Position numbers and translations under genes: made by a program. A stretch of 36,676 bases of DNA from Myxococcales bacterium. Its GTDB lineage: Bacteria > Myxococcota_A > Polyangia > Fen-1088. Each line of letters starts with the position of its first letter. The stretch's first letter is position 1. The DNA is taken from the NCBI GenBank assembly GCA_025350815.1, contig JANXXE010000125.1, forward strand, positions 1 through 36,676. The letters run 5' to 3'. Under the pieces are notes generated by a model. It worked only from the letters and a program-made list of their open reading frames with translations, was not told the origin of the DNA and did no database searches. Of the stretch, positions 1 through 36,676 are shown one piece after another.

Positions 1-1
1 C

Positions 2-382
2 CTCGCGCCTGAAATCACCCGCGGCGCAGGCGCCAGCATGATGTCGGATCTGTTTTCGATGGGATCGGTGTTGTGGGAAATGCTGGCCGGTCGCGCGCTG
101 TTCGACGGAAACGCGGACCTGGAGGTTTTTCGCAAGATTCACCGCGGCGAGATTCAGCGCCTCGACACTGTTCGGACTGGCCTGCCCGAACCCCTGGTTG
201 CTGTCGTCCATCGTGCGCTCGCGTTGGCACCGGAAGAACGTTTCGCATCCGCGCGGGCCATGGCGCAGGAATTGGCCGCGATACTGGCGGGCGCGCTGGG
301 CGCGGGTCGGGACGCACAGATGTCCGTCGGTCGGGCCGTTGCCGATGCGCGCGCGCATCTGGCGGCCAACACCCCGCCGTGA
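2..382 (+). CDS. Ser/Thr protein kinase, C-terminal part (5' partial)
   Basis: The reading frame is already open at base 2 and begins with Leu-Ala-Pro-Glu, the APE motif of kinase subdomain VIII. It is followed by SDLFSMGSVLWEML, which matches subdomain IX (D-x-x-S-x-G), and by PEERFASA, the conserved Arg region of subdomain XI. This is therefore the C-lobe of a eukaryotic-type (Hanks) Ser/Thr kinase; the ATP-binding and catalytic parts lie outside the window. Only about 35 residues follow the kinase fold and none look like a membrane segment or sensor domain, so the C-terminal side is kinase-only. Such kinases are abundant in Myxococcota and usually act in cytosolic signalling; the substrate cannot be inferred. 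The gene ends 11 bases before the convergent methyltransferase. Confidence 0.9.
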   Translation, partial: LAPEITRGAGASMMSDLFSMGSVLWEMLAGRALFDGNADLEVFRKIHRGEIQRLDTVRTGLPEPLVAVVHRALALAPEERFASARAMAQELAAILAGALGAGRDAQMSVGRAVADARAHLAANTPP

Positions 383-393
383 CGCCGCGGTCG

Positions 394-984
394 TCAGGTC
401 GGCGTGCGCAGCAAGTACAGCGACCGCGACACCGGATATCCCAGATCGCGAAAGCGGGACAACGGCCGCTGCCACAACAGACGGAAGCCGATGCGCGCGA
501 ACAGCAACCGCCACCCTTCGTCGGGGCGAAACGTGCAGCGGCCGGCGCGTATCAGCCACTGGCGTTCGTGTCGCCAGCACAGCAGGCGGTCTAGCCACGA
601 TCGCGGCGTGTCTTCATAGATGATGACCCGGCCACCCGGACGCAACACGCGACGTGCATCCTCAAGCAGTGCCGCTGCGTCGCGGGCGTGGTGCAGGACA
701 TAGCAGAACAGGACCACGTCGAAGGTCGCGTTGCCGAAGGGCAGCGTCCGTCCTTCGAAGGGACGGTAGGCGATCGGCGCCTCGGCGGTCGGCGCGATGT
801 CGGTCCCCTGTACGGCACTGCCCAGCAGCGCGCCCAGGTGGTGCGCGATATAGCCGCTGCCGCAGCCGACGTCCAGGACCTGGGCCCGGCGGGGTAGGTA
901 CTGAATAATCTCTTTCGCCATGTCGTAGGCCCGACCGACCCGGCGGCGGCGAAGAAAGCGCATGCGCAGACGATTGAACGGCAT
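394..984 (-). CDS. Class I SAM-dependent methyltransferase
   Basis: Contains VLDVGCGSGYI, the glycine-rich motif I that binds S-adenosylmethionine. Downstream are the acidic TFDVVLFCYVLHH segment (motif II region) and VLRPGGRVIIYED (motif III region), the order of a Methyltransf_11/25 fold. The C-terminal third contains Trp- and Arg-rich stretches with no assigned role. The substrate is unknown; small-molecule or lipid methylation would be usual for the family. I start at the ATG at 984, giving MPFNRLRMRF. The frame stays open to a TTG at 1122, but the extra 46 residues are low-complexity and precede the fold, so they are more likely leader DNA. No strong ribosome-binding site marks either start. 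It is convergent with the kinase and divergent from the lipoprotein operon at 1226. Confidence 0.82.
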   Translation of the reverse strand: MPFNRLRMRFLRRRRVGRAYDMAKEIIQYLPRRAQVLDVGCGSGYIAHHLGALLGSAVQGTDIAPTAEAPIAYRPFEGRTLPFGNATFDVVLFCYVLHHARDAAALLEDARRVLRPGGRVIIYEDTPRSWLDRLLCWRHERQWLIRAGRCTFRPDEGWRLLFARIGFRLLWQRPLSRFRDLGYPVSRSLYLLRTPT

Positions 985-1126
985 GAGGTCGGGCCCAGCA
1001 AACGACGTGCCCGAAAAACTTGTGGCGAAGGCTCGCGGATTCACCGCCGCCCGCCGTTCAATTGTGTCCGATTGCGTTGGGTTCTCGACAGGTGCTCTCG
1101 CTGTCGCGAATGAACGACGCAATCAG

Positions 1127-1138
1127 GACACCGGTGTC
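1127..1138. promoter_or_regulatory. 12-bp perfect palindrome in divergent intergenic region
   Basis: GACACCGGTGTC is its own reverse complement. It lies in the gap between the minus-strand methyltransferase and the plus-strand lipoprotein operon, about 90 bases before the operon start. It could be an operator for a dimeric regulator, but 12-bp palindromes are expected several times by chance in a sequence of this length, so support is weak. Confidence 0.2.
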
Positions 1139-1225
1139 GTGGGTCTGCCGGGCGTGCGCGAGTAAGGCGCGCCGATTCGCGGGTTTCTCAGGGCACGGTC
1201 CTTGCTGTATGAGACGGCAACCACC

Positions 1226-2866
1226 ATGCGATACCCCTCATCACGATTGACGGTTTTTCTGCTGACCGGTGCGCTGGCCTCCTGTTCCGCATCGGCGAAT
1301 AGGTCTGCTACTAGCGGCAGCGGCACGGGGCCGGGCCTTGATTCGTCGTCGACTGGTCGCGGCGGCGGCACCGGATCGCCCGGCGCTGGCGGCAGTTCGG
1401 GGGGCGCCACAATGGGGGCACCGCCGGGGCTGCCGCCCGAAGTGGAAGAACGTCGCGATTTCGAGGCGCCGCGCGCGGGCGCCCGCTTTGTTTATGTCGC
1501 CAACCCGGTCCGCGACACCGTTGCGGTGATCGATTCCATGGGACTCGGGATTCGTCTGGTCGATGCGGGCGACACCCCGACCTATTTGCAGACGGTGCCC
1601 GGCAAGGACACAGCCGTGGTTCTCAACACAGGCTCGAAGGACGCGACCATCCTTCGCACCGATGCCAGCGCGACACGAAGCTCGACGGTTCCCGTGGTCG
1701 CCGGTGTCAACGCCCTGGCCGTCTCGCCCGATGGCCGCCACATGGTTGCCTGGTACGACAGCAGCATGCGGGCGGCCACGGCCGGCACCAAGACGGGAAG
1801 CTTTCAGGACATTTCACTTATCCGGCTCGCCGACGGAATGGACAAGTCGGTGTCGCTGACGGTGGGTTTCCGCCCCAGCGCGGTCGTCTTCGCCAGCGAT
1901 GGCAGCGCCGCTTTCATCGTGACCGAGGAAGGTATTTCAGTCCTGCGCTTTGCCGACATCACAGGGCCGCGGGTTCTGCCCCTTGTGTCTTTGGGCGACG
2001 GTGGCGGCGCCGAGGCGCGGGACGTGTCGGTCACCCCGACGGGCCGGCTGGCCATCTCGCGCCGCGAGGGCTTTCCGCAGATTCGGCTGGTGGATCTAGC
2101 GGCCGGAACCGCCCTGACCCTCGATTTGAAATCCCCGGTCACGGATCTCGACATGGATCCTTCGGGCCAGTTCGCACTGGCCGTCCTGCGCGATACCAGT
2201 ACGGTGGTTCGGGTCGCGATTCCAGGCGGGTTCACGGATCCGAAACAGCAGGACACGCGCAGGATCGACGGGGCGGAATTCGGTTCGGCCAGCATCACCC
2301 CCGACGGCAAGAACGCGGTCTTGTACACGACGGCCGCGCCGGTGAAGACCATGTGGGTCGTCGATCTGCAGAACACCCAGCCGCCCGTGCCTGTGCGTGT
2401 ACACAAGGGGGTTCGCGCCGTCGCCGTGGCGCCCGACGGCCACACGGCGCTGGTTGTGCACACCAAGGCCGCAGGTGATCCCAAGATGGCGGCGGATGTC
2501 GACACCCAGATCGATCGCTCGTACGGCTACAGCGTCGTGGACCTGGGTACCGGATTCGCCAAGTTGCAGCTGACCGACACCGAGATCGGGCCGCTGGCCA
2601 TCACGCCGGACGGCAGTCGGGCATTCGTCCTTCTGCGCGACGATGCCAGGTCGGTGCGCATTGCCCAGCGAATCACACTGTCGAGTTTCATCATCGACGA
2701 CTTCGCGCTTGGCAGCCCGCCCGTGTCCATCGCGGCGCTGGCGGAAAGCCGGCGCATCTTCGTCAGCCAGGTTCACCCCGAGGGCCGCATCAGCTTCATC
2801 GACTGGGAAACCGGGTCCATAGCGTCGGTTACTGGCTTCGAACTTAACGGAAGGATTGTCCAATGA
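1226..2866 (+). CDS. Lipoprotein with YncE/YVTN-like beta-propeller repeats (operon gene 1)
   Basis: The start is the ATG at 1226, giving a short basic N-terminus and a lipobox ending Leu-Ala-Ser-Cys at residue 20 with Ser at +2; the open frame upstream to a TTG at 1202 adds nothing useful. A Gly/Ser/Thr-rich linker (about residues 25-75) is followed by repeated blade-like units with signatures such as RFVYVANPVRDTVAVID, ALAVSPDGRHMVAW, SASITPDGKNAVLY, AVAVAPDGHTALVV and PLAITPDGSRAFVL. These S/T-PDG turns are typical of YVTN/YncE-type propellers. The role is probably envelope protein-protein or ligand binding; there are no catalytic residues to recognise. Its stop overlaps the next start by ATGA (2863-2866), so translation is coupled. 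546 residues. Function unknown. Confidence 0.85.
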   Translation: MRYPSSRLTVFLLTGALASCSASANRSATSGSGTGPGLDSSSTGRGGGTGSPGAGGSSGGATMGAPPGLPPEVEERRDFEAPRAGARFVYVANPVRDTVAVIDSMGLGIRLVDAGDTPTYLQTVPGKDTAVVLNTGSKDATILRTDASATRSSTVPVVAGVNALAVSPDGRHMVAWYDSSMRAATAGTKTGSFQDISLIRLADGMDKSVSLTVGFRPSAVVFASDGSAAFIVTEEGISVLRFADITGPRVLPLVSLGDGGGAEARDVSVTPTGRLAISRREGFPQIRLVDLAAGTALTLDLKSPVTDLDMDPSGQFALAVLRDTSTVVRVAIPGGFTDPKQQDTRRIDGAEFGSASITPDGKNAVLYTTAAPVKTMWVVDLQNTQPPVPVRVHKGVRAVAVAPDGHTALVVHTKAAGDPKMAADVDTQIDRSYGYSVVDLGTGFAKLQLTDTEIGPLAITPDGSRAFVLLRDDARSVRIAQRITLSSFIIDDFALGSPPVSIAALAESRRIFVSQVHPEGRISFIDWETGSIASVTGFELNGRIVQ

Positions 2867-4461
2867 GGGTCCGCATCGTCCGCCTCTGTTCGCTGTTCGC
2901 CTTGCTGCTCGCCGCCTGCGATCCGGTCGGGACGCCCGAGACGTACGGGCCCCCCCGGGATGTCATCGGGCCCGTTGCGCTTGGGACCCAGGTGGCTTTC
3001 GTCGAGCGCGCATACCCGACCGCCTTCCTGATCGACCCGGCCGACCCGGCGCTGCGGCCACGGCTTGTTGCCCTCGCCAAGGATCCTGCCGTGGTCGTAC
3101 GTCGCGCGGGCCAGGACGAACTGCTGGTTCTGTCGCGTGGCGAGCGAGGCGACACGGGCCTGCCGCCGCTGCCCGCTGAACTTGCCGTGATCCCGGCCGA
3201 CGCCAAGCAGCCTGCGCGTGTGGTGAAGCTTGCCAGCCGGTTCAATGCCCTCGATCAGTCGATTGATGGGCGCATCGCCATCGCCCACTTCACCAAGGAC
3301 AGCAAGCGGGCCGAGGCCCTGTTCAATCCGAACGAGATTGCCATCATCGATCTGGGTTCGATGACCGTGGTGCCGCGAACCATTCGCAGCTTCGGCAGTC
3401 TGCCGCTGGCAGTGGTGTTCTCGCCGCGGATGACCCTGGGCCAATCAGAGCGGTCAGTGGCCGTGATCCTTTCCGACAACTACATCACGGTGCTGGATCT
3501 GGATCATCTCGACCGGTCGGAGATCACCGTCCCCCTGACCCTGCCCAACGACAAGCGTACGGTCCTGCCGAGGCAGGTCTTGTTCGATGCGAAGAAGGCC
3601 ACCATCTATGTTCGCGCCGACGCCGCGAACGATGTCTATGCCCTGCGCCTCGAGCCCGCCTTGATAATGGGGGCCACGGATAACGATTTTCACCTGGCGC
3701 TGACACTGCTGGCGGCCGGCACCCGTCCCAGCGACATGGCTCGATACGATTCCATCGACGGGTCTCGGTTGGTGGTAACGGCAGCGGGTAGCAACGACGT
3801 GTTCGTTATCGACGTGGACTCCAGCCTGACCACGCGCATTCCACTGGGCATCAGCGCCGATCACGTGACCCTCTTCGACGCGGTCGCACCCGGGGACGCC
3901 AAGGTCAGGACGCGGGCCTTGATCGTGGGCACGGCCGCCGAGTCCCCCCAGATAGCTTTCCTCAACCTCGATCACGTCGAGCAACAAGGGGCGCGCAACC
4001 TCGGCACCCTTTCGCTGGGCGCAGGAGCGGTGGGCCTGCAGGTGTTGCCGGATCGCAATCAGGCCGTGGTGTTGCACCGATCTGTGGCGGGTGCCCCGGG
4101 GATGACCGTTGTCGATCTGGCGCACCAGACGGCGGCCCCAATCTTTGCCGAGGCGCCTGTTTCCGGGGTGACCCGGGGTGCGCCCGGCTCCGAGATGTTG
4201 TGGATTGCAGCGATGAACTCGAATCGCCTGGGTTTTCTGGGCCTGACGAACCTCACCGCCGGCGAGGTCCGTCTTGACGCCGTCGTACAGGGCGTTGTTG
4301 TCCTGGCGAAATCCAATGACGGTCACAGCCGCGTGGTGGCAATACATCAGGGCGAGGGCGGGGACATCACCGTCCTTGACGCCGACAAACCCGAACGAGC
4401 GACGGCCCGACACGCTACCGGCTTTTTGCTGACTGACCTCCTGGATCGAGGTGCACGATGA
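2863..4461 (+). CDS. Second beta-propeller lipoprotein (operon gene 2)
   Basis: The N-terminus has two Arg, a hydrophobic stretch and the lipobox Leu-Ala-Ala-Cys at Cys19, so it is a predicted lipoprotein. Asp occupies position +2, which in E. coli favours inner-membrane retention; whether that rule applies here is unknown. The 532-residue mature part consists of beta-rich repeats such as IAIIDLGSMTVV, YITVLDLDHLDR, DVFVIDVDSSLT and MTVVDLAHQT, the alternating pattern of propeller blades. It is distantly similar in architecture to the preceding protein but much diverged. The start ATG at 2863 overlaps the upstream stop and the stop overlaps the next start (4458-4461, ATGA), so all three genes are coupled. 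No enzymatic motif seen; function unknown. Confidence 0.84.
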   Translation: MRVRIVRLCSLFALLLAACDPVGTPETYGPPRDVIGPVALGTQVAFVERAYPTAFLIDPADPALRPRLVALAKDPAVVVRRAGQDELLVLSRGERGDTGLPPLPAELAVIPADAKQPARVVKLASRFNALDQSIDGRIAIAHFTKDSKRAEALFNPNEIAIIDLGSMTVVPRTIRSFGSLPLAVVFSPRMTLGQSERSVAVILSDNYITVLDLDHLDRSEITVPLTLPNDKRTVLPRQVLFDAKKATIYVRADAANDVYALRLEPALIMGATDNDFHLALTLLAAGTRPSDMARYDSIDGSRLVVTAAGSNDVFVIDVDSSLTTRIPLGISADHVTLFDAVAPGDAKVRTRALIVGTAAESPQIAFLNLDHVEQQGARNLGTLSLGAGAVGLQVLPDRNQAVVLHRSVAGAPGMTVVDLAHQTAAPIFAEAPVSGVTRGAPGSEMLWIAAMNSNRLGFLGLTNLTAGEVRLDAVVQGVVVLAKSNDGHSRVVAIHQGEGGDITVLDADKPERATARHATGFLLTDLLDRGAR

Positions 4462-5240
4462 CTTTTGCGACAGCCAGACGATCCCCTAACGTGGCCGTGG
4501 TCCTTCTGGCGGGCGCCGCCCTGACTGCTACCGCGCCCGCCCGCGCCCTGGCCCAGACCCCTGGCGCCACAGCCGTCTCGCCGGCCGCCGCGCCCGCCGT
4601 CGCGCCCCGGACGCCTTTCACCCTGGCCATCGACACGCAGTCGGTCGCGCACCGTGACCGGGCCTACCGCTTGCTGTCGCGCGACGATTCGCACGCGGCA
4701 GGGGGCCTGTCGCTGACTTACGACGTTCTGTGCATAAAGGAACGCGGCGTCTTGGCCGTCGGCCTCGGCGGGCTAAGCGAATCGACGCGGGGCCTGTGGG
4801 CCACCAGCAACGAATCGTACCTCGTGGTGGATACCGTCTATGCCACGGTGTTGGGGCGCTACGCCCTGCGGCCCTGGTTCGAGCCCTACGTCCGAGTGTC
4901 CGTCGGGGTGGCGAGGGGGCGGCTCGATCTGGCCGACAGCAACGGCACTTCGCTTTTCGAGGGGCGCGCTTCGGCGGCCCTGGTCTCGCTGGGCGGGGGC
5001 TTCCGCGTGCGCACCCGGCCCTGGACATCGCTGATGTACCCGCAACTGCCGACGGTGGCGCTCTTTGCGGCCCTGGAAGGGGGATTCACTTCTTCAGGCG
5101 GGCTGTCTTTTTCAGGGCACGCGGCCCCGCCAGCGCAAGCTGCTGCGCCCACCGATCAGATTCCTGGGCCATCCGTGGCGCTCGGGACCCTGGCGCGTTC
5201 GCACCCGGTCGTCGCATTCTCGCTCGGCCTCTTGTTCTGA
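4458..5240 (+). CDS. Exported protein, probable outer-membrane beta-barrel (operon gene 3)
   Basis: A signal peptide is visible: basic start, hydrophobic core and Ala-Arg-Ala-Leu-Ala-Gln, with likely cleavage near residue 33. An Ala/Pro-rich linker follows. The body has alternating polar/hydrophobic strands with Gly and aromatic residues (GVLAVGLGGL, YLVVDTVYATVLGRYALRPWFEPYVRVSVGV, AALVSLGGGFRVR, ALFAALEGGF) and the protein ends in Leu-Gly-Leu-Leu-Phe. A terminal Phe after an amphipathic strand is the usual C-terminal signal of outer-membrane barrels. 260 residues would suit 8-10 strands. It is coupled by ATGA overlap to the lipoprotein upstream, suggesting the propellers and the barrel form one envelope complex. 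The barrel assignment is inferred from pattern, not from a recognised family. Confidence 0.68.
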   Translation: MTFATARRSPNVAVVLLAGAALTATAPARALAQTPGATAVSPAAAPAVAPRTPFTLAIDTQSVAHRDRAYRLLSRDDSHAAGGLSLTYDVLCIKERGVLAVGLGGLSESTRGLWATSNESYLVVDTVYATVLGRYALRPWFEPYVRVSVGVARGRLDLADSNGTSLFEGRASAALVSLGGGFRVRTRPWTSLMYPQLPTVALFAALEGGFTSSGGLSFSGHAAPPAQAAAPTDQIPGPSVALGTLARSHPVVAFSLGLLF

Positions 5241-5281
5241 GGTTTCGCAGATCGCCCGCCCGCTCCGGTATCATTCGCGGG

Positions 5282-6097
5282 ATGTCTCTTCGCGCCCTGG
5301 GCGGCTCGGTTGTTGTCGGCGCGCTCGTATCGGGCCTGGCGGGGGGGGCGTGCGCCAAGACGACTCCGGATGCGGGCAAGGCGCGCGCACCGGTGGAACT
5401 TGTCGCGCGGGTCTTTCGTTCTTATCCACATGATCGCAACGCCTTCACGCAAGGGCTGCTGTTCTACGGCGGCAAACTTTACGAAAGCACGGGGCTGCAG
5501 GGGCGATCTTCTGTTCGCAGGGTGGACCCCGCAAGCGGCGTGGTCGAGCGGCAAAGTTCTCTGGACGCCGCGTTGTTCGGCGAGGGACTGGCGCGTGTCG
5601 GGGCGCGCCTGTTCCAGCTCACCTGGCAGAACGGACGTGCGCTGGTGTGGAATCTCGAAACCTTGAAGAAGGAACGGGAACTGCCCTATACGGGCGAGGG
5701 CTGGGGCCTGTGCTTCGATGGCCGTCGCCTGATCATGAGTGACGGCAGCGATCAGCTGGTCTTTCGCGATCCCGAGACCTTTGCCGTCCAGGGGCAGGTC
5801 GCTGTGCGCCGGGCCGGCCAGCCGCAGGCGCAGCTCAACGAACTCGAATGCGTCGACGGCGTCGTTTACGCGAACATCTGGCAGGATCGGCACATTGCGC
5901 GCATCGATCCCAAATCGGGCGAGGTGACGGGTTGGATCGACGTGGTCGGCCTGCTGACCGGCGACGAGGCGCGGGATGTGGACGTGCTGAATGGCATCGC
6001 GTATTTGTCGGATCGGGGACGCTTCTTGCTAACCGGCAAGCTGTGGCCGCGCGCCTTCGAGGTCGACTTCGTTCCCGCACCCGCCGCGGGCCGATGA
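5282..6097 (+). CDS. Glutaminyl-peptide cyclotransferase (glutamine cyclotransferase family)
   Basis: Matches the plant/bacterial glutamine cyclotransferase family (PF05096), a five-bladed propeller that converts N-terminal Gln to pyroglutamate. Recognisable blocks in order are YPHDRNAFTQGLLFYGGKLYES (early part), STGLQGRSSVR, LTWQNGRALVW, GEGWGLCFDGRRLIMSDGSD, LNELECVDGVVYANIWQD and LNGIAYLSDRGRFLLTGKLW near the end. The N-terminal 24 residues are hydrophobic and end Gly-Gly-Ala-Cys-Ala, so it is exported, possibly as a lipoprotein although the lipobox is poor. I start at the ATG at 5282; the frame runs open further upstream inside the barrel gene, but that part is not protein-like. It lies 41 bases after the barrel gene and may share its transcript. 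271 residues, normal for the family. Confidence 0.88.
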   Translation: MSLRALGGSVVVGALVSGLAGGACAKTTPDAGKARAPVELVARVFRSYPHDRNAFTQGLLFYGGKLYESTGLQGRSSVRRVDPASGVVERQSSLDAALFGEGLARVGARLFQLTWQNGRALVWNLETLKKERELPYTGEGWGLCFDGRRLIMSDGSDQLVFRDPETFAVQGQVAVRRAGQPQAQLNELECVDGVVYANIWQDRHIARIDPKSGEVTGWIDVVGLLTGDEARDVDVLNGIAYLSDRGRFLLTGKLWPRAFEVDFVPAPAAGR

Positions 6098-6115
6098 GGT
6101 AGCGTGAGGGCTTGC

Positions 6116-7357
6116 ATGCGGCTTCGACGGCGCCTTGGGCTCTGGTTGTTTCTGTCCCTCGTGGCAGGTGGTGCGCTTTTCGAAAGGACTGCCTGTGCTG
6201 AGTCGGGTGACGACCTGCACGTCTTCGTTCTGACCTTCGGGCCCGGGGATCACCCGTTCTTCAAGTTTGGCCACAACGCGATCTTGATCCGGCGGGACGG
6301 CGCACGCGGGCTGGTCTTCAACTACGGAACCTTCGCCTTTGATTCGCCCGCGCTGATTCCCAAATTTCTCAAAGGGCGACTCAACTACTGGCTGTCGGTG
6401 TCGGGGGAAGACGACACGCTGATGACGTACCAGGAAAGCAATCGCAGCATCGAGGCGCAGGAACTGGATCTCACTGGCGCGCAGAAGCAAGACATGTTGG
6501 CCCGCCTGCGACAAAACGCCCGGCCCGACAAACGCGAATACCTGTACGACTATTTCTGGGACAACTGCTCCACCCGGGTGCGCGACATGGTCGATGTGGT
6601 TGTGGGCGGCCGCGTGCGTGCGGTGGCGGGGGCGCCGGCCGAACAGACCTTGCGCGCCCACGCCTTGCGGATGACCGCCGACTGGATGCCCGAATACGTG
6701 GGGCTGGCCCTGGGTCTGGGCTCGCTGACCGATCAGGCTCTGACGGTCTGGCAGGAGGCGTTTCTTCCCGAAAGACTTCAGGCGCTGCTTCGGCGCGTGA
6801 CGGTCAGTGGGCCCGCCGGCGAAAGGCCCCTCGTGCGCAGCGAGCGCGTCATCTTTCAGGCGGCGCGCCCGCCCAAGCCTGACCGGCCCCCGGACTGGGC
6901 CCCGATGTTCGCTCTGGTTGGTATTCTGACGGGCGGCGGCCTCTTCTTGCTGGGCCTTGGGTCGCGTCGCTGGTCGGCGGCGCGGGTGACGATTGGTGTG
7001 GTCAGCGCCATCCTGGGACTGGTGCTGGGCCTGCTGGGGATCATCCTGGTGCTGCTGTGGGTGGCGACCGATCACCGCGCCGCCCACGCAAACGAGAACA
7101 TCTTGCAACTGGCGCCGTGGGCGCTGGCGCTGGTCGTGGTTGGTGTGCAGGTGGCCCTGGGTCGTGATCCGGCGGCCCGCCGGGCGGCCACCCTGGCCGT
7201 CGCCGCGGCCGGGCTGTCGACGCTGGGCGTTTTCGCGAAGGTCCTGGCGACCTTCCGCCAGGATAACTGGGCGTTCATCCTGCTAATGCTGCCGGTCTGG
7301 CTGGGACTTGCAGGCGGTCTGGCCATGGTGCAGCGGGCGCAGCGATCTCGGCGTTGA
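6116..7357 (+). CDS. DUF4105 (Lnb_N periplasmic domain) protein with C-terminal membrane segments
   Basis: After a signal peptide (LGLWLFLSLVAGGALF, Cys shortly after) comes the DUF4105/PF13387 domain. Its conserved marks are visible: FKFGHNAILI with an invariant-type His, VFNYGTFAFDSP, and YDYFWDNCSTRVRD carrying the Asn-Cys-Ser/Thr signature. The His and Cys look like a thiol-hydrolase pair, but activity is not established from sequence. The C-terminal half has about five hydrophobic segments (for example MFALVGILTGGGLFLLGLG and VVSAILGLVLGLLGIILVLL), so the domain is probably periplasmic and anchored in the inner membrane. I prefer the ATG at 6116, which follows GAGGG, over the GTG at 6104. 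It begins 18 bases after the cyclotransferase. Function unknown. Confidence 0.82.
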   Translation: MRLRRRLGLWLFLSLVAGGALFERTACAESGDDLHVFVLTFGPGDHPFFKFGHNAILIRRDGARGLVFNYGTFAFDSPALIPKFLKGRLNYWLSVSGEDDTLMTYQESNRSIEAQELDLTGAQKQDMLARLRQNARPDKREYLYDYFWDNCSTRVRDMVDVVVGGRVRAVAGAPAEQTLRAHALRMTADWMPEYVGLALGLGSLTDQALTVWQEAFLPERLQALLRRVTVSGPAGERPLVRSERVIFQAARPPKPDRPPDWAPMFALVGILTGGGLFLLGLGSRRWSAARVTIGVVSAILGLVLGLLGIILVLLWVATDHRAAHANENILQLAPWALALVVVGVQVALGRDPAARRAATLAVAAAGLSTLGVFAKVLATFRQDNWAFILLMLPVWLGLAGGLAMVQRAQRSRR

Positions 7358-7380
7358 CCCCGACATCGAGGCGTTTTTTT
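7347..7380 (+). terminator. Possible intrinsic terminator after the DUF4105 gene
   Basis: CTCG (7347-7350) pairs with CGAG (7367-7370), and inside it GTTG (7353-7356) pairs with CGAC (7361-7364) around an ACCC loop. After two to three bases there is a run of seven T (7374-7380). The stem has an internal mismatch, so it is only moderately stable, but the T run is rare in this GC-rich DNA and sits right at the stop codon. Confidence 0.4.
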
Positions 7381-7413
7381 GACGCCTGCGGGGGCCGGGC
7401 GTATCGCTGGTAC

Positions 7414-7671
7414 ATGGTTGCTGCGCCCGAGGAGACCCGGTACTTCGATTCGTGCAAGGACGCCCTGCTGGCCCAACACGCTGGGCAGTTCGCCGTGGTT
7501 TGCGGGCGAAGGTTGGTGACGGTGCAGGGCAGCCTGGACGAGGCTTTGTCAGCAGCGGCGGAAGCGTTCGCAGAAGGTCTTCTGCAAGACGGGGCCCCGA
7601 TCCTGATAACGGAGATCGCCGATCCCGCTCGCGTGCGCGTGGTCGCCGAGCCCCGCACTTTCGCCCCCTAG
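7414..7671 (+). CDS. Small DUF5678-like protein
   Basis: An 85-residue soluble protein. The pattern YFDSCKDALLAQHAGQFAVV, then a short turn, then VQGSLDEALSAAAEAF, resembles the small DUF5678-type proteins, in which a helix beginning Phe/Tyr-x-x-x-x-x-x-Leu is followed by 'G-K-F/Y-V/A-x-V' and a helix that ends the domain. The family has no known role. The ATG at 7414 is chosen because it starts just before this domain; a TTG at 7354 in frame would overlap the upstream stop and add residues without homology. A possible terminator lies between it and the DUF4105 gene. The family call is tentative. Confidence 0.6.
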   Translation: MVAAPEETRYFDSCKDALLAQHAGQFAVVCGRRLVTVQGSLDEALSAAAEAFAEGLLQDGAPILITEIADPARVRVVAEPRTFAP

Positions 7672-7688
7672 CCTGGCGGGCCCACCGC

Positions 7689-8045
7689 TTACTTCAGGGT
7701 GCGCGCGTAGATCGCTTCGTCGAAACCGACCAGCACCTGCTTGCCGGTGTCGATGATGGGGCGCTTGATCAGCTTGCCATCCTTGGCCAGCGCCGCGATC
7801 GACTCGTTCTCGGTCAGCGTCATCAAGCGCTCGCGGAAGTTGCCCTTCCGGTAGCTTTCACCCGTCGTATTGAAGAAACGGGTGATCGGCTTGCCAGAGC
7901 GCCGGTGCAGTTCCTTGAGGACGACCGCGGTTGGCGGGTGGGCCACCAGGTCGACCTTTTCGTATTCGACCTCGTGCTCGTCCAGCCACTTCAGCGCGTC
8001 CCGGCAGGTGGAACACTTCGGATACTGATAGACCTTTATGCTCAT
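7689..8045 (-). CDS. Spx/ArsC-family thioredoxin-fold protein
   Basis: 118 residues beginning MSIKVYQYPKCSTCRDAL: a thioredoxin-like fold with Cys11-Ser-Thr-Cys14. The later KGNFRERL and KLIKRPIIDTG segments are the usual conserved parts of the ArsC/Spx/MgsR/YffB family, where the Arg-Pro loop faces the active-site cysteine. The two-cysteine CxxC arrangement is like Spx and MgsR and unlike single-Cys arsenate reductases. In Firmicutes Spx binds RNA polymerase; in Gram-negative bacteria the homologues are of uncertain role, so either a redox regulator or an ArsC-like reductase is possible. ATG at 8045 is preceded by GAGG with normal spacing. It lies downstream of the EGF-protein gene on the same strand, beyond two hairpins, and is probably transcribed separately. 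Confidence 0.85.
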   Translation of the reverse strand: MSIKVYQYPKCSTCRDALKWLDEHEVEYEKVDLVAHPPTAVVLKELHRRSGKPITRFFNTTGESYRKGNFRERLMTLTENESIAALAKDGKLIKRPIIDTGKQVLVGFDEAIYARTLK

Positions 8046-8069
8046 TCGCCGTACCTCATACCACGGGAC

Positions 8070-8131
8070 GGGGCGCCGGCACCCATACCTGCTGTTTTCT
8101 TTGCAGCAGCCAGGTGCCGGCGGCCCGCCCC
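8070..8131 (-). terminator. Long nested hairpin between EGF-protein gene and spx-like gene
   Basis: Three nested stems: GGGGC (8070-8074) with GCCCC (8127-8131), GCCGGCACC (8075-8083) with GGTGCCGGC (8113-8121), and CTGCTG (8089-8094) with CAGCAG (8104-8109). Only a five-base bulge interrupts the two outer stems. No T run follows on the minus strand, so it is not a classical intrinsic terminator. It could act in termination, mRNA 3'-end protection, or as the leader of the spx-like gene, whose start is only 25 bases further on. Confidence 0.5.
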
Positions 8132-8141
8132 GTGCGGACCG

Positions 8142-8156
8142 CCAGGGGGACCCTGG
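8142..8156 (-). terminator. Short hairpin directly after the EGF-protein stop codon
   Basis: CCAGGG (8142-8147) and CCCTGG (8151-8156) form a six-pair GC-rich stem around a three-base loop, abutting the TAA stop at 8157-8159. There is no T tract. Together with the larger hairpin beyond it, it probably forms the 3' end of the EGF-protein mRNA. Confidence 0.4.
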
Positions 8157-9920
8157 TTAGGGCAGGTAGCAGTAACCGTAGGTGCCGTCGCCCGCGTAGC
8201 CTGCGGGGCAGGTGCAGGTGCGCGAACGGCCGTCCGGGTTCGAACAGGTGGCGATGGGGTCGCAGCCGCCGTTCAATTCGGCGCAATTGTCTACCCTGTA
8301 GACCGTCACGTCCGTACGGTTGGCAATCCCGACAAGCCCGGCCGCGTCGTAGCTGCGGTGCTGGGCGATGTCGTCATAGTAGACCTCTGCGTGGGCGTAG
8401 TAGAGGCCGCCGGGGGTGGTGTAGTTGTAGACCGAGGCGCAGGTGCCCGACAGGATGTTGGTTGCGTCGCCCGGAGGCGGCGGGTACAGCTGGCAGTCGC
8501 CGGTCGGATTGCCGTACATGTCGAGCAAGCCGAAGTTGACCCACGTGAGCACGTGGGTACCGCCGCGGGCCTCGATTGCCAGGATGAAGCCCGCGTTCGG
8601 CTGCGTCAGTCCGGGCAGGTCCACCGTGGCGGGAATGCCCGTGATGCTAAGGAGGCGGGGCAGGCCACTGCTGGCATCGGTGATGACGTTGACCGTCGTG
8701 AGGTTCGCGATGGCTGTGAGGTCGCTGTCGAGGTAGTACTGCGTGTTGCCGGCGGCGTCGACGACCGCCGCCCACAAACGGTAGGTTCCTGGTTCCGCGT
8801 ACGCCGCAACCGCTATGCCGCACGAGCCGCTGAGGGACAGGGGTGCGCCCGGTACAGAGGGCACGATGTCGCAGGACAGCGGCAGATTGGTCGGGCTGAC
8901 CAGCGTGAGGGTGATCTTGGCGACGCCCGACTGGTTGTCCTGCGCCGAGGCGCTTAGATTGACGGTCTGTGGCCCGCCGGAGACGTCCACGGTCCCGGGG
9001 ACGCCGCTGATGCTGAGGACGCTCGGAGCGGTCGTGTCGGGCGTCGGGGCGGTGCAGATGATTCCGTTGCCCGTGTAGCCGGCGTTGCAGGCGCAAGACG
9101 AGGAGCCGGGGGTGTTGGTGCAGGTCGCGTTCGTGTTGCAACCCCCGTTGCTCGTGGCGCATTCGTTGATGTCGTTGCAGACCAGGCCGGTGCCGGCGTA
9201 GCCGGGGTTGCAGGCGCATGACGAGGAGCCGGGGGTGTTGGTGCAGGTCGCGTTCGCGGCGCAGCCACCATTGTTGGTGAGGCATTCGTTGACGTCGACG
9301 CAAGCGCCGTTGACGATTGCGTAGCCAGCCGGACAGCCGCATACACGCGAGCCAGGCACGTTGGTACACACCTGCACGCCGCAGCCGCCGTTGTTGGCCG
9401 CGCATTCATTGATGTCGGTGCAGGTAGTTCCGTCACCCGTGTAGCCCTTGCGGCAGGCGCACATGACGGTGCCGGGGCGGTTGATGCAGGTGGCGTTCAC
9501 GCTGCAGCCGCCGTGGTTGGTCTGGCATTCGTTGATGTCGCGGCAGGTGTTGCCGCGCAGGGCGTAGCCCGTCTTGCAAGAGCAGGTGCGCGAACCTACG
9601 GTGTTGGTGCACGTGGCGGCGGCCGTCGCGCCGCAGCCGCCGTTGTTCCGGAGGCATTCGTTGATGTCGGTACAGGTCTTTCCGTCGCCGGTGAAGCCGC
9701 GCTTACAGGTACAGCGGACCTGGGTGGCCGAGGTCGTGGCGCACGTCGCATTGGCGCTGCAGCCGCCGTTGTTCACGCTGCACTTGCCGGCAACGACCAC
9801 CGCCTGCGTAACCAGACTGGGAGCCTCGACGGATTCGGTGGGGTCAGTCGGCGATTCGATGACGCCTTGGCAGCCGAGACCGAAGAGGGCGATGGCAGCG
9901 ATGAGGGTGGGTGCGCGCAT
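8157..9920 (-). CDS. Secreted multi-EGF-domain protein (probable lipoprotein)
   Basis: 587 residues. A signal peptide ends Leu-Phe-Gly-Leu-Gly-Cys17, a weak lipobox. Six EGF modules follow from about residue 47 to 290, each carrying NGGC near its first cysteines; five of them begin Asp-Ile/Val-Asn-Glu-Cys, the calcium-binding EGF signature. A middle region (about 300-540) lacks cysteine clusters and looks like two beta-sandwich repeats, both containing SISG/SITG-x-P-x-TVD phrases. A seventh EGF module (CAELNGGCDPIATC to CPAGYAGDG) closes the protein. The start at 9920 is fixed by GGAGG nine bases upstream (9930-9934). The likely role is calcium-stabilised extracellular adhesion or binding; partners are unknown. 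Such EGF proteins are rare in bacteria overall but recur in Myxococcota. Confidence 0.9.
   Translation of the reverse strand: MRAPTLIAAIALFGLGCQGVIESPTDPTESVEAPSLVTQAVVVAGKCSVNNGGCSANATCATTSATQVRCTCKRGFTGDGKTCTDINECLRNNGGCGATAAATCTNTVGSRTCSCKTGYALRGNTCRDINECQTNHGGCSVNATCINRPGTVMCACRKGYTGDGTTCTDINECAANNGGCGVQVCTNVPGSRVCGCPAGYAIVNGACVDVNECLTNNGGCAANATCTNTPGSSSCACNPGYAGTGLVCNDINECATSNGGCNTNATCTNTPGSSSCACNAGYTGNGIICTAPTPDTTAPSVLSISGVPGTVDVSGGPQTVNLSASAQDNQSGVAKITLTLVSPTNLPLSCDIVPSVPGAPLSLSGSCGIAVAAYAEPGTYRLWAAVVDAAGNTQYYLDSDLTAIANLTTVNVITDASSGLPRLLSITGIPATVDLPGLTQPNAGFILAIEARGGTHVLTWVNFGLLDMYGNPTGDCQLYPPPPGDATNILSGTCASVYNYTTPGGLYYAHAEVYYDDIAQHRSYDAAGLVGIANRTDVTVYRVDNCAELNGGCDPIATCSNPDGRSRTCTCPAGYAGDGTYGYCYLP
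9075..9256 (-). repeat. Near-identical direct repeat within two adjacent EGF modules
   Basis: Bases 9075-9133 and 9198-9256 are 59 bases each and differ at two positions by my reading. The offset is 123 bases, exactly one 41-codon EGF module. The remaining modules are much more diverged at the DNA level, so this pair reflects recent module duplication or gene conversion. Confidence 0.85.
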
Positions 9921-9929
9921 GGTCAGGGT

Positions 9930-9934
9930 CCTCC
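9930..9934 (-). promoter_or_regulatory. Shine-Dalgarno site of the EGF-protein gene
   Basis: On the minus strand GGAGG lies nine bases before the ATG at 9920. It decides this start over an in-frame TTG further upstream (9980). Confidence 0.75.
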
Positions 9935-9953
9935 GTGGGTGTGGGCTGCCTAC

Positions 9954-9980
9954 AATGGGGTATCTGAAAGCGCCTGTCAA
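9954..9980 (-). promoter_or_regulatory. Candidate promoter of the EGF-protein gene
   Basis: On the minus strand a perfect TTGACA (plus coordinates 9975-9980) is followed after about 17 bases by CATTGT, a poor -10 hexamer. It sits at the edge of a conspicuously AT-rich patch (about 9960-10070) that also contains AGTAA/TTACT arms (10000-10004 and 10011-10015). The location about 35-55 bases before the start codon is suitable. The -10 is weak, so this is tentative. Confidence 0.35.
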
Positions 9981-10116
9981 TGAACTGTTTTGTACAATAA
10001 GTAATATTTCTTACTAAGTTTACGGTTCACACAAATTTGCAGGGTTATTGGGACCTGTTATATGCGGTGCGCTGACGCGATCTGGCTTGTTTTGTCGCCC
10101 CCACCTGCGTGCCCAG

Positions 10117-11196
10117 CTATTTCCGTCCCACCAACGCCGCGCAATGAACGAGCGTGGGAATCAGCGGCGCGGTCGTCAGGCCCGCTTGCTCCATCCAGCC
10201 GCGGCACTCGGCGGCGCTATAAGCCCGGCCCTCTGTCAGGGTGAACAGCGCCGCGGAATACAAGGCAAGGGGCAGGGGGCCGTCCAGGCTGTCCGCGACA
10301 AAGACGTCGTGAACGACCAGCTGCCCCCCGATTGGCAGTGCCGCGACGCAACGCTGCACCAGGGCCTGGCATTCGGGAACGTCCCAGTCGTGCAGGACAT
10401 TGGAAAGCAGGATGACGTCGGCTTCAGTCGGCACCGGGTCTGCAAACATGTCCCCGGCGCGGGTCTCCAGACGGTCGGCGACACCATAGGCTGCGGCCAT
10501 CTCCGCTGTGACTTGTAGAACTTCGGGGCGGTCCCAGACGATGGCCCGCAAGTCGGGGTGCCGCTGCAGCCACGCAATGCTGTAGATGCCGGTTCCCCCG
10601 CCTACGTCCACCAGGGTTCGGGCCCCTGCCAGGGAGACGCGCGCAGCCAGCAGCGGGGCGACATTCTTGGCCCGTCCGGCCAAAGCCAGGGTGAAATGGC
10701 GAGCGCTGTCCGGCCGCTCCATGGCCGAGGCCAGGCCTTCCCTATATATGAACGCCGCGCCGGCCTCGCCCGGCTTGGTGCTGGCGGGTTTGTTGGCCAG
10801 CAATCGTTCCACCATCGCCTTGACCCCGGGTGCGTCGGCCGCCAGCCCGATATAGTCGCTGACGTCGAAGGCTGCACCGGGTACCAGGTGTTCCGCGGCC
10901 AGGGGCGTGGGCGACAGGACGCCGTCCGCCGCCCGTTGCAGCAGGCCAAATGCCCGCAGCGCCGTGACCAGAACGTGGGCCGGGCGCTCTGCCAGGCCGA
11001 GATCGCGGCGCAGTTCATCGAAGGTTCGCGGTGCGGCCGTCAGGCGTTCAATGACCCGAAAGTGCGCGACGGCCGCGGTCAGCAGCTCCGAGCCGTAACT
11101 GCCGCGAAAATGCTCGAACAGCGGGGTCGGATCGATCGCGGGTGGGACCGTGGCGCTGAGGGTTGGCGTGGCAGGCGGCGGCGATACCGGGGGCAT
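10117..11196 (-). CDS. O-methyltransferase (acetylserotonin/hydroxyneurosporene MT-like family)
   Basis: Domain order matches the PF00891 family. An N-terminal winged-helix dimerisation domain (SELLTAAVAHFRVIERL, then TFDELRRDLGL) leads into a Rossmann methyltransferase domain with LVDVGGGTGIYS (SAM motif I), RLETRAGDMF (acidic motif) and ILLSNVLHDWDV, where the His-Asp pair is the usual catalytic region. The family methylates hydroxyl groups on aromatic or polyketide-like small molecules; the substrate here is unknown and no biosynthetic cluster surrounds it. I use the ATG at 11196, which leaves a short Pro-rich leader; a GTG at 11253 would add 19 residues. Neither start has a good ribosome-binding site. 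It is divergent from the helicase gene, 83 bases apart. Confidence 0.85.
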   Translation of the reverse strand: MPPVSPPPATPTLSATVPPAIDPTPLFEHFRGSYGSELLTAAVAHFRVIERLTAAPRTFDELRRDLGLAERPAHVLVTALRAFGLLQRAADGVLSPTPLAAEHLVPGAAFDVSDYIGLAADAPGVKAMVERLLANKPASTKPGEAGAAFIYREGLASAMERPDSARHFTLALAGRAKNVAPLLAARVSLAGARTLVDVGGGTGIYSIAWLQRHPDLRAIVWDRPEVLQVTAEMAAAYGVADRLETRAGDMFADPVPTEADVILLSNVLHDWDVPECQALVQRCVAALPIGGQLVVHDVFVADSLDGPLPLALYSAALFTLTEGRAYSAAECRGWMEQAGLTTAPLIPTLVHCAALVGRK

Positions 11197-11279
11197 ATTG
11201 CTGCTGACCGTAGCAGCGCGGCCACTAATTCGCACGGCATCGGTCGTTCCCACGTGTAACCGGCCAGGCGTGAGCTACT

Positions 11280-13241
11280 ATGTGCGGCTTGGTTTCCTTC
11301 CCACAGTTACCTGTCATGCCTCCTCTTGCAGCGGCCCTCGCCCGCCGCGGTTATGAAACAGCCACGGCCGTGCAGGCCGCGGTCCTGGCGCCCGCGCTGG
11401 CCGGCCGCGATCTGATGGTCTCGTCGCAGACCGGATCGGGCAAGACGGTCGCCTTCGGCACCCTGATTGCCGACAGCCTTCTGGTCCGTGGCGCCGCTGC
11501 CCCCGCTGACAAGGCGCCGCGCGCGCTGGTTGTGGCCCCCACGCGGGAGCTGGCCAATCAGGTCAGCGGCGAGCTCGAATGGTTGTTTGCGGACGCGAAG
11601 ATGCGCTTGGGCGCGTTCACCGGGGGAACGGACGTGGGTCGGGATTTGCGCAAACTGCGCACCGGCATCGACATCGCTGTCGGCACGCCCGGTCGCCTGG
11701 TGGATCTTCACAGGCGCAAAGCGCTGGTGCTGTCCTCGCTACAGGTCCTGGTGCTCGACGAGGCCGACGAGATGCTGGATCTTGGTTTCAAGGAGGATCT
11801 TGAGTATCTCCTTGGCAGTGCCCCGAAGGAACGGCGGACGCTGTTGTTCTCGGCGACGATCCCGCGCGACATCGAACGGATGGCGGCCACCTACCAGCGG
11901 GAAGCGCAGCGCGTGGACCCGAGGCCGAAGGGTGCGGCGGCCCCGCACGCGGACATCAGCTTCGTGGGCCACCTGGTGCGGCGGGAAGATCGTCTGGCGG
12001 CGGTGGTAAATGTCTTGCTGGCGGCGGGCGACGCCAAGGCGATCCTGTTTTGTCGGACGCGCGAAGGCGTGGGTGAGCTGCACCAGCGTCTGGTCGATCA
12101 CGGATTCCGGGCGGCGGCCATTGCTGGTGATCGGGCCCAGGGCGAGCGCGACCGCGCCATCGATGCCCTGCGCACGGGCCGGGCGCGGGTCTTGGTGGCA
12201 ACCAACGTGGCGGCGCGCGGACTGGACCTGCCCGACGTCGAGATCGTCGTGCACGCCGATTTGCCTGAAAACGCCGACGCGCTGACCCACCGAAGCGGCC
12301 GGACCGGCCGCGCGGGCAAGAAGGGCACGAGCGTTGTCATCGCGGATTTGGCCGAGCGACGAAAGGCAGAACGGTTGCTGTCGTCGGCGGGTGTGACGGG
12401 CGGCTGGACGCCACCGCCGGGCGAGACCGAGGTGCGGCGGGCGTTGCACGAGCGATTTGCGCGCGAGCTTCTGGACGAAGCCACCAAGGCGGCATCTGGC
12501 GACGGGCCCATGAAGGACGGCCTGGAGGCCCTCGCTGATCGATTGCGAGCGGCGCTGCCCGAGCGTGTCTTGCTGGGTCTGTTGTTGGGGCGGGAGGTGG
12601 CGCGCCTTCCGCCGCCGCTGCCGCTGCGCCCCGTCGAGCTAGAACGGCGCCGGGAAAATGCACCCCGGCTGGACGTGCGCGCCCGTATTGGCACCGGGGC
12701 CGCCGCCCCTTCCGCCAAGCGACCCCCACCTGGCGCCAAGCGTCCGGTCGAAAATGCGGCAGCGCCCACCGGCCCCCGGCCGGGCTGGGTGCGGGCGGTC
12801 ATCTTCCGGGTGAATCTGGGCGCCGAAGCGAAGGCCGAGCCAGGCTGGTTGTTGCCGCTCATCTGCCGCCGAGGGGGCGTCACGCGCAAGGAGGTCGGCT
12901 CGATTCGGGTCGGCCCACGGTCGTCGACCTTCGAGATCGCCGCCGATGCCGCGGACGATTTTGCCTTGTCGGCTTCCGAGTCTGACCCGCGCGCCCCGCA
13001 TGTCATCATCGAGGCGGCGAATCACGAAGTGGCCGGCGCCGCGCCCCCGGAGCGGGACCAGCACGGCGGCGCACCTCCCCGCGCGCGCAAGCCGGGGCCT
13101 TCGCCGCATGCCAAACCGGCATTTGCGAAGCCGGCATTTGCGAAGCCGGCGTTTTCCAGGCCGGCGTTTTCCAAACCGGCGTTCGCGAAGTCAGGCTTTT
13201 CCAAGCCGACGTTCGCAAAACGTCGGCCGAAGCCCGCGTAG
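11280..13241 (+). CDS. DEAD-box ATP-dependent RNA helicase with DbpA-like C-domain and repetitive basic tail
   Basis: All core motifs are present: a Q-motif (Phe7, Gln32), Walker A SQTGSGKT (49-56), PTRELANQ, TPGRL, DEAD (160-163), SAT (191-193), and ARGLD and HRSGRTGR in the second RecA domain. A helical linker is followed by RAVIFRVNLG...GWLLPLICRRGGV, which resembles the DbpA/CsdA RNA-binding domain (PF03880). The tail consists of about seven five-residue units of (A/S)(K/R)PAF, then KRRPKPA, giving a positive, aromatic-spaced disordered extension. The role is RNA unwinding, likely in ribosome assembly or mRNA turnover. The ATG at 11280 keeps the Q-motif phenylalanine; a start at 11316 would lose it. 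The next gene begins 14 bases after the stop, suggesting an operon. Confidence 0.92.
   Translation: MCGLVSFPQLPVMPPLAAALARRGYETATAVQAAVLAPALAGRDLMVSSQTGSGKTVAFGTLIADSLLVRGAAAPADKAPRALVVAPTRELANQVSGELEWLFADAKMRLGAFTGGTDVGRDLRKLRTGIDIAVGTPGRLVDLHRRKALVLSSLQVLVLDEADEMLDLGFKEDLEYLLGSAPKERRTLLFSATIPRDIERMAATYQREAQRVDPRPKGAAAPHADISFVGHLVRREDRLAAVVNVLLAAGDAKAILFCRTREGVGELHQRLVDHGFRAAAIAGDRAQGERDRAIDALRTGRARVLVATNVAARGLDLPDVEIVVHADLPENADALTHRSGRTGRAGKKGTSVVIADLAERRKAERLLSSAGVTGGWTPPPGETEVRRALHERFARELLDEATKAASGDGPMKDGLEALADRLRAALPERVLLGLLLGREVARLPPPLPLRPVELERRRENAPRLDVRARIGTGAAAPSAKRPPPGAKRPVENAAAPTGPRPGWVRAVIFRVNLGAEAKAEPGWLLPLICRRGGVTRKEVGSIRVGPRSSTFEIAADAADDFALSASESDPRAPHVIIEAANHEVAGAAPPERDQHGGAPPRARKPGPSPHAKPAFAKPAFAKPAFSRPAFSKPAFAKSGFSKPTFAKRRPKPA
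13110..13214 (+). repeat. 15-bp tandem repeats encoding the helicase tail
   Basis: Seven imperfect 15-base units of the form GCC-AAA-CCG-GCA-TTT encode (A/S)(K/R)PAF pentapeptides. Units differ mainly at third positions and in A/S and K/R swaps, so the repeat is maintained at protein level. It is in frame, and the unit number could vary between strains. Confidence 0.85.
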
Positions 13242-13255
13242 GCAGTTTCGCTTCG

Positions 13256-15085
13256 ATGGAGATCCTGCTAGCGGCGCAAAACCTGGAGAAATCCTTCGGG
13301 GCGCGACCCCTGTTTTCCGGGATCTCGTTCGTGGTGGAGGAACGCGAGCGCGTGGGCTTGATTGGTCCCAACGGCGCCGGAAAATCCACGCTGTTGAAGA
13401 TACTGGCCGGAACCCTAAGCCCCGATGCGGGCACGGTGTCGCCCCGGCGGGGCTTGCGCGTTGCCTTTGTCGAGCAGGCGCCGGTATTCCCCGATGGCGC
13501 AACCATCGAATCGGCGCTGCTGGGTGTTGACGCGGGTGACGTGGATGACTGGGAACGCACGGGCGAAGCCCGGTCGCAGATGGCGCGGCTGGGTTTGCTG
13601 GATGGGCCCCACCCGCCCGACACCCTGGTGGCCAATCTGTCGGGGGGCTGGCGCAAGCGGGTGGCACTGGGTCGGGCGTTGTGCCGCGCCCCGGATCTGC
13701 TGCTGCTGGACGAGCCGACGAATCATCTCGACGTGTCAGGAATCCAATGGCTCGAGACCTTGCTGGCGGCGGCGCCCTTCGCGACCATCGCAGTGACGCA
13801 CGATCGTGTGTTTCTCCAGCGTGTCACGAACCGCGTGCTCGAACTGGACAGACGCCACGCCGGTGGTTTGCTGGCGGTGAAGGGCGGCTACGAACGTTAC
13901 GTCGAGGTGCGCGCCGAGACGCTGGCCGCGCAGGAGCGGCGCGAGACGGTCCTGAAGAACACATTGCGCCGCGAGACCGAGTGGTTGCGGCGGGGCGCGG
14001 CGGCGCGCACGACCAAACAGCAGGCGCGCATCCAGCGGCATGGAGATCTGTCGGACGAGGTCGCCGAACTGGAGGTGCGCAACGTCAGTCGTACCGCCGG
14101 GATCGAGCTGCGCGGCACGCAGAAGGCATCCCGGCGGCTGGTCGAGGCGGCAGGGATCAGCAAGGCGTACGGCGGGCGCGTCTTGTTCCAGAACGAGGAT
14201 CTGCGTCTGGCGCCCGGGACGCGTCTGGGGTTGCTGGGGGACAACGGTTGCGGAAAATCCACGCTGATTCGGGTGCTGGTCGGTACCGAGCCGCCTGATG
14301 CGGGCACCGTTTTCCGCGCCGACGGGTTGCGCGTGGCCTACTTCGAGCAGAACCGGGAGGCACTGGACCCGGCGCAGACTGTTTCGCAAAGCGTGTGTCC
14401 GGTGGGCGATCACGTTGACCTCGATGGCCAGCGCATTCACGTTCGCGGATACCTGGATCGTTTCCTGTTCTCAAAGGATCAGGCCGACATCGAGGTGGGT
14501 AGACTGTCAGGCGGCGAACAAAGCCGTCTGTTGATAGCGCGTCTGATGCTGCGCCCGGCGAATCTGCTGGTGCTGGACGAACCGACGAACGACTTGGACA
14601 CGGCGACGCTCGCGGTGCTCGAAGAAGCGCTGACGACCTTCCCAGGTGCGATCTTGTTGGTCACACACGATCGCTATTTTCTCGACCAGGTGGCGACCCA
14701 GATTCTGGCATTCCCGCGCGAGGGGGCGCGGGGGGCGCCGCTTGAACGGTTCAGTGGCGTCGCGCAGTGGGAGCGCTTCGATGCCGAACAGACCGCCGCG
14801 GCCCGCGAGCGCGCTCGGTCGGCGGCGGCGACCACGGGGGCCGCGGGGGTACCCCGGAAGAAGAAGCTCGGTTACAAGGATCAGCGCGAATATGATGGGA
14901 TGGAGGCCGCCATACAGCGGGCGGAGGCGCGCATGGCCGACCTGGTTGGGCAAAGCGTGGATCCCGCGAGCGCCAGCGACGGCCAGCGGCTGATGCAGCT
15001 GGGACACGAGATAGCGGCGGCGCAAGGGGACGTCGACGCGCTATACGCGCGCTGGGCAGAGCTGGAGGCGCGCGCGGGCGGGTAG
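13256..15085 (+). CDS. uup: ABC-F family ATPase, Uup-like
   Basis: 609 residues with two ABC ATPase domains and no membrane segments. The first has Walker A GPNGAGKST (37-45), signature LSGGW and Walker B LLLLDEPTNHLD. The second has GDNGCGKST, LSGGEQSRL and LLVLDEPTNDLD. Between them lies a charged helical linker, and the C-terminus has the basic KKKLGYKDQREYDGMEAAIQ segment that starts the coiled-coil domain of Uup. ABC-F proteins act on the ribosome; Uup also affects transposon excision in E. coli through C-terminal DNA binding. The gene follows the helicase by 14 bases, so an RNA/ribosome-related operon is plausible. The symbol follows domain architecture; a related ABC-F subfamily is possible. 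Confidence 0.85.
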   Translation: MEILLAAQNLEKSFGARPLFSGISFVVEERERVGLIGPNGAGKSTLLKILAGTLSPDAGTVSPRRGLRVAFVEQAPVFPDGATIESALLGVDAGDVDDWERTGEARSQMARLGLLDGPHPPDTLVANLSGGWRKRVALGRALCRAPDLLLLDEPTNHLDVSGIQWLETLLAAAPFATIAVTHDRVFLQRVTNRVLELDRRHAGGLLAVKGGYERYVEVRAETLAAQERRETVLKNTLRRETEWLRRGAAARTTKQQARIQRHGDLSDEVAELEVRNVSRTAGIELRGTQKASRRLVEAAGISKAYGGRVLFQNEDLRLAPGTRLGLLGDNGCGKSTLIRVLVGTEPPDAGTVFRADGLRVAYFEQNREALDPAQTVSQSVCPVGDHVDLDGQRIHVRGYLDRFLFSKDQADIEVGRLSGGEQSRLLIARLMLRPANLLVLDEPTNDLDTATLAVLEEALTTFPGAILLVTHDRYFLDQVATQILAFPREGARGAPLERFSGVAQWERFDAEQTAAARERARSAAATTGAAGVPRKKKLGYKDQREYDGMEAAIQRAEARMADLVGQSVDPASASDGQRLMQLGHEIAAAQGDVDALYARWAELEARAGG

Positions 15086-15125
15086 GCAGCCGGCCGACGG
15101 GATTCTCGGGCCGACCGGGTCGCCG

Positions 15126-17870
15126 TTATTGACAGATGTTGCTGGGCTGGCAGGCGGCGGCGCAGCAGCAGTCCATGTTGTCCCTGCATACCGTGCGGCA
15201 AGCGCCGGTCGTCGCGTCGCAGGTGTAAGGAGCGCACATCGTCTGGCCCTTGTCCTGGCAGACCCCGGCGCCATCGCAGGTCTTCGTGTTCACCATCATA
15301 TTTGCATTGACGCACGATGAGGCGACGCAGGCCGTGCCCGCGAGATACAGACGGCAGGCACCGGCGCCGTCGCAGGTTCCGTCTTGCTTGCAGGTGGTGG
15401 CATCGTCCGCCGGACACATGCCGTTCGGCTCGGCCGCGCCCGCGATCAAGGGATGACACGAGCCCGCGAAACCCGTGACATTGCACGCGCGGCACTTTCC
15501 GCAGGCGCCGGTATCACAGCAGTTTCCATCCACGCAGTGGCCGCCGGTGCACTGGGCGTCGGCCGTACATGTCGCCGCCAGAGGTTTGAGCTGGCAGGTC
15601 GTGCCCACACAACTGGCGGGCGCCACACAGTCAGTGTCGTTCATGCACGTCGTGGGGCAGACCCCCGAGGCGCAGCGGTAGGGGCTGCACGCGATGGTGG
15701 CGCTTGGGGCCGTGCACATGCCACTGCCGTCGCAGGTCGACGGCGGCGTGGCGACGCTGCCCGCACAGGCCCCGGCCGCACACACGGTGCCCGCGGGGTA
15801 CTTGCGGCAGGCGCCGTTGCCGTCGCATTTGCCATCGGTGCCGCAGGTCGTGGCGGCTGCAACGGCGCACATCATGCGGGGATCCGCGCTGCCGGCCGGA
15901 ATCGCGGTGCAGGTGCCGGGCGAGGCGGCCACGTTGCACGCCAGGCACGACCCGCAGGCGCTGGCGGCGCAGCAAACCCCGTCGACGCAGTTGCCGCTGG
16001 CGCACTGTCCACCTGATGTGCACGGGCGTCCGAGCCCCAGGAAATTGCCGCAGGTCCCGCCGCTGCACAGGTTGGGCGGGGCGCAGTCGGCGCTGCTGGT
16101 GCAGGTGGTGCGGCACGCGTTCTTGTTCGCATCGCAGGCATAGGGCGCGCAGGTCTTGGCGGCGCCCATGGGGCAACTGCCCTTGCCGTCGCAGACCGAG
16201 CTTTGCGTGAGTGTGAGTCCGTTGGCCTCGCAGGCGGCGCCCATGCAGCCGGTGCCGGCGATGTACCGTCGGCAGGCGCCCGCGCCGTTGCAGGTTCCGT
16301 CGTTTCTGCACGAGTTGGGCGTTCCCATCGCGCAGCCGCCGCGGGCATCCGCCACCCCGGTCGGAATGGACGCGCAGGTGCCGACCGAGCCCGCGATGTT
16401 GCACGCCGTGCAGGTGGCACAGGTCATGGCCTGGCAGCAGACGCCGTTCGTACAGCTGCCTGTCTTGCATTCCGACGAACGGGTGCAGGTGGCGCCGACG
16501 GCGCGCAATCCGCACGTTCCACCCACGCAGACGTTGGGCGCGGCACAGTTGGCGTCGCTGGTGCACGAGGCCAGGCACGATGAGCCGCTGCAGTGGTAGA
16601 CGCCGCAGGACAGAACCGCCCCGGCGGCACAACGACCGGAAGCATCACAGGTGGAGGGCTGTGTTCGGGTGGTCGTGGTGGCGCAGGTCGCGGCCGCGCA
16701 CACGGTTCCGATGGGGTACTTGCGACAGACGCCAGCGCCGTTGCACGTGCCGTCGGTGCCGCAGGTCGACGATCCCTGATTGGTGCACACGGCGCGTGGA
16801 TCAGGTCGGCCAGTTGGAACCGGCGTGCACGTTCCGGGCAGAACACCGCCTGTGCATGTGCGGCAGGGTCCCGCGCACGCGCCATCGCAGCAGACGCCGT
16901 CGACGCAATTGCCGCTGTCGCAGCTTGCGGCGGCAGTGCAGCTTTGGCCCAGGCCCTTCTTGCCGCAGCTCTTATTGGCCACATCGCAGGTGCGCTGGGG
17001 CGCGCAGTCGTCGTTGGCTGCGCAGTCGGCCTTGCACGCGCCGTTCTTGCACGCATAAGGCGCGCACGCGAGCTGTGCGCCCGGCTGGCAGGCCCCGAGG
17101 CCGTCGCACTTGCCGGCGGATAAGAGGATCGTGGCCCCCATGCAGCTGGGCATCTGGCAGACGGCGCCTGCCGGGTAGCGGGCGCAGGCGCCATTACCGT
17201 CGCAGGCCCCCGTGGTTCCGCAGGTCGCCGCGCCGGTATCCATGCAGACTTTGTTCGGATCCTTGATGCCGGCCGCTATCGGTTTGCACTTGCCCGGTGA
17301 ACCGACCTGGCTGCAGGACAGACACGCACCATCGCAGCGGGTGTCGCAACAGACACCGTTGGCGCAGAATCCGCTGGCGCATTCGCCGCCGCCTGCGCAC
17401 TGGGCGCCGTCGAATTTCTTGCCGCAGCTGCCGTTGACGCATTCGCGGCCGGGTATGCAGTCTGCCGAGGCGGCGCAGGTGTTTGCGCAACCGGGGGTTC
17501 CGGCCACGGTCTGGCAGCGGAAGGGCGCACAGATGATGGCCGGGCCGGCCGAACATTGACCCGCGCCGTCGCATGCGCCGGGCGCGGTGATTTCGCCGTC
17601 GCCGCACACGCCGGGCGAACAGCGCGTGCCGGCCGGGTGTTTCCGGCAGCCGCCAGCGCCGTCGCAGGTTCCGTCGAAACTGCAGGTCTCGGCCCCGTAC
17701 CCCGTGCAGATGCGATCAGGCGGCAGCGGGGGCAGCCCGGCCGGAACAAAGCTGCAGGTTCCCTGGAGGCCCGGAACATTGCACGATTGGCACAGCCCCA
17801 CGCACGGTGTGCTGCAGCAGACGCCTTGCGAGCACGAGTGGCTGGCACATTCGGTCCCGAGCGTGCATGC
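15126..17870 (-). repeat. Six tandem ~460-bp coding repeats
   Basis: Protein repeats map to DNA units beginning near 17870, 17402, 16943, 16490, 16025 and 15572 (minus strand). Unit lengths are 151-156 codons. They are diverged in DNA but keep cysteine positions, so duplication is old and selection has acted on the disulfide pattern. Confidence 0.8.
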
Positions 17871-18323
17871 GCGGCCGTTTGGTGCCTCCGCCAAGGTCAC
17901 ACCGGCCCCTGCTGTCAGGTCCACCACGACGGGGACGAGGGTGCCCTTGACCACGTTGGCCCTTGCCTGGCCGCCGGCGACGGGTACGCCGGCCGAAAAG
18001 CCGCGAATCTGGCAGCGCACCATGGTCTTGTCCGCGCTGTCCGGGAAATAGATGATGATGTTGCCGCCGGTGGTCAGGGGGCCGTGGGCGATCTGGGGCT
18101 GGCGTTGCGTGCCGACCAGATCCTTGCCCAGCGGTTCTTCCTGCACGCTGACTTCCAGCTGGTCGACGGTGACATTCAGCCAGTTGCTAACGACGTTGAG
18201 ACCGGTCACGGCGGGGGTGACGTTGCGGCAGCTCGGACCCGCCAGCACCAGGCCGAGCGCGGCCCACGTCAGCGCGTGCTTCGTGAGGATGCGGGGTCGG
18301 TTAGGGGGTGGTGGCGGCTGCAT
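15126..18323 (-). CDS. Giant secreted cysteine-rich protein with six tandem ~153-residue repeats
   Basis: 1065 residues. The N-terminal hydrophobic segment (LTWAALGLVLAG, then Cys32) is a signal peptide, possibly of a lipoprotein. Residues 35-145 form a beta-rich domain with few cysteines. From about residue 152 to the end there are six repeats starting near 152, 308, 461, 612, 767 and 918, each with more than 20 cysteines. Each repeat has the same order: C-x-x-G-x-C with (D/N)GVCC, then GxCxxC, TCG-x-DGTCDG-x-GACRKYP, CDG-x-GxC, CAPYxC, and finally C-x4-(D/N)-C. It is probably a disulfide-stiffened extracellular or outer-membrane-attached rod. Proteins of this style are common in Myxococcota and mostly uncharacterised. 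It is divergent from the small Cys-rich lipoprotein at 18474. Confidence 0.88.
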   Translation of the reverse strand: MQPPPPPNRPRILTKHALTWAALGLVLAGPSCRNVTPAVTGLNVVSNWLNVTVDQLEVSVQEEPLGKDLVGTQRQPQIAHGPLTTGGNIIIYFPDSADKTMVRCQIRGFSAGVPVAGGQARANVVKGTLVPVVVDLTAGAGVTLAEAPNGRACTLGTECASHSCSQGVCCSTPCVGLCQSCNVPGLQGTCSFVPAGLPPLPPDRICTGYGAETCSFDGTCDGAGGCRKHPAGTRCSPGVCGDGEITAPGACDGAGQCSAGPAIICAPFRCQTVAGTPGCANTCAASADCIPGRECVNGSCGKKFDGAQCAGGGECASGFCANGVCCDTRCDGACLSCSQVGSPGKCKPIAAGIKDPNKVCMDTGAATCGTTGACDGNGACARYPAGAVCQMPSCMGATILLSAGKCDGLGACQPGAQLACAPYACKNGACKADCAANDDCAPQRTCDVANKSCGKKGLGQSCTAAASCDSGNCVDGVCCDGACAGPCRTCTGGVLPGTCTPVPTGRPDPRAVCTNQGSSTCGTDGTCNGAGVCRKYPIGTVCAAATCATTTTRTQPSTCDASGRCAAGAVLSCGVYHCSGSSCLASCTSDANCAAPNVCVGGTCGLRAVGATCTRSSECKTGSCTNGVCCQAMTCATCTACNIAGSVGTCASIPTGVADARGGCAMGTPNSCRNDGTCNGAGACRRYIAGTGCMGAACEANGLTLTQSSVCDGKGSCPMGAAKTCAPYACDANKNACRTTCTSSADCAPPNLCSGGTCGNFLGLGRPCTSGGQCASGNCVDGVCCAASACGSCLACNVAASPGTCTAIPAGSADPRMMCAVAAATTCGTDGKCDGNGACRKYPAGTVCAAGACAGSVATPPSTCDGSGMCTAPSATIACSPYRCASGVCPTTCMNDTDCVAPASCVGTTCQLKPLAATCTADAQCTGGHCVDGNCCDTGACGKCRACNVTGFAGSCHPLIAGAAEPNGMCPADDATTCKQDGTCDGAGACRLYLAGTACVASSCVNANMMVNTKTCDGAGVCQDKGQTMCAPYTCDATTGACRTVCRDNMDCCCAAACQPSNICQ

Positions 18324-18462
18324 GCTGGGTCGGGCCCTTGGTGGGCGGGTTTGGCGCGCTCAATGTTAGCCCGAAATGCTGCTTGGGCACAGGATGTCAG
18401 CGTGCCGATGGGGTTCGTTTGGGGGCCAGGGATCCTGTAAGGTGCCCGCTTGGCGCCCGAAG

Positions 18463-18468
18463 AGGAGG
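18463..18468 (+). promoter_or_regulatory. Strong Shine-Dalgarno site
   Basis: AGGAGG five bases before the ATG at 18474 fixes that start over an in-frame upstream codon at 18450. Confidence 0.8.
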
Positions 18469-18473
18469 ACCAG

Positions 18474-19280
18474 ATGCCGCGTGGCAATAGCCGAACCGTA
18501 TGTGTAGCCGTTTTGTGGGTCGTCGCCATGCTTGGGATCGCCTGCAATGGTGGTTCGAGCCCGAGTCTGAGTGACGGCGCGGCAGGGGCCGGTGCCTCGG
18601 GCGACGCGGGTGCCAGCGCGGCCCTGCAGGCCAAATGCGACCAGCTCATAAAGGCCACCTGTCAACGGTCGGCTGAATGCGAGAAGAACGACGGCGGGTC
18701 GTCGCCCAGTGCCAGCTCGTGCGTGACGACCGTGATGAAGGATTTCGATTGCTCACGCACGCGCGCGGTCTCGGCCACGTACCCCCAGTGCCTTAAGGAT
18801 TTGGCGGCGCTCAGTTGTGCGTCGCTGTATCCGGGCGGTGACTTTCAGCCGCCGGGCGCGTGCAAAGGGGTGATTGATCTGGCACCGACGAAGGAGCGTC
18901 AGCAGTGCGACTTGCTGGAGTCGACGGTTTGCGATCGGTTTGTGGAATGTTCGAAATCGACCGACCCCGCGGGCGACAAGGCGGGGTGCCTGCAGGTCAT
19001 CGGCGATGCGATCCCCTGCGAGCTGGCGGTCGGCGTTTCAGCCACCTACGATCAGTGCATGCAGAATCTGAAGGGCTGGACCTGCGACATGATTTACCCG
19101 GGGCAGCAACTGAAGCTTCCCAAAGAATGTGTTCAGGTCATCATGACCAACCGCGCGCTGACGGTGACCGCCAGTGCGCTGATGTCGCGAAATGGCGACA
19201 AGGGCGTGCCATCATCAAGGGTCCGTCGTGCCGTGCCAGGCCTGTTCGAAGGCGAACTGCGCCTGATCACCCGACCCTGA
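18474..19280 (+). CDS. Lipoprotein with duplicated eight-cysteine domain
   Basis: 268 residues; signal segment LWVVAMLGIAC with Cys24 as the probable lipid site, then a Gly/Ala/Ser linker. Two domains follow with almost identical cysteine spacing. The first has Cys at 55, 63, 69, 83, 93, 106, 115 and 130; the second at 145, 153, 159, 172, 182, 195, 204 and 219. Both share C-D-x-L, VSATY-x-QC and YPG-x-x-x-x-P-x-x-C. This is an internal duplication, and each domain should form four disulfides. Function unknown; the export signal places it on the envelope. The last 30-40 residues are unlike the rest and another frame ends in a Cys-containing peptide, so the 3' end may be frameshifted. It ends four bases from the convergent TMTC-like gene. 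Confidence 0.82.
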   Translation: MPRGNSRTVCVAVLWVVAMLGIACNGGSSPSLSDGAAGAGASGDAGASAALQAKCDQLIKATCQRSAECEKNDGGSSPSASSCVTTVMKDFDCSRTRAVSATYPQCLKDLAALSCASLYPGGDFQPPGACKGVIDLAPTKERQQCDLLESTVCDRFVECSKSTDPAGDKAGCLQVIGDAIPCELAVGVSATYDQCMQNLKGWTCDMIYPGQQLKLPKECVQVIMTNRALTVTASALMSRNGDKGVPSSRVRRAVPGLFEGELRLITRP

Positions 19281-19284
19281 TTGG

Positions 19285-20988
19285 TTATCGCGTCGGGGCG
19301 ACGGTCGTGGCGCGGGCCTGGGCCGCGGCGAGCTGCCGGTGTAAACCCTCGCGTGCGGGCGCCGCCGGCGGCAGCGCGCGCAGCGCTTCCCGCAGATCCG
19401 TCACAGCCCCCGTCGTATCCTGGCGGTCGAGCCGGTGTGTTGCGCGGGCCGCGAGGACGGCGGCCAGGTCATGGGCCACGTCAGCGCGCGGTGCCAGGCG
19501 CAGGGCGAATCGGAAGTCGTCGATGCTGCCATCCAGGTCGCCCACATCGGCGCGGGCGATCCCGCGATTCATGCGCGAGCTGAGATGCTGCGGGTCCAGG
19601 GCCAGCGCCTGATCGTAGTCAGCCAGGGCGCCGGGCAAGTCGTGCGCCTGCCGCCGCGCGAGTCCGCGGTTGTTGTACCCAAGGAAGAGGCTTTGATCGA
19701 GGGCCAGCGCGTGATCCCACAGGGTCAGCGAGTTCTTCCAAATCTGCGCCTGGCGGAAGGTCAGCACCACGGCAAGGCCAATCGTTGCCAGCAAGACGGC
19801 GGCGGCGCCAACGGTCTTGCGAACATCGGTGATTGTGCACAAGCCGCCCGCGATGACGATGGCCCACGGGATCGCCGCCAGATAGGTGAAGCGATCCGCG
19901 GCGTATTGCGCGCCTATCTGTATGACACCGAGGGTGGGGGCCAGCAGCGTCACGAACACCAGCCACGCCGCCAGTCCGGCGGGCCAGCGCTTGCGGGCAG
20001 CCCACAGGCCGAGTGAGACAGCAAGCGCGGCCAGGGTGCCGACGACGAATCGGGGTTCGGTCCCCAGCGGCACGGGCCACGCCATGTACAGCGGTGACAG
20101 GTCGGCGGGCCACAGGATCTTGCCGAGGTAGAAACACAGACGGTGGCCGGGTTGCAGCAGGCGGTGCCAGATCGTGTAGGCGTCTGACAGAGCCAGCGCG
20201 CCGGCGCTTTTCTCGGCGGCAAGACCGCCGGCGATCGCGGCGACCGCGAGTGCGAAGTGCGGAAGCTTTTCTTTGATAATCGCTGTTCGCGACGTGGAAC
20301 CCAGGCGCCGCAACGGATAAACGTCCAGCACCAGCAGCACCAGCGGCAAGGTCACGCCCAGGACCTTCGACAGCAGCGAGGCTGCGAAAAATCCCACGGA
20401 CAGCACCCACCAGCGGGTGCGGGCGGTGCCCGCCGGCTGCCGCTGCATCGCCAGGTACGCGGCGATGGCCGACAGGAAGAAGATCCCGCACAGGACATCC
20501 CGCCTTTCGGTTATCCACGCCACGGATTCGACGCGCAGGGGATGAAGGGTGTGCAACGCGGTGGCGGTCGCGGCGGCCCAGCGCATCCGGATTTCCGTCG
20601 GTGCCGACGCGTGGCGATTCGCGAACGCCGCCTGCAGCAGCGCGAGCGCCACGTGGTACAGCAGGACGGCGTTTCCGGCGTGCAGCAAAAGATTCGTCAG
20701 GTGGTACCCGAACGGATTCATGCCCCACAACCTGAAGTCGAGGGCCAGCGTCAGCCAGGTCAACGGGATGTAGTGTCCGTTGTGGGTGGTGAACATCCAC
20801 AGCAGTTGCTGCGCGCCGAAGCCGCGGTAACTGGGATTCTCGACGAAGTTCGTGGCGTCGTCCCAGTTCACGAAATCGCCGGACAACGCCGGCCAGAAGC
20901 TGAAGAAGGCCAGCAGGGCCAGCGCCGCCGGCAAGGCCCAGGTCAAGGCCGGGAACGTCCGCGCCTGCGCGTGTCGACGTTTGCCCAT
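19285..20988 (-). CDS. TMTC-like integral membrane protein: GT-C-type glycosyltransferase region plus TPRs
   Basis: 567 residues. The N-terminal part has about ten hydrophobic segments. The first periplasmic loop, DFVNWDDATNFVENPSYRG, carries the acidic pair expected of GT-C glycosyltransferases, and GHYIPLTWLTLALDFRLWG plus GYHLTNLLLHAGNAVLLYHV are characteristic of the bacterial homologues of eukaryotic TMTC proteins. From about residue 430 there are tetratricopeptide repeats (YNNRGLARRQAHDLPGALAD, then MNRGIARADVGDLDGSIDD). The likely role is lipid-linked sugar transfer to exported protein, with the TPR domain on the periplasmic side binding substrates; this is inferred from the family. 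The ATG at 20988 lies 15 bases after the ogt stop, so it is probably the last gene of an EamA-ogt-TMTC operon. Confidence 0.83.
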   Translation of the reverse strand: MGKRRHAQARTFPALTWALPAALALLAFFSFWPALSGDFVNWDDATNFVENPSYRGFGAQQLLWMFTTHNGHYIPLTWLTLALDFRLWGMNPFGYHLTNLLLHAGNAVLLYHVALALLQAAFANRHASAPTEIRMRWAAATATALHTLHPLRVESVAWITERRDVLCGIFFLSAIAAYLAMQRQPAGTARTRWWVLSVGFFAASLLSKVLGVTLPLVLLVLDVYPLRRLGSTSRTAIIKEKLPHFALAVAAIAGGLAAEKSAGALALSDAYTIWHRLLQPGHRLCFYLGKILWPADLSPLYMAWPVPLGTEPRFVVGTLAALAVSLGLWAARKRWPAGLAAWLVFVTLLAPTLGVIQIGAQYAADRFTYLAAIPWAIVIAGGLCTITDVRKTVGAAAVLLATIGLAVVLTFRQAQIWKNSLTLWDHALALDQSLFLGYNNRGLARRQAHDLPGALADYDQALALDPQHLSSRMNRGIARADVGDLDGSIDDFRFALRLAPRADVAHDLAAVLAARATHRLDRQDTTGAVTDLREALRALPPAAPAREGLHRQLAAAQARATTVAPTR

Positions 20989-21003
20989 GCGGACGTGGCG
21001 GCT

Positions 21004-21501
21004 TCAGCGACTCCGCTCGCGCGCGAGCAGGGCCCGCTTGCGCCCGAGGCCCCAGCGGTAGCCTCCGAGGCCACCGTCTGTTCGTAGCACCCGGTGGCAG
21101 GGGACAGCCAGGGCGACGGGATTCGCACCACAGGCAGAGGCGACGGCCCGCACGGCGCGGGGCGCGCCGACCTGGCGGGCGATTTGCGCGTAGGTGGTGG
21201 TCTGCCCGGCCGGAATGTCACGCAGCGCCCGCCATACCTTCTGCTGGAACGGCGTCCCCTGCACGTCGAGGGGAATCGCCGCGGCCCCGCCGGTCGCATC
21301 AAGCAACTGGACAAGACGATCGGCCAGCACGTCGAGGGCCCTGTCGCCCAGCGGGCGCTGGACGCGGGCGTGTGGGAAGCGCCGTCGCAAGTCGGCCCAC
21401 AGCGCGTCTGCATCGTCGTCGAACGACACCAGGCACACACCGCGCGCCGTCGCCGCCATCAGCATTTTGCCCAGCGAGCAGGTCCGCACGAGCGCGCGCA
21501 T
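21004..21501 (-). CDS. ogt: Methylated-DNA-[protein]-cysteine S-methyltransferase
   Basis: Contains the invariant active site Pro-Cys-His-Arg in VALAVPCHRVLRTDGGLGGYRWG, preceded by the helix-turn-helix-like part GTPFQQKVWRALRDIPAGQTTTYAQIARQVGAP. The N-terminal half (LGKMLMAATARGVCLVSFDDD) is the usual Ogt/Ada-C ribonuclease-like domain. It repairs O6-alkylguanine and O4-alkylthymine by one-time alkyl transfer to the active-site cysteine. I start at the ATG at 21501 (165 residues, standard length); the frame is open to a TTG at 21543, and a GTG at 21525 is another option. None has a clear ribosome-binding site. No Ada regulatory domain is present. It sits between the EamA and TMTC-like genes on the same strand. 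Confidence 0.9.
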   Translation of the reverse strand: MRALVRTCSLGKMLMAATARGVCLVSFDDDADALWADLRRRFPHARVQRPLGDRALDVLADRLVQLLDATGGAAAIPLDVQGTPFQQKVWRALRDIPAGQTTTYAQIARQVGAPRAVRAVASACGANPVALAVPCHRVLRTDGGLGGYRWGLGRKRALLARERSR

Positions 21502-21565
21502 TTCGATGGTCAGGCTGTCGAGCACGACAGCAGTATGACGCAATTGTGGCGGGCCGTGTCGCGTC

Positions 21566-22486
21566 TCAAGAGACCAACAGGAATACCCCGCCTATCACCA
21601 TGACGATGCCCAGACTTTTGGCGGCGGAAAATCGTTCAGCGCCTGTCCACAGGGCAATTGGGACGGCCAGCACCGGCGCCAGGGACGACAGGGCAGCCCC
21701 GACCGCCAGCGGCGCGTTTGTCAGGCCGTAGGTAAAAAGCCATGCCCCGCCAAAAGATTCGAGAACGAACACCCCCAGCACCGGTCTGACGTGCGCGCGG
21801 GGCACAAACAGACCGCCCTGGCCCGCGGCGCCTCCACGGGGCAGCAGCAGGCCCAGCAGTGGGCACAGCACCAGCGCGAAGGTCATGCGACAGAAGCCCG
21901 CGGCACCGAGGGGAACACCCTGGCTTCCCAGACCCACGGCCACGCTGTTGACCGCCCAGAACAAGGACGTGGCAAGTGCCAGCAGCACGCCTGCCAACCG
22001 CCCCGTGCGCAAGCGGGGATCGCCGTCGGCGTCGGAAGCCGAGCCGCTGCTGACAATCACCAGGACCGTGCCCGCGACGACCGCCAGGACACCGCCCAGG
22101 CGCCGCGGCATCAGCGTCTCGTGGCGGAACAAGACACCGCCCAGCGCGGCCCACAGCGGGTAGGCCGAGGCGATGGACATGGCAGCCGGCACGCCCAGGG
22201 CATTCGCGCTGCGCAGAAACAGCACATCCCCCAGCGCGAAACTGGTCAGCACGCTCAGCACCAGAAAGCCCAGGCGCGCAGGACCGATGGCGGCGATCGC
22301 CGCGGCAGATCCTGTTAGCCCGCGCGATTCGATCAGCAGGTACAGGGCGAACAGGGGTGTGGCGACAAGGGCACGCGTCGCGTTCACCTTTGATCCGGAA
22401 TGGTGGCGCGCCAGTCGCGCGTAGACAGATATGCCGACGGCCCACGTCCCCGACGACAGAAGCGCGGCAAGCGCGGCGCCATTCAT
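21566..22486 (-). CDS. EamA/DMT-superfamily transporter
   Basis: 306 residues with ten hydrophobic segments arranged as two homologous five-helix halves, the EamA (PF00892) architecture. Examples are FLVLSVLTSFALGDVLFL and AAMSIASAYPLWAALGGVLF in the first half, and LFTYGLTNAPLAVGAALSSL with a final LGIVMVIGGVFLLV in the second. The phrase SAYPLWAALGGVLFRHE is the usual end-of-half signature. Such proteins export metabolites or amino acids; the substrate cannot be told. The ATG at 22486 is 59 bases from the divergent lipoprotein start. It is the first gene of a likely minus-strand operon with ogt and the TMTC-like gene. Confidence 0.88.
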   Translation of the reverse strand: MNGAALAALLSSGTWAVGISVYARLARHHSGSKVNATRALVATPLFALYLLIESRGLTGSAAAIAAIGPARLGFLVLSVLTSFALGDVLFLRSANALGVPAAMSIASAYPLWAALGGVLFRHETLMPRRLGGVLAVVAGTVLVIVSSGSASDADGDPRLRTGRLAGVLLALATSLFWAVNSVAVGLGSQGVPLGAAGFCRMTFALVLCPLLGLLLPRGGAAGQGGLFVPRAHVRPVLGVFVLESFGGAWLFTYGLTNAPLAVGAALSSLAPVLAVPIALWTGAERFSAAKSLGIVMVIGGVFLLVS

Positions 22487-22545
22487 GAGGCGCGCGAGCG
22501 TAGCATGCAGAGCCCAAGTTGCGGCAGGATGGTGCCGTGTTACGC

Positions 22546-23385
22546 ATGCGAACCATTGCCGTGCTGGCGGGTGCCCTTATCCTCGCTGGTGCGGGGTGCG
22601 CCATGTTGCCGCCGCCGCCCGCCGGGCCGCCGGTGGGGCCGGGGCAGATCTCGTATGCGATGACCTTCGGGCTGAACAGCGCACCGGCCACCGCCACCGT
22701 GGTCACCGACGATGGCACGCACCACGCGATCGGCGGTAACGCTGACATCGTGACGGGCAAGTACGATTTGTTGGGCACGCTGGCCAATCCGCGCATGGCC
22801 CTGCGATATGCGCCGACCGCCCGGCTGGACGTGGGCGGCTACGCCGGCGGATGGGACGCGGGCGGTGCGATTCGGCGCTTCTTGAACGATGATCCTTTGA
22901 AGGCGGCGGTTCCGGTGGCGCTGTCGCTGGGCGCGCAGGTCGGCTATTCGCTGTTCTTTGAACGCCAGCCGCTGGGCCGGCCCTGGCAAGTGCAGGCGGG
23001 GCTCGAATTCCACCCGTTCGTCCGTGGCTACGGCAGCAGCCTGCTGGGCCTTTCGGCAAGCTATGGTCGGCGGCGCCACGCCCTGCTGGTACCGGTCGAG
23101 CTGATTCCCACAGACCAGGGCGACCCTTTCCCCCTGACGCATACCGATTTCGAGATCACCCGCCCCGAACTGCGGCTGGAACTGTCGCTGGGCACGGTCA
23201 TCCTGGGCGCGCGAAAGGCCGTTGCCACGTTCACGGTCATGCCCTATGTGGTGCTGGGCGCGGGTCCGGCGCGCGGGGGCTGCGCCTGTGCGGGCCATCC
23301 GCGTCTGGAGACCTACGACCAGACGTGGGGCATCGCGTTCGTGGTGGGGCCGTTCGCGGTGCTTGATCCGGCGGCTAACCCTTGA
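22546..23385 (+). CDS. Lipoprotein, unknown function, probable beta-rich
   Basis: The signal segment ends Leu-Ile-Leu-Ala-Gly-Ala-Gly-Cys18, followed by a Pro-rich stretch. The body is rich in alternating strands (MALRYAPTARLDVGGYAGGW, VALSLGAQVGYSLFF, QVQAGLEFHPFVRGYG, TFTVMPYVVLGAG), a pattern typical of beta-barrels or beta-sandwich envelope proteins. A CACAG motif near residue 246 is the only other cysteine cluster. I give the ATG at 22546; a GTG at 22537 is better spaced from CAGGAT and could be the true start. The last 11 bases overlap the convergent iron-permease-like gene. No family recognised. Confidence 0.75.
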   Translation: MRTIAVLAGALILAGAGCAMLPPPPAGPPVGPGQISYAMTFGLNSAPATATVVTDDGTHHAIGGNADIVTGKYDLLGTLANPRMALRYAPTARLDVGGYAGGWDAGGAIRRFLNDDPLKAAVPVALSLGAQVGYSLFFERQPLGRPWQVQAGLEFHPFVRGYGSSLLGLSASYGRRRHALLVPVELIPTDQGDPFPLTHTDFEITRPELRLELSLGTVILGARKAVATFTVMPYVVLGAGPARGGCACAGHPRLETYDQTWGIAFVVGPFAVLDPAANP

Positions 23386-23854
23386 AGACGACTTTGCGCT
23401 TGTGCCGCTCGTGCGCCTCGTCGATTGAATGCGAGCGCCGCAGGTCGACCTCGTGCTTCGAGATCTCCGCCAGTTTCCGGTAGTGCTCGTGCAGGACGAC
23501 CAACTCGTCCTCGGCCAGGCTTTCAACGTCGATGAGGCGGTTGCTGGCGCCCGAGATAGCCGCGACGATCTCGTTTAGCTTCAGCTGTAAGGCCAGCGAT
23601 TCCTTGTTCTGGCTGCGCTGAATCAGGAAAACCATCAAGAAGGTCACCACCGTCGTGCCGGTGTTGATGACCAGTTGCCAGGTGTCCGAATAATGGAACA
23701 GTGGCCCACTGAGCAGCCAGGCAATGATTATCAGGGCCGCGACGATGAAGGCCCACGAACTGCCTGTCCACTGTGTCGCCCGGCGAGACACCGATTCGAA
23801 GGTTTGACCGAGGCGCGATCGCGGTCGGCCCTGTCTATACCTGGGGCTGTTCAT
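23375..23854 (-). CDS. Low-affinity iron permease family protein
   Basis: 159 residues with the PF04120 pattern. An amphipathic start (FESVSRRATQWTGSSWAF) leads to a first transmembrane helix (IVAALIIIAWLLSGPLF), then SDTWQLVINTGTTVVTFLMVFLIQ as second helix with the characteristic NTGTT. The RSQNKESLALQLKLNEIV segment then starts a charged cytosolic tail. Bacterial members are small two-helix inner-membrane proteins named after yeast Fet4-like transporters; direct iron transport is not proven for them. The tail ends with a charged HERHKRKVVFKG. ATG at 23854. Its 3' end overlaps the convergent lipoprotein gene by 11 bases. Confidence 0.87.
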   Translation of the reverse strand: MNSPRYRQGRPRSRLGQTFESVSRRATQWTGSSWAFIVAALIIIAWLLSGPLFHYSDTWQLVINTGTTVVTFLMVFLIQRSQNKESLALQLKLNEIVAAISGASNRLIDVESLAEDELVVLHEHYRKLAEISKHEVDLRRSHSIDEAHERHKRKVVFKG

Positions 23855-23896
23855 ACCCCCGTCATACCGCGTTCGCCCGACGTTTGCCGGTGGGAC

Positions 23897-25204
23897 TCAG
23901 CTTGTCGGCACCAGACGGTGGTGGCGGTTACGCCGGCGTTCTTGTGCGAGTCGGGTCTTCTTTTGCGCCATGGCTTGTTCGTGGCTGATGGTCCCCTCGG
24001 GCGGAATCACGAACGAAGTCAGCACGCGCGCAGGGTCGGCAATCTTGTCGTCCTGCTGGACTTCGAGGTGCAGATGCGTGGGTGAGACCTTGACGCCCGA
24101 GCGGCCGACGGTGCCGATGACATCTCCGGCGCGTACCAATTGCCCGGGCACCACGTTGAAGGTCGCCAGGTGGAAATATCCGCTGCGCACGCCATACGCG
24201 TGCTCGACGCGCACGAAGATGCCGCCCGGTCCCAGACGCCGCGACAGGAACCGTTTTACGCGCTTGATGGCCAGGGGCTGTGCCGTCAGGCGTCCCGGCA
24301 TGTCAGCGCCGGCAAATTGCACCACACCGTCGGCAATTGCGTGGACGGGCTCGCCGTCCGCCGCGTCGATGTCGAGCCCGCGGTGTGCTCGTTTGCCGCC
24401 GTCGCGATCCTCCCCGGGGCCGCTGGTGCCCAGGCGTGGCACCCCATCCAGCGGTGAGACCAGTGCAAATCCGAACGGCGACTCGCCCAGGCTGGTCGTC
24501 TGTCCGGCGTACGCTTCGAGCATTCGTCGACGCGCCGTAAGCACCCGATCCTCGCCAGCCGCGCCCCACACCCGTTCACCCCAAATGAAATGCGCGACGG
24601 CTGTGCGGTGGGGTGCCTCGGGCGCCGCGACATCCAGCGCCTCGTGCTCGTGTTGCCACATCTTCAGCAGGGCCACGCCGGCCGTCAGGTTGTGGGCCGG
24701 ATCCAGCAACTCGGACACGGCAAGGTCGTTGCGTGGGATGGGCAGGGTCGCCCCGGCGTCGAACATGGCGGGCTGAATTTGCAACAGACCCACGCCGTTC
24801 GCGTTGTTCTGTTTGGGCCGGCAGCCGCTTTGCTGGAACACCAGCGCGCCCAGCAAGAAGGGATCGACACCGGCGGCCGCGGCGGTTTCGCGCACCAGGC
24901 GGGTCACTTCGGGGATCACTGCGGTGGGCGCCGTCGGGCGGCACAGCGTGCCCATCACCGTGTCGAAGCGCGCATCGTCGAGGGGGGCTACGGGGGCGGC
25001 GGGTTCCGCGGGCCAGCCTGTCGGATCTTTCAACTCGTGTACCGAACGGCGATCGGGCCCCTTTATCCGTCGCTGGCGGTGACCGGGCGCGACGGTCGCG
25101 TCGGGTGGCGCGTCGCCGCCGGCAGGCGGCAAACTGCTAAACAGCTCGGCCGCGAACATCGATAACAAACAGACGTTGACTAACAACAACGAAACGCCCC
25201 GCAA
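23897..25204 (-). CDS. Fused lytic-transglycosylase-like (SLT) and M23 metallopeptidase
   Basis: 435 residues. A hydrophobic N-terminus (LLLVNVCLLSMFAAELF) acts as signal or anchor. Residues about 98-230 are an SLT-type domain with VTRLVRETAAAAGVDPFLLG and NGVGLLQIQP. The segment that normally carries the catalytic Glu-Ser reads Gln125-Ser126 here, so transglycosylase activity is doubtful. Residues 270-395 are an M23/LytM domain with HRGLD (His274, Asp278), YFHL (His345) and HLHLE (His377, His379); the zinc and catalytic residues are complete. It probably cleaves peptidoglycan cross-links in the periplasm while the SLT part binds glycan. The start is a TTG at 25204, chosen to keep the whole hydrophobic segment; an ATG at 25159 would cut it. 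Divergent from mepA. Confidence 0.88.
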   Translation of the reverse strand: MRGVSLLLVNVCLLSMFAAELFSSLPPAGGDAPPDATVAPGHRQRRIKGPDRRSVHELKDPTGWPAEPAAPVAPLDDARFDTVMGTLCRPTAPTAVIPEVTRLVRETAAAAGVDPFLLGALVFQQSGCRPKQNNANGVGLLQIQPAMFDAGATLPIPRNDLAVSELLDPAHNLTAGVALLKMWQHEHEALDVAAPEAPHRTAVAHFIWGERVWGAAGEDRVLTARRRMLEAYAGQTTSLGESPFGFALVSPLDGVPRLGTSGPGEDRDGGKRAHRGLDIDAADGEPVHAIADGVVQFAGADMPGRLTAQPLAIKRVKRFLSRRLGPGGIFVRVEHAYGVRSGYFHLATFNVVPGQLVRAGDVIGTVGRSGVKVSPTHLHLEVQQDDKIADPARVLTSFVIPPEGTISHEQAMAQKKTRLAQERRRNRHHRLVPTS

Positions 25205-25320
25205 GACTTCATCGACGGTCCCAGCTTAGGACTGAACGCACGAACACCCAAAAAGAAGATCGCTTTTGGCCGCGCGGCCCGAAGTGGTGTGTGTTCGGGT
25301 GGGTTAGACTGCGACTGGCA

Positions 25321-26151
25321 ATGGCGCGCGGACGAATGGTTCTTGGATCTCTGTTACTGGCGGCGTGCGTCGCTGTTTCGGGCGGGCGCGCCCGGGGTGC
25401 GGTAAATGACCGGCGCTGGAATGCGCAGACGGTGCCAACGCGCGGACCGGCGGGTGCCGTTGGGGACTACGCCAACGGCTGTCTCGAAGGGGCGGCTGCC
25501 TTGCCAGCCAAGGGCCGCGGTTATCGGGTGTCGCAGATTTTTCGGCACCGATTCTTCGGTCACCCCGCGCTGATTGCGTACATACGTCGACTGGCGCAGA
25601 CGCTGGATCGGAAGCACCTGGGCCTGCTGACCGTCGGTGATCTGGCGCAGCCGCGCGGGGGACCGACACCGACCGGTCACCGCAGTCACCAGTCGGGATT
25701 GGATGCGGACCTGGGCTACACGGCCGGGTCACCCGCGACGGCGTTCGTCGTGGATGTGGCCAAAGGCCGCCTGACGCCGCTGTGGAACGCGAAGGTGATA
25801 CGTCGGCTGGAGGTAGCCGCGTCGGATCCGGCGGTCGATCGCGTCTTCGTCAACCCCGTGATCAAGCGCGAGTTGTGCGCGCGGCTGCCATCGGGCACGC
25901 CGTGGCTGGGTCGTTTGCGGCCCTGGTGGGGCCATCAAGATCATTTTCACGTTCGCCTGCAGTGCCCATCGGACAGTCCGGCCTGTCAGCGGCAAAAGGC
26001 CCTTCCCGTCGGCGATGGTTGCGACCAGTCGCTTGACTGGTGGTTTACGGCGGACGCCCGCGCGACACAGGAAGATCGCCAGCGCGCGATCGGGGACGCG
26101 CCGGCCGCCCCGGTGCTGCCCCCGCGTTGCGAAGAGGTTTTGCGCCAGTGA
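25321..26151 (+). CDS. mepA: Penicillin-insensitive murein endopeptidase (peptidase M74)
   Basis: Shows both metal-binding blocks of MepA: GHRSHQSGLDADLGY and WWGHQDHFHVRLQCP. The His/Asp ligands and the paired His-Phe-His match the LAS-type zinc site. Upstream, YRVSQIFRHRFFGHPALIAY is the conserved substrate-groove region. The signal peptide MVLGSLLLAACVAVSGG places it in the periplasm; a Cys in that region raises the option of a lipoprotein. It hydrolyses D-alanyl-meso-diaminopimelate cross-links and is insensitive to beta-lactams. Extra cysteines (CPSDSPACQ, GDGCDQS) are as in the E. coli enzyme. I start at the ATG at 25321; alternatives are the ATG at 25336 and a GTG at 25291. It is divergent from the SLT-M23 gene, making a hydrolase pair. 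Confidence 0.92.
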   Translation: MARGRMVLGSLLLAACVAVSGGRARGAVNDRRWNAQTVPTRGPAGAVGDYANGCLEGAAALPAKGRGYRVSQIFRHRFFGHPALIAYIRRLAQTLDRKHLGLLTVGDLAQPRGGPTPTGHRSHQSGLDADLGYTAGSPATAFVVDVAKGRLTPLWNAKVIRRLEVAASDPAVDRVFVNPVIKRELCARLPSGTPWLGRLRPWWGHQDHFHVRLQCPSDSPACQRQKALPVGDGCDQSLDWWFTADARATQEDRQRAIGDAPAAPVLPPRCEEVLRQ

Positions 26152-26161
26152 CAGCGCCTGA

Positions 26162-26929
26162 TCACGGGTGGCGTTTCAGGATCAACGTCAACGTCGCGAT
26201 GACGCCGATCCCGATGACGATGCCCTGAACCGTCGATGGGCGCAGGCGCCTGGCCACCGCGCCGCCGCCGTAGCCGCCCGCGATGGCCCCCGACATCAGC
26301 AGCAGGGCGTCGGTCCAGTTGATGGCGCCGGAAATCACGAAATACAGGCCCGCCACACCGTTGATCAACGTCGATAGAACGTTCTTCAGGCCATTGCGTT
26401 GGTGGATGTCAGACAGGCCGTAAAGACCCAGCGCGGCCAGCATGATGATGCCCATGCCGGCGCCGAAGTAGCCGCCGTAGACAGACACCAGAAACTGCGC
26501 GGTGACCAGACCGGCGGCGTGCTTTCCGCCTGCGGGCCGCTGCGCGTCCAGTTGTAGCAGGCGCACCAGGGGGCGCTGTGCGGCCAGCAGCAGGGTCGCC
26601 AGTAGAACAAGATAAGGCACAAGCCCGCGAAACAGCGGCGCCGGCGTGTGCAGCAGCAGAACACCGCCAAGCAGGCCCCCAGCGATTGCAGGCGGGCTGA
26701 GCAGCCCAACCAGGCGCGGCACGCAAGCGACTTCGCGTCGAAAGGCAAACGCGCTTGCCAGCGAGCCCGGCCACAGGGCAAGTGTGTTGGTGGCATTGGC
26801 CGTTACCGGATCGCGGCCCGCCCATAGCAAAACGGGAAAGGACAGCAGCGTTCCGCCGCCCGCGACCGAGTTGATCCCGCTGGCCACAAATCCCGCCGCG
26901 AAGATTGCGAGGTATTCGAAGGCCGGCAT
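26162..26929 (-). CDS. TauE/SafE-family sulfite/anion permease
   Basis: 255 residues with about eight hydrophobic segments. The family marks are [22 protein letters not shown] near the start, which contains the N-x-x-G-G-G signature, and [20 protein letters not shown], which opens the second half. [16 protein letters not shown] and the final [13 protein letters not shown] helix complete the fold. Members export sulfite, sulfoacetate or other organosulfur or anionic compounds; the substrate here is not evident and no sulfur-metabolism genes are adjacent. I start at the ATG at 26929, directly before the first membrane helix; the frame is open to 26974 but adds polar residues only. Convergent with mepA, 10 bases apart. 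Confidence 0.9.
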
Positions 26930-27087
26930 GGCCGTCCTTATACCCTGCGATCCTGGCGGCGACTGCGCCGACATCTGCGCCGGCTGCCTACTTGCGGGGC
27001 CGAATGCCGTTGCAGGGCGTGCAAAGTTTTGCGTGCCGGCAGTGGGCGCACCTTTGGTTTCGTCGCGGAAGTGCCGAGCTTTATTGA

Positions 27088-27103
27088 TGGCCAGGTCATT
27101 GCA
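27088..27103 (+). promoter_or_regulatory. Candidate sigma54 (-24/-12) promoter of the minor pilin operon
   Basis: TGGCCAGGTCATTGCA has GG and GC separated by exactly ten bases and matches 9 of 11 positions of the TGGCAC-N5-TTGCW consensus. Transcription would start near 27114, leaving a leader of about 20 bases with AGGA before the ATG at 27136. The nearby half-repeat GGTCATTGCA occurs twice. Pilin promoters in myxobacteria can depend on sigma54, which supports the reading. Confidence 0.5.
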
Positions 27104-27135
27104 GGGTCATTGCAAGGTCGGAGGAAACGGAGCGT

Positions 27136-27597
27136 ATGAAGATCATCGGACGACAAGCCGACGGCGGGTTCACCCTGCTGGAGGTATTGATTGCGATGCT
27201 GATCGCGATGATTGGCCTCATGGGGACAGTGGCGGTCCAGATGACGGTGCTGAGCGGCTCGCAAAATGCCAATGACGCGGGTGTGGCGATGCGGCTGGCC
27301 ACGCAGACGATGGAAGAATTCAACGCGCGCATCGTGCGGCAACCGACGGAAGATCTGATGGCGGCTGTTGCGACGCCCGCACCGGGTCCGTGCGTGTGGA
27401 CGCCCGACGTCTATTTGGACGTCAATGGCGCACGAAACGCTGCGCTGACGCCGGCATTTCGCTGGATCCGACGGACCTGCGTTTTGAATCGCGGCGTCGG
27501 ACTGCCCTACAACGTGTCGGTCGAGATTAGCTATGCCCTCGACACGGGGCAGGCCAAGATCGTTCGGCTCGACATGGAACGGCGGAAAACGTGGTGA
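27136..27597 (+). CDS. pilV: Type IV pilus minor pilin PilV
   Basis: Has a class-III prepilin signal: short basic leader, then Gly-Gly before Phe-Thr-Leu-Leu-Glu, with Glu at +5 of the mature protein, and a hydrophobic helix (VLIAMLIAMIGLMGTVAVQM). The match to PilV is the phrase GFTLLEVLIAMLIAMIGLMG plus length (153 residues) and position ahead of pilW. PilV is one of the minor pilins forming the priming tip complex with PilY1; it is cleaved and N-methylated by PilD. Its C-terminal domain has two cysteines (CVWTPDVY, RRTCVLN) that may form a disulfide. The stop overlaps the start of pilW (GTGA), so translation is coupled. Confidence 0.88.
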   Translation: MKIIGRQADGGFTLLEVLIAMLIAMIGLMGTVAVQMTVLSGSQNANDAGVAMRLATQTMEEFNARIVRQPTEDLMAAVATPAPGPCVWTPDVYLDVNGARNAALTPAFRWIRRTCVLNRGVGLPYNVSVEISYALDTGQAKIVRLDMERRKTW

Positions 27598-28892
27598 GAT
27601 CCCGCCGCAGACCGGACGCCGGCCTTAGCCTGGTCGAACTGATGATCACCCTGGCGGTGGCGTCGCTGGTGTCGGGTTCGACGTTTGTGTTCTTTGCGGG
27701 GCAGCAGAAGGTGTACGAGACACAGGGCCGGCTGTTGAACGTCCAGCAGAACCTGTGGAGCGCGATGGAGATCATGGGTCGCAACGTGCGCGCCGCCGGC
27801 ATCGGCATGGCCAACTGCGTCCGCCAGGACAGCGATCGCGGAGGCCCGGACAATGGCGATCCGCCGCCCACGCCGTCGATCGGATTTCCCAATCCCGCAG
27901 GTGGCGTCCGGGCGTTTCGTGGCGGCGCCGTCATTCGCATTCCACCCATGTGGATCATCAACGGCGCGGCCGGCGCGCCAGACGAAATCACCGTGGCCTT
28001 CGGAACCAATACCTTCGGAAATACCGCTGACACCTTCCTCACGCAGGACGTGCGATCGACCAACGTGGTCAGCGACGCCGTCATGACCATCGGCACCGTC
28101 TACCAGGCGAACGACTTCATTCTGCTGGCGGACGTGGGTACCCCGGCCAGGAATCTGAACAATGATCGGGGATGCACCCTGTTCCAGGTGACCGGTGTGC
28201 TGGGAAATCAACTGGTCCACGCGCCCACCTCCGCGTGGAATCCGCCAGGGGACATCGCGGGCCTGGCGCCGACCGCGGTGCCGGCGGCGGGACCCGCCTA
28301 TGTCTATCCGACCGGCGACAAGGGGGGCGTGCGCAATTTTGGCACCCTCAATTGGGTGCGGTTCTTCATCGACGCCACCAATGCGCCGGCGACGCCGCCC
28401 CGCCTGATGATGGATCGTCTCGACACCAACGCCGGTCCGCAGTTGCTGGCTGACGGCATCGAAGATATGCAGATCGCTTACGCGTGCGACATTCCCGTGC
28501 CGCTGGCACCCGATTGCCCGGCCGGGCCCCCGTGCGTGTCGCCCGAGACGCCCACCAATCCGGCCGACGGCACATTGACCGAGGGCGGGCCGCTGCCGGC
28601 CCCACCCGCAGCCGGCGCGCAACCCACCGTCGTGGCAACGCGTCTGTATACGGCGCCTGGAACGGGGGACGAATGGACCTACAACACGCCGGGCGACATC
28701 CCCCGGCCCGACTGCAACCGGCCAACCGCTGTGCGCGTCACCCTGATTGGTCGATCGATGACGGCGGATACCGCAATACCGAATGGCGCCGGAAACTACA
28801 AACCTGGCATTGAAGACGGACTGGCTGGCCCAGTGGATACCTTCCGCCACCGCGTGATCACGTCCACCATCAATCCGCGCAATCGTGAGTAA
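27591..28892 (+). CDS. pilW: Type IV pilus minor pilin PilW
   Basis: 433 residues. The prepilin site is Asp-Ala-Gly before Leu-Ser-Leu-Val-Glu, with Glu at +5, followed by a hydrophobic helix (LMITLAVASLVSGSTFVFFA). The sequence GLSLVELMITLAV and the later WSAMEIMGRNVRAAGIGMANC are typical of PilW. It is one of the larger minor pilins and contributes to pilus priming with PilV, PilX and PilY1. A Pro-rich, Cys-containing insertion (about residues 300-350, PDCPAGPPCVSPETP) is unusual. Two adjacent GTG codons (27591 and 27594) precede Arg-Ser; either may start translation, the second giving a GTGA overlap with pilV. Confidence 0.88.
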   Translation: MVRSRRRPDAGLSLVELMITLAVASLVSGSTFVFFAGQQKVYETQGRLLNVQQNLWSAMEIMGRNVRAAGIGMANCVRQDSDRGGPDNGDPPPTPSIGFPNPAGGVRAFRGGAVIRIPPMWIINGAAGAPDEITVAFGTNTFGNTADTFLTQDVRSTNVVSDAVMTIGTVYQANDFILLADVGTPARNLNNDRGCTLFQVTGVLGNQLVHAPTSAWNPPGDIAGLAPTAVPAAGPAYVYPTGDKGGVRNFGTLNWVRFFIDATNAPATPPRLMMDRLDTNAGPQLLADGIEDMQIAYACDIPVPLAPDCPAGPPCVSPETPTNPADGTLTEGGPLPAPPAAGAQPTVVATRLYTAPGTGDEWTYNTPGDIPRPDCNRPTAVRVTLIGRSMTADTAIPNGAGNYKPGIEDGLAGPVDTFRHRVITSTINPRNRE

Positions 28893-28904
28893 GGGGCCCC
28901 GACG

Positions 28905-29702
28905 ATGAACCCGACGTGTCTGCAATCTTCTAAGCAATCTGTTTTGCAAACTTCAATGCGGCGCCACGGCGAATCGGGCTCGATTCTGGTGGTTGTATTG
29001 ATGGTCATGCTGGGCCTGCTGGCCTTGGGCATCACGGCGATGTGGTTGACCAGCGGCAATCTGCAGGTCGGCGCCAACATGAGCCAGCGGACGCAGGCGC
29101 TGTACGTCGCCGAGGCAGGTATCGAAAAAGCGCGGGAGATCTTGAATGCGCTGCCGCCCCCGACAGTTCCGTCGGCCTTGTTTGCGGGCGTGGGTCCCAA
29201 CTGTGGCGGCGGCAATGGGGACGATGTTCCCTCGGCCGGAAATCCCAACGGTGTCGGCGCCATCATGATTGATACGGCCACTGCGCCCGTTCCGGCGCCC
29301 GCCGCGCCCTATCCCGCGCTGTGCGGATTCACCTATCCCCCGACCGCTGCTGCAAGCAGCACCTGGCGCGGAACCGGGGCCCCGACAGTTGTTGCGCCGG
29401 CGGTTCGTCCCCTGATGCCGGACGTCATGGGTCGCTACACCGTCTGGATTCGCAACGACACGGCCGAAACGCGGCAGGGGATGTGGAACGTCGATACGAA
29501 CGGCTCGGTGGTTGTGACCTCGCGTGGCGTGGCGCCCGACAACCGAACTGTCGTGGTGCTGGAGGTGACTCTCGGCCCGAACATGGGCGCGCCCGCCAGC
29601 CCCGGGATGCTGCTGGCGGCGCCAATCGAGCTGTGTGCCAACGGTCGGAACGCCTGCGACCAGAACAACAACGTAAATTACGGCGCCGTTATCGGGAATT
29701 GA
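28905..29702 (+). CDS. pilX: Type IV pilus minor pilin PilX
   Basis: 265 residues. The cleavage site is Gly before Ser-Ile-Leu-Val-Val-Val, and Glu5 is absent, as is normal for PilX/GspK-like minor pilins at the pilus tip. The PilX N-terminal pattern continues with MVMLGLLALGITAMWLTSGN and QALYVAEAGIEKAREIL. A Cys pair (CGGGNGDD, CGFTYPP) and a further pair near the C-terminus (LCANGRNACDQ) suggest disulfides. It starts 12 bases after the pilW stop; the leader before the Gly is long (about 25 residues), so an internal start at a Met near residue 18 is possible. The gene ends 139 bases before pilY1. Confidence 0.85.
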   Translation: MNPTCLQSSKQSVLQTSMRRHGESGSILVVVLMVMLGLLALGITAMWLTSGNLQVGANMSQRTQALYVAEAGIEKAREILNALPPPTVPSALFAGVGPNCGGGNGDDVPSAGNPNGVGAIMIDTATAPVPAPAAPYPALCGFTYPPTAAASSTWRGTGAPTVVAPAVRPLMPDVMGRYTVWIRNDTAETRQGMWNVDTNGSVVVTSRGVAPDNRTVVVLEVTLGPNMGAPASPGMLLAAPIELCANGRNACDQNNNVNYGAVIGN

Positions 29703-29798
29703 CCTGCTTGCCCCCACTTGGCCCTATGAAGCGACCTGCGGTACCTCGCAAGTTTTTCTGTCCGATGGGTGTCTGGGTATCCAATAATTGTAACAAAC

Positions 29799-29812
29799 GG
29801 CACCTTTATCGC
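29799..29812 (+). promoter_or_regulatory. Candidate sigma54-like element before pilY1
   Basis: CGGCACCTTTATCGCT has GG (29799-29800) and GC (29811-29812) ten bases apart and matches 9 of 11 positions of the -24/-12 consensus. Transcription would start near 29824, 18 bases before the ATG at 29842. GG-N10-GC spacing is frequent by chance in GC-rich DNA, so the case rests on position and on the similar element before pilV. Confidence 0.35.
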
Positions 29813-29841
29813 TGGCAGGGGCCTTGCAGCCCAGGAAGGGT

Positions 29842-32800
29842 ATGACAATCGTGAACAACAGGGTAGGGGCGCGTCAGCAATGGACAGCCGTCGGGACGGC
29901 CACCGTGTTCTGGGCCTCGCTGCTGCTGTCATCGGCCCCGACGCCAGTCGAGGCGCGTTACGACCCGCTGTACATCGTCAAGCAGCAGATCAAGAAGCCA
30001 AACTTGCTGATCGCGCTGGACACCTCAGGATCGCTGGTCAGCGTGCCAGGCCCTGCCTTTGCCGTCGATCAAAAGAATCCCAACAACAGCACAGAAGCCG
30101 GCATGGATTGCGACAACGGTTCCAATTGTCGCCAAAAGAGAGTTTGCAAGATTGCTGGCGTTATTACGAGCACTGCTTGCGGCCAGGACATGGACTGCTG
30201 GCCGAAGAACTGTAGGCTCACGCAAGGATCGTGCAATGTCACGCCTGACTGTCCGAATTGGAACGTAGGGTTTTGCGATCGGGACGTGGCGCTCAGCTTT
30301 GTGCACGGTATGACCAATACCAAATGCACGGCTGACGCAGATTGCCTGCAGGCGACGTCGGGTCAATGTCATATGCCAGGGGATCCTGACGCATTTCTCA
30401 CGGGTCCGACCTGCGGCACGCACACCGACTGCGTAAACTTCGCGGGCTGTGGATCGCACGCGTCTACAGGGGATTGTGGTAACGAAACCGTAATTGATGA
30501 ATTTGGAAATACGATTCCGTCACCTTGCATCTATTGTAAGTACGGCTGTGCCTGGCCCGATCCGAATTTCTGCGCAACAAACACTTGTGTTGGAAAAGAC
30601 AACGGAGACAGATGCGTGCCTGACCCCGTCTCGCAGACAGGCATGTGCAAGGCGACCGAGTTGCCGTGTCGGCGCGGTGGTGGTTTCAATGACTGCGCGG
30701 CCGGGGATGTCTGTATCGCCCCTTCGTCGCGATCGATGATCGCCAAGCGCGTCATCACGAACATCATCAATGAGGCCCACAACGTCGTGAATATGGGTCT
30801 GATGACCTACTACCAATCCGGGTACTTTGCGTACTTTCAGGCCGGTGGAACCAGCGCGCAAGAGACCTTTTTTCTCGATCCCTTCACTTTACAGAGTAAT
30901 GGTTGTACCACACAGCCGAGTAACGGTTGGGGCAAGCAGCAGAACCAATGGTCCAAGGGATACGGCCAGCCCAACCCTGTTTGTATGGGGATGACATTGG
31001 CGACGTCCCAACCCAATAGTCGCTATTACGTCGACTCCCCGTCCGGCGTTCGGGCGCAATACGAGCTGGACTGGTGTGGGTCCCAATGTGCGACTCCGGG
31101 TGGGAAAGGAACTTATGCTGGCAGCTACTACACCGCTTCTGTGCCCCAAGGTGGCGGCGCGGGTGGGGATATGGGGTTGCCGCTCAGCCCGCGCCCGACG
31201 GTTTACCAGGGCAAAAGCATCTCGGCCGTCAATAAGCCATGGCGCTACATGGACATCCCGGCGGATTTGTTCACCGATGGACAGCCAGGCCTGCAGTATG
31301 GTCCTACGCCCGGTCGAACGAAGCTTCAGTGGTTGAAAAGCACGATGGACTTTGGCGATTGTTACGACACTTTTACCTGCGATCCCAAGTGCGGCGGCAA
31401 ATTGCTTCAGCCTGAGATCGACCCGATGGCGACCCCGGCGGTGGCCCAGCAGAACGCCCTGAAGTTGATCCAATACATGCGCCCAGCCAGCGACGGTGGC
31501 CTGGTGTCGTTTGGCTACACGCCAACCGGTTGCATGTTGGAAAACAGCGGTGCGCCCACGCGAGACACAAGTGCGTACCACTACGTGCAAGATCTCATCC
31601 TCAACAAGGACACCATTTCCTATTCGGCGCCACTTGGTCGGGTCGATCCGAAGCTGTATTGCCGGGGGACAAACGTCTTGCTGATAACCGACGGTGAATC
31701 GAATGGGCCAGACGATGCCGACAAGGTGGCGTGTCCGTTGGGCGGATTTGACTACCGATCGCGCTGCGCGGATGTCGCGTGTGCGGCCGCAAATCCCATC
31801 GCAGCGGGTTGTAAATGCCGGGCAGTGACGGCGGCATACGATCTGCGCATGAACCTGGGCGCCAGCACCTATGTCATTGGCTACGGCGGCGACGTCACGC
31901 AGGCTTCCGCGACGCTGTGCGGTCAGCCAGTCGCCTCGACGACAAGGCAGACCCTGGAGAACATCGCGAAAGCCGGCGGCACGGACGCATCCGCGGTGGC
32001 GCGCAAGATGTACCCTGGTGCGCCCCTGCCCTATGCGTTCGTCGCGGCCAATGAATCCGCCTTGCAGCAAAGCATCTTGACGGCGATCCAGATGATGGCG
32101 CCCGGAAGCTACGTCACCGCGCCGGCGACATCGTCGTCGGGGACGCAGTCGGGAAATACCCTGGTTGCAGGTCAATTGGCCCTTGAAGGCCGTGTCGACT
32201 ACCCCGTGTGGCAGGGACACCTGAATGCCTTCGACATGACCGCCACGCCAGTCCCGGCCTTGAAGTGGGATGCGACGGCCAAGCTGAAGACGCTGCTGGA
32301 CAAGGGCGAATGGTGGAAGCGCCGCGTGTACATCGGTACCGCTACGGGCAGCGTGATTCAAGTGCAGGGGGGCGGACGAACGCCAACCGCTGCTGACCCC
32401 AGCCCCACCGGGGTGTTGAATGCCGCTGCCATTCGCGCGCAGACGGGTCTTGGCACATCCGACATCGAGACCGATCAGATTCTGCGTTTTGCCATGGGCG
32501 CGCTGGACTACTCCGTCAACCCGACGTACCCGCCGCCGATGAACCCAGCCGCGATTGGCTCCATCGTGAACAGTACCCCCATTGATGTTGGCCCCCCCGG
32601 GGAAAGCTGGATGGCGGGTGGCAAGGCGTTTGCGCAGAACTACAAGAGCCGGCCAAATTTGATTTATGTGGGCGCGGATGACGGCATGCTGCATGCGTTC
32701 TTTCGGGAAGACACGACGGTTGGCGGGGCGCCGGCCACGGTCACTTATCCAGCGGGTAGCGAGGCGTTCGCTTTCATCCCGCCAGACATGCTGGACCAGG

Positions 32801-34119
32801 TGACGACGCTGTACTTGCATCGTGGACAGCCGGCTGACCCGGATTTGCACGTTTTTGGCCTGGCGAATTCGCCCAAGGTCAAAAACATGTGCATTGCCAC
32901 GGATTGCAACAACGCCACGGCCAGTGACTGGGCGACTGTGTTGTTGATGCCCGAGGGCCCGGGCGGCAACGATCTTTTTGCCCTCGACATCACCAATCCT
33001 GTTGGCGCCAGCGGCTTTTCGAACCCGCCGATCAAATTGTTGTGGCATTCGGCAACGGCGGCCGCCAGTGCGACCTATGACACGGTGCTGGGCCAAACGT
33101 TTTCGGTACCGGCGTTCTATATGAACGAGGACGCCACCGCGAAGGCCGAACAAAGGATCGTCTATGCGTCGGGCTACCAGGGGGACACGGGGCCCGAGGG
33201 GATCGAGTTCGTTGTATCGGGGGCGGTCAGCGGCAAACTGGTCGACCACCAGGCGGCCAGCAAGACCGGCCCTGTGTGTGCGCAGGACTATGCCTTGATG
33301 ACGGACACCGCCGCGGCCAAGAACTTCCTCACGTGGAAGCAGCCGCTGCTGTCCGCATATTCGGGCGACACCTGGGGCAAGCTGTGGCGGTACGCGCCCG
33401 GGCCCTTGGGTGCCGCGGGGCAGGTGAAGCTGGTCGAGGATTTCGGTTGCCAGCAACCGCTGTATTTTTCGCCGACGACCGTTCAGCTGGATCGCGACGA
33501 TCCCATGAACGATCCGACCCATTCGGGTTTGCCCAACCAGATCTTCCTGGTGCAGGTGACCAATTCGGCCCTCGATCCCGACACGCAGGCCTATCCAGCC
33601 TCGCAGATGGTGTTCATCAAGGAATACCGCGACAAAAGCGGCGTTTTCCAGCGGGATCCGGCGTTCGGTACCGGCGGCAAGAAGGTGCTGACGGTCGGCA
33701 CGACGGATATTTGTTACGACACCGACGGAAAGGGATCGTGCCTGAAGATGCCGGCCACCGCGCGGCCCATGGGAACGCCGCTGGGCATTCTGCGCAAGGA
33801 CGGAGCCGGGTTCGATGTGTTCTCGACCTGGTACCTGCCACCGCCGCCAAACGCCTGCGGCAAGGGCACGTCGTACATCGCCATTCACGAGCTATTGGTA
33901 AACTCGGTCGCGCAGCGGGAATCGCACGTGCCGCCGCAGCCTGAACCCGTGGTCAGCCCCGTTGTGGCCGGTGGGCAGGTCTATGTGGTCACGGCCAATG
34001 GTGCCGTGAAGATCGACGCAAATCTCACCGGTACTTTCAAATCGGGGGGCTCGACCGAGGGCTTCACCGGCATCAACGCGGACAAGCGCTTCCGGACGCT
34101 GAACTGGACCGAGAAATAG
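29842..34119 (+). CDS. pilY1: Type IV pilus tip adhesin/assembly factor PilY1 with Cys-rich insertion
   Basis: 1425 residues. A signal peptide ends near residue 38. A von Willebrand A-type domain starts with NLLIALDTSGSL, whose Asp60, Ser62 and Ser64 form a MIDAS. It is interrupted by a Cys-rich insertion (26 Cys from 90 to 291), then resumes with MIAKRVITNIINEAHNVVNMGLMTYY; GTNVLLITDGESNG is a later vWA strand. The C-terminal half is the PilY1 beta-propeller (YVGADDGMLHAFF, AFIPPDMLDQ) with a Ca-loop-like DTDGKG near residue 1293. PilY1 sits at the pilus tip with the minor pilins, promotes extension and binds surfaces. The ATG at 29842 is chosen because AGGAAGGG precedes it. The codons of the insert are clearly less GC-rich than the rest. 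Confidence 0.93.
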   Translation: MTIVNNRVGARQQWTAVGTATVFWASLLLSSAPTPVEARYDPLYIVKQQIKKPNLLIALDTSGSLVSVPGPAFAVDQKNPNNSTEAGMDCDNGSNCRQKRVCKIAGVITSTACGQDMDCWPKNCRLTQGSCNVTPDCPNWNVGFCDRDVALSFVHGMTNTKCTADADCLQATSGQCHMPGDPDAFLTGPTCGTHTDCVNFAGCGSHASTGDCGNETVIDEFGNTIPSPCIYCKYGCAWPDPNFCATNTCVGKDNGDRCVPDPVSQTGMCKATELPCRRGGGFNDCAAGDVCIAPSSRSMIAKRVITNIINEAHNVVNMGLMTYYQSGYFAYFQAGGTSAQETFFLDPFTLQSNGCTTQPSNGWGKQQNQWSKGYGQPNPVCMGMTLATSQPNSRYYVDSPSGVRAQYELDWCGSQCATPGGKGTYAGSYYTASVPQGGGAGGDMGLPLSPRPTVYQGKSISAVNKPWRYMDIPADLFTDGQPGLQYGPTPGRTKLQWLKSTMDFGDCYDTFTCDPKCGGKLLQPEIDPMATPAVAQQNALKLIQYMRPASDGGLVSFGYTPTGCMLENSGAPTRDTSAYHYVQDLILNKDTISYSAPLGRVDPKLYCRGTNVLLITDGESNGPDDADKVACPLGGFDYRSRCADVACAAANPIAAGCKCRAVTAAYDLRMNLGASTYVIGYGGDVTQASATLCGQPVASTTRQTLENIAKAGGTDASAVARKMYPGAPLPYAFVAANESALQQSILTAIQMMAPGSYVTAPATSSSGTQSGNTLVAGQLALEGRVDYPVWQGHLNAFDMTATPVPALKWDATAKLKTLLDKGEWWKRRVYIGTATGSVIQVQGGGRTPTAADPSPTGVLNAAAIRAQTGLGTSDIETDQILRFAMGALDYSVNPTYPPPMNPAAIGSIVNSTPIDVGPPGESWMAGGKAFAQNYKSRPNLIYVGADDGMLHAFFREDTTVGGAPATVTYPAGSEAFAFIPPDMLDQVTTLYLHRGQPADPDLHVFGLANSPKVKNMCIATDCNNATASDWATVLLMPEGPGGNDLFALDITNPVGASGFSNPPIKLLWHSATAAASATYDTVLGQTFSVPAFYMNEDATAKAEQRIVYASGYQGDTGPEGIEFVVSGAVSGKLVDHQAASKTGPVCAQDYALMTDTAAAKNFLTWKQPLLSAYSGDTWGKLWRYAPGPLGAAGQVKLVEDFGCQQPLYFSPTTVQLDRDDPMNDPTHSGLPNQIFLVQVTNSALDPDTQAYPASQMVFIKEYRDKSGVFQRDPAFGTGGKKVLTVGTTDICYDTDGKGSCLKMPATARPMGTPLGILRKDGAGFDVFSTWYLPPPPNACGKGTSYIAIHELLVNSVAQRESHVPPQPEPVVSPVVAGGQVYVVTANGAVKIDANLTGTFKSGGSTEGFTGINADKRFRTLNWTEK
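30109..30714 (+). other. Cysteine-rich insertion coding region within pilY1 (compositionally distinct)
   Basis: Encodes residues 90-291, with 26 cysteines, including four C-x4-D-C modules (Cys113-119, 131-137, 162-168, 191-197). It lies between the MIDAS strand and the first helix of the vWA domain. Third codon positions carry many more A and T than in flanking genes, and the low-GC character continues somewhat downstream to about 31400. This points to a different origin or relaxed codon selection. Confidence 0.7.
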
Positions 34120-34134
34120 CGAAGTCGCCCCTTA

Positions 34135-35310
34135 TCAGGGCAGGTTGGCCAGTAGGCGCGTCGCAGAAATCGCCCGCAGCTCGGTCCGTCCGATGTCCGG
34201 AAACCGGCGCTCGTGCCCCTGGCGCAGCACGACCTGGAAAGCGAAGGCAGGCTGCGCCCGCTCACAAAAATACCGCAGGCTTGGGGCGAGATCGCCATCG
34301 CCCAGCTTGGCTTCGATGGCGATCCAGGGTTTGCTTCCGCGCAGGATCACGAAGTCGACCTCGTGCCCTTCGCGGTGACGAAAGAAGCGCAGCTGAAGTT
34401 TTACCCCCTCCACGTCGGCTGCCCAGTCGACCGTGCGCCGCAAATGGGTGGCCAGCAGGTTCTCGAACCGGGCGCCCTCGGACGCGCACCGGGTCCAGTC
34501 CCAGAAATACAGCTTCTGTTCTTTCTTGACGCTTTTGATGCGGGGCGGCCCGTAGGGTGGCAGGCGAAAGACGGCATCCAGGCGTTCAAGAATCGCGATC
34601 CATGACCGGACGGTTTCGAAGGCGACCTCCAGATCCTCGCGCAGGCTGTTGATGGAAAGAACCCCACCCGCCACTTCGGCCAGCCGATCGTATAGCAACT
34701 CGAGCCGTTCGATCTCGCGCACGCGTTCCAGCGAGGTCACCTCTTCGCGCAACAGGCGATCGCCGTACGCCAGCCGCCACCGGGCCGCCGCGCGATCGGA
34801 TCCGGACAGCAGGGGTTCGGGAAATCCACCGAGACGTAGCAAATCGTCGACTGAGTGAGCGCCCGGGGCATTGCCGAGTCGCGGGATGTCGTCGATCGCG
34901 CCAAAGGGCAGGTCGTGCAACTCGGAATACGTGATCGGATGAAGGTGATGCCCGAAGTATCGGCCCTGAAGCGAATCCCCGCCGTGGCCATACAGTTCGA
35001 GGCGTGCGCTGCCCGTGACCAGGATCTGCTTGTCGCCCCGATGGGAGTCCGACAGATCCTTGAGAAAGCCCCGCCATCGCCGGAACTTGTGAATTTCGTC
35101 GAAGGCCCAGAGTTTGCGGTCGAGGTCGAGGTCCCCCTTCTGGATGGTTCTGCGATCCGGGGCCTTGTCCCAGTTGTAGTACGCGCCGCCGGCCGTCGCG
35201 ACCAGCTGCCGGACCAGCGTTGTCTTCCCACTTTGCCGCGGCCCCGACAGCAGGACCATCTTCTGAACGACGTCGTCGGCGACCACGCGGGCGATGCGTC
35301 GGGTTATCAC
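34135..35310 (-). CDS. ATP-binding protein of the AAA_14/DUF4143 family
   Basis: 391 residues. The N-terminal P-loop domain has Walker A GPRQSGKTT and Walker B LWAFDEIHK, then ILVTGSARLEL with the sensor-like Gly-Ser. GRYFGHHLHPITYSEL follows, typical of this family. The C-terminal DUF4143 part (LREDLEVAFETVRSWIAILERLDAVFRLPPY, then FRHREGHEVDFVI) includes a winged-helix-like region and a PD-(D/E)xK-like fold with Glu-Val-Asp and, later, IEAKLGDG. The Glu/Asp/Glu-x-Lys residues look nuclease-like, but activity is unproven. Such genes are scattered by horizontal transfer and their cellular role is obscure. Translation starts at a GTG at 35310 with almost no leader. It is convergent with pilY1. 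Confidence 0.87.
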   Translation of the reverse strand: MITRRIARVVADDVVQKMVLLSGPRQSGKTTLVRQLVATAGGAYYNWDKAPDRRTIQKGDLDLDRKLWAFDEIHKFRRWRGFLKDLSDSHRGDKQILVTGSARLELYGHGGDSLQGRYFGHHLHPITYSELHDLPFGAIDDIPRLGNAPGAHSVDDLLRLGGFPEPLLSGSDRAAARWRLAYGDRLLREEVTSLERVREIERLELLYDRLAEVAGGVLSINSLREDLEVAFETVRSWIAILERLDAVFRLPPYGPPRIKSVKKEQKLYFWDWTRCASEGARFENLLATHLRRTVDWAADVEGVKLQLRFFRHREGHEVDFVILRGSKPWIAIEAKLGDGDLAPSLRYFCERAQPAFAFQVVLRQGHERRFPDIGRTELRAISATRLLANLP

Positions 35311-35319
35311 GGCCAGTCA

Positions 35320-35347
35320 ATTATGTACCCTACTCTATTTATGTCCA
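35320..35347 (-). promoter_or_regulatory. Candidate promoter of the AAA/DUF4143 gene
   Basis: On the minus strand TGGACA (35342-35347) and CATAAT (35320-35325) are separated by 16 bases; each matches five of six consensus positions. The -10 ends nine bases before the GTG start, so the mRNA would be nearly leaderless. The region is strikingly AT-rich compared with surrounding DNA. Confidence 0.55.
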
Positions 35348-35363
35348 GACTAAATTAGAGTAG
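35330..35363. promoter_or_regulatory. AT-rich inverted repeat over the promoter (possible operator)
   Basis: CTACTCTATTTA (35330-35341) and TAAATTAGAGTAG (35351-35363) are inverted copies with one extra base in the right arm; nine bases separate them. The repeat covers the spacer and -35 region of the candidate promoter of the AAA/DUF4143 gene, so a dimeric regulator bound here would block it. Confidence 0.5.
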
Positions 35364-35462
35364 TAACAAATACTGTCCGACTTCCGATCGGGCACCTTAT
35401 CCGCGCTGGCCACGGCCGGGGTCTTGTGGCTAAAGTGCCGCCCTTCTCACAAGGGTGTGCCC

Positions 35463-35942
35463 ATGCAGATAGCGAACAAGACAGTCGTCACGATTCACTA
35501 CACGCTGACCGACAACGACGGTGGGGTCCTGGATTCGTCAGACGGGGACGAGCCGCTGACCTATCTGCACGGCACCGGCAGTATCGTGACGGGGCTGGAG
35601 AAGGCGCTGGACGGTAAGACCGCCGGCGACGAACTGAAGGTGACGGTCGCCCCGGCCGACGGATACGGCGAGCGCGACGAGGAGATGGTTCAGGCGGTGC
35701 CGCGCAAGAATTTTCCCGCCGGCGACATCGAGGTCGGCATGAGCTTCGAGGCCGAGACCGAGGACGGCGCCCGCGTCCTGAATGTCGTGGCGGTGGACGC
35801 CGACAGCGTCACCGTCGACGGCAATCACCCCTTGGCCGGTGTCACGCTGAACTTTGCCGTCACCGTGGTTTCGGTGCGCGAGCCGACGCACGAGGAACTG
35901 CACCACGGGCATGTTCACGGCGAAGGTGGCCACCACCACTAA
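35463..35942 (+). CDS. slyD: FKBP-type peptidyl-prolyl isomerase, SlyD-like
   Basis: 159 residues. The FKBP core begins VVTIHYTLTDNDGGVLDSS and continues with YLHGTGSIVTGLEKALDG and VTVAPADGYGERDEE. The inserted flap domain (GDIEVGMSFEAETEDG to DSVTVDGNHPLAGVTLNF) carries the SlyD hallmark NHPLAG. The C-terminus HHGHVHGEGGHHH is a short His-rich tail that may bind nickel, though it lacks the cysteines of E. coli SlyD. It is a cytosolic prolyl isomerase and chaperone. The ATG at 35463 is preceded by AAGGGTG and starts exactly where the fold starts; the frame upstream to 35424 is not homologous. A GcvR-like gene follows 20 bases after the stop. Confidence 0.92.
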   Translation: MQIANKTVVTIHYTLTDNDGGVLDSSDGDEPLTYLHGTGSIVTGLEKALDGKTAGDELKVTVAPADGYGERDEEMVQAVPRKNFPAGDIEVGMSFEAETEDGARVLNVVAVDADSVTVDGNHPLAGVTLNFAVTVVSVREPTHEELHHGHVHGEGGHHH

Positions 35943-35962
35943 CAACGCAGTAGATTCGCGTC

Positions 35963-36490
35963 ATGCAGAATCTTGTCATCACGTTGCTGGGGGCGGACCG
36001 ACCCGGACTGGTCGAGGCGGTGGCCGAGACGATCACGACCCACGGGGGCAACTGGCTGGAAAGTCGCATGGCGCACCTGGCGGGAAAGTTCGCCGGAATT
36101 TTGCGGGTCGAACTGCCGGCCGACAAGACAGCCGCGGCCATCGCGGCGCTGGGGCAATTGGAGGCGCGTGGACTGAAGATCGTGGCCGAGCCCGCCGAGG
36201 TGCCGGCGCGGCCCGCGGACGAGCGTCTGATGGATCTCGAGGTTGTCGGCCTGGATCGCCCCGGCATCGTGCGCGAGATCTCCCAGCTTCTGGCCCGCAA
36301 CGCCGTCAACGTGGCCGAGCTGGTCACCGATCGGTCGAGCGCCCCCATGTCGGGCGAGGCGCTGTTTCGCGCTCACGCGCGCGTGCAGTTGCCTGCTGGC
36401 ACGGACGTGCCGCGTCTGCAGGCCGGTCTCGAGCGCATCGCCGGCGATCTGATGGTCGAGATTCGACTGGTTGAAACCCGTCGGTCCTAG
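35963..36490 (+). CDS. Double-ACT-domain protein, GcvR-like
   Basis: 175 residues with two ACT domains. The first begins LVITLLGADRPGLVEAVAETITTHGGNWLESRM, the second LMDLEVVGLDRPGIVREISQLLARNAVNV with ELVTDRSSAP. The repeated G-x-D-R-P-G loop before a helix is the ligand-binding signature. Two tandem ACT domains and nothing else match GcvR, the glycine-cleavage repressor partner of E. coli. In this lineage no GcvA partner is visible, so a more general amino-acid-sensing role is possible. The gene starts 20 bases after slyD and probably shares its transcript. It is the last gene in the window. Confidence 0.86.
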   Translation: MQNLVITLLGADRPGLVEAVAETITTHGGNWLESRMAHLAGKFAGILRVELPADKTAAAIAALGQLEARGLKIVAEPAEVPARPADERLMDLEVVGLDRPGIVREISQLLARNAVNVAELVTDRSSAPMSGEALFRAHARVQLPAGTDVPRLQAGLERIAGDLMVEIRLVETRRS

Positions 36491-36676
36491 CCTCTGCCTC
36501 TCATGATTCGTCACATCTCCTGGTCGCCTCCGCTCGGATTGAGCGCGGTCGGTGGAGGTGGGTGGTGTGTCAGTTTTCGCGGACGCGCTGATACGGCCGC
36601 TGCGCTGCCACGCGCTCGGCCTCGGCTTGGCATCGGCCGCAGACGGCCGAGCGGCCTCGGACGCCGCGAAAACTGA
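36491..36676. other. Non-coding end of window
   Basis: No convincing gene is seen here. The stretch contains a short GC-rich segment with many CGGCC/GGCCG words and ends with an inverted repeat. Confidence 0.6.
36570..36676. repeat. 107-bp segment bounded by 13-bp perfect inverted repeat
   Basis: TCAGTTTTCGCGG (36570-36582) and CCGCGAAAACTGA (36664-36676) are exact reverse complements. The interior is GC-rich with further CGGCC/GGCCG self-complementary words. The right arm ends on the last base of the window. It could be a miniature palindromic element, a large hairpin, or a fold-back at an assembly end. Confidence 0.6.

Follow-up and report, generated by a model that had tools for sequence, protein, structure and literature searches.

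In the assembly GCA_025350815.1 of a Myxococcales bacterium, contig JANXXE010000125.1 contains a pilY1 gene in which about 200 Cys-rich residues interrupt the vWA domain. The locus raises two questions: where this insert came from and what it could do at the tip of a pilus. The window analyzed here is the whole stretch of 36,676 nucleotides (positions 1 to 36,676, forward strand), and coordinates given without a locus name refer to it.

The pilY1 gene and its vWA domain

The gene (29842..34119, + strand) encodes a protein of 1425 aa with 48 Cys, which scores over the cut-off of the Pfam model T4P_PilY1 (PF05567; 37.3 bits versus 28.1). The match covers residues 905-1073, within the beta-propeller (32554..33060, +), and the PDB entry 3hx6, the propeller of Pseudomonas aeruginosa PilY1, matches residues 904-1069 (E = 1e-5). 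The string D-x-[DN]-x-[DN], the Ca-binding motif of P. aeruginosa, is absent from the protein according to a regular-expression check. A probable Sec signal peptide, read from the sequence, occupies residues 1-38 (29842..29955, +) and ends in PTPVEA. The gene is the last one of a minor-pilin operon, with the pilins directly upstream and on the same strand. The first of them is PilV/FimU-like and has a prepilin N-methylation motif (27136..27597; N_methyl PF07963, 9e-7), with homologues upstream of pilY1 in the related loci L036, L037 and L048. The second is PilW-like (27591..28892; PilW PF16074, 4e-5, just under the cut-off, supported by N_methyl and synteny), and the third is PilX-like (28905..29702; PilX_N PF14341, 4e-8, and synteny).

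The Pfam search of this protein gave no VWA match. The MIDAS set is complete (D60, S62, S64, T560 and D617) and is kept in the relatives: D60-x-S62-x-S64, on strand beta1 (30001..30033, +), is conserved in every row of alignment A1 covering the region, while T560 in the motif TPTG (31519..31521, +) and D617 in the motif LITDG (31690..31692, +) are invariant in 12 of 12 rows. Helix alpha1 corresponds to residues 297-312 (30730..30777, +), with A301, K302 and R303 invariant in the same alignment. In the secondary structure of a low-confidence AlphaFold model (pLDDT 34), the insert is preceded by a strand (residues 54-60) and followed by a helix (residues 297-312). With a propeller, an N-terminal vWA with its MIDAS and a minor-pilin operon all found, the protein is, judged by its sequence, a PilY1/PilC tip adhesin of type IVa pili.

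Some minor observations concern the neighboring genes and their relatives. In L036 (1156-6321, genome G008; also L074), the PilX-like protein and PilY1 share one frame of 1722 aa with a stop-free junction, which could be a fusion or an assembly error. The window's genome has a second PilW-like gene (G000:C141:10438-11592; 62% identity over residues 2-308), located on a different contig from that of its second PilY1. In the PilY1 of L034 (6516-10709), residues 637-736 of the vWA part match weakly the model of the gliding-motility adhesin CglB (E = 5e-6, far below the cut-off).

Content and distribution of the Cys-rich insert

The insert lies in the beta1-alpha1 loop (30109..30714, +), where residues 90-291 hold 26 of the 48 Cys of PilY1 in 202 aa, with a Cys as both first and last residue. 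It has exactly four C-x4-D-C motifs (CGQDMDC at residue 113, CNVTPDC at 131, CTADADC at 162 and CGTHTDC at 191), each followed by a third Cys, forming four 3-Cys modules (30178..30474, +). These counts reproduce exactly the preliminary description of this DNA, which had reported 26 Cys and four such motifs in about 200 residues between the MIDAS strand and the vWA helix. Shuffled loops have on average 0.5 C-x3/4-D-C motifs and reach four or more at P = 0.002. No tandem or direct DNA repeats were found in 29842-31200, which rules out a recent tandem duplication at the DNA level. No Pfam match to known Cys-rich domains (EGF, DUF7107 and others) was found in the window insert, a Pfam search of 11 inserts gave a single weak match (E = 0.13) in one of them, and the PDB profile search with the insert gave no match. 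Since no curated Pfam or PDB model matches it, we rejected the insert as a known Cys-rich domain.

The spacing between the Cys is mostly 4-8 residues, with one C-x2-C and no C-x2-C-H. This spacing argues against a metallothionein-like role in which the Cys bind metal or take part in redox chemistry rather than form disulfides, as does the expected extracellular location of PilY1. Although the many Cys and the origin of the related genomes, largely from fen metagenomes, are in line with such a role, we regard it as extremely improbable.

The aligned family members share the insert ends ExGxDCxxGxxCR and MC...C...GDxC...SR. In the window, the constant 5' end covers residues 85-98 (30094..30135, +), with E, G, D, C, G, C and R invariant in alignment A3, and matches the insert profile from position 1. 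The constant 3' end, MC..GDxC..SR, covers residues 268-298 (30643..30735, +), with M268, C269, C276, C285, G288, D289, C291, S296 and R297 invariant in alignment A1.

Related PilY1 genes were found in 14 sampled genomes of the same family, from five further genera. The loop from the MIDAS to alpha1 has 319-330 aa and 42-44 Cys in twelve same-family genomes from five genera, 231 aa and 26 Cys in the window PilY1, and 95 aa and 10 Cys in L033, the second PilY1 encoded in the window's genome. Full-length PilY1 of the relatives contain 62-69 Cys. Those of genus g7 have 43 Cys in the loop, an odd number, so that at least one Cys must be unpaired within it. Three genomes of one same-family genus had no PilY1 match, but the family control was silent there too and absence is not proven.

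A first contig scan with the single window PilY1 protein as query gave no match, and relatives of the G021 PilY1 (L057), sought toward other Cys-rich clades, were found in two genomes only. The insert profile matches PilY1 of this family and nothing else in the window's genome or in 38 relatives, and it has no match in genomes outside the family in a sample of 237 genomes of the phylum. Outside the family, 40 PilY1-type proteins have a median of 4 Cys in the stretch from the MIDAS to beta2, and 12 at most; two lengths in this set (L158 and L047) were misread by the pattern. The earlier proposal of a lineage-specific insert is therefore borne out at the level of one taxonomic family, its profile being found only in PilY1 there. 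The insert is a family trait, with homologous longer inserts in the relatives and no match outside the family in the phylum sample. Silent donor cassettes elsewhere in the genome were also considered and rejected, as the profile matches only the two PilY1 genes.

Divergence and origin of the insert

Between its constant ends, the loop varies in length and content, with 10 to 44 Cys, differing numbers of 3-Cys modules, or laminin-G domains. The paralogue L033 retains only positions 1-41 and 276-315 of the insert profile. In L035, four Laminin_G_3 domains separate the retained positions 1-140 from the retained positions 229-315, and Ser/Thr-rich repeats take the site of the loop middle in partial PilY1 genes of G009 and G012. 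The L035 gene (5470-12777, genome G002) encodes a PilY1 of 2436 aa, with the four Laminin_G_3 domains inside the Cys-rich loop and the Cys-rich ends retained. A second PilY1 group exists in the family (L050, L054, L055; fragments L051-L053 and L056), in which beta1 is followed by long Ser/Thr-rich repeats; its members with an N-terminus have a degenerate MIDAS (VESPES, VESAES or LETAES versus LDTSGS).

Against a profile built without it, the window insert scores 42.4 bits, with maxima of 29.4 bits for 200 full shuffles and 40.8 bits for 200 shuffles with fixed Cys. As it exceeds all the shuffles, we consider the insert homologous to those of the relatives, with a strongly diverged middle. Cys spacing is similar across genera despite identities of 33-40%. 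The Cys register of the window copy in the alignment is 22, compared to a mean of 21.6 in block-permuted controls, and we rejected it as proof of homology since it fails this permutation control. As the register is uninformative, the case for homology is built on the constant ends and on the non-Cys residues, which no control matched (0 of 120 and 0 of 400).

In the tree of the C-terminal part, the family is one clade (100/100), with the window protein on its own unresolved branch. L033 groups with L034 of G002 (99/97), whose loop has 320 aa and 42 Cys. This grouping with a long-loop copy indicates that the long form is probably ancestral and that both copies of the window's genome were reduced, in a tree that is incompletely resolved. 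The gene order pilV-W-X of the window is common to L036, L037 and L048. An ACT-domain gene that neighbors pilY1 in a further group of genera is located near the window pilY1 as well. In every segment, the window PilY1 is about equally distant from all relatives, with evenly low identity and no sign of a mosaic.

The DNA of the insert had been described as less GC-rich than its neighborhood, and it is: the GC content of 30109-30714 is 0.556, versus 0.612 in the rest of the gene and 0.644-0.645 in the flanks. The loop GC3 (0.606) ranks lowest among 223 segments of 231 codons taken from the same genome (mean 0.798, sd 0.045) when the reference is a gene set filtered for high GC3, while 15 of 243 segments have lower values when ORFs are taken unfiltered, spurious frames included. 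After codon correction for amino acid composition, with 18 stretches of the window's genome as the codon usage reference, the GC3 deficit has z = -5.6 in the loop and -3.2 in the following 210 codons, which belong to the conserved vWA, and is near zero after them. The low GC3 is thus real, but it reaches beyond the insert. By composition and codon-corrected analysis, the stretch of lowered GC and GC3 (29950..31150, no strand assigned) is broader than the insert. It is centered on the insert and particular to the window copy, with ordinary GC3 in the inserts of the relatives.

It had also been proposed that the insert was acquired from elsewhere, in which case a recent horizontal transfer from a lower-GC source would account for the low GC3 of the window insert. 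The continuation of the dip for about 210 codons into the conserved vWA speaks against this, as do the ordinary GC3 of the relatives' inserts and the presence of homologous inserts in the sampled relatives having this PilY1. The shared synteny, the even distances to all relatives in every segment and the lack of matches elsewhere in the phylum sample point in the same direction. Neither a discordant phylogeny nor a composition confined to the insert was found, and we rejected horizontal acquisition as already largely refuted and very improbable.

Among four genus-mates, amino acid identity is 47-77% inside the loop versus 71-100% outside, with sharp borders. In close pairs, omega is 0.19-0.43 for the loop versus 0.08-0.14 for the C-terminal part. 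All 43 loop Cys are kept in six of the seven close pairs, and 41 of 45 in the seventh. In these comparisons, the loop is hypervariable among close relatives, yet it is under overall purifying selection with fixed Cys. One pair deserves a separate mention: L038 and L043 are sisters in the C-terminal tree, and their loops have diverged much further than the remainder of the genes, synonymous sites included (dS 0.68 versus 0.32-0.35). This excess suggests that one of the two loops was replaced by recombination.

Possible functions at the pilus tip

In the vWA topology, a long beta1-alpha1 loop lies beside the MIDAS metal. The insert would thus occupy the position, over the MIDAS, where an adhesive module is expected. 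On balance, we lean toward reading it as a display segment, held by a disulfide scaffold within the beta1-alpha1 loop of the vWA, that PilY1 would present at the distal end of the type IVa pilus. Its Cys would pair as disulfides in the oxidizing exterior, and the insert, next to the MIDAS metal, may be the first part to touch ligands of surfaces, polysaccharides or prey. Variation in the insert could tune specificity between species, and laminin-G (lectin-like) domains may be an alternative cargo at the same loop site. Taken together, the fixed Cys, the fast-evolving residues between them, the purifying selection and the lectin-like alternatives in the same place suggest that a disulfide scaffold carries a contact surface here. 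We counted against it that the AlphaFold models of both the vWA domain and the insert have a mean pLDDT of 33-34, that no known domain matches, that the loop Cys of genus g7 are odd in number, that the Cys register is no better than in the permuted controls, and that the window middle resembles those of the relatives weakly (42.4 bits versus 40.8 for the best shuffle with fixed Cys).

The insert could instead be a structural spacer, in which Cys-rich repeats only build a stable stalk or plug; its sequence would be of little importance, and its size would change by gain or loss of modules. The variable length, the differing module copy numbers and the fast evolution between Cys agree with this, and omega below 1 would also be compatible with a merely tolerant spacer. 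However, the loop hardly changes in length (319-330 aa) or in Cys number (42-44) over five genera, it is under purifying selection and it is located over the MIDAS, which makes a spacer unlikely.

According to PMC8806160, PilY1 is located at the tip of the pilus, and its vWA domain lies at the apex. The preliminary description had suggested that the insert may be a mechanosensing module. As a disulfide mechanosensor, the Cys cluster would respond to force within the vWA and signal contact with a surface to the cell. In the same source, the vWA of P. aeruginosa PA14 has 7 of the 11 Cys of PilY1, and C152S impairs surface signaling and biofilm formation. By analogy with this single-cysteine precedent (PMC8806160), mechanosensing is possible, and the Cys are the most conserved part of the loop. 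On the other hand, a range from 10 to 44 Cys, with partial replacement by laminin-G in a paralogue, would be odd for a tuned force element, and the hypervariable residues between the Cys suggest ligand contact, so that this role seems quite unlikely.

Returning to the display segment, the beta1-alpha1 loop of PilY1 in this family may be a dedicated site of diversification, where constant Cys-bearing ends frame a middle made of 3-Cys tandem modules, laminin-G domains or Ser/Thr-rich repeats, which can be exchanged and determines the binding of the pilus tip. It would combine a conserved scaffold with a hypervariable surface, as in disulfide-rich binding proteins; we offer this broader idea tentatively and consider it doubtful. 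PilY1 touches surfaces, and little is known about how species tune its binding. A loop on the MIDAS side with fixed Cys, fast residues and interchangeable contents would be a swappable target for studying both pilus-tip specificity and the role of disulfides in surface sensing.

Parts of this arrangement have precedents. In ComC, the PilY1 orthologue of Acinetobacter baumannii, deleting a finger embedded in the vWA equals deleting the whole gene in its effect on twitching, adhesion and DNA uptake (PMC10374093). ComC variant 1 resembles the window PilY1 as a tip adhesin with a lineage-specific insertion in a MIDAS-bearing vWA, the insertions of its relatives being different. However, the ComC finger is built as an antiparallel beta protrusion and has a Tyr-rich motif (PMC10374093), whereas the window insert has about 200 aa, 26 Cys, 3-Cys modules and constant ends, and no Tyr-rich motif of that type was seen in its sequence. 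RrgA and PilB also have a vWA with two inserted arms flanking the MIDAS (PMC8179133), but these pilus proteins are unrelated and their arms are not described as Cys-rich repeats, so they are a parallel only. P. aeruginosa PilY1 shares the vWA with MIDAS and has functionally important Cys, but its vWA has 7 Cys, compared to 26 in the window insert, and no large Cys-rich insert is described in the passages of PMC8806160 consulted.

In Myxococcota, the PilY1 clades 1.3 and 1.5-1.7 have high Cys contents, with clade medians of 30-41, and share the vWA and the beta-propeller with the window PilY1 (PMC13190605). Compared by Cys content only, the window protein has 48 Cys, over half of them in one loop. 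The words "insert" and "loop" are absent from the main text of that paper. Within what these sources cover, lineage-specific vWA insertions in PilY1-type adhesins and the high Cys content of Myxococcota PilY1 are already known. What appears to be new, on the basis of sequence comparison, is a vWA insert that is Cys-rich, modular, constant-ended and restricted to one family in the sampled genomes.

Two other genes of the window, both on the - strand, are worth recording: one encodes a secreted-looking protein of 607 aa with seven EGF-type domains (8157-9980), and the other a Cys-rich repeat protein of 1065 aa with a weak DUF7107 match (15126-18323).
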